From: Anaerolineaceae bacterium
GTDB lineage: Bacteria > Chloroflexota > Anaerolineae > Anaerolineales > Anaerolineaceae
Assembly (NCBI GenBank): GCA_017417055.1
Contig: JAFPZX010000174.1
Coordinates: forward strand, 1 to 64,000
Direction: 5' to 3'
Length of the DNA: 64,000 nucleotides
The notes under the pieces were generated by a model, which saw only the letters and a program-made list of their open reading frames with translations, was not told the DNA's origin and did not search any database. The translations under genes were made by a program, and so were the position numbers. Positions 1-64,000 of this stretch are shown piece after piece (the first letter of the stretch is position 1; each line of letters opens with the position of its first letter).

Positions 1-965
1 GCTGCCACCTGAGCCATAACTTCCTTCCAGGAAGGCAGCTCGGTGATCAGTTTCGGTCTTTCGGATGTATCTTTCGCGGCTTCCCTTTCTTCCACTGATG
101 CACTTTCAACAACCGTATTTTCTTCAATTGCTGATTCACTATCCGCTGAAACAGATCCGGTCTGAACAGCAGGCTCAGAGGCTTCCGCATAAGTTCCTTC
201 AATTACCGTTTCTTCACCCACCGTGGATTCAACGGATGAAGCAGCTGGCAGCACACCGGGTTCCGGTTCAGTCACAAAAGCTGAGATCTGCTGCTCTCTC
301 GCCTCCTGAAGTACATCTACACGCATCGCAAAGGAAGGTGACTCCCGGAACGACCCCGGTTTGGGATCGCGGTCTGCAAAACGACGGTTGGAATCATGAT
401 CTGTAAAAGAACTGCTCCCCTTAAAATAATCATAAGCATCCCGGAAACACATATTGATTTCCCATGCCGTGTGCTGGGTGGAACGCAGCCGCTCCATCAC
501 CGAGGCAAAAGTCAGCAGCTGATGATAAAGGTCCAGGTCAAATTCCTGCTTCAGGATCTTTTTCTCATTCAGAGCCGCTTCCGTTTTCCGGAAATTGCAG
601 GAAATCATCTCATACAGCCGTTCCGCTGAAAGATTTTCCAATCCGGTGATATCCAGTTTTTTCTGTGCAAGTCCCGTTTTCGTCAGATAAGATCTGCCGA
701 GATGGCTTACGGTTTTGACTAAAACTTTGCATAATTTCCGGTATTCAGGAGAGAAACGGTCACAGGTTCGCGTCAGCGCGAAAAGATCTTCAGTCTGTTC
801 GACTAAAGCAGCGGTGACCGCACCAAACGGCATGGAAGCCGTGCTGAAGCTTTTCAGCTGTTCTTTGAAATACACAGAGCTTTCCGATGTGTTTTTCTCA
901 TCTTTTGCGTCTTGCAGTGTTTCATGCAGTTCGGTCAATACTGCCGCGTCCTGTTCGATTGCCAT
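1..965 (-). CDS. Unknown protein, 3' end outside window
   Basis: An uninterrupted minus-strand reading frame starts at an ATG at 963-965 and runs off the left edge, giving about 321 residues with no stop. A strong ribosome site (GGAGGG) lies just upstream of the ATG, and a promoter candidate lies at 1024-1054. The first ~210 residues look alpha-helical and polar, with no signal peptide or membrane segment. Residues ~225-300 are a low-complexity stretch rich in Glu, Ser, Thr, Val and Ala, likely a disordered linker, after which ordered sequence seems to resume at the edge. I do not recognise the family. It is separated from the downstream-oriented MATE gene by 350 bp of repeats, so it is probably its own transcription unit. 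The gene is real (RBS, long frame, sensible composition); the function is unknown. Confidence 0.8.
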   Translation of the reverse strand, partial: MAIEQDAAVLTELHETLQDAKDEKNTSESSVYFKEQLKSFSTASMPFGAVTAALVEQTEDLFALTRTCDRFSPEYRKLCKVLVKTVSHLGRSYLTKTGLAQKKLDITGLENLSAERLYEMISCNFRKTEAALNEKKILKQEFDLDLYHQLLTFASVMERLRSTQHTAWEINMCFRDAYDYFKGSSSFTDHDSNRRFADRDPKPGSFRESPSFAMRVDVLQEAREQQISAFVTEPEPGVLPAASSVESTVGEETVIEGTYAEASEPAVQTGSVSADSESAIEENTVVESASVEEREAAKDTSERPKLITELPSWKEVMAQVA

Positions 966-1023
966 GTTCCCTCCTTTCCGAAACTCAATTTCTGAATCTC
1001 AAAGGTTTTAGTATTTATTATCT

Positions 1024-1054
1024 ATTATATTAATCAAATATTTCGTTTTGTCAA
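1024..1054 (-). promoter_or_regulatory. Sigma-70-type promoter for the left-edge gene
   Basis: Read on the minus strand there is a perfect TTGACA (1049-1054) and a perfect TATAAT (1024-1029) separated by 19 bp, slightly longer than the optimum of 17. It lies in an AT-rich stretch about 58 bp upstream of the ATG at 965. The hexamers are exact; the spacing is the weak point. Confidence 0.55.
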
Positions 1055-1143
1055 GGGTATTAGAATGTTTTTCTAACAAATTATGACATTTGTCTATTTT
1101 ATATATGATTAATCACGAATTAAAATGAAGAAAACACCGATTA

Positions 1144-1288
1144 TTTGAGGTTCGAGGACGGTTCTCCCAAGGTACGAGCGGGGCGCAGTTCCGGCTCTGA
1201 ATCCAAATCAGACGAATCTGTACCTCGCAAAACCGAGCCTTTCACTGTCCTCCCGACTTCACCGGAATTAATCAGCGTTTTCCTAAAA
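1144..1288. repeat. Family D dispersed repeat, divergent copy
   Basis: The right half (about 1241-1288) matches the element at 39601-39698: CTGTCCTCCCGACTTCA followed by GGAATTAATCAGCGTTTTCC. The left half has the GAGGACGGTT start of the family but a different core that can pair with itself (GGTACGAG against CTGTACCTC). With the promoter at 1024-1054 and the heptamer repeat at 1276-1320, this accounts for the 966-1317 gap; I see no gene there. Confidence 0.55.
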
Positions 1289-1320
1289 CCTGATCCCCGA
1301 CACCTATAACCTGAAACCTA
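1276..1320. repeat. Degenerate heptanucleotide repeat at MATE gene end
   Basis: Units of seven bases are visible: CCTGATC, CCCGACA, CCTATAA, CCTGAAA, CCTATGC. Read on the minus strand this is a TAGGTTTCAGGT-type repeat, and its TAG is the stop codon of the MATE gene. Confidence 0.6.
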
Positions 1321-2676
1321 TGCCACCAGGTTCACCACCCATTTTCCGCTTTTGTACCGGACAAAAAAGATCACCAGCTTGACGATCTCTTCCGAAACGA
1401 TACCGAAATAAGCCCAGTAAACCGGCAGTCCGAAATGAAACGCCAGCAGTCTGGCAACCGGAACACCGATCACCCACATGACGATCGTTTCGATGATCAG
1501 GCAAAAAACAGCCTGGCCGCCCGGCCGCAGGATCCCGATGATCAGCGTGTAATTGGAAGTCCGCGCCCACAGGATAGCAGCCGCTACAGCCAGCAGCTTT
1601 ACCGCGAAAACACGAGCCTCATCGGAAAGGTTATATAAGCCGATGATCGGTTCCCGCAGCCCGAACAGCACCAGCCCGGTCAGAACAGCCGCACAGAAGG
1701 AAAGGAACAGCGTATATTTGGCATAACGTTTGGCTGTCTCCAGTTTGTTGCCTCCCAGCAGGTTCCCGATCAGCACCGCGCAGGCATCACCGACCCCGAT
1801 GAAAAGCGCCTGTGCAATGTTGTCGACCGGGTTGATGGCGCTGTAAGCGGCAATGGAAGCCGTTGAAATGCCGGCATATACCGTCGCGTAGGCATTCGTC
1901 CCCAGTCCCCACAAGGTTTCGTTGACAATCACCGGCGCGGCATTTTTCAATACCATCACAATCAGTGATCCGCTGAAGCGGAACATCTCCCGGGGTACAG
2001 CGGCCGTCGGCAGTTTGCGGATATAGGTGATAAAGATATAAAGAAAGGCCTCAAATGCCCGGGCGATCACCGTGGCAGCTGCCGCGCCGACCAGTCCGAG
2101 CTTCGGAAAACCGAATTTTCCGAAAATAAACAGGTAATTCAGCAGCGCGTTAAGGAGCAGTGTCAATCCGGAAATCAGCATCGGTGTGCGGGCATTCCCG
2201 GTGCAGCGCAGCGCGCCGGAATAGATCTGCCCCGTCGGAAACAGCAGGAAAACCGCGGAAATGATGCGCAGATAAACGATCCCGCTTTCGATCACCGCTT
2301 CATCCTTTGAGTAAATGCGCAGGATCTCCCGCGGGAACAGCTGGGAAACCACGAGAAAGCAGATCCCGACAATAAAGGTGAACATGAATTGAATCCCCAT
2401 CACATGATGGATACTTTTCACATCCTTTTTGCCCCAAAACTGCGCATTCAGCACGTTTCCGCCGGAGATGGTCCCGAATATGATCATGCTGAACAAAAGG
2501 TAAAACTGGTTGACCAGGTTCACCGCGGAAAGCGTCACATCGCCAAAGGAACCGATCATCATCGTGTCCAGCAGGTTCACGGAATAGGTGATGACCTGTT
2601 GGATGATGAGCGGCAGCGCGATAACAAATAACCGGCGCAGATATTTTTTGTCTTGAAAAATTTCTTTTATCATCAT
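1318..2676 (-). CDS. MATE-family multidrug/cation antiporter
   Basis: Integral membrane efflux protein of the MATE (NorM/DinF-like) family, expected to export drugs or metabolites using an Na+ or H+ gradient. The 452-residue length is typical and about twelve hydrophobic segments are visible. The N-terminus carries the family pattern of a cytosolic start followed by IALPLIIQQV and DTMMIGSFGD, with the pseudo-symmetric second half starting near ALFIGVGDACAVLIGN. It begins 5 bp after the metalloprotease stop, so it is probably the last gene of the operon. Two consecutive ATGs open the frame and neither has a strong ribosome site, suggesting translational coupling. The stop codon falls within a heptamer repeat. 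Substrate cannot be read from sequence. Confidence 0.93.
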   Translation of the reverse strand: MMIKEIFQDKKYLRRLFVIALPLIIQQVITYSVNLLDTMMIGSFGDVTLSAVNLVNQFYLLFSMIIFGTISGGNVLNAQFWGKKDVKSIHHVMGIQFMFTFIVGICFLVVSQLFPREILRIYSKDEAVIESGIVYLRIISAVFLLFPTGQIYSGALRCTGNARTPMLISGLTLLLNALLNYLFIFGKFGFPKLGLVGAAAATVIARAFEAFLYIFITYIRKLPTAAVPREMFRFSGSLIVMVLKNAAPVIVNETLWGLGTNAYATVYAGISTASIAAYSAINPVDNIAQALFIGVGDACAVLIGNLLGGNKLETAKRYAKYTLFLSFCAAVLTGLVLFGLREPIIGLYNLSDEARVFAVKLLAVAAAILWARTSNYTLIIGILRPGGQAVFCLIIETIVMWVIGVPVARLLAFHFGLPVYWAYFGIVSEEIVKLVIFFVRYKSGKWVVNLVA

Positions 2677-2681
2677 AAGAT

Positions 2682-3602
2682 TTAAAGCCGTTTCGCGTTT
2701 TTTTGAATAAAAGCCTGTGCACGCTCATAGTCGGGGTGCCGTTTTTCGAAATCCCGGAATTCTTTGGTGTGAGCCACACGGCGGGCGCCGCTGGTCTTTA
2801 CCCCCAGTGCTTTGTGAAGCAGCTCATGATACATCACAAAATCCAGAACGTAAGCAGGGACGTCACTGCGGTCCAGACCGCGGTTGATCATCAGCGTATC
2901 CTCCTGGATATTATAGGAGCCCATGGTGGAATGGTTCACCCGCGGCGACCAGTGGATCACCTTTGGACGCGGCATTTTCCCGCCAAAACAGCGTTGGCTG
3001 CAGGCTCTGAAGACTTCTTCCAGATCATAATAGCGGCCTCGGGTTTGATTTCCATGCGTCGGATTGGCCTTGACTGACTGAAAATGCGCACTTAACTCCC
3101 GGCTCTGCGGCGTTTTTTCCTGATACTCCGCAAGCATCCTTTTCAAATCGGTCCATTTTCTTTGCCTGATAAATTGAGCAAAGCGCTTGCAGTCATATTC
3201 ACTCAAATAGTCCAGTGCCTCATGGATCTGGATCTCTGTTTTTCCCGGTACCGGTTTGATGGAGTACAATTTGGACGAATACGGATAAATTTCCAGTGAG
3301 AATTTGTTGATTCCCAGCTGCTGGTTCAAATGGCCGAGCAGCCGCCTTCTGTGCAACAGGTTCAGGGAATAATTCTGCCAATCCGCCAGCCAGCGGATCC
3401 AGGCATTGAACAACAGATAGTAATTGCTCAAGCCATCTTCATCCGCGGGCAGGTTGTCCATGATATGAACAATCAGGTCGTAGGTTTTTTCCGTTTCCTG
3501 TTCCAGCATATAATTCGGAGCCAGCGCGGTCCCGTTCAAAAGGACATTCAGCTCCGTCATCGCCTGTCCAGCTGAAATGGTTTGTTGTTTTTCTTCTGCC
3601 AT
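2682..3602 (-). CDS. SprT-like zinc metalloprotease (HELLH)
   Basis: Predicted cytoplasmic zinc metallopeptidase of 306 residues. The catalytic motif YHELLHKALG puts zinc ligands at His259 and His263 and the general base at Glu260; His278 in HTKEF is the likely third ligand. The preceding GSYN...TLMINRGLD...VPAYVLDFV stretch is the strand-helix layout of SprT-like domains. Residues 1-~190 are helical and unrecognised, so the domain sits at the C-terminus of a larger protein. A ribosome site (GGGAG) precedes the ATG. It lies 13 bp after the helical-repeat/propeller gene and 5 bp before the MATE gene. In this operon it could be the effector of an ATPase-controlled system, but that is inference; a DNA-protein crosslink role like SPRTN is an alternative. 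Confidence 0.8.
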   Translation of the reverse strand: MAEEKQQTISAGQAMTELNVLLNGTALAPNYMLEQETEKTYDLIVHIMDNLPADEDGLSNYYLLFNAWIRWLADWQNYSLNLLHRRRLLGHLNQQLGINKFSLEIYPYSSKLYSIKPVPGKTEIQIHEALDYLSEYDCKRFAQFIRQRKWTDLKRMLAEYQEKTPQSRELSAHFQSVKANPTHGNQTRGRYYDLEEVFRACSQRCFGGKMPRPKVIHWSPRVNHSTMGSYNIQEDTLMINRGLDRSDVPAYVLDFVMYHELLHKALGVKTSGARRVAHTKEFRDFEKRHPDYERAQAFIQKNAKRL

Positions 3603-3615
3603 CTCTCCCTATCCC

Positions 3616-5793
3616 CTAATCAAACTCCAGCTCAATGTCAAAGCGGCGGCGCCAGGAAACGACGGTTTTCAGCCAGGCGGCAGCAGCCTTCACTCCCGGT
3701 TCCGGATATTTTTTCACAAATTCGTCAATGCGGTTCAGTCCCGGCAGCTGTGCGAACGGTATGATCCGGGTCATTTCCCGGAACAGACCCAAATCCCAGC
3801 TGCGGACCGCTCCGGCGGAGTTACTGCTATACAGCACTGATGTCCTTTCGTCATACCAAAGCCCTGTCACCGCCGCCTTACTCCCAAAAGAAAGAACTGC
3901 GGGAAAATTCTCCGGCGTCGGGTCAAAAACGCGGACCTGTCCGTCAAGACATCCGAAGGCAAACAATTCGCTTTCGAAAAGCGGCACGATCCGCCGAACC
4001 TTTCCCGAATTATACAGATTCTTTTTGAAAACAGCCTTACCGCTGAGCAGATTGTAAAGAGAAAAGACTTCCTCTCCTTCAATCACACCCAGCCGGCTGA
4101 ATTGAAATTCCTCAGCCGCAGCCGCTTCAGCGTCTCCAAAGCGGACACTGTTCAGCAGCCGTTTTCCGTTCAGATCATAAACCGAACAGATGCCGTCCAT
4201 CGTGATCCCGCAAATCCGGACGCTCTCCTCCTCATAGGCAGCCCTGGTACAGTCTTTCAGTCCAAGGTCGAAGGCAAATAATTCTGTTCCGCCCGGAAAT
4301 GAAAAAACATTTCCCTGCCCGTTTTGATTCAAAACGATCAGCCGCCTGTCATCTGTTTGAAGGTACAAACCGACCGGCAATGTATTCCCAACGGCAATTG
4401 TTTTTACCGCCTGCCCACCGGGAAGTGAGAAAACCGTCAGCCCGTCCCTGCCGCAGTCCGCGCAGAGGTATTTCCCGTCATGGCTGATGACCGCGCGACG
4501 GAAATTCAGATGATTGGAAGTAATGCGAATCGGGGCTGACAGCTCATCCCGGGTGTCCCAGACAAGGATCTTGCGGTCCGCGTACAGAACGGCAAAGTAA
4601 GAACCTCCGCCGCAGATCCCGACGGCCGTCCCATAACCTTCTCCATAACGCATTCGAACCGGAACCGGAGACAGGTTCTCACAAGCCTTGATTTTTTCAC
4701 TTAGCTCCGCGAAAAATAGCTCTTCATCTGCGCGTGCAGGTTCAAACCCGGCTTCATGGAGTGCTTTTACCACATTGGTCATACACAGCAGCGGCAGATT
4801 AGGCAGAGCTTCCCATAGCCGCTGCCATTCACGCTGTTCAATCAGTGAGGCAGCAAACAGATGCTGATCGGTGAGCGTACCGCTGTGCGTCATGTTCTCC
4901 GAACTGCCGCCCACTTCCCTCAGCCAGGCACTGTTCCCGGAATCCCGGCTGACCGTTATCAGCCGGCGCTGCAGCACAGGATTTTTGCCTTCATAGGCGA
5001 TCCGGATGCGCCGGTAGTCACTGTCGGAGGCATAATACTGTTCCCACTGGCTGCTGAGAAAGTAAAACAGCGCCTGCTGTGCAGGGTCGGAAGGGAGCAA
5101 TCCATTCTTCACACAAAGTTCACGGACAAATTCATCGTCATAGCTCAGCAGAATATCCGCAGGCAGCGAGGAAATCTTCGTCTCTTTTCCAATACAAAAA
5201 CGCAGCAGTTTCCGCTCATCCGGAGAGAATGATTGAAAACTATCCAGAAGTTTTGTCCGATTCTCGGGTGAGGGGTCATTCAGAAAGCGCATGAGCGTAC
5301 ACCAGTTGGGGATCACCTTTTCACCCAGTGTCAGCAGCCGCTGCCGCAGGGCCTGCCCTTCCGCCAGGAATAATTCCGTCAGCTGTTCCGCCCCCGGATC
5401 ATCACGCATCAACTGGTGTTTCTGTTCAAACAGAAGCTGACGCGCGCTGTTCCATCCCGGGTCCCGATCCTGAGCATCTGTTTTTCGTAAAAAGGAAGCC
5501 GCTTCCGGATTTCCGTCCAGCACCGCCAGTTCGTAAAGGTCATGAACCGCTTTTTCCTGAACGTCACCGGGAAAACGGGCAAGATTTTCAAGCGCAGCCA
5601 TCGCCCGCAGTCTGCTTTCCGGCGCCGGCGCATGACGGACTGTATCCAGCAGGCCTTTATGATCCTCTTCCTCAAAAAGCAGTGTGACCGTCCCAATGCA
5701 GGCGGCACGGTACAGATCCTGCGGGGAAAGCTGATCGGAAATTTCAGGCAGTCTCAAAAATCCACGGTACCGGAGGATATCATTTGTTTCCAT
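3616..5793 (-). CDS. Helical-repeat plus WD40-like beta-propeller protein
   Basis: A 725-residue cytoplasmic protein with no signal peptide. Residues 1-~370 are alpha-helical with HEAT-like pairs (for example RLRAMAALENLARFP). Residues ~385-690 show repeating strands of about 40 residues typical of a beta-propeller, with blades ending in motifs such as KILVWDT, LTVFSL, CSVYDL, VRVFDP and VRSWDL. Such proteins are scaffolds, and no catalytic motif was seen. The start ATG has a good ribosome site (AGAGGAACC). It is packed between the DUF1257 gene (12 bp) and the HELLH protease (13 bp). ATPase/propeller combinations are known in bacterial NTP-dependent conflict systems, so a sensor or assembly role is plausible but unproven. 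Confidence 0.82.
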   Translation of the reverse strand: METNDILRYRGFLRLPEISDQLSPQDLYRAACIGTVTLLFEEEDHKGLLDTVRHAPAPESRLRAMAALENLARFPGDVQEKAVHDLYELAVLDGNPEAASFLRKTDAQDRDPGWNSARQLLFEQKHQLMRDDPGAEQLTELFLAEGQALRQRLLTLGEKVIPNWCTLMRFLNDPSPENRTKLLDSFQSFSPDERKLLRFCIGKETKISSLPADILLSYDDEFVRELCVKNGLLPSDPAQQALFYFLSSQWEQYYASDSDYRRIRIAYEGKNPVLQRRLITVSRDSGNSAWLREVGGSSENMTHSGTLTDQHLFAASLIEQREWQRLWEALPNLPLLCMTNVVKALHEAGFEPARADEELFFAELSEKIKACENLSPVPVRMRYGEGYGTAVGICGGGSYFAVLYADRKILVWDTRDELSAPIRITSNHLNFRRAVISHDGKYLCADCGRDGLTVFSLPGGQAVKTIAVGNTLPVGLYLQTDDRRLIVLNQNGQGNVFSFPGGTELFAFDLGLKDCTRAAYEEESVRICGITMDGICSVYDLNGKRLLNSVRFGDAEAAAAEEFQFSRLGVIEGEEVFSLYNLLSGKAVFKKNLYNSGKVRRIVPLFESELFAFGCLDGQVRVFDPTPENFPAVLSFGSKAAVTGLWYDERTSVLYSSNSAGAVRSWDLGLFREMTRIIPFAQLPGLNRIDEFVKKYPEPGVKAAAAWLKTVVSWRRRFDIELEFD

Positions 5794-5805
5794 GGTTCCT
5801 CTCTG

Positions 5806-6186
5806 TCAATACGCAGTCCGCCGCAGAACAAGATGGATCTGCTGTTTTTCGTCCCGTGTTTCCTCTGTAACCAGGAAGCCCTGATTTTCGAGAGACTGCT
5901 TTACGGAAAGATAGGCGTAACGCTGTTTCAGCCGGTTTTCAAATTGTTTCCGGTCCATGTTCACACGGAACCAGTCCGCGGTCAGCTGCCAGCCATTTTT
6001 TCCCTTACGGAACCCGATGGAATCAGTATAGGGCACTTTAACGAGAAAATCGACCTTCACCGTTTTTACCCCGTTGGTAATGCGAAGGTCATCACCCTGT
6101 TCGGTTTCATAGCCAAGATCCGCGAGCGCCCGCTTCAGCAGCTCCCGGTCGGCAAAAGCAATTTTCATGACAGAAATATGTGACAA
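5806..6186 (-). CDS. DUF1257 (Ycf35-like) protein
   Basis: Small cytoplasmic protein, 126 residues from the chosen start. It matches the DUF1257 pattern seen in plastid and cyanobacterial Ycf35: an N-terminal MSHISVMK followed by DRELLKRALADLGYE, then strands ending in DSIGFRKGKNGWQLTADW, then RLKQRYAYLSVKQSLENQGF and a terminal LVLRR. I chose the TTG at 6184-6186 because it gives the canonical MSH- start and lies 6 bp from an AAGGA ribosome site; a TTG two codons upstream overlaps that site. The start is 14 bp after the methylase stop. The function of DUF1257 is unknown. Its co-occurrence with a Ycf46-like ATPase mirrors the conserved cyanobacterial gene set. Confidence 0.88.
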   Translation of the reverse strand: MSHISVMKIAFADRELLKRALADLGYETEQGDDLRITNGVKTVKVDFLVKVPYTDSIGFRKGKNGWQLTADWFRVNMDRKQFENRLKQRYAYLSVKQSLENQGFLVTEETRDEKQQIHLVLRRTAY

Positions 6187-6200
6187 AACCAATCCTTTTT

Positions 6201-7160
6201 CTAAAACAAGCTTGGCTGAGGAACAATCTTCTCTATATTTGAACGATGTGCTGTCTTGTTGCGTATTAATATCCGAAAATATGTAGGTTTGCCATTTATT
6301 CTCAGATCCTTGTTATCATCACCTTTTCGGAATTTGATAATTTCAAATTGATCCGGATTAAATCTATGAAGGAAAGTAACAGGAACCCCCATAACACCGG
6401 AAAAATCCGCAGGAATATCTTTTGTCTTATTAACATTTATACCGAAATAATTATCGTAAAATGGATATTCATCCTCATTTCCCTCGTAGACTTTTACCAA
6501 TTCTATTGACTCGTGTCTTTTTTCGTTATCAAGATTTGTCAGCCACATGCAGTTATTTGGGGAAATGATTCGTTCTCCAGTTTTTTTTACTTCGGTTTCA
6601 AGTCCATACAGTTCATAATCATCCGGTACGATAAAGCCTGAAATACCTCTTCCAAAATTTATCCCAAGCCAAACTTTATTTGCCTGTATCAGCGCAAAAA
6701 CTTCTTTATAGGTAATAGCATTGATATTACTGATAATCAAAAATTTCTTCTCAAAATCAGACAATTGTCTTATATAATCACGGAAAAGTGAAAAAGGTGG
6801 ATTCGTTATTACAACGTCACTTTCCTGAAGGATCTTGACACAGTCCCTGCTTCGAAAATCCCCATTCCCAACCAATTTCGTTTTTATAATGTTTACACCA
6901 TCATACCGATAATAATATGCGTCATTCCCATAATAAGTTGCATTCAATGCCTTCAGTCCTAATTTTTCAAAATTATCATAAAAATATTTCCAAAAATTAG
7001 AAAAATCCGGATTATCACAATTACAATAGACAATTTTGTCCTTTAAAAGATGTGTATAATGAGTCAATTCCTTTTCAATATCAATTAACTGCGTATAAAA
7101 CTCATCCTTTTTATTCATTTTGGCATTGTCCAGCAGTGAATGGTCAATCATCCGTTTCAT
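6201..7160 (-). CDS. EcoRI-type adenine-N6 DNA methyltransferase
   Basis: Modification enzyme predicted to methylate the inner adenine of GAATTC. The 319 residues align with M.EcoRI (326) over essentially the whole length: DEFYTQ near the start, KIVYCNCDNP with SNFWKYF, GDFRSRD, the catalytic NPPFSLFRDY at 120-129, KFLIISN, WLGINFGRGISGFIVP, RIISPNNCMWLTNLD, NVNKTKDIP and GVMGVPVTFLHRFNP. The ATG at 7158-7160 is preferred over the TTG before it because AAGGAT lies 7 bp upstream and the distance to DEFYTQ then equals that in M.EcoRI. It follows the endonuclease gene by 12 bp, the same R-then-M order as in EcoRI. The gene is clearly more AT-rich than its neighbours, a sign of horizontal transfer. 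Confidence 0.96.
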   Translation of the reverse strand: MKRMIDHSLLDNAKMNKKDEFYTQLIDIEKELTHYTHLLKDKIVYCNCDNPDFSNFWKYFYDNFEKLGLKALNATYYGNDAYYYRYDGVNIIKTKLVGNGDFRSRDCVKILQESDVVITNPPFSLFRDYIRQLSDFEKKFLIISNINAITYKEVFALIQANKVWLGINFGRGISGFIVPDDYELYGLETEVKKTGERIISPNNCMWLTNLDNEKRHESIELVKVYEGNEDEYPFYDNYFGINVNKTKDIPADFSGVMGVPVTFLHRFNPDQFEIIKFRKGDDNKDLRINGKPTYFRILIRNKTAHRSNIEKIVPQPSLF

Positions 7161-7172
7161 CAAACTGTATCC

Positions 7173-8006
7173 TTATTTATGTGTTATCTGTGCAAATAAG
7201 TCTTTTCCCAGCATTTTCAAAGATGTTTTTGCTATATCAAGCATAATTTCTGTCATCTCAGTTCTGCCCCAGCGTTCACCATTACCCTTTGTATAAATGG
7301 ATGCTGCCTGGAGCATTATGTTTTTTCCATTTACTGAAATAAATTTGTTTTCACAAAGATTTTTATTAATTGGCATTCCATAATTTGATGCAGTCAATCG
7401 GTCTAAACGGTTTAATGCTCCGGACCGATATTTAAGTGTGACTTCTCTTCCGTCAGGTCTTATTATTGTTATATCTTTTGTTATAAAATTAGAACCTTCT
7501 AAAAATAAAATATATGGAAAATAACTTTCAGCAAGCATATAATTTGCAATTTCCGAAATATTCTTATATGCACGTTCAATTGCATTACCGGCGGTCATTA
7601 AATCCTGATTATTATTTGTTCCGACAAGAGTACCTGCTCGAATGTTTTCGATATCTTTCCCCTGATATTTCGCTTCAGAAACAAGAATAACACGCCATTG
7701 CCCATAATCATCTCTGACTTCTAACAAGCCTCCATCCGGTTTGATTTCTGCTTTTTCGACAAATAATGTTTGTCCCAGAGATTTATCAATTTTCTGTAAA
7801 GAGGCATTGATTTCCTGTTTTAATATAGATTTGCGATACCGAAATGACAACGCTGGATAATCTTTTTCTAACAGTGCCTGTACGGATTTCGAAATATTTG
7901 ATACTTTTGTATCATGAAATTTCGTCTCGTTATTTAGAATACCAGATACACCATGAGACCCTTTTTGTTGTTCCGTTAATCTGTCAGACAAATTTTTATC
8001 TTTCAT
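7173..8006 (-). CDS. EcoRI-type restriction endonuclease (GAATTC)
   Basis: Type II restriction enzyme predicted to cut unmethylated GAATTC. With the start at the ATG at 8004-8006 it has 277 residues, the length of EcoRI, and catalytic residues fall at the same numbers: Asp91 (IKPDGG), Glu111 and Lys113 (SEAKYQ). Other matches to EcoRI are DRLTEQ near the start, LSFRYRKSI, the recognition loop AGNAIERAYKNISEIAN, FPYILFLEGSNF, LNRLDRLTASNYGMPIN and MLQAASIYT. The reading frame is open 18 codons further upstream, but GAGGT ends five bases before this ATG and the homology begins here. AT-rich composition contrasts with the flanking operon. No separate controller (C) gene is seen, as in classical EcoRI. 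Confidence 0.97.
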   Translation of the reverse strand: MKDKNLSDRLTEQQKGSHGVSGILNNETKFHDTKVSNISKSVQALLEKDYPALSFRYRKSILKQEINASLQKIDKSLGQTLFVEKAEIKPDGGLLEVRDDYGQWRVILVSEAKYQGKDIENIRAGTLVGTNNNQDLMTAGNAIERAYKNISEIANYMLAESYFPYILFLEGSNFITKDITIIRPDGREVTLKYRSGALNRLDRLTASNYGMPINKNLCENKFISVNGKNIMLQAASIYTKGNGERWGRTEMTEIMLDIAKTSLKMLGKDLFAQITHK

Positions 8007-8088
8007 CATATACCTCATAATATTATCCTGACTGTTGCATTTCGTAACGAAGCTCAACAAATGTTTAGAAACGAGAAAAAGTCTTTTT

Positions 8089-8120
8089 ACTCCTCATTCC
8101 TCACTTCTCACTTCCAACTC
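8089..8120. repeat. Degenerate heptanucleotide repeat at AAA ATPase gene end
   Basis: Units CCTCATT, CCTCACT, TCTCACT, TCCAACT are visible. On the minus strand they encode the last residues and stop of the AAA ATPase (VRSEE then stop), as does the similar repeat at 40473-40503 for an unrelated gene. Confidence 0.6.
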
Positions 8121-9638
8121 AATCTGAATTGGGACGAATTGCGACTCCGCGTCGGCAGCATCGGAGAAGGAAGCGGACTGTGCCCGGCCTTCCCGCAGCC
8201 AGCTGCGCAGTTTTTCGATCTGTTCCCGCTGTGAAACCGAAAGCGGCACCTGGTGACGCAGCGCGTGCAGTATATCATCTGTGGTAAATTCCCGGGCCTG
8301 ATCATTGAACCCGATGTACATCGCGTCGATCACGGCCTGCTCAATTTCCGAACCGACAAACCCTCGGGAAGCTTTGGCGAGTTTATCCAGGTCAAACATT
8401 TCCGGGAGACGGGCACGTTTGAGAATGTGGACTTCAAAGATTTCCCGTCGTTCCTTTTCCGTCGGCAGGTCCAGAAAAAAGATCTCATCAAAACGGCCGC
8501 GGCGCAGCAGTTCAGGCGGCAGCGCCGTCACATCATTAGCTGTAGCCACCACAAAAACCGGAGCCGTTTTTTCCTGCATCCAGGTCAGAATATTCCCGAA
8601 AACCCGGGTGCTGGTTCCACTGTCCAGCCCGCCATGGGAAAGCGCCTTTTCCAGTTCATCGATCCATAAAATACAGGGAGCGATGATTTCGACAACGGAA
8701 AGTGCCCTGCGGACCCGTTCTTCCGACTCACCGACCAACGACCCGAAGAGCGCCCCCACATCCAGCCGGATCAGCGGCAGATGCCAGAGACGGCTGATCA
8801 TTTTGGCGGTCAGGGACTTCCCAGTTCCGGGGATCCCGATCAGCGCGATGCCTTTCGGCGCCGGAAGACCATATGCCCGGGCTTCACTGCTGAAGGCTTT
8901 TTCGCGCAGGTTCAGCCAGTGTTTGAGCTCCCCCAGCCCACCGACAGAATCCGGTGTTTCCGATGCTTCAGTAAACTCCAAAGCTTCGATATCCCGGATC
9001 AGCTGTTTTTTCTCACGCATCACAAAGTCGATATCCTCATCGCTCAGTTTTCCATCGGTGACGATCGCTTTGGCAAACACCCGCTGCGCCTGGGATGCTG
9101 TCAGTCCCAGCGCGGCCTGCAGCAGTTTTTCCTTTCCCGCGGGACTCAGGGTGATGCTGACGCCCGGGGTGAGCTTTAATTTATCCAGAACCGCTTCCAG
9201 CGTTTTGACGTTTGGCAGCGGATAGTCCATCACCACACATTCATTAACCAGTTCCGCGGGAATTTCAGCGGCCGGTGCTGTGATCAAAATTGATTTGCGT
9301 GTATATTTCAGACTTCTCGCCAGACTGCGCAGCCGGCGCTTCACGGCCGGATTATCCCAGCAGTCATGGAAATCATGAAGAATAAACAGCGCCGGCTCAT
9401 CCGCGTCAGCTTTGTCGATTTGTTCCAGGACGGAAAGCGGATCACGGCCGCCGGCGGGCGCAGCTTTTCCGACCAGAAGATGAAACCCTTCCGCCAGATC
9501 CCATCCGATACAATTCCGCCCGGTGTTCCGGCAAAGCGTTTTCAGATCCTCTGTGACTCGTTCCTCTTCGGCTGAAATCACCAGGATCAGCGTCGCTTTT
9601 CCGCGCAGGCTGAGGTCAATTTCCTGTATAAATTCCAT
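8094..9638 (-). CDS. Ycf46-like AAA+ ATPase
   Basis: Cytoplasmic AAA+ ATPase of 514 residues resembling plastid/cyanobacterial Ycf46. Residues 1-~230 form a degenerate N-terminal ATPase-like domain (KATLILVISAEEERV; LFILHDFHD). The active module follows: Walker A GIPGTGKS at 268-275, pore-loop region around 297-305, Walker B ILWIDE at 323-328, sensor 1 VVATAND, and an arginine finger in LLRRGRFDE at ~379. I trimmed the start to the ATG at 9636-9638, which has AAGGAT 7 bp upstream and begins 4 bp after the TPR gene; a longer frame would overlap that gene by 119 bp. The C-terminal VRSEE comes from a heptamer repeat. The next gene is the EcoRI cassette, then the DUF1257 gene, its usual partner. 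Confidence 0.92.
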   Translation of the reverse strand: MEFIQEIDLSLRGKATLILVISAEEERVTEDLKTLCRNTGRNCIGWDLAEGFHLLVGKAAPAGGRDPLSVLEQIDKADADEPALFILHDFHDCWDNPAVKRRLRSLARSLKYTRKSILITAPAAEIPAELVNECVVMDYPLPNVKTLEAVLDKLKLTPGVSITLSPAGKEKLLQAALGLTASQAQRVFAKAIVTDGKLSDEDIDFVMREKKQLIRDIEALEFTEASETPDSVGGLGELKHWLNLREKAFSSEARAYGLPAPKGIALIGIPGTGKSLTAKMISRLWHLPLIRLDVGALFGSLVGESEERVRRALSVVEIIAPCILWIDELEKALSHGGLDSGTSTRVFGNILTWMQEKTAPVFVVATANDVTALPPELLRRGRFDEIFFLDLPTEKERREIFEVHILKRARLPEMFDLDKLAKASRGFVGSEIEQAVIDAMYIGFNDQAREFTTDDILHALRHQVPLSVSQREQIEKLRSWLREGRAQSASFSDAADAESQFVPIQIELEVRSEE

Positions 9639-9642
9639 GGCT

Positions 9643-10968
9643 TTATCCTTCGCGTGAACTGTTTTCGATGATCGTTTCATCTTCTTCGGCTTTACCCTCC
9701 GAGTCACCATCCGGTGAAGGTGTATCCGTAGGTACGGTGACCAGGACGATATCAAAATCACCTTCCTTACAGACTTCCGTCATGTATTCCGCGTTCAAAA
9801 CCGCGGTTGCGTCATCCGGTACGCCCTGTGTGAGCAGACGGACCACTTCCGCGGCTTCCTGACACTGACCGGAGCGGGCAAGGATCAGCCCATACATATA
9901 ATACAACTCAGGAACGCGGTTGTCATAGGAAAGAGGAATGCCCTGGACCACAGCGCCATCCTGTCCGATCCCGCCCTGGATCGAGATGCGGAAGTAATCC
10001 AGCGCTTTGGCGTAGTCTCCGGAACGGTAATATTGCGTTCCCAGGTTCCAGTAGAATTGGGTTTCCGTCGGATCCAGTTCAATAGCGTCCTCGCCCTGCT
10101 GGATCGCTTTGGTGTATTCACCGTTGGAGGCATAAGTACGGGAAATATAGTACGGCGCCCAGGGATCATACGGGTTGAGCGTGGAAGCCCGTTCAAACGC
10201 GGTGATGGCTTCCGTATCCATCCCGTTCGCCCGGTAAGCACGACCCAGCGCCAGGTAAAGGTCCGCGATATTCGGATTGATGGCAATCGCGATCTGGAAT
10301 TCGGTGACCGCTTCTTCATAGTTACCCGTAATTTCCAGCAAAAAACCGCGGGCGCGATGGGATTCCATCAGCGTGTTGCCCAGGCTGATCGCCTGACGGG
10401 AGTTTTCCGTCGCCTGGGTCAGTGTATCCAGACGGTCTTCCCCGGCGTTGATTTGCTGCACCAGCACTTCCGTCTGGTAGGCATAGGCCAGTGCCAGGTT
10501 TGGATTCAGTTCCTTCGCCCGGTTGAATGCGGTCTGTGCATCCAGATAATTGCCCTGCATCCCGATTGCCCAGCCGCGTACCGCGTGAGCCTCCGCATTG
10601 TTGGGGTTGAGCAGAATCGCGTTTTCCGCATTGGTCAGGGCGTTCGCGTAATCACCGCTGAAAACCTGCAGTTTTGCAAGAGCTATATAGGTGTTGATGT
10701 TCTTCGGATCAGCATTGATGGCCTGCTGGTACATTTCAATCGCGCGGGAAATACGTCCTTCCGCGTATAGGCTTTCCGCCTGGTTCAGGTAGGCTTCCGG
10801 CGGCGTGGTGGGCGTAGGGGTAGGAATGAATAATGGGTCCGTGTTCGGGACAATATTAATGGCATAATACAAACCAACGCCAACCAGCGCCATCAGGATC
10901 AGGATCCGGATGGGACTGGAGCGCTTCCGCTTTGAACTGTAATTGTAAGATGATCCTTTTAAATACAT
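9643..10968 (-). CDS. Membrane-anchored TPR protein
   Basis: A 441-residue protein with a short basic N-terminus (SSKRKR), one membrane segment at ~21-41 (IRILILMALVGVGLYYAI), a proline/threonine-rich linker, and about eight tetratricopeptide repeats from residue ~58 to ~390 (consensus pieces A..AEGRISRAIEMYQQAINADP and AIAINPNIADLYLALGRAY). The tail after ~405 is acidic and disordered. The topology suggests a single-pass protein with repeats outside the membrane. TPRs mediate protein binding; the partner is unknown. It starts 8 bp after the Rrf2 regulator and ends 4 bp before the Ycf46-like ATPase, so it is co-transcribed with them. Confidence 0.9.
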   Translation of the reverse strand: MYLKGSSYNYSSKRKRSSPIRILILMALVGVGLYYAINIVPNTDPLFIPTPTPTTPPEAYLNQAESLYAEGRISRAIEMYQQAINADPKNINTYIALAKLQVFSGDYANALTNAENAILLNPNNAEAHAVRGWAIGMQGNYLDAQTAFNRAKELNPNLALAYAYQTEVLVQQINAGEDRLDTLTQATENSRQAISLGNTLMESHRARGFLLEITGNYEEAVTEFQIAIAINPNIADLYLALGRAYRANGMDTEAITAFERASTLNPYDPWAPYYISRTYASNGEYTKAIQQGEDAIELDPTETQFYWNLGTQYYRSGDYAKALDYFRISIQGGIGQDGAVVQGIPLSYDNRVPELYYMYGLILARSGQCQEAAEVVRLLTQGVPDDATAVLNAEYMTEVCKEGDFDIVLVTVPTDTPSPDGDSEGKAEEDETIIENSSREG

Positions 10969-10976
10969 ACTTCCAC

Positions 10977-11414
10977 TTATATGACGTAACTGTCGATATT
11001 GATATCCCGATGCTGGTCAACGATGTCCTGCAGCGTGATGCTGTCCAGATAATCATTGACGACTTTATTCAATCCCTTCCAGACGGGATATGTCGCGCAG
11101 ATCCCGCAGCGTTCACATTCAATTGGGTTCTGTTCCGCACACTCAACCGGCGCAAGAGAGCCTTCTGTGAGACGCAGAATTTCACCCACTGTGTATTTAT
11201 CCGGCGTCCGCGCCAGCATGTATCCACCCTGAGCGCCGCGGTTCACGCGCAGCATGTCGGTCTTGTTGAAGATCAGAATGATTTGTTCCAGATATTTTTT
11301 TGAAATTCCCTGACGGGTTGAAACTTCCTTCAGCGGAATAAACCCTTCATTCTGATGTTCGGCAAGATCGACCAGCATGCGCAGTGCGTATCGTCCCTTG
11401 GTAGATATTTTCAT
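10977..11414 (-). CDS. Rrf2-family transcriptional regulator
   Basis: DNA-binding regulator of 145 residues. It has the Rrf2 signature MKISTKGRYALRMLVDLA, the winged helix ending in GISKKYLEQIILIFNK and the wing RGAQGGYMLAR. Between residues ~92 and 108 lies a cysteine cluster (C-AEQNPIE-C-ER-C-GI-C) comparable to the three-cysteine Fe-S loop of IscR/NsrR/RsrR, so iron-sulfur or redox sensing is likely; CymR-type members lack it. There is no iscS/iscU nearby. As first gene of the run into the TPR/AAA/EcoRI/DUF1257/propeller/protease genes, it may autoregulate that operon through the palindrome at 11440-11450. Confidence 0.93.
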   Translation of the reverse strand: MKISTKGRYALRMLVDLAEHQNEGFIPLKEVSTRQGISKKYLEQIILIFNKTDMLRVNRGAQGGYMLARTPDKYTVGEILRLTEGSLAPVECAEQNPIECERCGICATYPVWKGLNKVVNDYLDSITLQDIVDQHRDINIDSYVI

Positions 11415-11439
11415 GGCTTCATCTCCATTCCGTTAATCA

Positions 11440-11450
11440 GATAGTCTATC
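11440..11450 (-). promoter_or_regulatory. Candidate Rrf2 operator/promoter
   Basis: The 58-bp gap before the Rrf2 gene holds an 11-bp palindrome (GATAG-A-CTATC on the minus strand) next to TATGAT, a possible -10 element, 25-40 bp from the start codon. Placement over a promoter is what an autorepressor needs. It is short and could be chance. Confidence 0.35.
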
Positions 11451-11472
11451 ATACTTTTGCGGGATTTGCACA

Positions 11473-12507
11473 TTACGAGGCATCTTCGATCAGAACCTGC
11501 ATAATCCCGCCGCAGACCATTCCGTCATTTTCCGCCACATCTCCGGTCATGTCGATCCTGTTCAGCAGATAACGGCCGGTGCCGATAAGCTTCACCGCTT
11601 TCCGAATCACAGCCGCTTCGCTGCAGCCGCCGCCGATGCTGCCCGTGGTTTTCCCCAGCGGAGAAACAGCCATCTTAGCTCCGGCGCCGCGGGGGGTGGA
11701 GCCTTTGGTTTCCAAAACGGTAACGATTGCTTTCGGCTCGGTGTTTTCCGCCAAATATGCCAGAACCGGGATCTCCACATCCGAATCATTGCAAAAGCGG
11801 CTCCCGCTTGCGTATTCCGGCAAACGGCGGTAGGAGATGATTTCCGCCATGATGGAAACCGCGATCTCATTCGGAGTGACCGCGCCGATGTTCAGCCCGA
11901 TCGGCGTACAGATATGGCTCAGCTTTTCCCGGTCAAAACCTTCTTCCGCAAGCAGCTCCAATAAGGCTTTTACCCGCCGTTTGGAGCCGATCATCCCGAG
12001 ATAAGCCGGCTGCGTTCCCGGCAGGATCGCCCGCAGGCAGTCCGCATCGCTGCGGTGGCCGCGGGTAATGACCACGACATAATCAAACGGCGTGACAGCA
12101 AAATTTTGAATCGCGTTTTCAAAACTGCCGCAGATCACGGTTTCTGCCATTGGGAAGCGCTGGTAATTGGCAAATTCCGGCCGGTCGTCAGCCACACAGA
12201 CCGTGAAACCGCATTTCGCGCCGATTTCACTGACGGGAAGCGCCACATGTCCGCCGCCCAGAATGATCAGGCGTTCCGGCGGCATGATGGGTTCCGTTAC
12301 GGTGATCACATCGCCTTCCGTTTCCACTGTAAGGCGTGTTGACAATCTGCCGCGGGAATCCGCTGTCGGTTCCGCTTTGACAAATTCACGGGTCACATTT
12401 TCTGCGATGCTGCCTTCGGTGCCGTGAAAAGTCGTTTTCAGTGCTGTCGGTTGATTCCTTTTTATCTGTTCAATGATTTTTCCGTAAACGTTCATGGTTT
12501 CTATCAT
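11473..12507 (-). CDS. XdhC/CoxI-family protein with reversed domain order
   Basis: A 344-residue homologue of XdhC, the factor that helps insert sulfurated molybdenum cofactor into xanthine dehydrogenase-type enzymes. Residues ~78-220 are the Rossmann XdhC_C domain (LIILGGGHVALPVSEIG; VVVITRGHRSDADCLR; YLGMIGSKRRVK). Residues ~250-340 are the XdhC_CoxI domain (VLETKGSTPRGAGAKMAV; GSIGGGCSEAAVI; CGGIMQVLIED). In canonical XdhC the CoxI part comes first, so this order looks permuted. No molybdenum hydroxylase gene is in the window. Two in-frame ATGs (12507, 12495) are possible; neither has a strong ribosome site. Confidence 0.88.
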   Translation of the reverse strand: MIETMNVYGKIIEQIKRNQPTALKTTFHGTEGSIAENVTREFVKAEPTADSRGRLSTRLTVETEGDVITVTEPIMPPERLIILGGGHVALPVSEIGAKCGFTVCVADDRPEFANYQRFPMAETVICGSFENAIQNFAVTPFDYVVVITRGHRSDADCLRAILPGTQPAYLGMIGSKRRVKALLELLAEEGFDREKLSHICTPIGLNIGAVTPNEIAVSIMAEIISYRRLPEYASGSRFCNDSDVEIPVLAYLAENTEPKAIVTVLETKGSTPRGAGAKMAVSPLGKTTGSIGGGCSEAAVIRKAVKLIGTGRYLLNRIDMTGDVAENDGMVCGGIMQVLIEDAS

Positions 12508-12516
12508 CTAAAAAAA

Positions 12517-12576
12517 GAACGGGGACGGTTTTGCGCGAAGCGCAGAACTGTCCTCCTGTTTTCATGGAAATTTACA
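12517..12576. repeat. Family D dispersed repeat
   Basis: Between dnaK and the XdhC-like gene lies GGGGACGGTTTTGCGC-GAA-GCGCAGAACTGTCCTCC followed by TTTTCATGGAAATT and TTAATTAATT. The GGACGGTTTTGCGC / GCGCAGAACTGTCC arms form an imperfect hairpin. Near-identical cores occur at 16227, 39629 and 63401. It may also end dnaK transcripts, though no U-tract follows. Confidence 0.7.
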
Positions 12577-14352
12577 TTAATTAATTCCTGCTGCGGAACG
12601 GATATTCGCAGAGGAGTCTTCCAGCCGCTGCATGGCGCCGCGAAGCTCAGCCAGTTCCGATTCCGTCATCTTTTCCGGTTTGTACTTTGTTGCCAGTTTG
12701 CGGAGCTCATCCAGGTCGGACTTTACCCGCTTTTTCTCGTCTTTGTCAAAATCTTTCGGTGCGTTGTGCATGGCATTGTCCACTTTCGCGATCAATGCTC
12801 CGGCTTCCTGCAGCACCGTCATCGTATCCCTGCGGAACTGATCCTGAGAAGCGTACATTTCCGCGTCATGGATGGCGGCATTGATCTCCGCGTCGGACAT
12901 GCGGTCATTGGCTGTGATGGTGATGGACTGCTGTTTTCCTGTGTCCAGATCCTTTGCGGAAACAGTCAGGATGCCGTTTGCGTCAATATCAAAGGTGACT
13001 TCGATCTGCGGCACACCTGCCGGGGCTCGTTTGATCCCGTTCAATCGGAACTTCCCGATGGTCTTGTTGTCCGCTGCCATCGGCCGCTCGCCCTGCAATA
13101 CGTGAATATCCACGGAGCTTTGGAATGGGGCGACGGTGGAAAACACCTGGGAATAATGGATCGGCAGCGTGGAGTTGCGTTCCACCAGCCGGGTCGCGAC
13201 ACCGCCGACGGTTTCAATGGAAAGGCTCAGCGGTGTAACGTCCAGGAGTAAAATCCCGCCGGTCGTCCCGGCCAGTTCCATTTTCCCACCGGAAAGGGTA
13301 TCACCCTGAATCGCGGCACCCTGCGCCACACATTCATCCGGGTTGATGTTTTTGGATGGGATGATCCCGGTCATCATGCGGACTTTATCCTGTACCGCGG
13401 GGATGCGCGTGGAACCGCCCACCAGCAGGACCTTACCCAGTTCGGAGGGAGCGATGCCTGCGTCATCCAGCGCGTTCTGCACCGGGACAGCCGTCCGTTC
13501 AATCAGGTCATGGATCAGCTCTTCGAATTTCGCCCGGGAAAGGCTCGTTTCATAATGGATCATCTGCCCGCGGTGTTCGGCGAGATAAGGCAGATTGATG
13601 GACGTCGTCACAGCCGATGAAAGCTCTTTTTTCGCCTGTTCGGCTGCTTCCTTGATACGCTGGATCGCAGTCAGGTTTTTGCTGATATCCGCGCCAAAAC
13701 GGTTCTTGATGTCGTCCAGGATGTATTTCATAATGCGGGCATCGAAGTCATCTCCGCCCAAGTGATTGTCGCCGTTGGTCGCCAGCACTTCGATCACGCC
13801 GTCGCCGATTTCGATGATCGAGACGTCAAACGTGCCGCCGCCGAGGTCGTACACCATGATCTTTTGTGCGGCGCCGTTGTCCAGACCGTAAGCCAAAGCG
13901 GCACTGGTCGGTTCGTTGATAATACGTTTTACATTAAATCCTGCAATTTTTCCAGCATCTTTGGTTGCCTGACGCTGGATATCATTGAAATAAGCGGGGA
14001 CTGTGATGACCGCGTCGGTGACCGGTTCACCCAGATAGGCCTCCGCATCCTGACGCAGTTTGCGCAGGATCATCGCGCTGATCTCCTGCGCGGAAAAGTT
14101 TTTCCCGTCAATATTGATGTGCCAGTTCGTGCCCATCTGCCGCTTTACCGAGGTGACAGTCCGTTCCGAATTGACTGCCGCCTGCCGCGCTGCGCTGACG
14201 CCGACCAGACGTTCTCCGTCTTTGGTAAAAGCCACGATGGAGGGAGTAGTGCGTGTTCCTTTATCGTTCGGGATGATGATCGGCCGTCCGTTTTCTACGA
14301 CGGACATGCACGAGTTCGTTGTTCCAAGATCAATGCCTATTGTTTTTCCCAT
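12577..14352 (-). CDS. dnaK: Hsp70 chaperone DnaK
   Basis: ATP-driven protein-folding chaperone, 591 residues, slightly shorter than typical DnaK (610-640). The nucleotide-binding domain shows [10 protein letters not shown] at 6-15, the [12 protein letters not shown] phosphate loop and [12 protein letters not shown]. The linker [10 protein letters not shown] leads to the substrate domain, followed by a helical lid that stops after IRSAAGIN without the usual glycine/glutamine-rich tail. It lies directly downstream of a J-domain protein (97 bp gap), so the pair is likely co-expressed. grpE and canonical dnaJ are absent here, and I see no CIRCE element, so this may be a second, specialised DnaK. 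Confidence 0.97.
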
Positions 14353-14389
14353 GAGTGTTCGTGTTCCTTTCTTGTTTCAGCAGTCAACC

Positions 14390-14418
14390 GGGGACTGTCC
14401 CTTCAAGGGACTGTCCCC
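14390..14418. repeat. GGGGACTGTCCC hairpin between J-protein and dnaK genes
   Basis: GGGGACTGTCCCTT and CAAGGGACTGTCCCC form a near-palindrome with a small mismatch in the ACTGT step. It lies in the 97-bp gap between the two genes and resembles the ends of family D repeats. An mRNA-processing or attenuation role is possible but untested. Confidence 0.5.
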
Positions 14419-14449
14419 ATTATTGGAAAGTTATTCGTACCGGTTTTCC

Positions 14450-15301
14450 CTAAAAGTAAAATCCAAAGCCCAGGAAGAGCCGCAGGATCATGAAGATAAA
14501 CTGGATAACGATGTAGCTGATGAAAATCTTACTCACAATTCCCAGAACACTGCGGCCGCCGCTGTCGCCTCTGCCGCTGGTGTAAGTGTACGTCCGGTAG
14601 GGACTGGAGCTGGAACGGTTACGGTACTGGCGCAGCAGGCTGTGATAGAGCTGATTATTGGGATCCAGCTGCACTGCGCGCTGCATCATATCCACATCCC
14701 GCGGGGAATTTCCCATGCCATGATTGGCCATTGCGCTGAGATAATACCAGCGGGCATTGCGTCCGGTGGAAGGGATTTTTGTCAGGATCACGATCGCTTC
14801 GCGGTAATTTCCGGCGTTAATATAACTGATGGCATTCCGAATTTCTGCCGAATCTCCCGCTTCAGGCTGCGGTTTGCTGCTGGCAGTTGTACTTTGATAC
14901 GGGCTGGCGCCGCCAAAGAAAATGTCTTCCCAGTTGAAAAAGTCTCCTGTCCAGCCGTAATCACCTTCGTATGTGGTACGGCGGTATTGACCGCTGCCGG
15001 ATTGTCCCGCGCTTCCGTAAGGGCTGCCATAAGAACCGCTGTACGATCCTCCGTAAGAAGAGCTTCCGGCAGAAGACGTGTTGGAATAGGCACTCTGCCG
15101 TGCACGCTGTGCGGCATATTTGTCCGGATTCATCAGCATGTCATAAGCGGTGTTGACATCGTTCATCTTCTGATTGGCCTGCGGATCGTCCGGATGGAGA
15201 TCCGGATGGTACAGCTTGGCCATCTTTCGATATGCTTTTTTGATTTCGTCTTGTGTCGCGTCCCGGGGAACCCCAAGGACTTTATATGGATCGTCTATCA
15301 T
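14450..15301 (-). CDS. Membrane-anchored J-domain co-chaperone
   Basis: J-domain protein of 283 residues that should stimulate the ATPase of the DnaK encoded just downstream. The J domain covers ~4-68 (DPYKVLGVPRDATQDEIKKAY; HPD motif at 32-34). A Ser/Gly/Tyr-rich linker of about 70 residues follows, then a small helical TPR-like segment (~150-220; ISYINAGNYREAIVIL), a serine/arginine stretch and a C-terminal membrane segment (~258-280). There is no cysteine-rich zinc finger or DnaJ C-terminal domain, so it is not canonical dnaJ. The J domain should face the cytoplasm and recruit Hsp70 to the membrane. The ATG has GGAAAGAAG in front. Confidence 0.93.
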   Translation of the reverse strand: MIDDPYKVLGVPRDATQDEIKKAYRKMAKLYHPDLHPDDPQANQKMNDVNTAYDMLMNPDKYAAQRARQSAYSNTSSAGSSSYGGSYSGSYGSPYGSAGQSGSGQYRRTTYEGDYGWTGDFFNWEDIFFGGASPYQSTTASSKPQPEAGDSAEIRNAISYINAGNYREAIVILTKIPSTGRNARWYYLSAMANHGMGNSPRDVDMMQRAVQLDPNNQLYHSLLRQYRNRSSSSPYRTYTYTSGRGDSGGRSVLGIVSKIFISYIVIQFIFMILRLFLGFGFYF

Positions 15302-15364
15302 CTTCTTTCCATGTACTCCGGCCTGCCTTCAACGGGAAAGACCGGTTTCCGTTCGATACTTTTC

Positions 15365-15460
15365 TGTATTCAGATGGAGCACACGGGGATTGGCATCTTG
15401 TGCCGCGAAGACGACACAAGTGTGCCTGTCCTCATGTGCGTCACTAAAGTTCTGAACAGT
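15365..15460. repeat. Family A dispersed hairpin element
   Basis: Imperfect palindrome centred on TTGTGCCGCGAAGACGACACAA, flanked by GGAGCACACGGGGATTGGCA on the left and TGCCTGTCCTCATGTGCG on the right. Its edges read CTGTATTCAGATGG and GTTCTGAACAG, like the inverted ends of the copy at 32047. With the B and C copies at 15589 and 15726 it fills the 490-bp gap between the J-protein and the zinc-ribbon gene; I see no gene there. Confidence 0.65.
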
Positions 15461-15588
15461 TATATTTTAACTATACACGCGAAAAACGCATGTTTATAAA
15501 CTCTAATTTATTTTTAACAATTTTTAGACGAACCTTTGCTACAATTATTACAATGAATGCTGATAATTCGATATTATTCACCGGATGA

Positions 15589-15694
15589 GGGGTCGAACCT
15601 TTAGGTTCGTCCCCGCCGCCTTGGACCGGGATGCGCAAAACAACAGGATCATCCGTCGGTAAGATGATGGGGAAGGACCTGAAGGTCCGACCCC
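15589..15694. repeat. Family B dispersed repeat, copy 1
   Basis: A 106-bp unit bounded by two palindromes: GGGGTCGAACCT-TT-AGGTTCGTCCCC (15589-15614) and GGGGAAGGACCTGAAGGTCCGACCCC (15669-15694), with CGCCTTGGACCGGGAT in the middle. An inverted copy lies at 21301-21405, alike at roughly four bases in five. No start codon or coding bias suggests a protein. Confidence 0.75.
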
Positions 15695-15725
15695 GCTGGT
15701 TGGCGCGTGAATTGTAATGATAATT

Positions 15726-15768
15726 CTGTCTTGAGTCAACAGGATCTGTTTTCGTTGGCTCAGACAGC
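15726..15768. repeat. Family C hairpin, short copy
   Basis: CTGTCTTGAGTCAACAGGATC followed by TGTTTTCGTTGGCTCAGACAG forms an almost perfect hairpin, an abbreviated version of the TGAGTCAAC...GTTGACTCA repeats at 33711, 37536 and 44798. It sits 24 bp upstream of the zinc-ribbon membrane protein start. Confidence 0.6.
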
Positions 15769-15791
15769 ACAGACACTAACGGAGTTGAACG

Positions 15792-16208
15792 ATGAAAAAT
15801 TTATGGGAAAATATCAAAAATAAAATCGCTTACTGGATGCTGGGTCGTTACGGCGCTGATGAACTGTCAAACGCGATCTTCATTGCTTTCCTCGTGCTAT
15901 GGGTCCTTTCGCTGATCACAAAGAGCCGCGTGTTTTATTACATCGGGATCGCGCTGCTGATTTATTCTTTATTCAGAATTTTTTCACGGGATCATTACAA
16001 GCGTTCTCAGGAACGGCTGTGGTTTTTGAAGCAGGTCGAAAAAATCAAAAAACTGCCCGGACAGCTGAAAATGCGCTGGGACCAGCGGAAGACCCACAAA
16101 TTCTACCGCTGCAAACAATGCGGCGTCACCATCCGTGTTCCCAAAGGCAAAGGTCAGATCGAAATCACCTGCCCGAAGTGCGGCAATAAATTCATCGAAC
16201 GGACATAA
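15792..16208 (+). CDS. Two-TM membrane protein with C-terminal zinc ribbon
   Basis: A 138-residue protein. Two closely spaced hydrophobic segments (~26-43 and ~47-62: AIFIAFLVLWVLSLIT, FYYIGIALLIYSLF) form a hairpin. A basic helical stretch follows, and the C-terminal 30 residues hold CKQC...CPKC, a zinc ribbon, probably cytoplasmic. I do not know a function; similar small zinc-ribbon membrane proteins occur widely in anaerobes. It is the first plus-strand gene here and is monocistronic, with family D repeat DNA after it. Confidence 0.82.
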   Translation: MKNLWENIKNKIAYWMLGRYGADELSNAIFIAFLVLWVLSLITKSRVFYYIGIALLIYSLFRIFSRDHYKRSQERLWFLKQVEKIKKLPGQLKMRWDQRKTHKFYRCKQCGVTIRVPKGKGQIEITCPKCGNKFIERT

Positions 16209-16226
16209 CTGTGAAAGATGTACATA

Positions 16227-16297
16227 GGGGACGGTTTTGCGCGAAGCGCAGGACTGTCCTTTCATTTTCACGGGAATTATTCAGTGTTTTCATAAGA
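16227..16297. repeat. Family D dispersed repeat
   Basis: Contains GGGGACGGTTTTGCGCGAAG and CGCAGGACTGTCCTTTC, then TTTTCACGGGAATTATTCAGTGTTTTC, matching the arrangement at 63401-63462. The right end (CAGTGTTTTCATAAG) runs into the promoter region of the DUF3990 gene and may contribute its -35 element. Confidence 0.7.
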
Positions 16298-16318
16298 TTC
16301 CTTTCCTGATGGTATAAT
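16289..16318 (+). promoter_or_regulatory. Promoter candidate for the DUF3990 gene
   Basis: A perfect TATAAT at 16313-16318 lies 18 bp before the ATG, with TTCATA (16289-16294) 18 bp further upstream as a weak -35. The expected transcript would have a leader of about 12 bases containing GGAG. Confidence 0.45.
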
Positions 16319-16336
16319 CTCACTGGAGTTAATAAA

Positions 16337-16801
16337 ATGATCATATTCCATGGATGCCCTGTAACCGTCGAATTTCCCGAAATACGCATTTCAAGATTTC
16401 ACAAAGACTTTTATTATGGATTTTATACGACTTCAATTTATGAACAGGCAAAACGATGGGCAGTCCGCTTTTCCGGAATTGGATATGTGAATCGTTATGA
16501 ATATACCGCTAACCCATCGCTGAAAAAACTGACTTTTCCGAAGATGACAGAGGAATGGCTTGATTTTATTGTTTCCTGTCGGCATGGGGATCCTCATGAT
16601 TTTGATATTGGGGAAGGTCCTATGGCGAATGATACAATTTATAACTATATTCAGGATTTCGTCGATGGCAATATCAGCAGAAAAGCCTTTTGGGAACTCG
16701 CGAAATTTAAATATCCTACTCACCAGATAAGTTTTCACACCGCACGAGCTTTGGAAACACTTCATTTCATAAAAGCGGATGTTGTTAAGGAAATACGATA
16801 A
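16337..16801 (+). CDS. DUF3990 protein, ADP-ribosyltransferase-like
   Basis: A 154-residue protein with the DUF3990 pattern: an N-terminal FHGCPVTVEFPEI, then KDFYYGFYTTSIYEQAKRWA, YEYT, EEWLDFIVSCRHG, the ANDTIYNYIQDFVDG block and HQISFHTARALETLHFI near the end. The family resembles compact ADP-ribosyltransferase folds (H-[G/T] and YTT positions), suggesting nucleotide-sugar transfer, possibly as a toxin; this is inference from fold-level similarity. It is followed 19 bp later by a small gene often found beside DUF3990 genes. More AT-rich than the neighbours, with a repeat directly upstream, both compatible with transfer. Confidence 0.8.
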   Translation: MIIFHGCPVTVEFPEIRISRFHKDFYYGFYTTSIYEQAKRWAVRFSGIGYVNRYEYTANPSLKKLTFPKMTEEWLDFIVSCRHGDPHDFDIGEGPMANDTIYNYIQDFVDGNISRKAFWELAKFKYPTHQISFHTARALETLHFIKADVVKEIR

Positions 16802-16820
16802 AAAACAACGGAGGTGCAGC

Positions 16821-17252
16821 ATGATGGATAACAATCTTTTTTATACCTGCAGTCTGATTGAGTTTATTGGCCGGATGAAAAAACTGCGCAGATCAGAAGT
16901 CGTGGAAAAGTTAGGTACAGAAGCGCTCACCAGAATTTATAATTACGCCGACGTTCTTCACAGTGATTCCATCGAAAATGTTGCCGATCAATATTCAGAA
17001 TTAACAGGTATGCCTTCCGGAGATTTTGATAATGTCAAAGCCTGCAAATACACCGTGCCCGGATATTGGGATATCGGAAAAGTTTTCACCCGGCTGATCG
17101 AGGATGTCAGCCCGGATGACCCAGTGGGCGGAGTGCAGAAAGTCTATGGATCCTGGCTCTCCGACGACATATCCAACTATAATTCCGACCTTTATTATCA
17201 GCCGAGAGACTACCTGAAAGAATGTTTCCTTGCCGGTAAAATTTTATATTAA
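16821..17252 (+). CDS. Conserved hypothetical partner of DUF3990
   Basis: A 143-residue soluble protein starting at the ATG at 16821, which has GGAGGT 5 bp upstream; the frame is open 14 codons earlier but overlaps the DUF3990 gene. It reads LFYTCSLIEFIGRMKKLRRSEVV at the start, then RIYNYADVLHSDSIENVADQ, PGYWDIGKVFTRLIEDV, and ends with YNSDLYYQPRDYLKECFLAGKIL. I do not know a named family, but recall this layout next to DUF3990 genes in gut Firmicutes. Possible antitoxin or substrate adaptor. Confidence 0.7.
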   Translation: MMDNNLFYTCSLIEFIGRMKKLRRSEVVEKLGTEALTRIYNYADVLHSDSIENVADQYSELTGMPSGDFDNVKACKYTVPGYWDIGKVFTRLIEDVSPDDPVGGVQKVYGSWLSDDISNYNSDLYYQPRDYLKECFLAGKILY

Positions 17253-17264
17253 GGAGAAAAATCT

Positions 17265-19337
17265 ATGAAAAAAAGCGGAATTCTATTTCTGATATTTTTG
17301 GTATTACTGACGGTCAGTCTCCCCGTATGGAGCCAATCCGATTCCGAATCAAACTTTTCAGAGGAAGAATGGCAGGCACAGATCAATGAAGCGCTGGCTG
17401 AATTATCCGAAAAAGAAGCGCAGGGCCTTCTGAACCTGGGGAAGGAATTGATTGAAGGCAGCGGTTCACGCGGGCACCTGAGTGATATTTACACCGAACT
17501 GGTTTGGTATTCCATTGCCGACACTTTTCCCGCAAAATTCGACCTGCGGGAACGCGGGACGGTCACAAGCGTGAAAGATCAAAGTCCCTGGGGAACCTGT
17601 TGGAGCCATGGCACCATAGCTGCCTGTGAAACCAGTATTTTGAACACGCTTCACCTGACAGCAGAAGAATATGAACAGAAATACGGTGAACCCCTGGACC
17701 TTTCCGAAAAACACCTGGCATGGTTTGGAGCCACAGCGCTGCCGGGGCTGGATGCCTATCCGAAAGGAGAATATCCTTATCTGGAGAGCCAGGCGGGTGA
17801 AGGAAATTACATGATTGAAAAACAGGGAAAAAATCCCTATGACATCGGCGGCTGGTTCTCAAATTCCACATCTGTCTTAGCTTCCGGTGTTGGCGTCCTC
17901 AAGGAATCCCTGGCTCCCTATCAAAATGCAGAGGGTACTTTGGATCCGGATGGCGACTGGTCGCTTCCTGAAGAATTGCGCTTTAATCAAAGCTTTGAAC
18001 TGAAAGACGGCAATCAGCTCCTTTGTCCGGCAAACATTGATGAAAATGAAAATTACCGCTATCGCCCGGAAGCAACAGAAATGATCAAATCAGAACTGCT
18101 GAACGGCCGTGTTGTGGGGATTGCTTATTTTGCGGATTCTTCCCTGCCTGAAGATGCTGAAATAGAGAATATGAGTGACGATGAACTCAGATATGTCATA
18201 AAAGATATGCTGATTAATAATGAATTAGATGAAAATCTGTATGACACGGCAAATCTGGACCGCGGCACGATGCTGAAGATCATCCATTCCCAAAACTTTG
18301 GACAGCCGCTTGAAAAGCTTCTGGAGCTGGATGAAGAAGCAGGAACCACTTATGAAATCTACATGAACTATACCAATACGGATCCTGTTGTCTATGCTCA
18401 ATATACGTATACCCCAAAAACACCGAATCATATTGTCGCAGTCGTCGGCTGGGATGACACTTTCCCGGCATCCAACTTCAGAAAAGACCATCAGCCGCCG
18501 GCAGATGGCGCATGGATCGTAAAAAACAGCTGGGGAACTGATTGGGGAATGGACGGGTATTTCTACCTGTCGTATTATGATCAGGGTATTGGTGAAGTCC
18601 AATCCTTTGAATTCCTGATTACGGAAGAAACAGAAAACGTTGATTATCTGGACATCCTTGAATATGACTATATGTCCGTCAACAGTATGCACTCAACGCT
18701 TTTTGAAAAACCTGTGTATTCAGCCAATGTTTTTGATGTTAATGAGGACAGCGTTTTGCAGTATGTTTCCGCTATGACCGGTGATCTGAACGCGTCGGTG
18801 ACCGCAAATATTTACCTGCTGAATGAAAATTCTGTGAATCCCACTGACGGGAAATTACTGGACAGCGTCACAGAAAGCTTCCCGTATGCAGGTTATCACC
18901 GGATTCCTTTGAGCAATAATCTGCTGCTGCCGGCAAACAGCCGCATCAGCATCGTGATCCTGAATCGAGTCCAGACATCTGAAGGACAGAAGTATGCCAT
19001 CACCAATGGTACAAGCCAGGCACTTGCAGATTCGGAATACTTTGAAGAAGCGAACGGGTATCCTCAGACGGACTATAGTGTCGGGATCGTCAACCCCGGT
19101 GAAAGCTTCATCATGCTGGAAGACAGATGGATCGACTGGAGTTTTGCAGTTGGATTTTTCTCGGCTTATCTGGATACTGAATATACCGCATTTGACAATC
19201 TTCCTATCAAGGGATATGTCTATCCATGGAATCAGATCATGAAGATCCATGCCCTTTCCGATTGGCAGCCGGCAGCCGGCGGTCAGGCGGCTTACTGCCC
19301 GGATGATGGTTATATGGTTCTTTACGCAGTTGATTGA
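17265..19337 (+). CDS. Secreted papain-like (C1) cysteine protease with lectin-like domain
   Basis: A 690-residue exported protease. A signal peptide covers 1-~23 (KKSGILFLIFLVLLTVSLPV, cleavage near VWS-Q). The C1A catalytic domain starts at ~90 (FDLRERGTVTSVKDQ) with oxyanion Gln106, nucleophile Cys112 in GTCWSHG, His389 in NHIVAVVGWDD and Asn421 in KNSWGTDWG. An insertion of about 100 residues between Cys and His is longer than in papain. Residues ~455-640 form a beta-rich module like the 'lectin-like' domain found after C1 domains in anaerobic bacteria. No pro-domain inhibitor motif is evident. The ribosome site AAGGAG is well placed. It likely digests external protein or modifies surface proteins. 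Confidence 0.92.
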   Translation: MKKSGILFLIFLVLLTVSLPVWSQSDSESNFSEEEWQAQINEALAELSEKEAQGLLNLGKELIEGSGSRGHLSDIYTELVWYSIADTFPAKFDLRERGTVTSVKDQSPWGTCWSHGTIAACETSILNTLHLTAEEYEQKYGEPLDLSEKHLAWFGATALPGLDAYPKGEYPYLESQAGEGNYMIEKQGKNPYDIGGWFSNSTSVLASGVGVLKESLAPYQNAEGTLDPDGDWSLPEELRFNQSFELKDGNQLLCPANIDENENYRYRPEATEMIKSELLNGRVVGIAYFADSSLPEDAEIENMSDDELRYVIKDMLINNELDENLYDTANLDRGTMLKIIHSQNFGQPLEKLLELDEEAGTTYEIYMNYTNTDPVVYAQYTYTPKTPNHIVAVVGWDDTFPASNFRKDHQPPADGAWIVKNSWGTDWGMDGYFYLSYYDQGIGEVQSFEFLITEETENVDYLDILEYDYMSVNSMHSTLFEKPVYSANVFDVNEDSVLQYVSAMTGDLNASVTANIYLLNENSVNPTDGKLLDSVTESFPYAGYHRIPLSNNLLLPANSRISIVILNRVQTSEGQKYAITNGTSQALADSEYFEEANGYPQTDYSVGIVNPGESFIMLEDRWIDWSFAVGFFSAYLDTEYTAFDNLPIKGYVYPWNQIMKIHALSDWQPAAGGQAAYCPDDGYMVLYAVD

Positions 19338-19408
19338 CCAGTTCCGGAATTTCTGCATAACCGGTACGAAAAAACCGTCCGGACAAAAAAGATTGAGAAA
19401 ATTATAAC

Positions 19409-19438
19409 GGAAACAGCTCCTGTGAAGGGGCTGTTTTC
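19409..19438 (+). terminator. Rho-independent terminator after the C1 protease gene
   Basis: AAACAGCTCC-TGTGAA-GGGGCTGTTTT forms a 10-bp stem followed by TTTTCATT, about 70 bp after the protease stop. Confidence 0.7.
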
Positions 19439-19518
19439 ATTCGAATTGGGACGATCGACTTGGGACGCTATTCATTGTCACAAGTCTGTCCCGTCCATCT
19501 ATCATTGAATCGATGCCA

Positions 19519-20703
19519 TCAGATATAGATATCCGGATCCCTTCTGATCAGCTCCAGACACATGCGGCTGTTGTGATAGGGACATTTCCATGGTTCGACA
19601 ACAGGTTTTTCCCTGTCAGGATTCCCATTTTCATCCACACGCCAAAACCATTCGCCGCCCGGCCGGTGATCGACAAAATCACGCTGAATACAGTGGAAAA
19701 TGCGTTTCACCACATCGGCATATATGCCTTTTTTCGGGTATTGTTCCCACTGGTTCACAAATCCGAGAACAGCTTCCGACTGCACCCACCAGACCCGCCA
19801 GGGATCAAGATTTCCGTTCACACGTTCGGTGGCCATGCATTCACCCAGAAAACCGTTCTCGTAGGCGTTATCGGCCAAAACAGCATCGATTTCATAAATC
19901 TTCGAAATGGCCTGCTGGTCGGAAAGCAGCGCACAGCCCCTGTCCATCAGCCAACTGGCCTCAATATCATACCCGTAACTGTAAATGTCAAGAAGTGAAT
20001 TGTAATCCGTATCGCAAAAAACTTTCAGGCTTCTGCGGGCCGGGTCAAAAAACCTGTCTTTATAAATATTCAGGACGCGGTACATCGCCGCAGCTACTTT
20101 TTCATTTTTCGAAGCGTAATACAGCTCGGTATATGCCTCAAAAATATGCAGCAGCGTGTTCATCTTCCGCGCGGCGTTCACGCCGTTTTCATTCAGTTGT
20201 TCGCTCTCTTTCGTAGTCCAGTTCTCCTGAAATGATTCAAGATACCCTTTGCCGTCAAAGCATCGTGTTTCAATTTGAGTGAAAAGGTCAAAAGCCAAGT
20301 CCAGGGCTTCCCTGTTTCCGCTCATGCAGTAATATGTGGAAAGTCCGTAGATGGCAAAGGCCTGGTTATAAGTTTGTTTAGCGGCATCAAGCTTCTGCCC
20401 CCGGCAGTCCACGGACCAGTACACACCGCCGTTCGTCCGGTCAACAAAGTGATCCCGCAAAAAAATGTAAGCATGCTCGGCTGCGGCTTTCAATTCATTT
20501 TTGCGGAGATAAATTCCACATTTCGAGAAAAACCAGAGGATCCGACTGTTCAGAATGCAGCCTTTTTCGGCTTGCTTATCCGGAACCAGATCATATCCCA
20601 CATAGCCGATATATCCGCCGTTTTCCTCGTCTTTCAAATTTAACCAAAAGGGAATAATATTACTCAGCAGCATTTTTCGTGCTGCGTCCGCGATTTTCTG
20701 CAT
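19519..20703 (-). CDS. AGE-family sugar 2-epimerase (cellobiose 2-epimerase-like)
   Basis: A 394-residue alpha/alpha-barrel enzyme of the N-acylglucosamine/cellobiose 2-epimerase family, which epimerises C2 of glucose, mannose or their oligosaccharides. Recognisable sites are LNSRILWFFS (Arg54), KMNTLLHIFEAYTELY (His186), EASWLM, WWVQSEAVLGF, GEWFWRVDENG and the terminal CPYHNSR (His377). The residue matching the catalytic base His243 of Ruminococcus albus cellobiose 2-epimerase is Tyr245 here (YGYDIE instead of GHDIE), which may abolish or change activity. A strong AAGGAGG site precedes the ATG. Monocistronic. No mannanase or phosphorylase genes are adjacent. Confidence 0.9.
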   Translation of the reverse strand: MQKIADAARKMLLSNIIPFWLNLKDEENGGYIGYVGYDLVPDKQAEKGCILNSRILWFFSKCGIYLRKNELKAAAEHAYIFLRDHFVDRTNGGVYWSVDCRGQKLDAAKQTYNQAFAIYGLSTYYCMSGNREALDLAFDLFTQIETRCFDGKGYLESFQENWTTKESEQLNENGVNAARKMNTLLHIFEAYTELYYASKNEKVAAAMYRVLNIYKDRFFDPARRSLKVFCDTDYNSLLDIYSYGYDIEASWLMDRGCALLSDQQAISKIYEIDAVLADNAYENGFLGECMATERVNGNLDPWRVWWVQSEAVLGFVNQWEQYPKKGIYADVVKRIFHCIQRDFVDHRPGGEWFWRVDENGNPDREKPVVEPWKCPYHNSRMCLELIRRDPDIYI

Positions 20704-20857
20704 ACGTAACTATCCTCCTTCGTTTCTCCTTTATATTCCTCACTCCGCACATAAATAACGCCGTGATGATATGTCAGTGATTATAACCGAAAGCATGATT
20801 TTTACCGGTTAAATTTCGTATATTTGATCAAGATCAATCAACCTGTTGCCATTTACG

Positions 20858-20952
20858 CATCCGCCAATATTGCTGTGACGCACATAAGGACAGACATGCT
20901 CATGTTGGCTTCGCAGCACTCGGTGTCAGTCCCGTATGTGCTCAATGAACAG
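20858..20952. repeat. Family A dispersed hairpin element
   Basis: Begins CATCCGCCAATATTGCTGTGAC, as does the copy at 62529, then CGCACATAAGGACAGACATG, a central TGTTGGCTTCGCAGCA, and the complementary GTCAGTCCCGTATGTGC. The right arm overlaps the end of the AlbA/Schlafen-type remnant gene, so the element may have caused that truncation. Confidence 0.65.
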
Positions 20953-21289
20953 TAACGTCAGACTCCAATCTTGCTTTCAATGTGGTCATACTCTTCCCGA
21001 TTTCTTTCAGATCCACAAAAAACAAACGTACGCGACTGATCTCAGTTTTTGATCGTGGAATTTTGCAAAATTCTAAAACCTTTCTCATTCTTTCAGCTTG
21101 GTCACCAGCTTGGTCACTAACCTGGTCACCGGTGGTCAGGATTTCCCAGGTGTTGTTTTCAAGGCCCCAGGTTTTGTTTTTCAGTGTGGCATAGAGCATG
21201 AATTCGGATTGTTTGTACTCCGGAGACGGCAGACCTGCGGTCTGCATATCGCGGAAGATACGGTCAACTCCTTCATCAGATCATATTCC
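20942..21289 (-). pseudogene. Remnant of AlbA_2/Schlafen-type ATP-binding protein
   Basis: About 115 codons survive. The frame reads EGVDRIFRDMQTAGLPSPEY, then a beta segment, then TGDQVSDQAGDQAERMRKVL and EFCKIPRSKTEI. That order (EGxxRI, GLPxPE, GDQ repeats, winged-helix start) is the C-terminus of bacterial RecG-like/AlbA_2 ATP-binding regulators. The frame is closed by stops just upstream of EGVDRI, the large N-terminal part is missing, and the last ~25 residues no longer fit the family. Family A repeat DNA lies at its 3' side and family B at its 5' side, consistent with decay around repeat insertions. Confidence 0.7.
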
Positions 21290-21300
21290 ATTTGGGCACC

Positions 21301-21405
21301 GGGGTCGGAATTTCAGGTCCGTCCCCGTCAACTTGCCGACGAATGGCCCTTTGTTATGCTTATCCCGGTCCAAGGCGGCAGAGACGAACCTAAAGCTTCG
21401 ACCCC
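21301..21405. repeat. Family B dispersed repeat, inverted copy 2
   Basis: Reverse complement of the unit at 15589-15694, with the same two terminal palindromes (GGGGTCGGAATTTCAGGTCC... and ...GACGAACCTAAAGCTTCGACCCC) and the same middle (ATCCCGGTCCAAGGCGGC). Confidence 0.75.
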
Positions 21406-21425
21406 TCAAACCATCAGCAGAGCAC

Positions 21426-21451
21426 GGGGTCGGACCTGAAGGTTCGACCCC
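21426..21451. repeat. Extra family B palindrome
   Basis: GGGGTCGGACCTGAAGGTTCGACCCC is a third palindrome of the family B type, 20 bp from the copy at 21301-21405, possibly a relic of another copy. Confidence 0.65.
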
Positions 21452-21462
21452 TCGTGAAGGCG

Positions 21463-21528
21463 GAAGGACAATTCTGCGCGAAGCGTATAACCGTCCCCGA
21501 ACCCAATGAATCAGTGCTTCCATAAACG
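21463..21528. repeat. Family D dispersed repeat, divergent copy
   Basis: GAAGGACAATTCTGCGCGAAG, CGTATAACCGTCCCCGAAC and the end AATGAATCAGTGCTTCC. The last part is the shared family C/D end. It sits directly downstream of the GNAT gene stop at 21535. Confidence 0.6.
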
Positions 21529-21534
21529 AAATGA

Positions 21535-21975
21535 TCAAGGAATGCGGCGGAAAACGCAGGTTTCACGCATTTCGAAGCCGCAGCGTTTGTACAGGCGGTG
21601 CGCTTCCACGCGGGAGGGCCGTGAGGTCAGATCGATGGTTTTAGCTCCCTCAGCTTTTGCCCGTTCAATGGACGTGCGGATCAGCTTTTCACCGATTCCC
21701 TTACCGCGGGCTTCTTTGTCGACTACGACGTCTTCCACCCAGGCGCGGACGCCGGTGGGAATACGGAAAACGACCAGCGTCATCGTCCCGAGGATCTTTT
21801 CTTCCGGGTCTTCATCATCAACCGCAGCCAGGACGATCCCGGCTTTGGAGGCAATCAAATCGCTCAATTCATCCCAGGTCGGGATTTGTGCGGAAGACGA
21901 AAGCTGCGGCAGCAGCCGTTCGAATGCGTCATAAACCTTTTGTGACATTTCAGTAACTTCAAATACTTTGATCAT
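21535..21975 (-). CDS. GNAT-family N-acetyltransferase
   Basis: A 146-residue cytoplasmic acetyltransferase. Acetyl-CoA motif A is VEDVVVDKEARGKGIGEKLI (the GKGIG loop is intact), followed by EGAKTIDLTSRPSRVEAHRLY and KRCGFE (motif B). The substrate is not predictable; the SRPSR..AHRLY stretch is common in small-molecule or peptide N-acetyltransferases. GAGGTG precedes the ATG. Monocistronic. Confidence 0.9.
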   Translation of the reverse strand: MIKVFEVTEMSQKVYDAFERLLPQLSSSAQIPTWDELSDLIASKAGIVLAAVDDEDPEEKILGTMTLVVFRIPTGVRAWVEDVVVDKEARGKGIGEKLIRTSIERAKAEGAKTIDLTSRPSRVEAHRLYKRCGFEMRETCVFRRIP

Positions 21976-22015
21976 ACTTTCACCTCATATGACAACAATC
22001 AAAAAGGAATGGTAC

Positions 22016-22166
22016 TGTTCAGACATGCTCGACAGAATATACCGGTGATATTCATCGGTACAATGCCGGCTCCGTAAAGTATGAACTTCACTCGATTGGA
22101 TTCGGAGCCGGAGCTGCGTTCTTCACATGGAACACACAAAAAACGTCTCCGATGTCCCTGTTGAAC
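22016..22166. other. Possible repeat-bounded segment, no gene recognised
   Basis: Bounded by CTGTTCAGACATG and GATGTCCCTGTTGAACAG, which resemble the inverted CTGTTCAGAA ends of family A. The interior allows a plus-strand frame of about 60 codons but has no start, ribosome site or recognisable motif. Nothing else is seen between the GNAT gene and lgt. Confidence 0.25.
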
Positions 22167-22224
22167 AGTTACAAAGGAATATTTTTATACGAATTAATAT
22201 AACCGAAAGACCGCAATAAATCCA

Positions 22225-23019
22225 CTATTTCCCGCTATTTTCGCGTTTGATGAGCACGATTGCGGAAATAATTGCCGTTGCGGCCATTATCACCTGGTTC
22301 ATGTTGATTCCGCCGACCTGTGCGGTGTCAAGACGCAGGAATTCAAGGAAAAAGCGCCCGACAGGATAAGCGATAAGGTAAATCAGGAAAAGGCTGCCCT
22401 GTTTCAGCTTCACTTTTTTCGACTGATCCAGCCTGTACAGAATGAAGCAGAGCAGCAGGTTATACAGCGACTCATACAGGAACAACGGATGATAGGTGGC
22501 GGCATTTGCGTATTCCGGGATGCGGTAAGCGGGATCGATCGTGATGGCCCAGGGGAGTGTGCTCGGACGCCCGTAAAGCTCCTGGTTGACATAATTTCCC
22601 CAGCGGCCGATGGCCTGTCCCAGCGGAAGCCCCGGGGCGATGGTGTCCATAAAATCCGCGAATGGGTATTTCTTTCTTTTGCAGAAGATCCAGATACCCA
22701 GGCAGCCTCCCAAAATGCCGCCGGGAATTCCCAATCCGCCTTTCCAGACAGCAAGGATTTCACCGGGATGCTGCAGATACCAGGAAAAAGTCAGACCGGA
22801 TGAGCGTGAAGGCATCAGCACATGCCACAGCCGGGCGCCGAGAATGCCGAGGATCAGCATCCAGGGGAGCATATCCCAGTAATCATCAGGCGTATAGCCG
22901 CGTTTTTTCCCCACTTTCATGGCCAAAGCGACGCCGGCTAAAACGCCGAGCATGATGATCAGCCCGTAATAATGCAGGAAAATCGGCCCAATAATGATCC
23001 CTTCGCGGACAAATTGCAT
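22225..23019 (-). CDS. lgt: Prolipoprotein diacylglyceryl transferase
   Basis: Integral membrane enzyme that transfers diacylglycerol from phosphatidylglycerol to the lipobox cysteine of prolipoproteins, the first step of lipoprotein maturation. The 264-residue length and about seven membrane segments fit. The Lgt signature is present as GRWGNYVNQELYG, with HYYGLIIMLGVLAG near the start and YPVGRFFLEFLR near the end carrying the conserved arginine. AAGGAT precedes the ATG by 10 bp. A likely client in this window is the lipoprotein encoded at 35639-37330. Confidence 0.97.
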   Translation of the reverse strand: MQFVREGIIIGPIFLHYYGLIIMLGVLAGVALAMKVGKKRGYTPDDYWDMLPWMLILGILGARLWHVLMPSRSSGLTFSWYLQHPGEILAVWKGGLGIPGGILGGCLGIWIFCKRKKYPFADFMDTIAPGLPLGQAIGRWGNYVNQELYGRPSTLPWAITIDPAYRIPEYANAATYHPLFLYESLYNLLLCFILYRLDQSKKVKLKQGSLFLIYLIAYPVGRFFLEFLRLDTAQVGGINMNQVIMAATAIISAIVLIKRENSGK

Positions 23020-23100
23020 GAGGCATATCCTTTCAGCAGATGTAACTATTCGAAATCTTAGCAGCGCACATGAAGATGGGGTAAATTTCTTCGTTCAGTG

Positions 23101-23206
23101 CCGCACATGGGGACAGGCATTTTCCCTTCGCTCGCTGCCGCACATGGGGACAGGCACGCTCGTGCCGGCTGCGCGGCACAAGGTACCAGTCCCCATGTGC
23201 TCCATG
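23101..23206. repeat. Family A element with a duplicated left arm
   Basis: CCGCACATGGGGACAGGCA occurs twice (23101 and 23138), followed by CGCTCGTGCCGGCTGCGCGGCACAAGG and ACCAGTCCCCATGTGC. The second copy of the arm pairs with the right arm; the first is a tandem relic. A family C-like stretch (ATGAGTC...TTTTTGACTCAT, about 23218-23250) follows. Confidence 0.7.
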
Positions 23207-23280
23207 TTTTACGAAAATGAGTCTACGGAATCAGGCCGTTTTTGACTCATAAGAATTCCTAAAACCTGACACCTGATTCT

Positions 23281-23883
23281 CTAATCCAGGTTCTTTTTCA
23301 TGTGCACCAGACGTTGGATGGCGGTGATGTTTGCGAAAACAGCGATCACAGCCATGGCGATATTCGGGAAGCCGATCAGCAGACAGGCAACCAGGACGAT
23401 ATAGCGTTCCAAACGGGACATGATGCCTAAACGCATATCCAGACCATAGATTTCACCCTTTGCCCGGGTATAGGGAACCAGGAAAGCACCCATCATCGCC
23501 ACTATGCATACCGCGACCCAGACCATCTGACCGTGTTTCGCGTAATACATCAAGATCCCACCAAAAATCATGAATTCCGCATAGCGGTCCGTTGTGGAAT
23601 CCAGTACAGCGCCGAATTTTGTGCCTTTGCCATTGGTGACCATGCGGGACATGGTGCCGTCAAAGAAATCAAAAACAGCAAAGACGATCAACAGCAAACC
23701 GGCCCAGGCAAATTTTCCTTTGTAAGCCAGCCAGCATGCGCCGATATGACCCAGACAGCCGATGATGGTCACGGCATTGGCTGTCAGCCCGATCTTCAGC
23801 AGAAAAGCGGCTGCTTTATCGCCAAAGCCTTTGAACCATTTCCGGCATTTTTCCGTAAAAGTAATCTTACGATTTTCGCTCAT
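23281..23883 (-). CDS. CDP-alcohol phosphatidyltransferase
   Basis: Membrane enzyme of 200 residues with about five to six hydrophobic segments, joining a CDP-diacylglycerol to an alcohol acceptor. The catalytic motif reads FDFFDGTMSRMVTNG then KGTKFGAVLDSTTDRYAE, giving all expected aspartates. Compared with the usual DGxxAR-x8-GxxxDxxxD, Ala is Ser and the spacer is ten residues rather than eight. FGAVLDS and DRYAE resemble phosphatidylinositol-phosphate synthase-type members more than PgsA, but the acceptor cannot be assigned. CGGAGGAAC precedes the ATG. The nearest co-directional gene, ftsK, is 140 bp upstream across a block of heptamer repeats. Confidence 0.9.
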   Translation of the reverse strand: MSENRKITFTEKCRKWFKGFGDKAAAFLLKIGLTANAVTIIGCLGHIGACWLAYKGKFAWAGLLLIVFAVFDFFDGTMSRMVTNGKGTKFGAVLDSTTDRYAEFMIFGGILMYYAKHGQMVWVAVCIVAMMGAFLVPYTRAKGEIYGLDMRLGIMSRLERYIVLVACLLIGFPNIAMAVIAVFANITAIQRLVHMKKNLD

Positions 23884-23894
23884 AGTTCCTCCGT

Positions 23895-24030
23895 TATCAG
23901 TGGCCAGTGTTTAGTGGTCAGTGTTTAGTGGGTTTTAAATTTATTTCACTCCTAACTTCTCAAATTCTTAACCAATTAACTTCACACTTCACTCTTCACA
24001 CTTCACACTTCTAACTCCTCACTCCTAATT
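23895..24030. repeat. Two arrays of degenerate heptanucleotide repeats
   Basis: First array: TGGCCAG, TGTTTAG, TGGTCAG, TGTTTAG (about 23901-23930). Second array: CACACTT, CACTCTT, CACACTT, CACACTT, CTAACTC, CTCACTC, CTAATT (about 23972-24030). The second runs to the ftsK stop codon. All units keep a 7-bp period with drifting sequence. Confidence 0.75.
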
Positions 24031-26373
24031 AAATTCATACTCATACTCTTCTTCGGGCTGAGTTTTCTTGCTGTTTTTCAGACTGATGACGAAATCCTCC
24101 GCTTCATCCTCATCCCACAGCACTTCGCGGGCTTTCCCGCCCAGCTGCATCGGACCGACAACGCCAAGCTCTTCCATACGGAGCAGCAAACGGGAAGCAA
24201 CCGGGAAACTGACGTTGAGTTTTCCCTGGAGATAAGCCGCACTGGCCTTTTTCGTCCGTGTAACCAGACGGACCGCATCCTTCAATTTCTTTTCATCCCG
24301 GCTCATCTCGTTTTGTTTCTCGAGTTCCATAATCTCATCCCACGGAGTGGTATTCAACTCTGCTGTCGGTTTCGGAGACAGTTTTTTCCACAAACTGACC
24401 ACTTTGTCGATCTCATTATCCGTGAGCAAAGGACCCTGTACACGGGTCGGGACGTTGGCGGAAGGATCGATGAAATACATATCCCCGCGGCCCAGCAGCT
24501 TTTCCGCCCCCTGTTTGCCCATGATCACGCGGGAGTCCACAGCCGAGGCGACAGTCAAAGCGATACGCGCGGGAATGTTGGTCTTGATTTTCCCGGTGAT
24601 GACCGTGGTGTCAGGACGCTGCGTGGCAAGGATCAGATGCATACCGGTGGCACGGGCAAGGGAAGCCAGGGTGTCGATACATTCCTGACCCTGCTTGTCC
24701 GCTCCGCGCATAATTTCAGACATCTCATCGATGATGATCACAATATAAGGCAGCGGCTTTTGCCCGTGATCCTGTGCGTACCGGTTATAGACTTCCAGTT
24801 TTCGGGCGCCAACCGTCTCAAAGAGCTTGTAACGGCTCTTCATTTCCTGCACTGCCCACTGCAGCACGGCAACACTGCGTTCATATTCCGTTTCTACCTT
24901 GCCAAGCAAATGCGGCAGACCGTTGAAATGATAAAATTCAACGCGTTTCGGGTCGATCATCACAAAACGCAGCTGTTCCGGCGTGTTGTTCATCGCCAGA
25001 CAAATCGCCATAGAGCGCAGACAGATCGATTTACCGGAGTTTGTCGTACCGGCCACCAACAGGTGCGGCATATTCGCCAGGTCGGCAACGATCGGTTCAC
25101 CGGCAATATCTCTGCCGAGAACCACAGCCAGCGGAGAATTTTTGCGCTGGAACTCACGGCTTTCGATCAGCGGGCGCATCCGGACCTTCATCGCCTGCGG
25201 ATTCGGAATATCGATACCGATATAAGATTCTCCCGGAACCGGCGCCTGAATGGAAAGATTGCTCACCCCAAGACGAACAGCCAGATCCCGTTCTGTTTTG
25301 GCCACTTCCGAAACACGGATGTTTTTGGAAGTGTTTTTTCCGGATTTTACGATATTCCCCGGAACCACCTGATACTGCACCACACTCGGACCAACGGAAC
25401 ATCCGATCACCTTCACCGGTGTTCCGAACTCAACCATTGCCTCTTCAATTTCCGCGATAAACTCGGAATGGTCAGCATTTTGTCCGTAAAAACCCAATTC
25501 CGTGTCCAGCAGGTTCAGCGGCGGGAGCCTGTTGGACCGCACAGCGGATGCTGTGCCTGTCGATGTTTGATTTACTACTGTTGTGTTGTTGGTCTTTTCT
25601 TTGATCGTATCCATTGTCTTTTTCTTTGTAAAGAAAGCCGGAATTGCGTCCAGCGGTTTCTTTACCGGAGCAGGAGGTTCCTGTACTGATTCCTGCTCAT
25701 CTCTTATCTCCTCTTCCAGCATCTTCTGACGAGATGCTTGTTCGGCAGCCTGATATTCCGACTGCCAGTCAAATCCCGCCGGGTCTTTTTCGACGGGTTT
25801 TGTCTTTAATTCCTCCAGGACACCCTTCACAAAAAGAATGATTTCCCGCAGCAATTCACGGAAAAGCTTCGGCAGCCAAACCGTACCGCCGCACAGCAGA
25901 CAAACCGAAAAAAACAGGATGACCCATAAAAGGAAACCGGCCTTTCCTTTGGAACTTCCGGCAGTAATTATATTTACAATAGTCATGCCAAAATTACCAC
26001 CGATTTCTTTTCCGCCATACATCGCGCTGAGTGTGATGCCGACAATAAAGATAATCAGCAGCAAAACCGGGTATAGGATCTGCTTTTTCCGGCTCAGCTT
26101 TACCCGCGGAAGCAGCCAGCGCATCAGCAGAACAGCGATACCGGCGATGACGAGCAAAAGGGAAAGGACGACTGCCCACACGCCAAACCAGGAGCGGAGC
26201 AGCGTACAGAACGGCACCACAAGACTGCCCGGATTGTTGCTGAAAAATCCGGTGGAAAGCAGCATGCCGATAAAAATCAGGACCACGCAGACAATATCGA
26301 TCGTGTGGCCGGGACTGTAAATTGGCAGCGGTATCCGGTTCAGTGTTTTCCTGGTGTCATTCGTCATTTTCAT
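24025..26373 (-). CDS. ftsK: FtsK/SpoIIIE DNA translocase
   Basis: Membrane-anchored DNA pump for chromosome segregation at the division septum, 782 residues. Four hydrophobic segments occupy ~20-175. A charged, Gln/Glu/Pro-rich linker runs to ~290. The motor follows, with Walker A in AGTTNSGKSICLRS, Walker B YIVIIIDEMSEIMRG and LILATQRPDTTVITGKIK. The gamma winged-helix domain that reads orienting DNA sequences lies near the C-terminus (AAYLQGKLNVSFPVASRLL). The start codon overlaps the preceding 7TM gene by 17 bp, so expression is coupled to it. The linker is short compared with E. coli FtsK, as in SpoIIIE. Confidence 0.96.
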   Translation of the reverse strand: MKMTNDTRKTLNRIPLPIYSPGHTIDIVCVVLIFIGMLLSTGFFSNNPGSLVVPFCTLLRSWFGVWAVVLSLLLVIAGIAVLLMRWLLPRVKLSRKKQILYPVLLLIIFIVGITLSAMYGGKEIGGNFGMTIVNIITAGSSKGKAGFLLWVILFFSVCLLCGGTVWLPKLFRELLREIILFVKGVLEELKTKPVEKDPAGFDWQSEYQAAEQASRQKMLEEEIRDEQESVQEPPAPVKKPLDAIPAFFTKKKTMDTIKEKTNNTTVVNQTSTGTASAVRSNRLPPLNLLDTELGFYGQNADHSEFIAEIEEAMVEFGTPVKVIGCSVGPSVVQYQVVPGNIVKSGKNTSKNIRVSEVAKTERDLAVRLGVSNLSIQAPVPGESYIGIDIPNPQAMKVRMRPLIESREFQRKNSPLAVVLGRDIAGEPIVADLANMPHLLVAGTTNSGKSICLRSMAICLAMNNTPEQLRFVMIDPKRVEFYHFNGLPHLLGKVETEYERSVAVLQWAVQEMKSRYKLFETVGARKLEVYNRYAQDHGQKPLPYIVIIIDEMSEIMRGADKQGQECIDTLASLARATGMHLILATQRPDTTVITGKIKTNIPARIALTVASAVDSRVIMGKQGAEKLLGRGDMYFIDPSANVPTRVQGPLLTDNEIDKVVSLWKKLSPKPTAELNTTPWDEIMELEKQNEMSRDEKKLKDAVRLVTRTKKASAAYLQGKLNVSFPVASRLLLRMEELGVVGPMQLGGKAREVLWDEDEAEDFVISLKNSKKTQPEEEYEYEFN

Positions 26374-28243
26374 GCTCCATACGGATAATCACTTTTGACA
26401 AAGCCTCCACAGCAACCTTTTGTTTCCTGTAAAAATCAGCTTCCGACATCGAAAGCCTGCGGACAACATCCTTGACCTTCTGTTTTTCAAAAAACTTGTA
26501 ATCGATCAGGTTATACAGCATCCATTCGCCGCTGGTGGAGCGTTCCCCCTCCGGACGGATTTCTTCCAACGCCTTTTTCAGTACCGCACGCAGCGCGTTG
26601 ACTTCGTTTTCACCGCTTTCCGCGGCAGTTTTTTGAACGATCTGCCATTTCAGCAGCGGACTTTCCGAAAGGCGCGGTCCGCCCCAGTAATGCGTCAGCG
26701 CGTCCTTGACCCAAACTGTCACATCATCCAATTCAGCCTTGGGACTTTCCCCGAGCAGCGCGGTTTGATCCAGCACGCTGCCGCTGCGGAAGCTGTCCGC
26801 CCCGGTCTGATCTGTTCGGGTTCTCAGTACCTGGTAGGCAGTAGTCAGGTAACGGCGCTGCCACAGGACCGTCCGCGCGTTTTCAATCGCATCCTCTAAA
26901 ATCTGTTTGTTTCCATTGGGAAAATACTCCGGTGAAATATCCGCAAGCCCCATAACACCAAGGAATGTATCCAGATTTTCATCATGATTAAATACAGGAA
27001 TCAGGACCCCCGTATCATCCCAATAGAGAGCGTCGCCATGTTCCCGGAAATACGCGGGAAGCTCCTCCAGCAATGCCGGGAGGTTCTTCCAGCTGCTTTC
27101 ACCGGTTTGGATGAGCGGGTCAATGGATCCGGATTCGTCGATTACAGCAAAAAATCCATCCCGAGCCTGAAAACGGTCGCACAACGCACCGGTGATGGCT
27201 TCAATATAGGTTTCAAGTTCCGGTTTGAAAACCATCATGCCCTGAAATTCTTTGTAAATGGTGTAGTCTTCTTTCCCGAGACCGACGATCCCGCCCCGTT
27301 CAATGTACGGCATCAGTACCGTGATCAGATATTCCAAAATGATAATCGCCACCACGGTCGCAAATGTATTGACTCCGGTAATATCAAGTCCCAATTTATC
27401 CCCGGAACGGTTGATCATGGTAACCAGCCACAAAGTTAAACTGGCGGTCACCGGACCGCGCAGCATCCATTCAATCATGCGCAGACGGGTGAATCGGTCA
27501 GACCAGGGAACGGAGAACGTCGCACAGGCGTAACCCAGCAGCACGACCATCACCGCCACCACCGCGTTTCCAATCACGCTCAATGTCCAGAAAACGACGG
27601 GATATTGGGAAATCAAAAGCCCGGACCCGAACAGCAGCAGTGGGAACGTGCCGACAATAATGCCCAGAACACCGGCAATCAGGTAAATCATCCGTCTCCG
27701 GCTGGCTTTTGTGCGTGTCCGATTGTAAACCATCGCCAATACCCAAAGGATTCCGAGTAAATTGACAACGAAAAAGATCCAGAACAGGATCGTCATATCG
27801 GAAAGGACCATGGTTGTCCCGATGTTGGAAATCATACGAATCCCATGGAACAATTTCCCGGACCACAACAGCACAACAAAAACAAAGGCGATGAGGATGT
27901 TTACCGGAGAAAGAAACCGTGAGAACCGGCTTCGGTCCACGCCCGTCATTTCCAACAGCACCATGGCAAACTCAAAACACACCGGAGCCAATATGACGAA
28001 CCCGGTCCAATGGATCATCTGCCACATCTGTTTTGCGGGGAGTCCCGATGCCATGGTTTCCAATGCGTCCGCACTGTAAATCACCGTTACGCTCAAAAGT
28101 ACCGGCACGAGGGAAAACGCAAGTTTCTGTCTTTTTTTAAGGAATTGCAGCGAGAACAGAAGAACTGAAAAGGCTGCCATTGCAACCGCCGCTGTCAGCA
28201 CCTCGCTCAGCGTCCGCAAAACCGGAATCAGATAAGTCACCAT
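26357..28243 (-). CDS. Multi-TM protein resembling histidine-kinase 7TM sensors, no kinase domain
   Basis: A 628-residue membrane protein. Eight or nine hydrophobic segments fill the first ~330 residues, with a layout like the 7TM sensor region of some histidine kinases (ADALETMASG...WTGFVILAPVCFEFAM). The cytosolic half (~340-628) contains a GAF-like stretch (LCDRFQARDGFFAVIDESG; VLIPVFNHDENLDTFLGVMGLA) and a helical C-terminus. No H, N or G boxes of a kinase were seen. I chose the ATG at 28241-28243, 5 bp after the GNAT stop; a longer frame overlaps that gene. It overlaps ftsK by 17 bp. Probably a signal receptor acting through protein contact; function unknown. Confidence 0.75.
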   Translation of the reverse strand: MVTYLIPVLRTLSEVLTAAVAMAAFSVLLFSLQFLKKRQKLAFSLVPVLLSVTVIYSADALETMASGLPAKQMWQMIHWTGFVILAPVCFEFAMVLLEMTGVDRSRFSRFLSPVNILIAFVFVVLLWSGKLFHGIRMISNIGTTMVLSDMTILFWIFFVVNLLGILWVLAMVYNRTRTKASRRRMIYLIAGVLGIIVGTFPLLLFGSGLLISQYPVVFWTLSVIGNAVVAVMVVLLGYACATFSVPWSDRFTRLRMIEWMLRGPVTASLTLWLVTMINRSGDKLGLDITGVNTFATVVAIIILEYLITVLMPYIERGGIVGLGKEDYTIYKEFQGMMVFKPELETYIEAITGALCDRFQARDGFFAVIDESGSIDPLIQTGESSWKNLPALLEELPAYFREHGDALYWDDTGVLIPVFNHDENLDTFLGVMGLADISPEYFPNGNKQILEDAIENARTVLWQRRYLTTAYQVLRTRTDQTGADSFRSGSVLDQTALLGESPKAELDDVTVWVKDALTHYWGGPRLSESPLLKWQIVQKTAAESGENEVNALRAVLKKALEEIRPEGERSTSGEWMLYNLIDYKFFEKQKVKDVVRRLSMSEADFYRKQKVAVEALSKVIIRMEHENDE

Positions 28244-28248
28244 AAAAA

Positions 28249-28788
28249 CTACCGGACGTTTTTGGAAAAAAACATTCCGATCTCCATATTCCGAAAGAAA
28301 AATTCCTGGTAGCCGCAAAACAAAAATCCGCGGGCCATCAAAAAATGAATTGCCGGATCGTTTTTTGCCTGCACCATGCAGACAAGCGAGCGAATTTTAT
28401 TTTGACTCGCGATTTCTGTCACACGCTCCAGCATGGCAGATCCCACCCCTTTGCTGCGGTACGGTGGCATTACGCCGCCTGTTTTGATCGTCAGCCGGTT
28501 GACTGTCTCATCCCGCTCCAGCCGGACGTAGCCGATCACCTGATCCTCATAGCGTGCCGCTAAGATTTCCCTCAGGCGGATCTGTTCTTTCAGTCTCGCG
28601 ACACTGTATCCCTGGAAGGGAACACGTATCGTTTTCGGCAAGCGGATACGCTGAAAAGTGGATTCAAAGCTCTCATAACGCTCCAGCATCTGTGTTTTCC
28701 AGACGTAATCACTTTCAAAACTCAGGTCTATCAAAGAGATCTGGTCATATTCTTCTAAAGTAGCTGCACCAATTTCAATTTCTGCCAT
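28249..28788 (-). CDS. GNAT-family N-acetyltransferase
   Basis: A 179-residue acetyltransferase. Motif A is GGVMPPYRSKGVGSAMLERV with an intact SKGVG loop, followed by SLVCMVQAKNDPAIHFLMARGF. The N-terminal half contains an unusual insertion (FQRIRLPKTIRVPFQGYSVARL) before the core. It is the first gene of a three-gene run with the 7TM protein and ftsK, which suggests a link to cell-envelope or division signalling, but the substrate is unknown. Confidence 0.87.
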   Translation of the reverse strand: MAEIEIGAATLEEYDQISLIDLSFESDYVWKTQMLERYESFESTFQRIRLPKTIRVPFQGYSVARLKEQIRLREILAARYEDQVIGYVRLERDETVNRLTIKTGGVMPPYRSKGVGSAMLERVTEIASQNKIRSLVCMVQAKNDPAIHFLMARGFLFCGYQEFFFRNMEIGMFFSKNVR

Positions 28789-28991
28789 ACTTCTATTGTA
28801 ACCGCTTTAAAGAAAATTTAGACCCTTTTTGTAATTGTTAAGTACCGGGACAGTCCCCCTCCCGGAGGACCGTCAGCGCCGATGCCGGACAATTACCGCG
28901 CTGGTTACGACATTTTTCCTGCGGCGCGGTAAAACAATACAGAATGAAACAGGATTTACGTGCAGGCGCGGCAGTTGTTGACCGGAATTAT

Positions 28992-29035
28992 AAAAAAACA
29001 GGCAGAGGGAGGGTGAGTCCGTCTGCCTGTTTTTT
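28992..29035 (-). terminator. Strong terminator after the sortase gene
   Basis: AAAAAACAGGCAGA and TCTGCCTGTTTTTT form a 14-bp stem, including the A/T flanks, with a loop of about 16 bases. Read on the minus strand it lies just after the sortase stop; the symmetric A/T tracts allow function in both directions. The rest of the 28789-29052 gap has a short GGGACAGTCCC / GGACCGTC hairpin-like stretch and no gene. Confidence 0.85.
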
Positions 29036-29052
29036 GATTATTTGGGGAGCGA

Positions 29053-30447
29053 TTAAATCGGTTCAGCAAAAATGATACGGCGGTTGATGTAACCGCCTTC
29101 AGCTGATTCATCCTCACAAGTGATCAAGACCAGCGAGTTTTCTTTAAGATTATCAATAATCGTGGCAAACCCATCGTAAGATATCTTGTAATTTGCGTAA
29201 ATCTTAAAAGATTGCATTTCGTTGTTTTCATCGATAATGAACAGGCGGTCGTTGTCTTCGAGGGATTCGATAAAGAGGAACGGACCGGTTTCCATGGTGT
29301 CCAGGTGATTGTGACCGGTCAGGACCGTTATCCCTTCACCGGGGAAGGCGCTGCCTTCGAGCATACCGATATTACTACCAAGCCATTCGACAGGGTACGT
29401 TCCATCTTCCACCGGGACGTTAACAACAGATTCCATAACACCCAGACTCGGGATCTGCAACGTCAGTCCGGTTATGCCGTAAACCAGGTTTTGCGGACGC
29501 GCCCGCAGCGGTGTGACGTGGAAAGCGGAGAATCCCGTGGCGGGGAGCTGTTCAAACAGCAGCTCAAAGAATGAGGAAATTCCGGGCTGTACCGGCTGAG
29601 GGGGAACAGGGGCCGGGTTTTGCTGAATGTCATTGATTTTTTTGGAGACAGGATCCAGAATCGTGATCGGAAGAGGATTGGCGTTCAGGGTATTGATCAT
29701 GCCGGTCAGATTTGTAAAGGAGGAGATATCTGCGAACAAATCATCCAGGTAGCCGGTTCCTGCGGTCCCATCGGAAGTATAAGTAACAAGGGATTCAGCG
29801 GATTGCTGACTGAAGATCTGGTTGATGGCCGGGTAATTGGATAAATTTGACGCCAATTCTCGCCAGACACTGTTCCAAAAAGTAACAGAGGCAATTTCCT
29901 GCCCGGATGCGGCGGCTTTTGAGAGCAGGTTCGTTAAGTCAATTGCCAGCTGATTGGAATTGTTCCTTTCTATCATATTCAATTGATTTTTCACGAGGGG
30001 ATAAATCGTTTGATTTGTATAATTTTTTACATCGTCCAGAAAAACAGTGAGTGTTCCGGACTCTTGATTGCCTTCATATGTCAGGGAGATATTTACGGTG
30101 ATTTGGGGCAGAAATTCTTCTGAACCGGCGCTTGTGGCGGGAATTGTGATTTCCATCGTTTTGCCGTCAAGTGTGATTGTGCCGGAGAGTCCCTTTTGCA
30201 AAAAAACCATCAGCTGATTGGCTGTCAGATCGCCGAGATTGGTATATTGAGAATTCTGAAGATTCCAGATCAATCCACCAAGTGTTTTGTTCTGACCGGT
30301 GGCTTCTGAAAGTAATTGATCCATGATTTCACTGCCGGACAGTTCGTTATTTTGTGCGGAAATAACAGCGTCGGGATTGAGAACCGGAAATGCCATTAGC
30401 ATAAAAGCTAATAGAAAAACAAGAAAAGACTTTCTTTCAGTAAACAT
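29053..30447 (-). CDS. Sortase with large extracellular N-terminal domain
   Basis: A 464-residue secreted transpeptidase. The start at 30445-30447 has AGGAGAGAG upstream and opens directly on a signal peptide (FLVFLLAFMLMAF, cleavage near ISA-Q); the frame extends 38 codons further upstream without a signal. Residues ~27-315 are a Thr/Asn/Ser-rich domain I do not recognise. The C-terminal ~140 residues are the sortase fold: catalytic His in LTGHNHLD, Cys in LVLITCEDES and Arg in YINRRIIF. Most sortases are small, so a ~290-residue N-terminal domain is unusual. No LPxTG-type substrate is visible in the window. Confidence 0.9.
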   Translation of the reverse strand: MFTERKSFLVFLLAFMLMAFPVLNPDAVISAQNNELSGSEIMDQLLSEATGQNKTLGGLIWNLQNSQYTNLGDLTANQLMVFLQKGLSGTITLDGKTMEITIPATSAGSEEFLPQITVNISLTYEGNQESGTLTVFLDDVKNYTNQTIYPLVKNQLNMIERNNSNQLAIDLTNLLSKAAASGQEIASVTFWNSVWRELASNLSNYPAINQIFSQQSAESLVTYTSDGTAGTGYLDDLFADISSFTNLTGMINTLNANPLPITILDPVSKKINDIQQNPAPVPPQPVQPGISSFFELLFEQLPATGFSAFHVTPLRARPQNLVYGITGLTLQIPSLGVMESVVNVPVEDGTYPVEWLGSNIGMLEGSAFPGEGITVLTGHNHLDTMETGPFLFIESLEDNDRLFIIDENNEMQSFKIYANYKISYDGFATIIDNLKENSLVLITCEDESAEGGYINRRIIFAEPI

Positions 30448-30549
30448 AATCTCTCTCCTGATTCTGAAAGATAAAATTATATTGCTGTTCAACACCCGGT
30501 AACGCATCTCCGGTGCGGTGCAGGGGATTAAACAAATTCTCCTCTGAGA

Positions 30550-30578
30550 ATCATACCACATTTTTTAAATTCACACAA
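30550..30578 (-). promoter_or_regulatory. Promoter for the sortase gene
   Basis: Minus-strand TTGTGT (30573-30578) and TATGAT (30550-30555) with exactly 17 bp between, about 100 bp upstream of the sortase ATG. Confidence 0.55.
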
Positions 30579-30773
30579 TATCTTAAAATAACCTGGATTT
30601 AATTGCGTTTCAATGGGGTACTGTTCACGGGTACATACCACGTGTCACCAGTGATGTGACGCCGCGGCATGAATTGTTATAATTACTCTAAAGCTTACGC
30701 TGAAATCAACCGGGGCAATCAGCATTCCGCAGGAAATCCCGGTTTTGAATACTTAATTGGAGAACACGGAACC

Positions 30774-32045
30774 ATGTTTATTGATGAAGCTGAAATTTAT
30801 GTACGATCCGGCAAAGGCGGAGATGGATTTATGCATTTCCACAGGGAAAAATATGTATCCCGCGGAGGTCCCGACGGCGGAGACGGCGGACGCGGCGGAG
30901 ACCTGGTGCTCAAGGTCGACCGGCGCATGAACACACTGGCCTCCTTCCGTCATAAAACACGTTATATTGCGGGAGACGGACAAAAGGGCGGCATCAACAA
31001 CATGACGGGGAAATCCGCCGATAACCTGATTGTTCTTGTTCCCGCCGGCACGATTGTCCGTGAAAAAGAAACCGGAGCCATGCTCGGTGACCTGACCCAT
31101 GACGGGCAGGAACTGATCGTCTGTAAAGGCGGACGCGGCGGACGGGGCAACACGCATTTTGTCTCTCCATCCAACCAGGCTCCCCGCACCGCGGAAAAGG
31201 GCGAACCGTATGAAGAAAAGAATCTGGCGCTGGAACTGAAACTGATTGCCGATGTCGGTATTGTAGGCGTCCCGAACGCCGGGAAATCTTCATTTCTGGC
31301 CGCTGCTACCAACGCCACACCCAAAATCGCAAATTACCCATTCACTACGCTGGAGCCCAATCTGGGTGTAGCGGAACTGGACACGGAGCACTCCATTGTT
31401 CTTTCGGACGTTCCGGGACTTATCGAAGGGGCTCATATGGGCGTCGGATTGGGTGATTCCTTTCTGCGCCACATTCAGCGCACCCGTGTCATTCTGCACG
31501 TGCTGAACGGTGAATCGGAAGATCCAATCGCGGATTTTGACCAGATCAATCAGGAAATGGCGCTTTTCGATGCCAAACTCGGCGAAAAACATCAGCTTGT
31601 TGTCTATAACAAAATGGATATTCCCGAGGCAGCCGAACGCTGGCCGGAAATCGAAGCGGCGCTGAAAGAACGGGGATATGAAGCCATGAATATGTCCGCG
31701 GCAACCTCCGGCAACATTAAGCCCATTCTCTGGAAATTATACGAAATGGTTCAAAATGCCCCGGTTGAAGAAGAGGAAAGCGATGAGGTGCTGCCGCTTT
31801 ACACACCGGAAGATGATCCGCGGCAGTTCACCATCAGCCGCAATGATTACGGTGATTATGTCGTCCGCGGCACAGCCATTGAGCGTGCGGCAAAGATGAC
31901 ATTCTGGGAACACCCCGGCTCGCTGCGCCGCTTCCAAAACCTGATGAAAACACTCGGTATTGAAGACGCGCTGCGTCAGGCCGGTGTGGAAAATGGAGAT
32001 ACCGTTATGATCGGTGAAAGTTTCGAACTGGAATGGGTAGAATAA
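30774..32045 (+). CDS. obg: GTPase Obg/CgtA
   Basis: Essential ribosome-assembly and stress GTPase, 423 residues from the chosen ATG. The glycine-rich Obg fold comes first (MFIDEAEIYVRSGKGGDG; GGPDGGDGGRGGD; GGRGGRGN). The G domain follows with G1 GVPNAGKSS, switch TTLEPNLGV, G3 DVPGLIEGA and G4 NKMD. The C-terminal OCT domain (~345-423; RNDYGDYVVRG, LMKTLGIEDALRQAGVENGD) completes the Chloroflexota/Firmicutes-type arrangement. The frame is open 35 codons upstream, but those residues are not Obg-like, so the internal ATG at 30774 is used. The stop is followed at once by a family A repeat. Confidence 0.97.
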   Translation: MFIDEAEIYVRSGKGGDGFMHFHREKYVSRGGPDGGDGGRGGDLVLKVDRRMNTLASFRHKTRYIAGDGQKGGINNMTGKSADNLIVLVPAGTIVREKETGAMLGDLTHDGQELIVCKGGRGGRGNTHFVSPSNQAPRTAEKGEPYEEKNLALELKLIADVGIVGVPNAGKSSFLAAATNATPKIANYPFTTLEPNLGVAELDTEHSIVLSDVPGLIEGAHMGVGLGDSFLRHIQRTRVILHVLNGESEDPIADFDQINQEMALFDAKLGEKHQLVVYNKMDIPEAAERWPEIEAALKERGYEAMNMSAATSGNIKPILWKLYEMVQNAPVEEEESDEVLPLYTPEDDPRQFTISRNDYGDYVVRGTAIERAAKMTFWEHPGSLRRFQNLMKTLGIEDALRQAGVENGDTVMIGESFELEWVE

Positions 32046-32046
32046 A

Positions 32047-32143
32047 TTGTTCAGAATGGCGCACTCCGGGTCTGCCTTTTTGCTGCCGCTCCGCCGGCAC
32101 AAAAAGTCTGCACTGTGTGCTGCGCAGACAGGTTCTGAACAGC
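32047..32143. repeat. Family A dispersed hairpin with clear inverted ends
   Basis: Ends are TTGTTCAGAATGG and GGTTCTGAACAG, an inverted pair. Inside, CGCACTCCGGGTCTGCCTTTTTG pairs with CAAAAAGTCTGCACTGTGTG around a GCCGCTCCGCCGGC core. It begins 2 bp after the obg stop codon and could double as an mRNA 3' end. Confidence 0.7.
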
Positions 32144-32172
32144 TGCAGCTATAAAAAATAAGGAATAAATCA

Positions 32173-33636
32173 ATGGCAGAAGAAACCTTAAAAGAAACTG
32201 TATCGCCCGCGGAAAAGCCGCAGGATAACATCGTTACATCCAAACACAGTGTAACCATTGACGGAAAAGTGATTCGTTACACGGTGACAGTCGGCACCAT
32301 GGTCGTCAGTCAGGAATCACGCAAAGACGGGATTTACGAAGGAGAAAAGCCTCGCTTCGAGATCTTTTTCACCGCCTACACACTTGATGAACCGGGTGAC
32401 ATTGCGAACCGTCCGCTGACATTCTCATTCAACGGAGGCCCGGGATCAGCCTCCATGTGGGTCCATCTGGGATTCCTCGGACCGCGCCGTGTTCAGCTTG
32501 ACCCGGACGGGAAAGTGATCAAATTCCCCGCTCCACTCATCGACAATAAATACTCGATTCTGGACCTCACCGACCTGGTTTTTATCGATCCTGTTATGAC
32601 CGGCTACTCCCGCGCCATCGTCGGCAACAAAGAGGCGGATTTCCTCGGTTATGAGAATGACATTCAATCTGTCGGAGACTTTATCCGTCTTTACGTCACC
32701 CGCAATGAACGCTGGGCTTCCCCGAAATATCTGGCTGGTGAATCCTACGGCACTCCGCGTTCTGTCGGTCTGGCAAAATATCTTTCAGAAGAATACAGTC
32801 TTGACCTCAATGGGTTGATGCTGATCTCCACAGCCAATGACTTTTCCACACTGGAATTTGACCCGGGAAATGAACTGCCTTATGTGCTCCATCTGCCCAC
32901 ATACGCGGCCGATGCCTGGTATTACAAAAAGGCCGATCCCAAATATCTGGGAATGAGCATACAGGACTACACGAAAGAGGTCCGGGCTTTTGCCGAAGAA
33001 GAATATCTCACTGCGCTGTTCAAAGGCAGCCGTCTGACGCAGTCCGAACGGGAAAACCTCGCTGAAAAACTTTCCGCTTATACCGGACTGAGTAAACGAT
33101 ATATCCTGAATTCCAACCTGCGCATTGAAATCTCCCATTTCTGCAAAGAACTGCTGCGGGATGAACATCTGGTCGTCGGACGTATTGACAGCCGTTACAC
33201 CGGCACCGACCGTAATAATGTGGGCGGAACTTTTGAGGATGATCCCTCCGGTTATCAACTCGCCGGAGCTTTTGGCGGAGCCATCAATGATTATTTCAGA
33301 CGGGAATTGGGATTCAAATGTGAACGGCCTTATAAAACCTCCGTCTCCCTTTGGAAAGACTGGAAATACAATAACAATTCCTATCTGCAGCAGCAGGACA
33401 TTATTCGTGACGACATGTCAAAGAACAAGGATCTCAAGGTCTGGGTCATCTGCGGTTACTATGACCTCGCTACTCCTTTCTTCGCTGCTGAATGGGTCTA
33501 TGACCACATCTTCCTGGAACCGGAATTTCAGAAAAATCTGACCTTCACGTACTACGAATCCGGCCATATGATCTACCTGCATGAACCATCCCTCGCCCAA
33601 TTCAGGGAAGACGCAGTGAAATGGTATCGCAATTAA
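32173..33636 (+). CDS. S10-family serine carboxypeptidase-like protein
   Basis: A 487-residue alpha/beta hydrolase of peptidase family S10. The oxyanion motif NGGPGSASMW lies at ~87-96, the nucleophile Ser191 in GESYGT, the Asp in CGYYDLATPF and the His in YESGHMIYLHEPS. There is no signal peptide, so unlike vacuolar carboxypeptidases it should act in the cytoplasm, probably trimming peptides from the C-terminus. Disulfide cysteines typical of eukaryotic S10 enzymes are missing. It follows obg by 127 bp with a family A repeat between, so it is probably an independent unit. Confidence 0.93.
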   Translation: MAEETLKETVSPAEKPQDNIVTSKHSVTIDGKVIRYTVTVGTMVVSQESRKDGIYEGEKPRFEIFFTAYTLDEPGDIANRPLTFSFNGGPGSASMWVHLGFLGPRRVQLDPDGKVIKFPAPLIDNKYSILDLTDLVFIDPVMTGYSRAIVGNKEADFLGYENDIQSVGDFIRLYVTRNERWASPKYLAGESYGTPRSVGLAKYLSEEYSLDLNGLMLISTANDFSTLEFDPGNELPYVLHLPTYAADAWYYKKADPKYLGMSIQDYTKEVRAFAEEEYLTALFKGSRLTQSERENLAEKLSAYTGLSKRYILNSNLRIEISHFCKELLRDEHLVVGRIDSRYTGTDRNNVGGTFEDDPSGYQLAGAFGGAINDYFRRELGFKCERPYKTSVSLWKDWKYNNNSYLQQQDIIRDDMSKNKDLKVWVICGYYDLATPFFAAEWVYDHIFLEPEFQKNLTFTYYESGHMIYLHEPSLAQFREDAVKWYRN

Positions 33637-33690
33637 TAGTGAGAAGTGAGGAGTTAGCAGGTTTCAGGTATCAGGTATCAGGGATTAGGG
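33637..33690. repeat. Degenerate heptanucleotide repeat after S10 gene
   Basis: GTGAGAA, GTGAGGA, GTTAGCA and then TTTCAGG, TATCAGG, TATCAGG, GATTAGG: two unit types back to back, starting at the stop codon of the carboxypeptidase gene. Confidence 0.7.
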
Positions 33691-33814
33691 AAGCACTGAT
33701 TAATTCATCAGAGTCAAAAGTGACCTGTTTTCGTTGACTCAGACTTTGAGTCAACAGAACAGGTTGCATTGACTCTTTTCAAGCAAAATGGCCATTAATC
33801 AGCGTTTCCTTAGA
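33684..33814. mobile_element. MITE-like element with family C core
   Basis: Left end TTAGGGAAGCACTGATTAAT (33685-33704) and right end CCATTAATCAGCGTTTCCTTAG (33792-33813) are inverted repeats of each other. Inside is the family C palindrome GAGTCAAAAGTGACCTGTTTTC / GTTGACTCA-GACTT-TGAGTCAAC / AGAACAGGTTGCATTGACTC. Length is about 130 bp and there is no coding capacity. A transposase acting in trans would be needed. Confidence 0.7.
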
Positions 33815-33846
33815 TAATACATCAAAAACACGCCCTGATGGAGCAT

Positions 33847-33890
33847 AAAAACAGCAGTGAGTGGATATAAAACCACTCACTGTTGTTTTT
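33847..33890 (-). terminator. Terminator overlapping the diguanylate cyclase stop codon
   Basis: AAAAACAGCAGTGAGTGG and CCACTCACTGTTGTTTTT form a near-perfect stem with an ATATAAAA loop. On the minus strand it includes the last codons and stop of the cyclase gene (ending at 33877). It is symmetric, so it could also stop plus-strand transcripts. Confidence 0.85.
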
Positions 33891-35625
33891 CGTTCGCTTC
33901 TTTCCATTCCCGTTTGTTTTTATACATGGCCTTGTCGGCGCGTTTATACACATTTTCGACGGAAATATCTGCGCGGGGATTATAAACCGCAATTCCGACT
34001 GCCAAACTGACCTTTTCCCATGGATGACCGGCTGCCGCATTGTTTTCTTCGATATTTTTCTGGAACGTTTTCATCAGCTCATTCCGGTTTTTATATTCAT
34101 CATTTTCCAGGATCACGACAAATTCATCACCGCCGATGCGGAAAACCGGACTGTGGACAAAGGTTTTGCAGATAAGATTACTGCTCATTTTCAGATAAAC
34201 ATCACCGCGGGTGTGCCCGTATTGATCATTGATCTCCTTGAGCATATTACAGTCAAACATCAAAACAGCGAACTCCTCAAACACCATTTCATCGTTATGG
34301 TCTTTGAGTTTCTCGTCGATCTGCCGGGTATAAATATCGTATGCCGTCTTGTTTTTGACACCGGTAAGCGGATCTTTATAGGCTTTACTGTTCAGGTCAT
34401 CAATGTAGATCTTCAGTTTTTCCACCAGATACCGGAAGGAACTCGTCAGAATACCGACTTCATCTTCTCCTGCTTCCGGCAGCTTTACATCATAATTACC
34501 ATCAGCAATCTGGCGGGATGCTTCTGTAAGCGTCCTCAGAGGTCTGGTGATACGAACCATGACTATGGTGACAACAATAACAAATATCACCAGCAGCAAA
34601 ATCGCTGTGATAAGGATGATTTGGATCAGCTGCTGCCAGCCGGCATAGATCTCGTCCACCGGAGCGGTTACGATCAGACGGAGTCCGTTTTCAAGTGTCT
34701 GCCAGGCAGCCTTCTTCTGGACCCCATTAAATTCATAAGTGATCAGTGTATTGTTACTGCTGGGGTTCCTGTAAAGCTGAGCGGCTTCCGTATTCAAATC
34801 CCTGTTGACCTCACCCAACAGCGTCCCTTTAGGCAGTGTAGGATGATAGATGATTTTTCCAAATTCATCCGTCAGATAAGCATATCCTGTCTGATAGATC
34901 TCCATATCCCGAATCTGGCTGACAAGCGTGTTGTAACTGATATCCATCCCTGCCACGCCGATAAACGTCCCCGCTTTATAAATCGGAGCGATGTAAGTGA
35001 GCAGTTCGAGACCAAGATTGTCATCGGAGTAAGGTGACAGCCAGGAAGGACGTCCCCGTTCCAGCGTCTTATAATACCAACCTACCCGTGTATCTTCATC
35101 AGGACTGAACGCTAAAATGTCAGTCGGAGTGACTTCAACAAAATCTGAATGACCGTCTTTGGAGAACAAAAAGCCGGGTTCAACCCTGGAAAGCTCCGGA
35201 TTGATTCGGTAAAAATAGGTAATTGCGTTATTGGTATTGAAAGAAACACTGCGGAAAACAAGCCTTGCGCTTTGGATATGCCGGTGCAGATAATCATCGA
35301 GGAGCTTCTGCTGGTCAGAAGAATAGTCGCGTTCACCGAGACTGTTCCCGGTACCCGCAGCGCCGATCACACCGCTTTCCACCAGAATGACAGAATCAAT
35401 ATCGTCAGCCAGGTAGTGAGCCATTATGTCCACTGCCTGACGAATCCCATCCATATAATCATTCATTTCGCGGTACTTGCTGTCGCACAGCAGGTTCATA
35501 AGCTGAATAGAACTCTCGTCTGCTGCCCGACGGATGGAGCTGATCGAAATCAGCCCGATTGTACCCACACAAATCAGGATCGCCAGGATCATCAGGATCG
35601 TCATTCTGACACGTAATGAATGCAT
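33877..35625 (-). CDS. Membrane diguanylate cyclase (dCache-HAMP-GGDEF)
   Basis: Makes the second messenger cyclic di-GMP in response to an external signal; 582 residues. A membrane helix at ~8-28 precedes a large extracellular dCache sensor (~40-330; includes GWYYKTLERGRPSWLSPYSDD and GVAGMDISYNTLVSQI). A second helix at ~335-358 leads to a HAMP domain (RITRPLRTLTEASRQIADGNYDV). The GGDEF domain occupies ~415-575, with DPLTGVKNKTAYD, an intact RIGGDEFVVIL signature and the terminal YKRADKAMYKNKR. No EAL domain. It begins 13 bp after the gene for an oligopeptide-binding lipoprotein, so the two are an operon and may sense the same ligand. Confidence 0.95.
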   Translation of the reverse strand: MHSLRVRMTILMILAILICVGTIGLISISSIRRAADESSIQLMNLLCDSKYREMNDYMDGIRQAVDIMAHYLADDIDSVILVESGVIGAAGTGNSLGERDYSSDQQKLLDDYLHRHIQSARLVFRSVSFNTNNAITYFYRINPELSRVEPGFLFSKDGHSDFVEVTPTDILAFSPDEDTRVGWYYKTLERGRPSWLSPYSDDNLGLELLTYIAPIYKAGTFIGVAGMDISYNTLVSQIRDMEIYQTGYAYLTDEFGKIIYHPTLPKGTLLGEVNRDLNTEAAQLYRNPSSNNTLITYEFNGVQKKAAWQTLENGLRLIVTAPVDEIYAGWQQLIQIILITAILLLVIFVIVVTIVMVRITRPLRTLTEASRQIADGNYDVKLPEAGEDEVGILTSSFRYLVEKLKIYIDDLNSKAYKDPLTGVKNKTAYDIYTRQIDEKLKDHNDEMVFEEFAVLMFDCNMLKEINDQYGHTRGDVYLKMSSNLICKTFVHSPVFRIGGDEFVVILENDEYKNRNELMKTFQKNIEENNAAAGHPWEKVSLAVGIAVYNPRADISVENVYKRADKAMYKNKREWKEANEKQQ

Positions 35626-35638
35626 TGGTAATTTTCCC

Positions 35639-37330
35639 TTACAGTGAACTGTCCTTCAGCGATACGTTTTGATAACGGTTATTGGACCAGCCGTTCCACA
35701 ACACACGGAAACCTTCCACCCGTTCACTCACCACAAACAAATGCTCTGCGGAATAAAGCGGAATCCAAGCTGCGTCTTCCTGGATGATCTTTTTTTCTAG
35801 ATCCTGATATTCCGCAATTCTTTTGTCATTGTCCACAATCGCGCGGGCATCCTGAACGCGCTGAATGACATCCATATTCGAATAATTCAATCCTCTGTTT
35901 GCGGTGTTTTCAGGCGTTCCGAAGAAGGTATAAATAAAATTGTCCGGGTCATTAAAATCAGCTGACCAGGTCGACGTGTAACAGGAAAGTTCACCCCGCT
36001 GACGTGCTTCGATATATTCGTCTTCTGTCATCTCAGTGATTTTTGTTCGGATCCCGATTTTGGACCACATGAACGTAACCACATCCACCAATTGATGCAT
36101 CAGTTCGGATGAGTTATAAATCAGGCAAAAATTCACATCAAAACCGTCCGGATATCCGGCTTCTTTCAGCAACTTCAGCGCTTCATCCACATCATACGGA
36201 ATTTCAGGCAAATCGGGATTATGTCCCAGTAAGCCATGTGGGAAAATGCCGTTTTCGACATGGCCGCGTCCGCTGATGATCGCGCGCATAATGGTATTGC
36301 GGTCCAAAGCCAGCTGCATGGCCTTCCGCACACGAACATCGTTCAGCGGTTCGATATTTTCATTGAGCGCGATATAGGTGATCCCAACACGGGTTCCGCT
36401 GTGGATCAGCCCGCGGTAAATATCTCCATTGATAAAGTATTCACTGTCCCCGCCGACATTTTCCAGGTCCAGAATATCCACCTGTCCGTTTTCAAAAAGC
36501 AGCCGCGGAGAAACGGAACCTGAAAGGAAAATCATCCGGAGTCCTTCACACCCGGCTTCTTTTCCCCAAAACGTCGGATTCTTTTTCATGGTTATTTCCG
36601 CCCCGGGCTTCCACTCCTCAAAAACAAAGGGACCGGTCCCGATAATACTCTTGGACATCATCCCGCTCTGTTCCCCGGCAGCAGTTACCGTTTCCTCATC
36701 TAAAATCGAGGCGCCGGGCGTAGACATGCAGGCGAGAAACGGACCGTACGGATAAGCGAGCGTGATTTCTATCGTATTATCATCAACAATACGCAGCCCC
36801 TCGAGTGTTTCTGTTTCCCCATTGCGGAATGCTTCGGCGCCCAGGATACTCATTGCAATATCCTTGTTGCGTCCGGCAGGGTTTGACAGCAGACGCTCCA
36901 GAGTGAATTTTACATCAGAAGCAGTCAGCGGAGAGCCATTGCTGAAAGTGACACCTTGGCGTAAATGGATCATATAAACAAGGCCGTCGTCTGAGATTTC
37001 CCAGGATTCAGCCAAAGCCGGGACGATCACATTGACGCCGTCAATGGTCTCGACTTCAACCAGACGGTCAAAAACGTTCAGCGCAACCGTATAATACCCG
37101 GAAGTACACTGCGGATCCATTGTGTTTGGTTCTTCGCCGATAAAGCGCAGGTAACGGTCATTGATAGCTGTACCGGTTATATTGTTTTCGGTCTCCGGTA
37201 CCGGAATGACACTTAAATCTCTATTCCCGGTACAGGCACACAGCAGTATGCACAATATTATTAGAAAGATCGGACAAAGCATCTGTCCGTGTTTGAAACC
37301 ATTCTGATTGTTTTTCCGGTCTGTTTTCAT
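35639..37330 (-). CDS. Family 5 solute-binding lipoprotein (oligopeptide type)
   Basis: Extracytoplasmic substrate-binding protein of the OppA/DppA class, 563 residues from the ATG at 37328-37330, which has TGGAG 8 bp upstream; a TTG nine codons earlier is less likely. A lipobox (ILLCAC, lipid-bearing cysteine ~33) anchors it outside the membrane. Family features are LRFIGEEPNTMDPQ, the PALAESWEISDDG block, LRQGVTFSNGSPLTASDVKFT, NVRKAMQLALDR-type helix and YPDGFDVNFCL. No ABC permease or ATPase gene is adjacent. Instead the next gene, 13 bp away, is a diguanylate cyclase, suggesting a receptor role. Confidence 0.94.
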   Translation of the reverse strand: MKTDRKNNQNGFKHGQMLCPIFLIILCILLCACTGNRDLSVIPVPETENNITGTAINDRYLRFIGEEPNTMDPQCTSGYYTVALNVFDRLVEVETIDGVNVIVPALAESWEISDDGLVYMIHLRQGVTFSNGSPLTASDVKFTLERLLSNPAGRNKDIAMSILGAEAFRNGETETLEGLRIVDDNTIEITLAYPYGPFLACMSTPGASILDEETVTAAGEQSGMMSKSIIGTGPFVFEEWKPGAEITMKKNPTFWGKEAGCEGLRMIFLSGSVSPRLLFENGQVDILDLENVGGDSEYFINGDIYRGLIHSGTRVGITYIALNENIEPLNDVRVRKAMQLALDRNTIMRAIISGRGHVENGIFPHGLLGHNPDLPEIPYDVDEALKLLKEAGYPDGFDVNFCLIYNSSELMHQLVDVVTFMWSKIGIRTKITEMTEDEYIEARQRGELSCYTSTWSADFNDPDNFIYTFFGTPENTANRGLNYSNMDVIQRVQDARAIVDNDKRIAEYQDLEKKIIQEDAAWIPLYSAEHLFVVSERVEGFRVLWNGWSNNRYQNVSLKDSSL

Positions 37331-37535
37331 ATTTGCCACTCCATTCGTGATACCCAACTTCCCCTTTCACGAACACTGCTTTCTGACCGTGAGTCCCGGA
37401 ATAAAGGGACTGCCAATTCAGCCTGTATGCTGTTTTGAAAAGAGCCATTCTAAGTTTACCACAATGATAAACACCCGTCAAATAAAAAAACAGCTCCCCG
37501 GAAAAATTAAATGATAATCATATACAGGATCATTA

Positions 37536-37598
37536 ATCAAAGCAACCTGTTCTGTTGACTCAACTTCTGGTCAACGGAAACAGGCCACTTTGACTCAT
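37536..37598. repeat. Family C palindrome
   Basis: AATCAAAGCAACCTGTTCTG then TTGACTCAACTTCTGGTCAA then CGGAAACAGGCCACTTTGAC: a long imperfect hairpin. The rest of the 37331-37665 gap holds the upstream region of the lipoprotein gene, where I see no clear promoter, and heptamer repeats. Confidence 0.65.
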
Positions 37599-37599
37599 T

Positions 37600-37675
37600 T
37601 CAAATAGAAATTTCAGATTTCAGATTTCTTATTTTTGATTTCTGATTTCCGATTTTGAAAAGCCTTCAGGCTTTC
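37600..37675. repeat. Heptanucleotide repeat and short hairpin at trpB end
   Basis: Units CAGATTT, CAGATTT, CTTATTT, TTGATTT, CTGATTT, CCGATTT (about 37615-37656) directly abut the hairpin GAAAAGCC-TTC-AGGCTTTC, which spans the trpB stop codon. On the minus strand the hairpin is followed by TTTTC, so it may act as a weak terminator. Confidence 0.65.
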
Positions 37676-39027
37676 GGGAAGTACTTCTGCAGTTCTTCGT
37701 CTGTCGGGATGTAATCTTCCATCTGGCCGTTGTGGAACTTTTCATAAGCCACAAGATCGAAGTAACCGGTGCCGGTAAGTCCAAAGAGGATCGTCTTTTC
37801 CTCGCCGGTTTCCTTGCATTTCAGTGCTTCGTCGATGGCCCCCTTGATGGCATGGGAGCTTTCCGGAGCGGGCAGGATGCCTTCCACCCGGGCGAACTGT
37901 TCGGCAGCTTCGAATACCTCAGTCTGTTTGTAGGAACGGGCTTCCATATACCCATCATGATAAAGCTGCGAAAGGATTGGGCTCATACCGTGATAGCGCA
38001 GACCGCCGGCATGGTTCGGGGCAGGGATAAAGTCGCAGCCCAGCGTGTACATCTTCGCCATCGGGCAGACTTTCCCGGTGTCCGCGAAGTCATAGGCATA
38101 AACGCCGCGGGTGAAGCTTGGGCAGGAAGCCGGTTCTACAGCGATGATGCGGTAATCCTGTTCTCCGCGCAGTTTTTCACCCATGAACGGGGCAATCAAA
38201 CCGCCGAGGTTGGAGCCGCCGCCGGCACAGCCGATGATGATGTCTGGTTTTTCACCGATCTTATCAAAGGCTGCCTTACTTTCCAGCCCGATCACGGATT
38301 GATGCAGAAGGACCTGGTTCAGTACGGAACCGAGAACGTAACGGTAACCGGGATTGGAAACGGCCACTTCCACGGCTTCGGAGATGGCACATCCGAGTGA
38401 TCCGTTGGTGCCCGGATGCTCTTCCAGGATCTTGCGTCCGATGTTGGTCTCTGTAGAAGGAGACGGGGTGACGGAAGCGCCATAGGTGCGCATTACTTCC
38501 CGGCGGAAGGGTTTCTGTTCATAAGAGACCTTGACCATAAAGACCTTGCAGTCCAATTCAAAGTAAGAACAGGCCATGGAAAGCGCGGTACCCCACTGAC
38601 CGGCACCGGTTTCTGTGGTGACGCCCTTCAGCCCCTGCTTTTTGGCATAATAGGCCTGGGCAATGGCGGAATTCAGCTTATGGGAGCCGGAGGTGTTGTT
38701 GCCCTCAAATTTGTAGTAGATCTTCGCGGGGGTCTGCAGCTTCTTTTCCAGACAATAAGCACGGACCAGCGGAGACGGGCGGTACATCTTGTAGAAGTCA
38801 TAGATCTCCTGCGGGATCGGGAAGAATTTGGTCTCGTTGTCCAATTCCTGCTGAACCAGTTCTTCACAGAAGACCGGAGTAAGTTCTTCGGCTTTCAGCG
38901 GTTCTTTGGTCCCGGGGTTGATGAGCGGTGCGGGTTTGTTGATCATATCCGCACGCAGGTTGTACCACGCGGTCGGCATCTCGTTTTCATCGAGGTATGT
39001 TTTGTAGGGAATGTTATTGGTTGCCAT
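37666..39027 (-). CDS. trpB: Tryptophan synthase beta chain, type 2
   Basis: PLP enzyme joining indole and serine to give tryptophan; 453 residues, the length of TrpB2 (TrpB-like) proteins rather than the ~400 of TrpB1. Hallmarks are RPSPLVRAYCLEKKL, the PLP lysine Lys117 in NNTSGSHKLNSA, TETGAGQWGTALSMA, the phosphate-binding GCAGGGSNLGG and a C-terminal FGLTGTGYFDL. TrpB2 enzymes usually work without TrpA, either salvaging indole or using free O-phosphoserine/serine. No other trp gene is nearby. A T-box leader with an apparent Trp specifier precedes it (39222-39510), so expression should rise when charged tRNA-Trp is scarce. Confidence 0.96.
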   Translation of the reverse strand: MATNNIPYKTYLDENEMPTAWYNLRADMINKPAPLINPGTKEPLKAEELTPVFCEELVQQELDNETKFFPIPQEIYDFYKMYRPSPLVRAYCLEKKLQTPAKIYYKFEGNNTSGSHKLNSAIAQAYYAKKQGLKGVTTETGAGQWGTALSMACSYFELDCKVFMVKVSYEQKPFRREVMRTYGASVTPSPSTETNIGRKILEEHPGTNGSLGCAISEAVEVAVSNPGYRYVLGSVLNQVLLHQSVIGLESKAAFDKIGEKPDIIIGCAGGGSNLGGLIAPFMGEKLRGEQDYRIIAVEPASCPSFTRGVYAYDFADTGKVCPMAKMYTLGCDFIPAPNHAGGLRYHGMSPILSQLYHDGYMEARSYKQTEVFEAAEQFARVEGILPAPESSHAIKGAIDEALKCKETGEEKTILFGLTGTGYFDLVAYEKFHNGQMEDYIPTDEELQKYFPKA

Positions 39028-39049
39028 AAGGTTTTCTCCTTGTATTTTT

Positions 39050-39085
39050 TATAGGTGTCAGGTATCAGGTGTCGGGTTTCAGTTT
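39050..39085. repeat. Degenerate heptanucleotide repeat in trpB leader
   Basis: GGTGTCA, GGTATCA, GGTGTCG, GGTTTCA: four seven-base units between the T-box terminator and the trpB start, thus in the untranslated leader. Confidence 0.65.
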
Positions 39086-39221
39086 TGTTTTTATCCTCCC
39101 TGAACCTGTTGAAAAATCGATATTCAAACAGGACATACGTCCGGGAAACTGCATGGGATAAGAAATAAAAACTTCTTCGGCGCTCAGCGCCAGCTCATCG
39201 CAAAATACAGCATAAAAACTC

Positions 39222-39264
39222 CAAAAATAAAAATCCCGGCAATCATATGATATTGATTGCCGGG
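39222..39264 (-). terminator. T-box-controlled terminator
   Basis: Minus strand CCCGGCAATCA-ATATCATA-TGATTGCCGGG followed by ATTTTTATTTTT: an 11-bp perfect stem with U-tract. It lies 15 bp after the T-box sequence and competes with the antiterminator. Confidence 0.93.
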
Positions 39265-39510
39265 ACAGATTTCATAAAACCTGCGGTGCCACCCCGCTTG
39301 GCGCTTTCGCGCCCACTCTTGCATACCAACATATGCCGCCCTTTGTTCACGGAGAGTCCGCGCTCCGTCTTCCATACTTGAAAAGTACAACTTTCGTTCC
39401 GGTCGCCCTCAGAAGCCCATTCAGTAAATCCATTGTCCCCCGCACTCTCACCAACGGCGGTTCTCTGTAACGATAAGCGGGAATACCTACTTACACTTCA
39501 TCAACGGTTT
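39222..39510 (-). promoter_or_regulatory. T-box riboswitch upstream of trpB
   Basis: Read on the minus strand, the leader shows the T-box order: a stem I start with AGTAGG, the AGAGAACCG and GTTGGTGAGAG distal-loop region, a specifier region TTTACTGAATGGGCTTCTGAGG, then the conserved T-box GGGGTGGCACCGC (39283-39295) that pairs with the tRNA acceptor end, followed by a terminator. The triplet TGG at 39417-39419 sits where the specifier codon is expected, matching tryptophan and the trpB gene downstream. Uncharged tRNA-Trp should stabilise the antiterminator and allow trpB expression. The only open frame across the region overlaps these RNA motifs and is not taken as a gene. Confidence 0.93.
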
Positions 39511-39520
39511 GGACATTTCT

Positions 39521-39549
39521 TTTATATTACCGTTGTTTTTATTTGTCAA
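39521..39549 (-). promoter_or_regulatory. Promoter of the trpB T-box transcript
   Basis: Perfect TTGACA (39544-39549) and TATAAA (39521-39526) with 17 bp between, placed just upstream of the T-box stem I. Confidence 0.85.
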
Positions 39550-39600
39550 CAGATTCGTCAAAAATTTGTATAAATGACTTCTGTCGTTATTCATTGGTTT

Positions 39601-39698
39601 CTTAGGGAAACGCTGATCAATTCCCTTGAAGCCGGGAGGACAGTCCTGCGCTTTGCGCAAAACCGTTCCCAAACACAATTAATCAGTACTTCCTTAAA
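39601..39698. mobile_element. MITE-like element with family D core
   Basis: About 98 bp. Left end CTTAGGGAAACGCTGATCAATT and right end AATTAATCAGTACTTCCTTAAAG are inverted repeats. Between them is GGAGGACAGTCCTGCGC-TTT-GCGCAAAACCGTTCCC, the family D hairpin. The right end overlaps the last residues and stop codon of the glycosyltransferase gene at 39683, showing that the repeat defines that protein's C-terminus. Confidence 0.75.
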
Positions 39699-40468
39699 GA
39701 TTTTCTTCTGCGCCAGCGGATCAAGGGTCCCAGCAGCTTGCGCAGACAGTACTTGGCATAAATTACAGAAAATTGAGAACCGCCATTGCGTTTGTGGATC
39801 CGCAGCATGTCCGGCCAGCAGCGGTCATCTTCCGCGATGGTCTTGGCATCCGCATGGAGCCGGAACGCCGCCCAGGGGCCCGTCTCCGGCAGATACTTCA
39901 CTTCAGAGACCTTCGCTAACCGCAGCCAAAGATCATAGTCCATCGCGAAATAAATCGTATCGTCCAGCGGACCAACCTGACGCCACAAATCTCCCCGCCA
40001 GAAAGAAGCCTGCTGAGGGATATGCACATACCCCTGTGTAAGCTTTTGATAATCGGTCTGTTTTGCGTTGAAACGTCCTATAACCTTCCCCTGCGCGTCG
40101 ATAAAATTGCAGTTTCCGTAAACCAGACCGCAGTTCTCGTTTTCTTTAAGGTAAGCCACAGCCTCCCGAACCGCGTGCGGGTATAAGATATCATCAGAAT
40201 TCAGCCAGGCCAGGATCTCGCCATGCGCACGGGAAAAACCCTTGTTGATGGCATCCGTTTGTCCTTTATCCTTCGCAGACTCCCAATAGGCCAGCCGGTC
40301 CGCATACCGCTGAATGATCTCCACGCTGCCATCCGTTGAGCCGCCATCCATGAGAATATACTCAATGTTCGGATAATCCTGCCCGAGCACTGACTGAATA
40401 GTCGCTTCCAGAAATGGAGCCTGATTATAGGAAGGAGTGACAACAGTCACCAGCGGCTGATCATGCAT
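39683..40468 (-). CDS. Family 2 glycosyltransferase
   Basis: GT-A type glycosyltransferase of 261 residues from the ATG at 40466-40468; a GTG four codons upstream is possible and overlaps the previous gene. It carries VTVVTPSYNQAPFLEATIQS, MDGGSTDGSVEII, and the metal-binding region AWLNSDDILYP (DxD-like). KDKGQTDAINKGF is typical of this surface-polysaccharide GT2 group. The C-terminal RKSLRKY and stop lie inside a MITE-like repeat, so the original 3' end may have been replaced. It follows the GT39-like gene with coding ends touching. Confidence 0.93.
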   Translation of the reverse strand: MHDQPLVTVVTPSYNQAPFLEATIQSVLGQDYPNIEYILMDGGSTDGSVEIIQRYADRLAYWESAKDKGQTDAINKGFSRAHGEILAWLNSDDILYPHAVREAVAYLKENENCGLVYGNCNFIDAQGKVIGRFNAKQTDYQKLTQGYVHIPQQASFWRGDLWRQVGPLDDTIYFAMDYDLWLRLAKVSEVKYLPETGPWAAFRLHADAKTIAEDDRCWPDMLRIHKRNGGSQFSVIYAKYCLRKLLGPLIRWRRRKSLRKY

Positions 40469-40472
40469 ATAA

Positions 40473-40503
40473 TTCCTCACTCCTCACTTCTCACTCCTAA
40501 CTC
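40473..40503. repeat. Degenerate heptanucleotide repeat between two glycosyltransferase genes
   Basis: CCTCACT, CCTCACT, TCTCACT, CCTAACT. On the minus strand it encodes the VRSEE end of the membrane glycosyltransferase and, with its GAGGAGTGAGGAA, may provide the ribosome site of the next gene. Confidence 0.65.
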
Positions 40504-41979
40504 AAATATGATGTAATCCGCTTCCTGACGGTAGACCTCAGCGGTATCGGCTAAATACCGCTGTAAACGCGGCTGCTCGTAGAATTTGTTAAGGTTCGTC
40601 ACAACCAGCCACTTGTAATTCCAAAATGTTGTGTTAAGCTTTATCAACGCATCAAGATCGTCCAGCGCTTCAACCGAGGTATCCCAAATCCCCGGATTAC
40701 GCAGCCCCCAATAGGTCATCCCGCCGCCGTAATCATCCATGATCCCGATCGTACTGATGCGGTCCTCGTATGGTTCCAATTCGTCGATCCATTCTCTCCA
40801 GCGTCCCGGCCAGGCACGGTAATCGTGACGATGCAGCTCCATCACGCTCTCCGCAGCCCACCATCCGCATAAAACGACAGAACAGAGAACCGCTGCGGCA
40901 GGGATGAACCGGCTTTGCTTCCGTGCAGCCTTCATGATCGCCCGGGCAGCACACTTCACCAAAGATCCCAAGCCAATACCAACAAAGGGGAATATCAGCA
41001 GCTGATAGTAGTTATGCGTCCCGATATGATGCGGCAGGCTTAATCCGTAAAGAATATATCCGGCAAAATAAGCCAGCCAGGACACGCGGGACGCCCGCTC
41101 CTGGATCATTAATACGCCGAAAAACGCACAGAAGAACAGCGGAACGGTAAACACCTGATCGATCATGCGGAACCAGCGGATGTAAAATGCTCTCTGTACC
41201 AGTTCGGAAAGGAAAAACCGTCCCTGATATTGCTGAACAAGGAAGCCTTTGACAAAGTACCCCCAGTAATTATAAACGAGCATCGGTGCCAGCGCAAGAA
41301 GTGCCGCAAACCAGACACGCCAGTTTTTCAGCGTTTTCTTTAAGGTTGAGGATGAGATCAATGCCGCGGCAATAGTCAAACCCAGCGGAAAAGCGGCAAC
41401 CTGCTTGATTAGAATACACAATCCGGCACAGAATCCGACAGCAAGCGCCCTTCCAAATGAATTTGGTTCCGCCGCCCAGCGCCGCAGGAGGAACATAGTC
41501 CAGTTCAGCAGGCAGACCATGATGATATCCGGCTGGAACGATCTGGACGCATAGACAGCGTAGGGGAAAAACAGGTACCAGCACACAGCTCCGAACATTC
41601 CCACCGTCCCGAACAGTTCATCCGCAAGCAGCGCAAGTCCGATTCCGCCAATCAGCCAGAAGAGAATGGATGTCATCCGCGGGATGCGTAAATCGACTGT
41701 TCCAAACATATGGTACAGCCCGGCAGTTAGTTTTTCAAAAAGCGGCGGTTCGATCCATGCTTCCAACATTCCTAATATTTTGGCATCGCGGTTAAATTCC
41801 GGCGTTTCTTCTTCAAGATATCCGCCATCCATCAGGTAAAACCCGCGGGCCATCAGTGCGGAATGCATCTGCCGAGCTGGATGGAAATCCAGCGGAGGAT
41901 CGTCAAAGTCCACCATTCTGAGTCCAAATCCGGTAAATAATATGACCAGAAATATTATAATCTTAAAGCTTTTTTTCAT
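40477..41979 (-). CDS. GT39/ArnT-like membrane glycosyltransferase
   Basis: A 500-residue polytopic membrane enzyme with about ten to twelve hydrophobic segments. After the first helix comes the extracytoplasmic acidic motif DFDDPPLDFHPARQMHS, corresponding to the DD/DE catalytic loop of GT-C (ArnT/Pmt) enzymes that use polyprenyl-phosphate sugars; a second loop has ETPEFNRDAK. Helix-rich middle sections include VGFCAGLCILIKQVAAFPL and ICGLSLPHHIGTHNYYQL-like loops. The C-terminal ~110 residues are soluble. It probably transfers a lipid-linked sugar outside the membrane to a protein or glycan. Its VRSEE C-terminus is encoded by a heptamer repeat. Confidence 0.88.
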   Translation of the reverse strand: MKKSFKIIIFLVILFTGFGLRMVDFDDPPLDFHPARQMHSALMARGFYLMDGGYLEEETPEFNRDAKILGMLEAWIEPPLFEKLTAGLYHMFGTVDLRIPRMTSILFWLIGGIGLALLADELFGTVGMFGAVCWYLFFPYAVYASRSFQPDIIMVCLLNWTMFLLRRWAAEPNSFGRALAVGFCAGLCILIKQVAAFPLGLTIAAALISSSTLKKTLKNWRVWFAALLALAPMLVYNYWGYFVKGFLVQQYQGRFFLSELVQRAFYIRWFRMIDQVFTVPLFFCAFFGVLMIQERASRVSWLAYFAGYILYGLSLPHHIGTHNYYQLLIFPFVGIGLGSLVKCAARAIMKAARKQSRFIPAAAVLCSVVLCGWWAAESVMELHRHDYRAWPGRWREWIDELEPYEDRISTIGIMDDYGGGMTYWGLRNPGIWDTSVEALDDLDALIKLNTTFWNYKWLVVTNLNKFYEQPRLQRYLADTAEVYRQEADYIIFELGVRSEE

Positions 41980-42115
41980 TTTCTTAAAGTTTTTACTAAT
42001 TATCTTAAAGTTTTTATATTAATATCTTAACGATTTTTATTTAATATATTAAGAATTAATTTCGTAATCATTAACAATTTTCAATCATATTCTTAAAGAT
42101 TTACTTTTACAAATT
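41980..42115. other. AT-rich spacer with TTAAAGTTTTT repeats
   Basis: Very AT-rich 136-bp gap. TCTTAAAGTTTTTACTAATTA, TCTTAAAGTTTTTATATTA and TCTTAACGATTTTTATTTAA are staggered direct repeats of about 20 bp. It could contain a promoter for the membrane glycosyltransferase or just be spacer. No gene. Confidence 0.4.
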
Positions 42116-43087
42116 TTATTTAATGTATTGCTCATAATCTTTTAAGCTTTCCAAACGGCCGGCAGCGCGGTTCCTGTACACTCTATCAGCCGCGTTCGGA
42201 CTCACTGCCATGAGCATTGTCAGCGCCAGCCGGTTTTTGTCCTCAATCACCCGCTGCGGGAACAGACGGAACGCTTTCACATATGACTTCAGGCTTTTCA
42301 CCGCCTCTCCGCCATCGGAAAGGTAATGCGCATCCAGCCAGGCCGCACCGCCGCGAATCTGTTTTTCAATAGGTTTGGCCCTGTCAGCCGTCAGCGGATC
42401 CCGCAGCATCCAATCTGTCAGGCGATAGGCTTCCTTTCCGAAATCTTCCGTATGAGCTCTGTTTTTCGCCGCAGCATGGAAACGTGCCGCAGCCAGCGGT
42501 TCCGGGAGATAGGCAAATTTCCCCTTTTGGATCATCCGCAGCCAGAGATGGTGATCGAGAAGATAATGATAGCTGATGTCCAATCCGCCCGCCCGTTCCC
42601 AGGCAGAACGGCGGAAAAAAACGCCCGGCTGCGAGATCACCCGGAAACTCATCAAATCTTCGGCAGTGTACTGATCAAAGCGCATGACGTTTATCAGCTT
42701 TCCCTCTCCATCGATGGAGAGCACATCACCATATATCGCGTCCACATCGGGATGAGCGTCCAGATAATCCAACGCCTTCCGCACCGCACCGGGCAGGTAC
42801 AAATCATCCGAATTCAGCCAGCCGACCACTTTTCCCGTTGTGCGTGCGGCTCCTTTGTTTACCGCATCAGCCTGTCCCCGGTCCTTTTCCGAGACCCAGC
42901 CGGTCAGCCGGTCCGCATAAGAGCGGATCAGTTCCACGGAGCCATCCGTAGAACCGCCATCGATGACCACATATTCCAACCCGGGAATGCCCTGAGACAA
43001 TACCGAATCCATGGTTTGCTTCAGATATGCGGCCTGGTTGAAAGAAGGCGTAATGACCGAAAAGGACAGCTCATTTATATTTACCAT
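42116..43087 (-). CDS. Family 2 glycosyltransferase
   Basis: A 323-residue GT-A glycosyltransferase, paralogous to the one at 39683. Shared motifs are FSVITPSFNQAAYLKQTMDS, VIDGGSTDGSVELI, KDRGQADAVNKGA and VGWLNSDDLYLPGAV (metal-binding acidic pair). The C-terminal ~110 residues are an extra helical region with LSDGGEAVKSLKSYVKAFRLFP. It starts 17 bp after the GNAT-like toxin gene. Sugar specificity unknown. Confidence 0.93.
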   Translation of the reverse strand: MVNINELSFSVITPSFNQAAYLKQTMDSVLSQGIPGLEYVVIDGGSTDGSVELIRSYADRLTGWVSEKDRGQADAVNKGAARTTGKVVGWLNSDDLYLPGAVRKALDYLDAHPDVDAIYGDVLSIDGEGKLINVMRFDQYTAEDLMSFRVISQPGVFFRRSAWERAGGLDISYHYLLDHHLWLRMIQKGKFAYLPEPLAAARFHAAAKNRAHTEDFGKEAYRLTDWMLRDPLTADRAKPIEKQIRGGAAWLDAHYLSDGGEAVKSLKSYVKAFRLFPQRVIEDKNRLALTMLMAVSPNAADRVYRNRAAGRLESLKDYEQYIK

Positions 43088-43104
43088 GATAAAATATTCC
43101 GAAA

Positions 43105-43689
43105 TTATATTCCTTTGATCATAACATTGTATTCTTTACCATCTGATATAGATTTTCTCTCATCAAATTTTATATAATGATTTCTATTGGTATATAAATC
43201 AATTGCTGTTTTATTATCCTTCTCCACTTCCAGATACACCAAACCAACACCTATCATTCGTTGTATTTTTTGAATCGTTCGTTCAGCATATTGCATCATT
43301 ATTTCACCTGTAATACGTGAACCATTATCGATTGCGAAATTTTTGCCTATTTGAGCTAATAAGAAAGACACAGCAGTATACGTCTCATTTTTATCATTAT
43401 AAAGTGAATATTTACTTATCCTTCTATTTAAAGTTTTCGATACAGAATTCTTTTTTATCTCTACAGCCTTGACTGCAAGGGTAAAATAAGCAACTAAAGC
43501 CCCATCAGTCTCATCACTAATAAGATAAGTTATCGACAATTTTTGTTTTGCAAAAGAAATCGCTTTATATTTCAGGAAATTCTCAACTTCTTCATTATAC
43601 ATACAAGAAAAAGCAGAGAGTTCTTCTTCTATTTCATACTCTCCGCTGTTTTCTATCAAATCGAGAAGATTTTCAACGATCATCCCCAT
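43105..43689 (-). CDS. GNAT-fold toxin of a toxin-antitoxin pair
   Basis: A 194-residue protein with a diverged GNAT fold: SITYLISDETDGALVAYFTLAV is the typical strand pair after the N-terminal helices, the acetyl-CoA loop is RMIGVG, and the C-terminal half reads VYLEVEKDNKTAIDLYTNRNHYIKF (GNAT motif B). Such GNAT toxins acetylate aminoacyl-tRNA or similar targets. The gene overlaps the small upstream gene by 17 bp and has GAGGGACAG before its ATG, the arrangement of a type II TA operon. It is far more AT-rich than the glycan genes around it, indicating insertion. Confidence 0.75.
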   Translation of the reverse strand: MGMIVENLLDLIENSGEYEIEEELSAFSCMYNEEVENFLKYKAISFAKQKLSITYLISDETDGALVAYFTLAVKAVEIKKNSVSKTLNRRISKYSLYNDKNETYTAVSFLLAQIGKNFAIDNGSRITGEIMMQYAERTIQKIQRMIGVGLVYLEVEKDNKTAIDLYTNRNHYIKFDERKSISDGKEYNVMIKGI

Positions 43690-43891
43690 TTTTCTGTCCC
43701 TCTCTACGTTGTTTTCTCAAATTAGAAAGGCGAATAATATCTTCAGGAGATGCATATTTAAATTCGATTTCGGGTTTAGGCCTTGTATCATTTTGCTGAG
43801 CAATTATTGAAGCTTCAATAGCATTAACAAATGCCTCAGCTTCTTCAGGCGTAGATATCACGATGTTTTCAAATAGGCTTGAGGTAGCCAT
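43673..43891 (-). CDS. Small antitoxin-like protein
   Basis: A 72-residue acidic protein with an N-terminal stretch FENIVISTPEEAEAFVNAIE and a C-terminal basic tail (RLSNLRKQRREGQKNGDDR). No helix-turn-helix is obvious. Its position directly before and overlapping a GNAT-like toxin and the strong AAAGGAG ribosome site support an antitoxin role. The N-terminal pattern recurs in small genes paired with GNAT proteins in Firmicutes (from memory). Confidence 0.7.
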   Translation of the reverse strand: MATSSLFENIVISTPEEAEAFVNAIEASIIAQQNDTRPKPEIEFKYASPEDIIRLSNLRKQRREGQKNGDDR

Positions 43892-43931
43892 AGCATATCT
43901 CCTTTCTCAAAGTTTTAATCCAAGTATATCA

Positions 43932-44738
43932 TTAAAACAATGAATCATAGGCGACTTTCGGGTAGACCTGGAGCTTGCCGCCGATGGTGGCGTCGAGGAT
44001 TTCACGGCCATCTTCTTTGTAAGCTTCGCGAGCCATAATGTATGCCCGTTCCGAGGTATCCAGATCCGGCAGCTGCCAGCGGAAGCCCTTGCCGAAATAA
44101 CCGGCGTTAAAATGGTTCGGGTCATCTCCCTGGGAAACGACCGTCTCATTCGGTTTGCCTTTGGTGGCAAAACTATGATCGACCCCGATCAGGATCACCT
44201 GAGAAAACCCGAGGAAATAAGCCGTCTGCAGCGCCATGTAGGTCACCGTAGCACCTTCCCACATGCGTTTGCGGATATCTTTGGCGAAGGTCGGACCGGT
44301 ATAAGTCCCATAAAGATAATAGAGATTTTCAGCCGGGCGGACCCATTTTTTATGACGCAGGGAAACAAACCGGGGCATCGTGAGTTTTTCAATATCCTCA
44401 TGGGTCTGTTCCGCGACCAGGTCATTGACGCAGAGGTAATAGGAAGTCTCGAATCCCATCTCGGGGAAAGCGAGGTAAATACGGTTCAGTCCGAAGGTGT
44501 ATTCATTTTTCAATTTCGTAAGATCTGTCTGCTTCAGGCTCGGTCCATTGCCGATGATAAAACAGCGTTCGCCCTTGTGCTTATTCTGAAGCGCACCCAG
44601 TCTTTCAATTGTGTCTTTCCGCTCCGGGCTCCAGTAAGCATCCGGAATATCTTTTAAACGCTTTGCACCATCCACCACATTGCGGACAGAGTTCAAAACC
44701 GGTTCCGGGAGAATTTGTTTGATCGTATCTTTCAGCAT
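43932..44738 (-). CDS. DUF115 (MAF-like) protein
   Basis: A 268-residue soluble protein of the DUF115 group, which includes motility accessory factors that help attach nonulosonic acids to flagellin or other surface proteins. Key pieces are ERCFIIGNGPSLKQTDL (Rossmann-like nucleotide loop), TFGLNRIYLAF, YYLCVNDLVAEQ, TVTYMALQTAYFLGFSQVILIGVDHSF and SERAYIMAREAYKEDGREILDAT. Its presence with NeuB and CMP-sugar synthetases fits a role in using the CMP-activated sugar. No flagellar genes are present, so the acceptor is more likely a cell-surface glycan or protein. Confidence 0.87.
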   Translation of the reverse strand: MLKDTIKQILPEPVLNSVRNVVDGAKRLKDIPDAYWSPERKDTIERLGALQNKHKGERCFIIGNGPSLKQTDLTKLKNEYTFGLNRIYLAFPEMGFETSYYLCVNDLVAEQTHEDIEKLTMPRFVSLRHKKWVRPAENLYYLYGTYTGPTFAKDIRKRMWEGATVTYMALQTAYFLGFSQVILIGVDHSFATKGKPNETVVSQGDDPNHFNAGYFGKGFRWQLPDLDTSERAYIMAREAYKEDGREILDATIGGKLQVYPKVAYDSLF

Positions 44739-44797
44739 ATTTTAATTCCCTAAAGGAGGTGGTTATTGATCAAAAATTTTTATTACTTTTCAGTACT

Positions 44798-44862
44798 GAC
44801 TCAAAGCATCCTGTTCTGTTGACTCAGAATTGAGTCAACGAAAACAGGTCACTTTGACTCAT
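44798..44862. repeat. Family C palindrome
   Basis: ACTCAAAGCATCCTGTTCTG, TTGACTCAGAATTGAGTCAA and CGAAAACAGGTCACTTTGACTC form a long hairpin. With the family A copy at 44944 it accounts for much of the 303-bp gap 44739-45041; no gene is seen there. Confidence 0.7.
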
Positions 44863-44943
44863 TTTCTGAATCGTTATAAAAACTTTTTCAAATACGCCCA
44901 CAATCCACTAATTACAAACTATAATTATCAATTACTGTAACTT

Positions 44944-45034
44944 TACAGAACACAGTGACGCACATAGGGACAGGCACGCTTATGTCGGCTGCGCGACATT
45001 CGATGCCAGTCCCCGATGTGCTTCGTCCTGAAAT
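44944..45034. repeat. Family A dispersed hairpin element
   Basis: TACAGAACACAGTGACGCAC, ATAGGGACAGGCACGCTTATG, core GTCGGCTGCGCGAC, then ATTCGATGCCAGTCCCCGATGTG and CTTCGTCCTGAAA. It lies just downstream of the hydroxyacid dehydrogenase stop codon. Confidence 0.7.
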
Positions 45035-45041
45035 CTCTCAA

Positions 45042-46019
45042 CTAATAACTTTTCTGTATCTCGTCCAGATCATCATGCGGGATATCCAGACCGATCAGCA
45101 GGTTTCGAATCGTGTTCCAGTGAACGCGTTCACAGGCAACCGGGCTGAAGTTGCAGTTGTGCGGAGCGATCAGCACATTCGGCATGGAACGCAGCGGGGA
45201 ATCCATCGGCAGCGGTTCGGTTTCAAAAACATCCAAAGCAGCACCGGCGATCTTCCCGGCAGCCAGCGCTTCCGACAAAGCCTTTTCATCGATCACCGGA
45301 CCGCGGGAGGTGTTGATCAGCACAGCGGTCGGCTTCATCATGGCAAGCGTCTTTTTATTGATCAGGTGACGTGATGTTGGATTCAGATCCGTATGGCAGG
45401 TCACAAAATCTGATTGGCGCAGCAGCTGCTCCAGCGGGACCTGCTCGATGTGGTTTTCAATCAGGAAATCCGGCTTGATAGGGACGATATCATTTACGAG
45501 AATCCGCGTGCCGAAGGGACGGATACGGCGGGCGACAGCCTGACCGATGTTGCCGCAGCCGATAATCCCGACAGTTGTTTCGGAAAGAGTCGTGATGGCG
45601 GGTTTGTCCCATCTGCCTTCATGCATCGTGCGGTCCATGAAGGGCAGCGAACGGGCGAAGCTCAGCATATATCCGATAGCCGTTTCGGATACCGGTATCG
45701 TGAAGGCGTTGAGCGTGTTCCCAATCATCACGCCGAACTTTTTACAAGCATCTTTGTCGATGGCATCAATGCCGGTGCCCCACTTGGAAACGACTTTTAA
45801 TCGGGGGGAGCAGGCTTCGATCACACGGGCGCTGTATTCATCATCACCGCAAATCGTGCCATCGAACTGTCCGGCATATTTAATAATGTCATCTTCTAAT
45901 AATTTTTGTTTAACATCCGGAACGATCATCTCAAGGCCATAGTGCCCTTCAAGCACTTTGCGGAACCGTTCAACGGAAGTCATCATATAAGGTGCGGAAA
46001 AAATAATCGTTTTTTTCAT
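45042..46019 (-). CDS. NAD-dependent 2-hydroxyacid dehydrogenase (PGDH-like)
   Basis: A 325-residue D-2-hydroxyacid dehydrogenase. The NAD-binding Rossmann motif is VGIIGCGNIGQAVARRI; the catalytic arginine lies in NTSRGPVIDEKAL, the glutamate in ALDVFETEPLP and the histidine in APHNC. GTGIDAIDKDACKKFGV is typical of phosphoglycerate dehydrogenase-like members, but the C-terminal ACT domain of SerA is absent. In this locus it may oxidise or reduce a sugar-acid precursor rather than 3-phosphoglycerate; this is inferred from context only. Confidence 0.9.
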   Translation of the reverse strand: MKKTIIFSAPYMMTSVERFRKVLEGHYGLEMIVPDVKQKLLEDDIIKYAGQFDGTICGDDEYSARVIEACSPRLKVVSKWGTGIDAIDKDACKKFGVMIGNTLNAFTIPVSETAIGYMLSFARSLPFMDRTMHEGRWDKPAITTLSETTVGIIGCGNIGQAVARRIRPFGTRILVNDIVPIKPDFLIENHIEQVPLEQLLRQSDFVTCHTDLNPTSRHLINKKTLAMMKPTAVLINTSRGPVIDEKALSEALAAGKIAGAALDVFETEPLPMDSPLRSMPNVLIAPHNCNFSPVACERVHWNTIRNLLIGLDIPHDDLDEIQKSY

Positions 46020-46060
46020 TTCATAACTTTCCTATTTTTTCGGTAATTCTTCAAAAAAAG

Positions 46061-46130
46061 TACACAGCGTGTCATCGTGATGTGCGGACTTCGCAGCAGC
46101 ATCAGGACAGACCTCAGTGTGCGTTATTCT
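46061..46130. repeat. Family A element at end of cytidylyltransferase gene
   Basis: TACACAGCGTGTCATCGTGATG, GGACTTCGCAGCAGCATC and AGGACAGACCTCAGTGTGCG. Its right arm contains the minus-strand stop codon and last codons (NAH) of the gene ending at 46114. Confidence 0.6.
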
Positions 46131-46788
46131 CCAAAGCTTTCATCATCATCTCAGTCACAAGAAATTCCAATTCATCATCAATGTCCTGCGCTTCACGAGC
46201 AGGAATCGGGAACATCAGCGGACGGTCTCCTATTCGGGTATGGTTTTTTTCAAGAACTTCCCGTGAAAAAATATAAATGCAGGAATTTTCCTCATAGATC
46301 GGGGGCAGATCCTGCGTACGCAGCAGTATTTTCTGGTTATGGTTGATTGGCCGGGCGAGCTGATCCCAATAGCGCTTTTTTACCTCAGTCACAGAAAACA
46401 GAGAGTCATACATATAAGATTTTTCCGCCAAGGCACGAATCGCTGCGGAAATGGTTCCAGACTTCAGCAGCGGATTGGTGCAATGCGTCTGCAGATAGTA
46501 ATCCGCTTTGATCTGTGAGGTGTCATACATCAGGATCTCATTCATCGGGACATCATCCGCCCGCAGATTTTCCGGCCGGAGCAAAGTTTCAACCTGAGGG
46601 AAATCCTTCGCAAGACCCTCGATCACAACCGGGCTGTCTGTATCCACGACCACGCGGTCAATTTCCGGAACATTCAGCAGGGATTCCATGATGTAATGAT
46701 AGAGCGGTTTTCCGTCCATCAGCCGGTAATTTTTACCGACTACACGCACCGAATGATGGCGCATCGGTACAAAAGCAGCAATTTTCAT
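46114..46788 (-). CDS. CMP-sugar synthetase (acylneuraminate cytidylyltransferase family)
   Basis: Activates an acidic sugar with CTP, 224 residues. The nucleotide-binding start is diverged: AAFVPMRHHSVRVVGKNY instead of IPARGGSKGIPRKN. Other family pieces are LYHYIMESL, RVVVDTDSP, LRADDVPMNEIL, YYLQTHCTNPLLKSGTI and the C-terminal DIDDELEFLVTEMM. Its ATG overlaps the previous gene by 4 bp. The locus already has a canonical NeuA fused to a phosphatase, so this one probably activates a different sugar, for example a Kdo- or Leg/Pse-like acid. Confidence 0.88.
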   Translation of the reverse strand: MKIAAFVPMRHHSVRVVGKNYRLMDGKPLYHYIMESLLNVPEIDRVVVDTDSPVVIEGLAKDFPQVETLLRPENLRADDVPMNEILMYDTSQIKADYYLQTHCTNPLLKSGTISAAIRALAEKSYMYDSLFSVTEVKKRYWDQLARPINHNQKILLRTQDLPPIYEENSCIYIFSREVLEKNHTRIGDRPLMFPIPAREAQDIDDELEFLVTEMMMKALENNAH

Positions 46789-48449
46789 GAGTTTTCCGCC
46801 CTTTCTTCTGGTTCTTTTTTTTCTTTTTGCAATTTCACTTCATCCGGAAGGACAAATGCTTTTCCTTCCAAAATGCCGTCATGGATCACCCGCAGGCTGA
46901 GATTCTGCTGAGGATCCAATGCTTCCAGTGGAAACCTTTTGATTTTCACATAGCCTTTCCATGTTTCGTCCGGTTCGATGAACGGTTCAAAGGAAAGCGC
47001 TGTATGGAAAAACTGATAATACATGAACTTTCTGGCTGTTTGTTTGAAAGAAGCCGGAACACTCACCGCATCGCAGTTCAACAACTCTTCAGCCTTTTCC
47101 AAATAATCCGGGATCGTTTTCGGGAACCAACACAACGGAACCTGTGTATAACGCGACTTGCCCGCACTCAACACACCGGCGCCCATAATAGCTGCCTCAA
47201 GCCCAATCGTCGAATTATAAACCATGGTAAATTTGGACGCCTGTATCAATTCATAAGAGCTGATATATTCCTCCGGCGGGACATACATCACATTCGGCAG
47301 CCAGGTGAGCTGATTTTTCTTCACCCAGTCCGTTACCGTCTCATGGCTTTCCTTTCCGGGGCGGGACTCATCCGGATGGGCACGGATCACAAACAATGTG
47401 TCGGAATGGTTTTCGATGATCCGTTTCACCGCATCAAGCCACGCAAACATATCGGAAAAGACAACATTCGCATGCGCCTGACTTGTATCGAATATGACAT
47501 TGGTAAACACCGGGACGATCTGACGGAAAGTCCGTGCCTTTTCCCAGAACTCCGGAGGCAGTGCCTTCATTTCCGGCCAGAACTGCACGCCGGCTGTACT
47601 GAATGTACCCTTCATGCGTTTGGAAAGATAATCATCCAGTCTTGCATCCCGTTCCGGGGTCATTTCAAAATCATCGGGAAGGTCGATCGGGCAGGCAGTA
47701 GCCTCCCCTTCCGTAAAGATCGCGGTATTGGGCATCAGACCAATTTCATGGGTAAAGGTGGGGATTCCACGGGATTTTCCCAGCCACTTCACCACAGCCT
47801 CGGGGTACTGCAGTCCATTGAAAACCACAATTGCCCGGGGGTTCAGCTCATCCATCAATTTCGCGGCCTGCAGATAGATACTCCAGGCTGAGCAGATAAA
47901 GGAACGCTGCAGCTTCACCGCTTCCGGATCATCATCCAAATGGTGCTTCCGCAAAATCCAGCGCAGTGATGGCAGCGTCAGCTCACCCAGCGGCACGCCC
48001 TCATGAACATAGACCGAAAGCCCCGCATGATCCAGCCCTTCCACATCGTTGGCAACTTCATTATCCTTTTCATAGTGAAAGACTGTATTTGGCAAACCAT
48101 CATACATTTTCTGCGACAATTCCATACAGGAGGAACAAAGTGTTTCACCGCCTCTGCCAACAGAAAGCAGGCAAGGCTTTAGCCCTTTTCCACAGGAAAT
48201 AAAGTGAACCGGTATACCGGAATAGCGCAGACTGTTCGCCGTTATCCAGGCATAGGCCGCATTCAGACTCGTCCGGTTGAGCCTTGTGGAAGCGTTGAAA
48301 AAGAGCACCGGATGCTCCGTTTCTTTTAGAAGAGCTCCTGTTTTTATATTAACCGCATGAAACCTATGGGCATTGGACGAGTCTGTCATCCCCATAGAGG
48401 CATGTTCCCGCAGGATCGTAAAGAGTGAGCGTTGCTTTTGTTCAGCCAT
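46785..48449 (-). CDS. Capsule/surface polysaccharide biosynthesis protein
   Basis: A 554-residue soluble protein, GT-B-like in layout. Residues ~45-240 contain HPVLFFNASTRLNRTSLNAAY and AIVVFNGLQYPEAVVKWLGKS. The C-terminal half has VFTNVIFDTSQAHA, LFVIRAHPDESRPGKESHETV and FTMVYNSTIGLEAAIMGAGV, which match the capsular polysaccharide synthesis/export group (Kdo-transferase-like, HPxE and STxGLEA motifs). It probably transfers the CMP-activated sugar or handles glycan chains. It overlaps the following cytidylyltransferase gene by 4 bp, so the two are translationally coupled. Confidence 0.82.
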   Translation of the reverse strand: MAEQKQRSLFTILREHASMGMTDSSNAHRFHAVNIKTGALLKETEHPVLFFNASTRLNRTSLNAAYAWITANSLRYSGIPVHFISCGKGLKPCLLSVGRGGETLCSSCMELSQKMYDGLPNTVFHYEKDNEVANDVEGLDHAGLSVYVHEGVPLGELTLPSLRWILRKHHLDDDPEAVKLQRSFICSAWSIYLQAAKLMDELNPRAIVVFNGLQYPEAVVKWLGKSRGIPTFTHEIGLMPNTAIFTEGEATACPIDLPDDFEMTPERDARLDDYLSKRMKGTFSTAGVQFWPEMKALPPEFWEKARTFRQIVPVFTNVIFDTSQAHANVVFSDMFAWLDAVKRIIENHSDTLFVIRAHPDESRPGKESHETVTDWVKKNQLTWLPNVMYVPPEEYISSYELIQASKFTMVYNSTIGLEAAIMGAGVLSAGKSRYTQVPLCWFPKTIPDYLEKAEELLNCDAVSVPASFKQTARKFMYYQFFHTALSFEPFIEPDETWKGYVKIKRFPLEALDPQQNLSLRVIHDGILEGKAFVLPDEVKLQKEKKEPEERAENS

Positions 48450-48502
48450 AATATTTAAGAAAAGAGTGTACAGGAGATAGATACAGACTTAGATGGCTCA
48501 AA

Positions 48503-48540
48503 AATCAATACCTGAAACCCGATACCCGACACCTATTTTA
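48503..48540. repeat. Degenerate heptanucleotide repeat at NeuB gene end
   Basis: ACCTGAA, ACCCGAT, ACCCGAC, ACCTATT. On the minus strand it begins with the TAG stop codon of the NeuB-like gene (AAA TAG GTG TCG GGT). Confidence 0.65.
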
Positions 48541-49405
48541 CTCTCCGCAATTTATTCCAGCTTGGACGTTCAGAGTCATAGACTTTCTTAACGCCATCAC
48601 CCAATGCCAGTTCCGTCACACGGATATACTTCACCAGTCTTTCCATGCCGCCGGGTTCCACAGAAGCGGATTGATCTGTTCCCCACATGGCACGGTCCAG
48701 TGTGAAGTGACGCTCGATGATATGAGCGCCAAGACCGACTGCCACAGCAGAAGGCACCAGCCCTGTTTCATGGCCTGAGTAGCCAACCGGACAGTCAAAT
48801 TCAGCAGCCAATGTCTGGACCATACGCAGGTTCAGCTCTTCCGGTTTGCAGGGGTAAGCGCTGGTGGCATGAGTAATGGCCAGACGGTCGATATCAAAAT
48901 GACTGACTGACTTTCGAATCTCTTCCATTGTGGACATTCCGGTTGAAAGAATTATGGGACGGCCGGTTGCGTTCAGCTTGTCAACCAACCCCACATCAGT
49001 AAGCGCTGCCGAGGGAACTTTGTAAGCGATGGGGTCAAACTGTTCGAGAAAATCAATCGATTCCTCATCCCAGACAGAGGCAAACCAGTCAATATCCAGC
49101 GCTTTGCAAAGATTATCGATACGAGTATATTCATCTTTACCGAATTCAACATGTTCGCGATATTCCAGATAGGTGATGTATCCCCAGGGAGTTTCACGCA
49201 TTCTATTGCGTTCTTCCGGCGGGACACAAAGCAGCGGCGTTCGTTTTTGGAATTTTACCGCGTCCACACCAGCCTTTTTCGCGGCACGGATCATTTTTTC
49301 AGCAATTTCAATGTCGCCATTGTGATTGATCCCGATTTCCGCAATAATATAGGTCGGATGCCCATCTCCGATCACATGTTTTCCGATTTTCAGTTCTTTT
49401 GCCAT
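48533..49405 (-). CDS. NeuB-type nonulosonic acid synthase lacking SAF domain
   Basis: Condenses phosphoenolpyruvate with a hexose or hexosamine to make a nine-carbon sialic-type acid. The TIM barrel is intact: YIIAEIGINHNGDIEIAEKM, DAVKFQKR, FASVWDEES, YKVPSAALTD, PIILSTGMSTMEEI, THATSAYPCKPEELNL, VGYSGHETGLVPSAVAVGLGA and IERHFTLD. The protein ends at 290 residues, so the C-terminal antifreeze-like (SAF) domain of ordinary NeuB (~345) is missing. That domain contributes to the active site of the partner subunit in dimers, so its absence may change substrate range. Confidence 0.92.
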   Translation of the reverse strand: MAKELKIGKHVIGDGHPTYIIAEIGINHNGDIEIAEKMIRAAKKAGVDAVKFQKRTPLLCVPPEERNRMRETPWGYITYLEYREHVEFGKDEYTRIDNLCKALDIDWFASVWDEESIDFLEQFDPIAYKVPSAALTDVGLVDKLNATGRPIILSTGMSTMEEIRKSVSHFDIDRLAITHATSAYPCKPEELNLRMVQTLAAEFDCPVGYSGHETGLVPSAVAVGLGAHIIERHFTLDRAMWGTDQSASVEPGGMERLVKYIRVTELALGDGVKKVYDSERPSWNKLRRVK

Positions 49406-49516
49406 AAATTTTCCGTTTTTTCAATTTATTCATTATAAATCACACAGGACTTGCTCCTGACAGTCCGCAGCATCCTTTTTTGGGACACTTAAGAACCGTC
49501 CCCCATTGTCCCAGTT

Positions 49517-50746
49517 TTAGTTTAGCAACATATCGCACAGTTCGCGAACCGCGCCTTCACCGCCGTTGTGCAGCAGCACAATGTCGGCTTCGTTTTTCAC
49601 CTTGGCATGAGCATCCGCAGGAACCACCGCACAGCCCACCAGCGGGAAGCAGGGGAGGTCATTGACATCATTCCCGACATAAATCACATTCTGCGGGTTG
49701 ATTTCATTTTCTTTAATGTAATTCTCCAGGATCTCACCCTTCTTCAGGACACCGTGAATACATTCCAGGTTGAGCTTTTTGCAGCGTGTCATGACCACCG
49801 GGTTCCGTTCTGAAGAAAGGACAACAATTTTCATCCCGCTTTCACGGAGCAAACGGATCCCCATCCCATCCGCACGGGAGCAGCGGACACTTTCAATGCC
49901 ATTCTGGTCCACGATCACGCAGTCATCGGTCATCACACCATCAAAGTCCATCACAACCAATTCCACATTCTTCGGGATCGCGCGGCGGCCTCTGCCCGGC
50001 CAGACCATATTCAACCCGGCATGAGTCACCAGCCATTCATAGCGCATCCAGTCAAACGGCGTATCAATGTCAATTGTATAGTCAGGGTCAAGGAACAGCG
50101 GCAAGATGTTTTTGCCGGACATGCTGTCACCGGCCATGAAGGTCCGTTCCGGGCGGATCGCGTCAATGTGACCGGTCTGCCAATAGACAGGCGGCAGTTT
50201 TTGGCGCGGCGCATTATAAGGCTCATCGATTCCATCCACCTTGAGCAGCCCATGCATCAGACCGGTTTCCGTATCAACCCGCCACATTTTATGAGGATTC
50301 TCATCGGCAGGAACCACACCGCGCACGGAATCGGCTTCCGGGTGATTCATCAGCAGGCGGATCGCTTCATCTACCATACCCACAGGACGGGCAGGCGATG
50401 TAGGACGCAGCTGGACTACGATATCCGGGACATAATTTTCATGCTTTTTCAGCCAGGTCAGCGCATGCTGGAACACCGGCAGATCCAGCGTGTTGTCCGC
50501 AGCGAATTCCGCAGGCCGCAGGAAAGGCGTCTGGGCACCCCATTTGCGGGCGACTTCCGCGATTTCTTCGTCATCCGTGGAAACGATCACGCGGGTCGTC
50601 AATTCAGACTGCAGCCCGGCAGCGATCGAGTAAGCGATCAGAGGATAACCGGCAAAACTTTTAATATTTTTCCGCGGGATTCCTTTAGAACCGCCGCGAG
50701 CCGGAATGATTGCAAGAACTTCCGGTTTTCCTACCATGCGGTCCAT
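49517..50746 (-). CDS. CMP-nonulosonate synthetase fused to KdsC-type HAD phosphatase
   Basis: A 409-residue fusion. Residues ~8-235 are NeuA: LAIIPARGGSKGIPRKNIK, VIVSTDDEEIAEVA, VQLRPTSPARP and YTIDIDTPFDW. Residues ~255-409 are a KdsC/CMAS-like HAD domain: MDFDGVMTDD (nucleophile Asp), LSSERN, KKGEILENYI and YVGNDVNDLPC. The same architecture occurs in vertebrate CMP-sialic acid synthetase. The phosphatase half suggests that the acid arrives as a 9-phosphate. The reading frame overlaps the upstream SDR gene by 16 bp; a second ATG at 50735-50737 is possible. Confidence 0.94.
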   Translation of the reverse strand: MDRMVGKPEVLAIIPARGGSKGIPRKNIKSFAGYPLIAYSIAAGLQSELTTRVIVSTDDEEIAEVARKWGAQTPFLRPAEFAADNTLDLPVFQHALTWLKKHENYVPDIVVQLRPTSPARPVGMVDEAIRLLMNHPEADSVRGVVPADENPHKMWRVDTETGLMHGLLKVDGIDEPYNAPRQKLPPVYWQTGHIDAIRPERTFMAGDSMSGKNILPLFLDPDYTIDIDTPFDWMRYEWLVTHAGLNMVWPGRGRRAIPKNVELVVMDFDGVMTDDCVIVDQNGIESVRCSRADGMGIRLLRESGMKIVVLSSERNPVVMTRCKKLNLECIHGVLKKGEILENYIKENEINPQNVIYVGNDVNDLPCFPLVGCAVVPADAHAKVKNEADIVLLHNGGEGAVRELCDMLLN

Positions 50747-51555
50747 CCACCGTCTACGACCAGATTTGCGCCGGTCATGTAAGTTGATGCATCCGAAGCC
50801 AGGAACAGGATCGCACCGTTCATTTCATCCTGGTGAGCCATACGTCCCATTACGGTCCGGTAGGAATAGTGAGCAACAAACTCATCGTCATTATTGTTGA
50901 AAACACCGCCGGGGGTCAGCGCATTTGCGCGGATACCGGTACCGGCGTAATAGGTGGCCAGGTAACGGGTGAGTCCCAGCACACCGGCTTTTGTCACCGA
51001 ATAATAAACCGGCTTATACTGGCGGTTGTTCGGATCCATACCTTCTTTTTCATAAATCCGCTGATCAGGACCGGCCAGACCGTAGGTCGAGCAGATATTG
51101 ATGATCACGCCATGATTCTGTTTTTTCATCGGTTTTACAGCAGCCTGCGCACAGAGGAAAAGACCGGTCAGGTTCACATTCACAGCAGCCTGCCACTGGT
51201 CCAGAGGATAATCTTCAAAATTATTGGTGTTGCGGGCATGCGTCGCGTCAAATTTCGGGTCCATTGCCGCTGAACAGATCAAAACATCCAGACGGCCGGT
51301 TTTTTCCACAGCGAAGTCAGCCATTGCCTTGGCAGAAACAGGATCGGTCACATCGAGTTTGAAGGGATAACAGCTGCCGCCGTCAGCCCGTGCGGCCTCC
51401 GCCGCTTTTTCCGCCAGGTCCATATTTAAATCCGCAACGATCACATCTGCACCGGCTTGTGCAAGGGTTTTGGCGAACTGACTGCCAAGCAGCCCTGCGC
51501 CGGTAACCACAGCCGTCTGACCGTTCATCTTAAATTTGTCGAAAATATTGTCCAT
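50731..51555 (-). CDS. Short-chain dehydrogenase/reductase
   Basis: A 274-residue NAD(P)-dependent oxidoreductase. The cofactor loop is TGAGLLGSQFA, followed by ADLNMDLA, LDVLICSAA and a catalytic Ser-Tyr-Lys set in ICSTYG and YYSVTK; the C-terminus ends with DGGWTAW. A loop of extra residues (YEKEGMDPNNRQYKP) lies before the catalytic tyrosine. It is the first gene of the nonulosonic-acid part of the locus and overlaps the cytidylyltransferase fusion by 16 bp. Probably modifies the sugar or its precursor; the position of oxidation is unknown. A TATAAT at 51606-51611, about 50 bp upstream, may be its -10 element. Confidence 0.92.
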   Translation of the reverse strand: MDNIFDKFKMNGQTAVVTGAGLLGSQFAKTLAQAGADVIVADLNMDLAEKAAEAARADGGSCYPFKLDVTDPVSAKAMADFAVEKTGRLDVLICSAAMDPKFDATHARNTNNFEDYPLDQWQAAVNVNLTGLFLCAQAAVKPMKKQNHGVIINICSTYGLAGPDQRIYEKEGMDPNNRQYKPVYYSVTKAGVLGLTRYLATYYAGTGIRANALTPGGVFNNNDDEFVAHYSYRTVMGRMAHQDEMNGAILFLASDASTYMTGANLVVDGGWTAW

Positions 51556-51748
51556 TATTCCTCAATATCATTCATAATAAATTATGATTCTTATTCAGGC
51601 ATCGCATTATAATCTTCCGCTTTGTTGATCCATTATCGGAGCTCCGGAGAAGCTGTCCCCATATGAACCGCCCTGAATCGTTACATATAATTATTCATTC
51701 TGCTATTATATACTAATTTCAGGGAAAAAGGGTAAAGAGTCATAACGC

Positions 51749-51787
51749 AAAAAAAAGGGGCTGTTTTTGTACAGCCACCCTTTTTTT
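51749..51787 (-). terminator. Terminator of the Ig-repeat protein gene
   Basis: Minus strand GGGTGGCTGT-ACAAAA-ACAGCCCC followed by eight T, preceded by seven A; located 19 bp after the gene's stop codon. Confidence 0.9.
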
Positions 51788-51805
51788 GTTTAAACTTTTG
51801 GAGGT

Positions 51806-54800
51806 TTATTCTCCTGTCGAAGCTGCTTCAGGATCAACGGTGACCTGTTCTTCAACAATCTGTTCGGTATTTGTCTGCTCTACCGCAGGTTCGGAGACCT
51901 CAGCAAAACCGTTTACGCCAGTTGTAAGAGCGTCATAACCCTGTCCGGTGTTATTGACTCCATCATTCACAGCGTTTCCGTTAATCATTTGCAAATAGGT
52001 TTCAAGAACTTCCGCCGGATCCGGTGTTGTTACAACAACCGGTTCAGGCAGGACGACAATACGGAGCTTCTTTTCAACAATGCCGGACTTGATGGTAAGA
52101 ATCGTCTCGCCCACATTAAGTCCCTTGACTTTCAGACCTTCATTTTGAATTCTTGCCCACTCGCCAGATTCAAGTTCCGCAACATATTCATTTTCGATCG
52201 CAAAAGCAAGTGTATTCCAGTCAGCATCAAACGGATAGATTTGCATCTTCGCGGTTTCCAATGTAAATGTTTGGCCAACTGTTGTGATGATCACATCACC
52301 ATTGACATCAACGAAAATCATTTGAACCATCGGGGCTGTCACATCTGTCTGAGCCGGGATTTCGTTTGAAACCGGTTCACCGTCATGGTTCTCTTCAACA
52401 GTACCAGGTTGTTCCTGCAGTTCATTGTAAACATAAACATCTGTTATTTCAGGAGCGGTTACAGTTTCATCATTAACTACCGGCTGGACTGTTACTGCGA
52501 ACTGTTGTTCAGGCTCAGGAGTTTCTGTTTGTACTACATCAATCAACTCTTCAGTGTCCTGCTGTCCGGCGTTCACTTCTGTTTCGTTCTGATCATCATT
52601 CACAGGTTGATTTTCATCAGAAACAACATTTGCCGTTTCGCCATTCTCCTCTGATGTTGACTCGTCTGAATTATCGGAAAGCAGCAGCGTAACAAGGCTG
52701 TCAATATCACCATTTTCAATTGCTTCCGCAGTCTTTTCTTCAATTGAGTCAGTTCCATTCACTGTATCAGAGCCGGTTCCTATTGCAGTCACCTTGATTT
52801 CATGCATAGCGAAGGTGGTGTTTGCATCATCCATCGCGGCTGTAATCGCAACGACTGAATCAACAGCCGCATTTTCAGCAATTGAAACAGTGCCGGTTCC
52901 ATCCACACTGGCAATGGACTGATCTGAACTGAACCAGTATACATTATACCCTTCCGTGACACCGTCAGCAATCAGCTTCAGGCTTTCACCCGGGGCAGCG
53001 GTTTCCGGTCCGGAGACAGCGAACACAGCGTTTTCCGAATCAGTATGGGCATCCTCAGCCAAAGCGCTCGCACCATCAGCATTAGAGCCAGATGCAGCAG
53101 CATAATAGCTGCGGGATCTTCCTATGTAAAGCTCACCATACATAAACAGAGCAGCTCTCTGTTGTTCCGATAATTTACTGAAATCGATGACGTTTATTCT
53201 TATTCCAGCCATCTGATTCGTTCCATCCAGCGATTTGGCGATAACATCCACCGTACCTGCATGCATTGCCTGGAAAGTATCACGACCGTTAAATTTAAGT
53301 ATTGCCGAGTTTGTTGATTGCCATGCCCAGGTTCCCTGATAGGCATCATCCGGATAATTTCTGGCAAAAATATCGCCTGCTTGAATATTATTATCTATCT
53401 TCTGGTCATAATCGCTGTCAATTCCGACAACCAATGTGTCCCCCAGGTTCATGTAGAATGTCTGTGACGTTATATCAATACCTGCATGCTGAGAATTTTC
53501 ATTATAACCACCGGTAAATCGATAAATCTTTGTAGCTTTAACGCTTGGGAAAACGCAGATCCCAATCTGATCAACCAAATCAGGAGCCACCGTACCCAGC
53601 TCATACGAACCACTCGCATCATCAGCCACGGCAGTGATCAAAGAGCAGGCTTTGTTACTCACATCCAAAGTTGAAAATGTGAAACTTGGGCCAAGAGCAT
53701 AACCAAGAGCCGCGTTATAACGGAAGTTGATAGACGGAATGCCATCCAAATCTTTGACATACCATTTCGCGTTCCGATTCGTCACAAAATTATTATCCAT
53801 TTTTGCTTGCAATGTGACAGTTGTACCGGCACGGAAACGATAGAACTTGATTCCTTCATATCCCTCTCTCTCTTCGAAACGGCTGCTCGGCTCCAGTACG
53901 ATTTCTATCTGTTTTGCTTTTTGTCCAACCTGAAGCGTGAACACTGCTCCGGCACCGCTGCCGTCTTTTGCAACGGCCTGGATCGTCGTGCTGCCCGGAT
54001 TAAAAATCGTAACAACACCGGTGTTCGGGTCAACACTCGCAACTCTCGGATTGCTGCTGCTCCAGACGACTTCCTGTGTTACACCGAACGGATTAACGAC
54101 AGCACTGAATTTGAGCCATCCATCGTTGATATCCGCATAAACTGTGGTTCCGCTGACAATTTGATTATTGTAGTAGATATCCAACCCACCTGCCAGCGGA
54201 GTGATAATGATTTCATGATAAGCCTGAGCCAAAGGCTGATTTCTGCGGTCAACGTCTGTAGCTTCTGCGACAATAGTAACATGTTCCTCTCTTGTTACCT
54301 CTGCCGCGGTAACGACACCGGTAACTTCATTGACAACTGCGGCATGCAGACTTGTTGACCTCTCCGGATGGATATACCAGCGAATACGCGGGTTCGTCGC
54401 GGTCTGAGGAATAGGTGTCGCGAACAGCTGCAAAGACCTGCCCGCACCTAAAACATCAGTTCCGGTTGTGCTTCCGGTTGAACTGGTTATTTTTATTTTC
54501 ATCACCTGATATTGACCCGTCACTGTGGCTGTCCGGCTGAGATTGGATCCATCTGTTGTCCGGGCAGTGATGGTAACGGTACCCGGCTGTATGAACGTCA
54601 CCATCCCAGTCTGGTCAACAATCGCAACAGACTTGGGAAAAGAATCCCAGTAAACATTCTTTGTTTCGTAGTATTCACGTGGTTCTACGCCTTCTCCCGT
54701 GTCCAGCAATGCAGCAAGCTGCACGTATTTATCGGTGCTGTTGAGCATTTTGATGATCGGAGCTTGTGCATCCGTCAAATTAGGAGAATGGAAGTGAAAC

Positions 54801-56707
54801 TCATCTCCAGCTATCGGAATCGTTACCAGACGTTCTTTATCAACGATATACAGAGCTTTTGCTTTCGGAGCGACAGTGATCTCAACACATTCTTTTTTAC
54901 TCTTATCCATGGTTTCGGCACAAACTTTTATCTTTGTCCTCAAATTAACATGGGTGGCTGTTACTCTGCCGTTTACCACTGTTGCCGGAACGCCGTTTAG
55001 ACATTTATCCTTTTCCACACATTCTACAGACCATTTTACAGTTCTGACATCAGCATCATAAGGCAGGACAGTTGCTGTAAATGTTATTGATTTTCCATCC
55101 ACCAGGTCATAATCAACAGCGTCCGGTTTGAGCTCAATTCCGGTTGCCAGCTTACCGATAACGCGGATTTTGATCGTTCTTCTGATACGCGCTGTATTAG
55201 AGAAAACTGTGATCGTGGCAGAACCTCTCATAATACCGGTTATATTTCCGTTTTGATCAACAGTGGCAACACTCCGATTGCTGCTTTCCCATCTGTATGT
55301 ATCCGTAACACTGCTCGGAACAGGTTCAGCACTCAGCTGATACGGCGTACCCGCAACAATGTTGATTACATCCGCATTTGTAATTGCATGACCTTCCTCA
55401 TCTTTGACTAAGATATCTCTGGCAACCGGCATAATCGTAATTTCACGTGTTTTCACGCAGAAAGCTCTGCCATCTGCCGGACATGCACGTACGACAACTT
55501 TAGTCTCTTCATCCACAGTTCTTGCGGTAAGAACAGCGTTTTTACCGCTCCTGGTGATAGTCGCTGCATTGGTAGGCTCACAGGTGTCCGGATCAGCACT
55601 ATATGCACAAACTTCCCAAAGGAGATTCTGGTCAGCTTCTTTTGGTTCCACTGCAGCATTCAGCGTGATGCTTTTCCCGGAATCCACTTTATCCGGATTA
55701 TCAAGAGCAAGTACTACCTGACTGCTCAAAGTTTTTACAGTGATTCGGACGCTCGCGCTTTTTCTGCTGCGCTCATCCCGAACCGTGATGGTTATGCTGC
55801 CGCTTTTGTCTTTGGAAAAAACAGGAATGTTAACACCCCTGCCGTCCGCTTCTATAATAGCCATGTTCGAGCTTTTATATGTGATTTTTTCAGCGTCCAG
55901 GGTAATACTCTGCGGATCAGCTTCGACTGTTAAAAACTGACTGTCGTTTATATCCATATAAACGGTTTTTGAAGTTACATCATTACTGTCTTTGTCGCGG
56001 ATAACAAGCCCTCTCAAAACAGGTTTTACAGTAACTTCATAAATTTCACACTTTTCGCTGCCATTCGTTCCTGCATCAGCCGGGCAGATGACAATATCGA
56101 CAGACGTATCTTTATCTACCTGTCTGCCGCTGACAAATCCGCCTGAAGTGACAGAAGCCGCGGTTGTCGGCTTACAGCTGCTCAGATTTGTTTTATCGCA
56201 GGGGCTTTCATAGGCATACCACAAAAGCCGTTTGTCTGTGGCATCATTCGGCTGAGGCTCAGCATAAATTCTGAAATTCTGTCCTGCGCTGACCTCATGC
56301 TCACCTTCCTGATAGACATCAATCCGATCTACCATCTTTTGGACAAACAGCCGGACATAAGCAGCTTTTTTGGAAATATTATCCTGAACAGTTACGGTAA
56401 CATTCCCTGAAATATTTTTCGTTTTTACGATAAACGAACCGCTTCCATCATATTCAGCTGCTGCAATGTTGTCATTGGAACTTTTTACGAGGATATCCGT
56501 TCGTGAGAAATATATTTCCGGAGTAGTAACAATATCAAATGTTACCGATTGATTAAAATCCAGATATAAGTTACGACGGTTTACGTCGACACCCTCTCTT
56601 TGGATCGTCATCGTCTGAATCGGTACCTGCGCGTAAGCAGCTGCCGGGAGCAGCAGGGCAAGCAACAAAAAGACTATTAAATACGTAGAGAATTTACATT
56701 GGTTCAT
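51806..56707 (-). CDS. Large secreted protein with repeated bacterial Ig-like (Big_2) domains
   Basis: A 1633-residue surface or secreted protein. The signal peptide ends near AYA-Q (residue 26). From ~30 to ~1290 there are about twelve Ig-like units of 80-110 residues, recognisable by the Big_2 ending pattern: DIVTTPEIY, SVATVDQNGNITGIMRGSATITV, VAIVDQTGMVTFIQPGTVTITA, VASVDPNTGVVTIFNPGSTTIQAVA. An acidic Thr/Glu/Asn-rich region follows (~1370-1500), then one last Ig-like unit near ~1510-1570 and a short tail. No LPxTG motif, C-terminal anchor or S-layer domain is visible. Paired cysteines in several units suggest disulfides. It probably mediates adhesion or forms a cell coat, and could carry the sugar made by the adjacent locus. 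Confidence 0.9.
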   Translation of the reverse strand: MNQCKFSTYLIVFLLLALLLPAAAYAQVPIQTMTIQREGVDVNRRNLYLDFNQSVTFDIVTTPEIYFSRTDILVKSSNDNIAAAEYDGSGSFIVKTKNISGNVTVTVQDNISKKAAYVRLFVQKMVDRIDVYQEGEHEVSAGQNFRIYAEPQPNDATDKRLLWYAYESPCDKTNLSSCKPTTAASVTSGGFVSGRQVDKDTSVDIVICPADAGTNGSEKCEIYEVTVKPVLRGLVIRDKDSNDVTSKTVYMDINDSQFLTVEADPQSITLDAEKITYKSSNMAIIEADGRGVNIPVFSKDKSGSITITVRDERSRKSASVRITVKTLSSQVVLALDNPDKVDSGKSITLNAAVEPKEADQNLLWEVCAYSADPDTCEPTNAATITRSGKNAVLTARTVDEETKVVVRACPADGRAFCVKTREITIMPVARDILVKDEEGHAITNADVINIVAGTPYQLSAEPVPSSVTDTYRWESSNRSVATVDQNGNITGIMRGSATITVFSNTARIRRTIKIRVIGKLATGIELKPDAVDYDLVDGKSITFTATVLPYDADVRTVKWSVECVEKDKCLNGVPATVVNGRVTATHVNLRTKIKVCAETMDKSKKECVEITVAPKAKALYIVDKERLVTIPIAGDEFHFHSPNLTDAQAPIIKMLNSTDKYVQLAALLDTGEGVEPREYYETKNVYWDSFPKSVAIVDQTGMVTFIQPGTVTITARTTDGSNLSRTATVTGQYQVMKIKITSSTGSTTGTDVLGAGRSLQLFATPIPQTATNPRIRWYIHPERSTSLHAAVVNEVTGVVTAAEVTREEHVTIVAEATDVDRRNQPLAQAYHEIIITPLAGGLDIYYNNQIVSGTTVYADINDGWLKFSAVVNPFGVTQEVVWSSSNPRVASVDPNTGVVTIFNPGSTTIQAVAKDGSGAGAVFTLQVGQKAKQIEIVLEPSSRFEEREGYEGIKFYRFRAGTTVTLQAKMDNNFVTNRNAKWYVKDLDGIPSINFRYNAALGYALGPSFTFSTLDVSNKACSLITAVADDASGSYELGTVAPDLVDQIGICVFPSVKATKIYRFTGGYNENSQHAGIDITSQTFYMNLGDTLVVGIDSDYDQKIDNNIQAGDIFARNYPDDAYQGTWAWQSTNSAILKFNGRDTFQAMHAGTVDVIAKSLDGTNQMAGIRINVIDFSKLSEQQRAALFMYGELYIGRSRSYYAAASGSNADGASALAEDAHTDSENAVFAVSGPETAAPGESLKLIADGVTEGYNVYWFSSDQSIASVDGTGTVSIAENAAVDSVVAITAAMDDANTTFAMHEIKVTAIGTGSDTVNGTDSIEEKTAEAIENGDIDSLVTLLLSDNSDESTSEENGETANVVSDENQPVNDDQNETEVNAGQQDTEELIDVVQTETPEPEQQFAVTVQPVVNDETVTAPEITDVYVYNELQEQPGTVEENHDGEPVSNEIPAQTDVTAPMVQMIFVDVNGDVIITTVGQTFTLETAKMQIYPFDADWNTLAFAIENEYVAELESGEWARIQNEGLKVKGLNVGETILTIKSGIVEKKLRIVVLPEPVVVTTPDPAEVLETYLQMINGNAVNDGVNNTGQGYDALTTGVNGFAEVSEPAVEQTNTEQIVEEQVTVDPEAASTGE

Positions 56708-57013
56708 AACCTCTCCTTTGCGAACGTCCTTCTCTCATAGAACGTTCAAATACAAATTCCAACCATTTTAACGATCTTCACTTAAAAAAGTTTCCGACCA
56801 TCATAGATATTAGTGCAATAATTATGCCAATTAATACTTAAAACAACAATTCATTTAAGAATTTCTAAAATTTATTTTATCATATTTTCACATTCACAAA
56901 GAGATTTATAATTTTTTCATCACAGAAACGCGTTTATCACTATGAAAGAAGATTATTATACAATATATATTTTGTTATGATTCAGTCGTTAGCTGCGAAA
57001 GAAGGACTCATTT
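56708..57013. other. AT-rich divergent promoter region, no gene seen
   Basis: The 306-bp gap separates the divergent Ig-repeat and FkbH-like genes, so promoters for both must lie here. It is strongly AT-rich. A GAACGT...ACGTTC inverted pair (about 56722-56747) lies near the Ig-gene start, and TTATACAATATATATTTTG (about 56955-56973) is a possible plus-strand -10 region. No unambiguous -35 elements or coding frame were found. Confidence 0.45.
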
Positions 57014-58798
57014 ATGATGGAATTGCTCCAATACCCATTTGACGCACAATTGATCCTGCGGAAGAAAAAAGGGATCCGCAGGCAGCTGCAGGAAAACGGG
57101 CAGCACAGGATTCAGAAGAGAATCGCCATACTGGGAGGATCCACCACTGCGGAAATAAAGGATGTGCTGGAACTGTTCCTGTTGGATATGGGCATTGAGC
57201 CATCATTTTATGAGTCTGAATATAACCGTTACTGGCAGGACGTCATGTTTGATGAGCCTAAACTGCGTGAATTTGCACCGGACCTGATTTATATACACAC
57301 AACTTCCCGCAACATCTCATCCTTCCCGGCCATTACCGATACGCAGAACGCTATTGACAGCAGACTGACAGAAACCTTCGAACACTTTTCACAAATGTGG
57401 AAAAAGATCGAAAACAGCTATCACTGTCCGGTCATTCAGAATAATTTTGAAAGGCCATCCTTCCGCCTGATGGGAAACCGAGATATTTATGATCCGCACG
57501 GCCGCAGCAATTTTACTGCCAGGCTGAATATGAAGTTTTATGAATACGCTCAAAACCATCAAAACTTCTACATCAACGATATTGACTATCTTTCCGCCTG
57601 TTTCGGACTGGAACAGTGGCATGATCCCTGGTACTGGCACATGTACAAAATGGCACCGGCCGCGCCGGCTGTTCCGGAACTGGCCTTCAACACGGCCAAT
57701 ATTATCAAATCGATCTACGGAAAGAACAAAAAAGCGCTGGTTCTGGATCTCGACAACACGCTTTGGGGAGGGATTGTCGGCGAAGACGGCGCGGAAGGCA
57801 TCGAAATTGGGCAGGAAACTCCAACCGCCCAGCTTTACAGCGAATTCCAATCCTACATCAAAGCCCATAAAGACTTTGGCATCCTGCTGGCAATCGACTC
57901 CAAAAATGACATGGAAAACGCGCTTGCCGGGCTCAACCGGCCGGACAGTATGCTGCACCCGGAGGATTTCCCGGTCATCAAGGCGAACTGGAATTCAAAG
58001 GATCAGAACCTTAAAGAAATTGCAAGGGAACTGAACATCGGGGAAGACGCACTGGTATTCGTGGACGACAACCCGGCAGAGCGTCACATCGTGCGGTCTC
58101 AGGTTCCGGATGCCGCGGTGCCGGAAATGGGGGAAGGGCAGTCTTACATCCACATTCTGGACCGTTCGGGTTTTTTTGAAATGACGTCACTTTCCGAAGA
58201 CGACCTGCACAGAAATGAAATGTACCGGGCAAACGCGGAACGCACCCGTCAGCAGGCAGCTTTCACGGACTACAATGAATACCTGCGCTCATTAGAGATG
58301 CAAGCGGAAATCAAGCCCTTCTCACCACTCTATATGGCCCGCATCGCGCAGCTCACCAACAAATCCAATCAGTTCAACCTCACCACTCGGCGCTGTACGG
58401 AGTCCGAGCTGGAACAGATCACAGCCGATCCGGATTGCATCACGCTCTATGGGAAACTGACCGACAAATTCGGGGACAACGGCGTGGTGAGTGTTGTTTT
58501 CGGCCACAGGGAATCCGACATTTTTCACATTGATCTGTGGCTGATGAGCTGCCGGGTTCTGAAACGCGGCATGGAATTCGCGATGATGGACGAGCTGGTC
58601 AAACGCTGCCTGGATGCCGGCATAAAAAACCTTCGCGGATATTATTACCCGACGAAGAAAAACGCCATGGTAAAGGATTTTTACAAAGAGATGGGATTTG
58701 TTAAGGTTTCAGAAAATGAGTCCGGCGCTTCCGTTTGGAAACTGGATATCTCAACAGGCTATCAACAGAAAAACAATATCATTGCCGTGACCGATTAG
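57014..58798 (+). CDS. FkbH-like protein (SGNH-like, HAD and GNAT domains)
   Basis: A 594-residue three-part protein. Residues ~35-230 are SGNH-like (IAILGGSTTAEIKDVLELFL; QNNFERPS). Residues ~238-370 are an HAD phosphatase-like domain (VLDLDNTLWGGIVGEDG; FVDDNPAERHIV). The C-terminal ~180 residues are GNAT-like (YMARIAQLTNKSNQFNLTTRR; NGVVSVVFG; GYYYPTKKNAMVKDFYKEMGF). In antibiotic pathways FkbH loads a glyceryl unit onto an acyl carrier protein; homologues in surface-glycan loci are thought to act similarly. No ACP gene is present in the window. It is divergent from the Ig-repeat gene and close to the glycan locus. Confidence 0.93.
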   Translation: MMELLQYPFDAQLILRKKKGIRRQLQENGQHRIQKRIAILGGSTTAEIKDVLELFLLDMGIEPSFYESEYNRYWQDVMFDEPKLREFAPDLIYIHTTSRNISSFPAITDTQNAIDSRLTETFEHFSQMWKKIENSYHCPVIQNNFERPSFRLMGNRDIYDPHGRSNFTARLNMKFYEYAQNHQNFYINDIDYLSACFGLEQWHDPWYWHMYKMAPAAPAVPELAFNTANIIKSIYGKNKKALVLDLDNTLWGGIVGEDGAEGIEIGQETPTAQLYSEFQSYIKAHKDFGILLAIDSKNDMENALAGLNRPDSMLHPEDFPVIKANWNSKDQNLKEIARELNIGEDALVFVDDNPAERHIVRSQVPDAAVPEMGEGQSYIHILDRSGFFEMTSLSEDDLHRNEMYRANAERTRQQAAFTDYNEYLRSLEMQAEIKPFSPLYMARIAQLTNKSNQFNLTTRRCTESELEQITADPDCITLYGKLTDKFGDNGVVSVVFGHRESDIFHIDLWLMSCRVLKRGMEFAMMDELVKRCLDAGIKNLRGYYYPTKKNAMVKDFYKEMGFVKVSENESGASVWKLDISTGYQQKNNIIAVTD

Positions 58799-58811
58799 CA
58801 CTGTAAGCGGG

Positions 58812-58949
58812 CTATTCGTTCTTCGCAAATTCTTCCGCTATTGTGCTTTTTCCAATCCGTCTGGCACCTTCGATCAGCAGAGCTTTAGAGCCCTTTGTTT
58901 CATATTTCCAATCCAAAAGTTTTTGGTATATTTTCCTTTTAAAGATCAT
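58812..58949 (-). pseudogene. Truncated AAA_14/DUF4143-type ATPase
   Basis: Only the first 45 residues remain: MIFKRKIYQKLLDWKYETKG, then ALLIEGARRIGKSTIAEEFA with an intact Walker A, and a stop directly after KNE. The start and its GGGAGG ribosome site are intact. Full-length members have about 400 residues with a DUF4143 C-terminus; everything after the P-loop helix is lost. Confidence 0.8.
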
Positions 58950-59090
58950 CTGCGCCTCCCGCCAAAAATCGAAATTATTTTCTTCCATAAAACGCAAGTA
59001 TAATTCACCTTGCTTTTACTATAAAAAGCAGGTTAACAATTTCGATATATAGCCATTAAAAGCATCAAATTGAAAATCAAAGGGTGCGAT

Positions 59091-59126
59091 TTATGCGGCA
59101 GGAGGAAGAAAACGTAAAGCAGTCAT
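59091..59126 (-). pseudogene. Eleven-codon relic of a toxin gene
   Basis: Overlapping the antitoxin stop codon (ATGA) is a start that reads MTALRFLPPAA then stop. It resembles the beginning of RelE/ParE-type toxins (RFLPPA). This placement is where a partner toxin would start, so the toxin seems to have been deleted after 11 codons. Confidence 0.45.
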
Positions 59127-59485
59127 TCTGTTTCCTCAACATCAAAAATGTCCTTGTAAGTAACATAATCCGCTTTATCAACAGCAACATCCTTCGCTTG
59201 TTTCAACATTTTTTCAACAGCCGGCCGAACTTCAGATCGTCTTTTCTTGAATTCCTTCAAAAGACTTTCCCCTGAGAACCCTTCTGCAATCAATTCTTCC
59301 AAAATTTGTTCTGAGAATTCGCCATCGGATACATTATCTACCGGAATAAGAACAAGCTTTCCATCTTCTACTGTACAAATAGCTTCTCGATCAAAACCCA
59401 GATCCACATAATATTTTTGCGGTATCGTAATTTGTCTTTTTGAAGATATTAAGACTCTTTTCGAGTGTGTTCGCAGCATCTCCAT
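59123..59485 (-). CDS. SpoVT/AbrB-type antitoxin, orphan
   Basis: A 120-residue protein. The swapped-hairpin DNA-binding domain lies at ~8-55 (RVLISSKRQITIPQKYYVDLG; AICTVEDGKLVLIPV). The C-terminal half is helical and charged (FSEQILEELIAEGFSGESLL; RPAVEKMLKQA), the part that normally wraps the toxin. AAGGAG precedes the ATG. The partner toxin is missing except for the short relic at 59091-59126. It may persist as a DNA-binding regulator or an anti-addiction immunity factor. Confidence 0.85.
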   Translation of the reverse strand: MEMLRTHSKRVLISSKRQITIPQKYYVDLGFDREAICTVEDGKLVLIPVDNVSDGEFSEQILEELIAEGFSGESLLKEFKKRRSEVRPAVEKMLKQAKDVAVDKADYVTYKDIFDVEETE

Positions 59486-59597
59486 GTGATACTCCTTAAT
59501 AATACACCAAGTTTCTTTGTTTCTTTGTTTTCACGAAATTATTTTACCAAATATCTATAAAAATTTACAATGACAAAGAATGATTCTTACGAACACG

Positions 59598-59636
59598 CTA
59601 ATCTCTTTCCCATTGTGTACCAGGCAGAATGATCAT
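59598..59636 (-). pseudogene. Thirteen-codon relic of a VapC/PIN toxin gene
   Basis: Starts at an ATG overlapping the antitoxin stop (TGATG), reads MIILPGTQWERD then stop. VapC/PIN toxins that follow Phd-type antitoxins start MxxLLDTHxxxW; MIIL-x-GT-Q fits this with a small disruption. The rest of the toxin is gone. Confidence 0.4.
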
Positions 59637-59875
59637 CAGTCAGCTCCAAGCAGGTTCAGAACATCGTCATTACATTCATCAAGATTTTCAGGAAGAGAAA
59701 ATTTTCCATTAAATTTTCCAAGTTCTCTTTTCCCCGGTTGGTTCTCATACAAAGATAATATCGCTACATGAACTCCATCTCTTGCAATAATGATCTTGTC
59801 CTGTTCCCGTTTTTCGAGTGAAAGTATCAAACGAGTCAATTCGGTTTTAGCTTGAAATATATTCACCTGATTTAT
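59636..59875 (-). CDS. Phd/YefM-type antitoxin, orphan, start codon possibly decayed
   Basis: About 76-79 residues with the Phd/YefM layout: VNIFQAKTELTRLILSLE, DKIIIARDGVHVAIL, a hinge, then GKFNGKFSLPENLDEC and NDDVLNLLGAD. The best ribosome site (GAGAGG) is 5 bp before an ATA codon at 59873-59875, where relatives have ATG (MNQVNIF pattern); the first standard start is a GTG at 59864-59866 without a good site. The start codon may therefore have mutated. Its toxin survives only as the relic at 59598-59636. Confidence 0.7.
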   Translation of the reverse strand: MNQVNIFQAKTELTRLILSLEKREQDKIIIARDGVHVAILSLYENQPGKRELGKFNGKFSLPENLDECNDDVLNLLGAD

Positions 59876-60012
59876 ATAAACCTCTCGAAACGAATTCCTT
59901 ATTTTGATTGTTCTGCGAAATCAAAATTCTAATGGATTCATCTTAGCGAAAATAGCTAAGATAATTATAATAATCGGGTCTCGCAGTTTTATCTATGACA
60001 ATCCGGATAACG

Positions 60013-62463
60013 CTATAACAGCGAGGGCGGGTCGACTTCGATGCGTACACCCGGCAGGTCCAGCGAGCGAACCAGCCGCACGGGGTCCGCACCACGCAGG
60101 ATGATATGCCAGCGGTATTTGCCGTTCAGCCGAGGAAAAAAGCAGGGAGCCGGGCCAATCAGACGCAGTTTTGACTGTTCCTCCCGGATCCGGTCTCTCA
60201 ACAAGAGCGCCAGATCAAAGGCGATAGACTTTGCGGATTCCGCCTCAGCCGCACGGACTTCCAGACGGACCATCCGGCTGAAGGGAGGATAGCCCATCAT
60301 CCGGCGATAGGCGAGATCATTTTGATAAAAGCGCTCATAATCTCCGGAAACAGCAGCACGGATAGAATACCGTTCCGGCTGAAAGGTCTGCAAAATCGCC
60401 AGCCCCTGATCCGAAGCCCGTCCGGCACGGCCTGCAACCTGCGTGAGCATCTGAAAGGTATGCTCATCGACCCGGTAATCATGGAAGTTCGATCCCACAT
60501 CCGCAAGCAAAATACCCACCAGCCGGACGTCCGGAAAATCGAGACCTTTCGCTACCATCTGCGTTCCGACCAGGATATCCGCCTCATGCTGCGCAAAACG
60601 GGAGAGCAGCTTTTCATGGTTTCCAACCCCTTCCGTAGTGTCCGCATCCAGACGAATCACAGAAGCCCCCGGAAAGCGTGAGGCGATCATCTCCTCCACC
60701 ATTTCCACCCCAGCGCCAAATTGACGGATCTCACTTGAACCGCAGACCGGGCACTCCGACGGCATCGGAATGGCCGATCCGCAGTAATGACATTCCAGAC
60801 GCTGCCGGGAAGCATGCCAGGTATAAGGAATATCACAGTTCGGACATTTCAGCGATTCTCCACAGGCGTGGCAGAAGGTATACGAAGCCGTCCCTCTGCG
60901 GTTCAGAAAGAGGATGGACTGCTTCCCCATATCCAGGGAACGGGAAATTTCCCGGACCAGCGCACGGCTGAAGATTTCAGAATTCCCGCTCTTCAGTTCC
61001 GCGCGCATGTCCGCCAGCATCACCCTTGGAGGCCGCACGCCGGTAGCACGATTCTTTAAGGTTTCGATCTGCCAACCGGACCGCTGCGCTTTGAACATCT
61101 GCGCGGTTGTCGGCGTAGCACTTCCGAGCACCAGCTGCGAACCGGTGATTTCCGCGTAATCCGAGGCAGCCCTCACCGCGGAAAAATAGGGGCGCTCATT
61201 GGTTTGATAATAAGCATCTTCATGACACTCATCCACAAGGATCAGACCCAGGTCCGGCAGCGGTACTGCCAAAGCGGAACGGGGGCCGACGATCACGCGG
61301 AACTCACCGCTGCGTCCGCGCCGCCAGGTGTCGTACCGCTCACCATCCCCAAGGCGGGAATGGTAAACACCCACCTTTCCGGGGAAGCGCCGCTCAAAAC
61401 GAGCCAGTATCTGCGGTGTCAGCGCGATTTCCGGCACAAGCATCAGAACCTGTTTTCCCAGGCGGATCGCCTCCGCGGCTGCACGAAGATAAACCTCTGT
61501 TTTTCCGGAGCCGGTCACCCCATGAAGCAGCACCGGCTGCCCCAAACCGGAGGTCCGCAATCCGGCAGCAATCGTTTCAAAAGCCGAAGCCTGTTCCGCC
61601 GTCAGCGCTATCGGTTTTTCATTGTTTTCCTGCATATAATGCTGATGGCTGCGCCAGACTTCCCTGCGGACAAAGCTGATCCAGCCGTTCTTTTCCAGAT
61701 ACAGCAGGTCATCCCCTTTTGCACCGGTTTTCCCGATCAAATCTGCCCGAAAGGCTTCCATCCCATGTTCTTTCAAATACGTCAGGACAGCTTTACGCCG
61801 CTCATCAACAGCATGGTACCGGCTGAATACAACCCCTTCAATCGGCGGAATATCCGGACGCAATGCCACGGCCGGCTCCGATTTCGGGGCCGTTCCGCCT
61901 TGCTCCAGGCGGAAAGATTTCATAACGATGCCTGACTTGATGAGCCGGTACATTTCGGTCTGCCATTTGTTTTTTTCCAGGCATTTGTTGATAGTGTTTT
62001 CGTCGAGTTCTCCCTGATTCTGAATGAACAGCTCCATCAGCGATTTCTGTTCCGATTTTCCATCGGAATGACCGATCAGGGAGGTCTGGTAGGTAATATC
62101 CGTCCTGACCAGGCGGTAAACCGGGTTGGAGATGCGGCGGACTTTGTCGGTCAGCAGCAGGTTGACACACTCATGCAGCGGGGCGAGGAAACGCTCCGAG
62201 ATTTTTTCCGCCAAAAGCATCTGCGCTTCAGTCATCACCGGAACCGGATCCAAAAGTTCCTGGATTGGGTACACTTTTTTCACTTCCGGTCTTGCCCCGA
62301 CAGCCCAAACCAAAGCCTGATGCACCCCGCGGTTGAAAGGAACTACAACCATCTGCCCGCGCCGTATTTTTCCGGTAAGCTCCGCGGGAACTGAATAGTC
62401 AAAAAGCCCGGTCTTCGCCGGGGTATTAAGGAGTACACGGATATATTCACCAGTCTGCGTCAT
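60013..62463 (-). CDS. priA: Primosomal helicase PriA
   Basis: Restarts stalled replication forks by unwinding DNA and loading the replicative helicase; 816 residues from ATG 62461-62463. The N-terminal 3'-DNA-binding domain opens with YIRVLLNTPAKTGLFDYSVP. The helicase core has Walker A LLHGVTGSGKTEVYLRA, motif II LILVDECHEDAYYQ (DECH where most PriA have DEEH), VLGSATPT, and motif VI TQVAGRAGRASDQG. Between the two helicase lobes lie the zinc-binding cysteines CHACGESLKCPNC and CHYCG...CPVC. TATAAT ends only 7 bp before the ATG, and no ribosome site is present, suggesting a leaderless mRNA; a GTG at 62469 is the alternative start. Confidence 0.96.
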   Translation of the reverse strand: MTQTGEYIRVLLNTPAKTGLFDYSVPAELTGKIRRGQMVVVPFNRGVHQALVWAVGARPEVKKVYPIQELLDPVPVMTEAQMLLAEKISERFLAPLHECVNLLLTDKVRRISNPVYRLVRTDITYQTSLIGHSDGKSEQKSLMELFIQNQGELDENTINKCLEKNKWQTEMYRLIKSGIVMKSFRLEQGGTAPKSEPAVALRPDIPPIEGVVFSRYHAVDERRKAVLTYLKEHGMEAFRADLIGKTGAKGDDLLYLEKNGWISFVRREVWRSHQHYMQENNEKPIALTAEQASAFETIAAGLRTSGLGQPVLLHGVTGSGKTEVYLRAAAEAIRLGKQVLMLVPEIALTPQILARFERRFPGKVGVYHSRLGDGERYDTWRRGRSGEFRVIVGPRSALAVPLPDLGLILVDECHEDAYYQTNERPYFSAVRAASDYAEITGSQLVLGSATPTTAQMFKAQRSGWQIETLKNRATGVRPPRVMLADMRAELKSGNSEIFSRALVREISRSLDMGKQSILFLNRRGTASYTFCHACGESLKCPNCDIPYTWHASRQRLECHYCGSAIPMPSECPVCGSSEIRQFGAGVEMVEEMIASRFPGASVIRLDADTTEGVGNHEKLLSRFAQHEADILVGTQMVAKGLDFPDVRLVGILLADVGSNFHDYRVDEHTFQMLTQVAGRAGRASDQGLAILQTFQPERYSIRAAVSGDYERFYQNDLAYRRMMGYPPFSRMVRLEVRAAEAESAKSIAFDLALLLRDRIREEQSKLRLIGPAPCFFPRLNGKYRWHIILRGADPVRLVRSLDLPGVRIEVDPPSLL

Positions 62464-62528
62464 GAGCACAATTATAAAATGGTTTTTCGTTTTATTTCAT
62501 ACCGAATGAAAAATTACGATTCACGAAT

Positions 62529-62620
62529 CCATCAATATTGCTGTGACACATCACGGAGTGCAGTCTTTTTGTGTCGGCTGCGCGACACAAAAAGGCAGAC
62601 CTCGAGTGCTCTTTGAATAA
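62529..62620. repeat. Family A dispersed hairpin element
   Basis: CCATCAATATTGCTGTGACAC matches the left flank of the copy at 20858. Then CACGGAGTGCAGTC, a long perfect stem TTTTTGTGTCGGCTGCGCGACACAAAAA with a small loop, and GGCAGACCTCGAGTGC. It lies between the divergent priA and glycerophosphodiesterase genes. Confidence 0.75.
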
Positions 62621-62690
62621 TAATGGTGTCACCGCTCATATTCTCTGGGGGAAACACATGGTAGAATACCAAAAAACACAGGAGATCACA

Positions 62691-63386
62691 ATGAAAAACA
62701 TTACCATCACCGCTCATTCCGGGTGTGAAGGAACTCCCGACAATTCCATGGAATCCATATGGAAAGGGATCGAACTTGGCGCCGATTTTGTTGAAATCGA
62801 TATCCGCATGGACCAGCACGGACGCATGTGGCTGACCCATGATGAACCGGAAAACTTCATGGCTCTGGTGCCATTGGAAACAGCCCTGCGAACCATCAAA
62901 GAGAGCGGAATCGGTGTCAATTGTGATCTTAAGGAAGAAAGCCTGTTGTACCCCGTGCTGGAAGCGGCTGAAGCCATCGGGATTTCCCGGGAAAAGTTGG
63001 TGTTTTCCGGTTCGGTAAATGTAGGGCTGCTCAAAAAGGATCCGGACATTATCAAACGGGCACGGATCTTCTTGAACATCGAGCAGATTTTTCCGTTTCT
63101 TTCCGATGACATGCCGCAGAGCAAAGAAGAAGCCGCGCTATTTTTTGATGCGCACATCGATGAAATCGCCGCGCTGGTCCGGGAATTGGGCGTGGAGTGC
63201 ATTAACCCTTCATTCCGCCTGATGCCGCATGAACGGATCGAAGCCTGTCACTCCCGCGGGATCGGATTATCCCTGTGGACCGTCAACGAAGAAGCGGATC
63301 AGGACCGGCTGCTTAGGGAAGACCTGGTGAACATTACAACCCGAAATCCGGGGAGCGCACTGCGCCTCCGCGCGGAGAGAAACTGA
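62691..63386 (+). CDS. Glycerophosphodiester phosphodiesterase
   Basis: Hydrolyses glycerophosphodiesters from phospholipid turnover to glycerol-3-phosphate plus alcohol; 231 residues from an ATG with AGGAGATCACA upstream. The frame extends 40 codons further upstream through a family A repeat, which is not coding. The TIM-barrel motifs are ITAHSGCEGTPDNSMES (HxG...N; relatives have HRG...PENT), GADFVEIDIRMDQHGRMWLTHD with the metal-binding Glu-Asp pair, the NCDLKEES strand and a C-terminal GIGLSLWTVNEEAD. There is no signal peptide, so it is a cytoplasmic UgpQ-like enzyme. Confidence 0.92.
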   Translation: MKNITITAHSGCEGTPDNSMESIWKGIELGADFVEIDIRMDQHGRMWLTHDEPENFMALVPLETALRTIKESGIGVNCDLKEESLLYPVLEAAEAIGISREKLVFSGSVNVGLLKKDPDIIKRARIFLNIEQIFPFLSDDMPQSKEEAALFFDAHIDEIAALVRELGVECINPSFRLMPHERIEACHSRGIGLSLWTVNEEADQDRLLREDLVNITTRNPGSALRLRAERN

Positions 63387-63395
63387 TAAATTCAG

Positions 63396-63462
63396 TTTCG
63401 GGGACAGTTTTGCGTGAAGAGCAGAACTGTCCTCTCGCTTTCATGGGAATTAAACAGTGTTT
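63396..63462. repeat. Family D dispersed repeat
   Basis: GGGGACAGTTTTGCGTGAAG, AGCAGAACTGTCCTCTCG, then TTTCATGGGAATTAAACAGTGTTTCC, the same order as at 16227. It lies 10 bp after the glycerophosphodiesterase stop codon. Confidence 0.7.
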
Positions 63463-63497
63463 CCACAGGTCACTTTGACTCAACAGGGCACCTGAAC
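63463..63497. repeat. Family C half-element at DeoR gene end
   Basis: CACAGGTCACTTTGACTCAACAGGGCACCTG is one arm of the family C palindrome. It contains the minus-strand stop codon (TGT TGA) of the DeoR-type regulator. Confidence 0.55.
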
Positions 63498-64000
63498 CAC
63501 TTCCACCCCGGCCTGTCTGAGGGCAGCGACTGCTTCTTTCGGCGCACACATCCCGGTGATAACCAAGTCCAGATCCTTCATTGAGCCGACCTTATACAGC
63601 GTCGGAATGGAAAACTTCGTATGATCGATCACCGCGTAGACCTTATCAGACTTTTCGATCATAATGGTTTTCAGCGCTGCCATGTCCACATTGAAATCAC
63701 CGATCCCATTCTCAAACCCATCCGCGGTTAGGATCGCAGCATCAATACGGGAAAAATTCTTCAGAAATTCATTCGCCAAAAAGCCGGTTGTGATCCGGTC
63801 ATCTTTTTTTACAGAACCGCCGATCAGATATATCTTGTGATCGGTGCTCCGGCTCAGCTCCGCTGTAATGTGAATATCATTGGTGATAATGCTCAGATTC
63901 TTCCGCTGGTTGAGCAGCCGAGCGACTTCCAGTACGGTTGTCCCCGAATCCAAAGCGATCGTCATACCATCATGAATATAGTTGAGCATTTGCTTCGCCA
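63480..64000 (-). CDS. DeoR/GlpR-family regulator, N-terminus outside window
   Basis: The C-terminal ~173 residues of a DeoR-type transcription regulator; the frame is open at the right edge. The visible part is the sugar-phosphate sensor domain: DGMTIALDSGTTVLEVARLL, LSIITNDIHITAELS, KIYLIGGSVKK, DAAILTADGFENGIGDFNVDMA, VYAVIDHTKF and VITGMCAPKEAV. The helix-turn-helix (~60 residues) must lie beyond 64000. GIGDFN... replaces the more common GxTxxd, within normal variation. Such regulators control sugar or sugar-alcohol catabolism; the target operon is not in the window. The stop lies in a family C repeat. Confidence 0.95.
   Translation of the reverse strand, partial: AKQMLNYIHDGMTIALDSGTTVLEVARLLNQRKNLSIITNDIHITAELSRSTDHKIYLIGGSVKKDDRITTGFLANEFLKNFSRIDAAILTADGFENGIGDFNVDMAALKTIMIEKSDKVYAVIDHTKFSIPTLYKVGSMKDLDLVITGMCAPKEAVAALRQAGVEVVQVPC

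Follow-up and report, generated by a model that had tools for sequence, protein, structure and literature searches.

The window, a stretch of 64,000 nucleotides from an Anaerolineaceae bacterium, encodes half of what looks like an apparently undescribed protein-handling machine of six proteins, the other half of which is encoded elsewhere in the same genome. The window half comprises a p97-like AAA ATPase, a DUF1257/Ycf35 protein and a HEAT-WD40 scaffold; the rest, on other contigs, comprises an Hsp70-like ATPase, DUF2997 and a small radical-SAM/4Fe-4S protein. That these six form one unit is very probable on computed, sequence-level evidence, namely gene content, fixed order, co-occurrence and joint loss, and confidence in any mechanism for the unit is much lower.

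Outside the window's genus, 25 loci of the family were compared, and in every one the module members detected are co-directional and in a single order. In the window's genus the operon is split into two or three loci, and the genes for the AAA ATPase, DUF1257, DUF2997 and the Hsp70-like ATPase are all retained in 13 of the 14 genomes, including that of the window. The fourteenth, G041, has neither half-operon, both being gone at two sites, and so provides a natural joint absence of the module. Among 147 family genomes the same four core genes are all present in 36, all absent from 106 and present in part in five, and DUF1257 is found in 38; the patchy presence requires at least seven changes on a 30-genome tree. 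The idea that the window's genus had lost the Hsp70-like, DUF2997 and radical-SAM genes proved wrong, as all three are on other contigs. The window operon, taken as the functional unit in an earlier note on this DNA, is thus superseded by the six-member module seen in relatives; that note's proposal holds in so far as it places a Ycf46-like AAA protein, DUF1257/Ycf35 and a propeller scaffold at the centre of an uncharacterised ATPase system.

The minus-strand gene run reported in the earlier note is present as described, coordinates and family matches agreeing, with gaps of 4-14 bp save at an EcoRI cassette, where 33 bp separate the AAA and endonuclease genes. The longest ORF of the AAA gene (AAA match 1e-27) extends to 9761, but the gene is probably 8094-9638, with Met 42 as the inferred start, because the alignment of its closest relatives begins at residue 40-42; this start leaves a 4-bp gap after the preceding TPR gene. 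The DUF1257 gene (5806-6186; 5e-17) has a TTG start giving MSHISV, and its product scores 62.6 bits against Pfam PF06868 (gathering score 22.2) over model positions 1-103 of 103; DUF1257 is equated with ycf35 in the part of PMC4284462 that treats it. In the scaffold (3616-5793) the WD40 signal is weak, below cut-offs, and the HEAT part is an assignment from relatives: one, L048:6852-9095, passes WD40 models (PF00400 3.8e-33), and HEAT repeats are matched solely in a paralogue, L048:11917-14631. The scaffold is fast evolving, with about 19-34% identity in aligned pieces beyond the close subgroup. The window genome's DUF2997 and Hsp70 partners, on G000:C103 and C172, both pass Pfam cut-offs (58.7 bits against 24.1 for DUF2997, a tiny protein with an invariant Cys; 78.8 against 20.6 for HSP70, covering just positions 105-373 of 599). 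The radical-SAM protein at G000:C103, which shows the CX3CX2C motif and is counted as a member, scores 103.1 bits for Fer4_12 (cut-off 22) and 28.7 for Radical_SAM, just below the cut-off of 29.5.

The structure model of the AAA protein aligns with p97 D1-D2 along its whole length, model residue 1 corresponding to p97 residue 210. The single P-loop is in the C-terminal half, and Walker A, Walker B, sensor-1 and arginine residues are intact in 44 of 44 sequences; the N-terminal half has a predicted D1-like fold. The modelled protein would therefore combine a degenerate D1-like half with an active-looking D2-like half. It differs from p97/Cdc48 in having one nucleotide-binding AAA domain instead of two, its first half being without a P-loop, and its model is without the N-terminal adaptor-binding domain. 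The module differs too from p97/Cdc48 with its adaptors in being bacterial and in its Hsp70-like and radical-SAM partners. Pfam and NCBIfam searches returned no curated Ycf46 family model for the AAA protein, and we take the Ycf46 name from its architecture together with its linkage to DUF1257.

We favour reading the module as a p97-like machine for protein remodelling that has an Fe-S arm, though as a whole statement, mechanism included, this is tentative and falls a little short of an even chance. The AAA protein would assemble into a hexamer of two rings, the D1-like one inert and the D2-like one burning ATP, and would use its pore to pull on a client. That putative client may be presented or held by the Hsp70-like ATPase and the scaffold, with DUF1257 and DUF2997 as a candidate adaptor pair; the Fe-S protein could act by redox or radical chemistry, its target being either the client itself or the invariant DUF2997 Cys. 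Remodelling is the better fitting of the two roles, remodelling or conflict, offered in the earlier note. Ycf46 is then predicted to be an ATPase of the p97-like kind whose first domain is inert, and the module suggests a partner list for plastid Ycf35/Ycf46: the Hsp70-like ATPase, DUF2997, the Fe-S protein and the HEAT-WD40 scaffold. Genes of the Ycf35/Ycf46 type evidently occur in bacteria beyond photosynthetic lineages. The plastid of a marine red alga has both ycf35 and ycf46, those of two freshwater species have neither, and the portion of the source concerned seems to report no function for the ycf genes (PMC5940233). A wider version, which we consider unlikely, is that an ancient radical- or Fe-S-coupled p97/Hsp70-like protein-repair machine extends across Chloroflexota, cyanobacteria, red-type plastids (as Ycf46-Ycf35), large phages and plasmids, that DUF2997 has a reactive Cys and that cyanophage DUF2997-DUF1257 commandeers host Ycf46.

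A rival reading, which is doubtful, is that the module matures or reactivates a specific radical or Fe-S enzyme. The short, activase-like radical-SAM protein would install or repair the cofactor with DUF2997 as its partner, while the AAA and Hsp70-like proteins open the client; Rubisco activase and diol dehydratase reactivase are analogies. In its favor, the radical-SAM gene, with CX3CX2C in 29 of 29 relatives, follows that for DUF2997 in 23 of 25 loci from other genera and in 12 of 13 genus genomes. In 10 of 12 genus loci it is itself followed by a gene for a partly thioredoxin-like membrane protein (Pfam match below cut-off), but that gene sits elsewhere in G005, G006 and G069 and is still present in G041. 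None of the members found looked like a client enzyme, and Chloroflexota, cyanobacteria, phages and plasmids, all with the module, have no obvious common client. The cyanobacterial cluster DUF2997-ycf35-fed7, as far as it is listed in the relevant part of PMC4284462, resembles the module in its DUF1257-DUF2997 pair beside an Fe-S protein, which suits maturation; it differs in that the counterpart of the radical-SAM protein is a ferredoxin and in that the Hsp70-like and HEAT-WD40 proteins are not in the cluster.

Less probable again is a conflict system, for defence or for phage or plasmid benefit, which senses or dismantles the complexes of rival elements, and with which the patchy distribution described above is consistent. 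The module core recurs on plasmids of Actinomycetota, Bacillota, Cyanobacteriota and Spirochaetota and on large viral contigs; 139 viral stretches carry DUF1257, and DUF2997-DUF1257 is on 76 of 80 kept cyanophage-type contigs, so that two likely Ycf46 partners are predicted to be phage-borne and, on a conflict reading, would re-target or block the host AAA protein. On two cyanobacterial plasmids a RloB gene and AAA_21 ATPases stand beside the core. Against this, the PADLOC matches are partial and generic: IetA for the AAA protein (4e-22, confined to residues 292-529), PDC-M61B for the Hsp70-like protein (8e-6), pVip for the radical-SAM protein (0.009, or 1e-5 in L048), and others of the kind for the TPR and Rrf2 neighbors. 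No core gene matched a full-length specific model, DUF1257, DUF2997 and the scaffold had no match of any kind, and in the ORF lists of five loci neither a nuclease nor a toxin stood out; a defence role is not supported. Cyanobacterial and plastid copies are, we presume, ordinary resident genes. The likeness to the anti-phage ATPase-protease IetA/IetS extends to the AAA domain and to a protease gene nearby in the window's genus, but that SprT-like protease is unlinked to the core and belongs to a different family from IetS. Kaur et al. 2020 (PMC7159879) describe NTP-dependent conflict systems that likewise mix AAA and Hsp70 chaperone ATPases with HEAT or propeller scaffolds, one subset also having a radical SAM enzyme; according to the pertinent sections they are based on MoxR-vWA, GTPases or peptidase cascades, the text does not mention 'ycf46', and no effector set was noticed at the module.

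The cassette interrupting the window operon, once thought to mark a landing site fitting a defence context, does not bear this out. Its endonuclease (7173-8060; EcoRI 2e-131) and adenine methylase (6201-7163; 5e-112) match type II models in PADLOC, and since the alignment with the L036 homologue begins at residue 18, the true endonuclease start may lie further in. At 33-37% G+C, the cassette is richer in A+T than the neighboring operon genes (about 49-56% G+C), and it lies between the AAA and DUF1257 genes in just two of 13 genus loci. GAATTC is not depleted in the window, 25 sites being counted where 16.4 are expected from base composition and 28.9 from a higher-order model.

A stress-controlled proteolytic system, made up of Ycf46, Ycf35, the scaffold and the SprT-like metalloprotease (2682-3602; SprT-like 8e-6) and encoded by one operon under Rrf2 control, is improbable. 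Tight spacing in the window speaks for it, as does the SprT active-site motif, found in 11 of the 11 genus sequences listed; the gene adjoins or lies near that for the scaffold in 13 of 13 genus loci (two cut by contig ends), and p97 has an SprT-like protease partner, Spartan. The identity of the HELLH protein as SprT-like stands (PF10263, 26.1 bits against 25.6, no further Pfam domain; HExxH plus a downstream His, in HTKEF), but its membership of the system does not. Of 147 family genomes 30 have SprT; 14 of these, from other genera, lack all four core genes searched, and SprT is kept in G041, so that it is better seen as a genus-specific neighbor. In G101 and G122 it does not lie with the module, and no linkage to the AAA gene was found across the family; this last result and the Pfam domain content bear on Spartan-type DNA-protein crosslink repair, which would call for a DNA-binding region and a p97-type unfoldase as partner. 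The Rrf2 regulator (10977-11414; Rrf2 1e-36) meets the superfamily model (121.1 bits against 73.3) and has the Cys cluster C-x8-C-x2-C-x2-C, but misses the NCBIfam IscR cut-off (115.6 bits against 207.6), and, being adjacent in two of 13 genus loci, it is an unlikely source of redox or stress control. The TPR protein (9643-10968; TPR family match, membrane anchor judged by eye), also claimed as a part, is in five of 13 genus loci, in the window's subgroup only, and the MATE exporter (1318-2676; 1e-44), outside the range given for the run, in eight, some loci ending at contig edges in both cases. These four and the EcoRI cassette look like local neighbors, not module parts.

That unrelated genes merely point one way would suit Rrf2, TPR, MATE and perhaps SprT, but is scarcely credible for the core given its fixed order, the retention of both halves after fission, their shared absence from G041 and the recurrence of the same core on plasmids and viral contigs. 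Upstream of the module in the window's subgroup (five of 13 genus loci) is a second DnaK (12577-14352, minus strand like the other window genes given here), 55% identical to the genome's main DnaK over residues 103-577; a DnaJ-domain gene (14450-15301; DnaJ 7e-22) adjoins it, as also in L034, L035, L036 and L038.

DUF1257, the domain of the Ycf35-like protein, is encoded in 38 of the 147 genomes of the family and in five of 400 genomes drawn across the phylum, four of those five being of this family. The neighbourhoods of all 38 were taken and annotated with HMMs built in this analysis, and at all 25 loci outside the window's genus the detected members are co-directional and in one order: a Ycf46-like, p97-like AAA ATPase (AAA, 19 of 25 loci), a large HEAT-WD40 protein (12), an Hsp70-like ATPase (Hsp70L, 25), DUF1257 (25), DUF2997 (24), a radical-SAM/4Fe-4S protein (rSAM, 23), a HEAT-WD40 protein (21) and an MFS transporter (13). 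Contig ends cut some of these loci, AAA is on a separate contig in G112, G113, G050 and G054, and one locus, L071, has DUF2997 and lacks rSAM. Intergenic gaps lie between -20 and 30 bp in 111 of 137 cases, and six of about 0.5 kb lead from the large HEAT-WD40 gene to the Hsp70-like gene. Identity was checked with Pfam for all members except DUF2997 at locus L048, for the rSAM and Hsp70-like genes at L051, for plasmid and phage DUF2997, and for Hsp70L, DUF2997 and rSAM in the window's genome. A second, diverged AAA...DUF1257-DUF2997 locus is present in G101 (L041) and a similar one in G445, of another family (L072); both have 1.8-2.6 kb from AAA to DUF1257, and no rSAM was found within either stretch.

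In the window's genus this arrangement is divided. AAA, DUF1257 and HEAT-WD40 are grouped at all 13 genus loci, an EcoRI cassette separating the first two at two of them (AAA is split into two frames at L039 and truncated by the contig end at L046). In eight genomes of the genus Hsp70L, DUF2997 and rSAM are adjacent to each other and away from that group, and in the five genomes of the window's subgroup DUF2997 and Hsp70L are on different contigs, rSAM accompanying DUF2997 in four and the contig of the fifth ending at DUF2997. The window's own genome has DUF2997 and rSAM on contig C103 (L093:8180-8386 and L093:7628-8179) and Hsp70L on C172 (L094:9138-10688); since the three are still present on other contigs, the set has been retained despite the break-up of the operon. 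After DUF2997-rSAM comes a gene for a thioredoxin-like membrane protein, in the window's genome and at 10 of 12 genus loci; in L093 (5763-7469) it has two CxxC stretches (CPHC, CSHC), its Pfam thioredoxin match being below the cut-off.

Within the window the gene positions and families of the earlier note hold, the latter by family-model matches, with the whole set on the minus strand; AAA probably starts at 9638, and the DUF1257 start is probably the TTG at 6186. The 4-14 bp gaps stand too, the larger gap being 33 bp, from AAA to the EcoRI endonuclease. The EcoRI-type restriction-modification cassette (6201-8060, G+C about 33-37%) lies between AAA and DUF1257, and G042 (L036) has one at the same junction, its proteins 78-79% identical to the window's. 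DUF1257 starts with TTG in both cassette carriers and with ATG in the cassette-free L034, L035 and L038. Upstream of the AAA operon (9643-15301) the window's subgroup has genes for a TPR protein, a second DnaK and a DnaJ-domain protein, as if chaperone genes had regrouped there once Hsp70L had moved off.

Over the 147 family genomes DUF1257 is found in 38, DUF2997 in 37, Hsp70L in 39 and AAA in 39; 36 have all four of these core genes, 106 none and five a part (G009, G031, G053, G056, G071), with pairwise Fisher P-values of 1e-28 to 1e-34 that ignore kinship between genomes. One genome of the window's genus, G041 (98% complete), is without all four. In a main-DnaK tree covering 30 genomes (the ones retained as loci out of 61 searched), it pairs within the genus with G038 (support 96/90), which has all four. 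At one site G041 has genes for rRNA adenine dimethylase, a CYTH protein, one further product, SprT and an ABC transporter, AAA-DUF1257-HEAT-WD40 being missing between the last two, as are MATE and a small gene of locus L042; at the other it has a galactokinase gene truncated by the contig end, a GDSL-type gene and the thioredoxin-like membrane protein, and Hsp70L-DUF2997-rSAM is missing. No relics of the missing genes in G041 reached significance. That G041 is without both halves yet keeps SprT is the best evidence on membership of the unit.

The earlier note had joined Rrf2, TPR and the SprT-like metalloprotease to the ATPase genes as one system. The neighbourhoods uphold the core and not SprT, which occurs in 30 of the 147 genomes, all 14 of the window's genus (G041 included) and 16 others, 14 of which have none of the four core genes. 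Nor are Rrf2 and TPR borne out as parts, with two and five of the 13 genus loci, the EcoRI cassette having two and MATE eight. SprT, Rrf2, TPR, the cassette and MATE thus do not belong to the unit.

PMC4284462 lists a cyanobacterial cluster DUF2997-ycf35-fed7. According to PMC5940233, two freshwater red algae lack ycf35, ycf46, ycf34, ycf37, grx and pbsA, which a marine red alga has; that paper seems to say that the ycf genes have no reported function. A literature search for the module found no paper describing it. Its motor is p97-like, and within the reach of these searches its set of partners is undescribed.

Among 14 control genomes DUF1257 and DUF2997 match in Synechococcus elongatus only. 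By tblastn DUF1257 is in three plasmid records and in 12 of the 50,697 phage records searched; six of the 12 come from Prochlorococcus phages, a single phage accounting for some of these six. In Prochlorococcus phage P-SSM2 (L076:3802-4381) DUF2997 overlaps DUF1257 a little before DNA polymerase. With the P-SSM2 protein as query, viral contigs gave 139 stretches with DUF1257 relatives; DUF2997 directly precedes DUF1257 in 76 of the 80 loci kept, three others beginning too near the contig end and one being truncated inside DUF1257. AAA matched in 54 phage records, and in the one examined, a mycobacteriophage, no partner was found. On viral contigs L196-L198 AAA, DUF1257 and DUF2997 are together; 25 viral AAA loci, including a few near-copies and one sharing a contig with L197, have DUF1257 in 10 and DUF2997 in 10 within the stretch examined, some hits being weak.

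AAA relatives are in 69 plasmid records (E up to 1e-60), and nine of the 11 examined, which were hand-picked, have DUF2997 with DUF1257 or a divergent form of it nearby. A Pseudanabaena plasmid reads GrpE-Hsp70-DUF1257-...-DUF2997-AAA-WD40, and its AAA shares 60% identity with that of the window. Plasmids of Geminocystis, Planktothrix, Nostoc and Bacillus have DUF2997 with DUF1257 near AAA, as do two of Paenibacillus, one of which reads AAA-DUF1257-DUF2997-4Fe-4S. Rhodococcus and Paenarthrobacter plasmids have DUF2997 with a divergent, CxxC-bearing DUF1257. On these actinobacterial plasmids (L081:5908-6333 and L086:1661-2086; 2e-7 and 3e-6 by our own HMM) the CxxC pair is N-terminal, AAA and DUF2997 flank the DUF1257 gene, and the 4Fe-4S protein is preceded by an additional gene. 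The examined Klebsiella record showed no DUF1257 or DUF2997 partner, the related AAA (34% identical) being in a VWA-AAA-CARF-PP2C-kinase cluster (L080:5710-17440). A Treponema plasmid has DUF1257 apart from a 4Fe-4S-AAA pair, both amid contractile-tail genes: in T. succinifaciens pTRESU01 DUF1257 is inside a contractile-tail-like operon (L075:8218-8625), and the 4Fe-4S protein and AAA (45% identical) are amid further injection-system genes (L077:11333-13488). On two cyanobacterial plasmids (L073:12430-14003, L074:6168-8098) a defence-like pair, an AAA_21 ATPase and a small partner that is RloB in Geminocystis, adjoins DUF1257.
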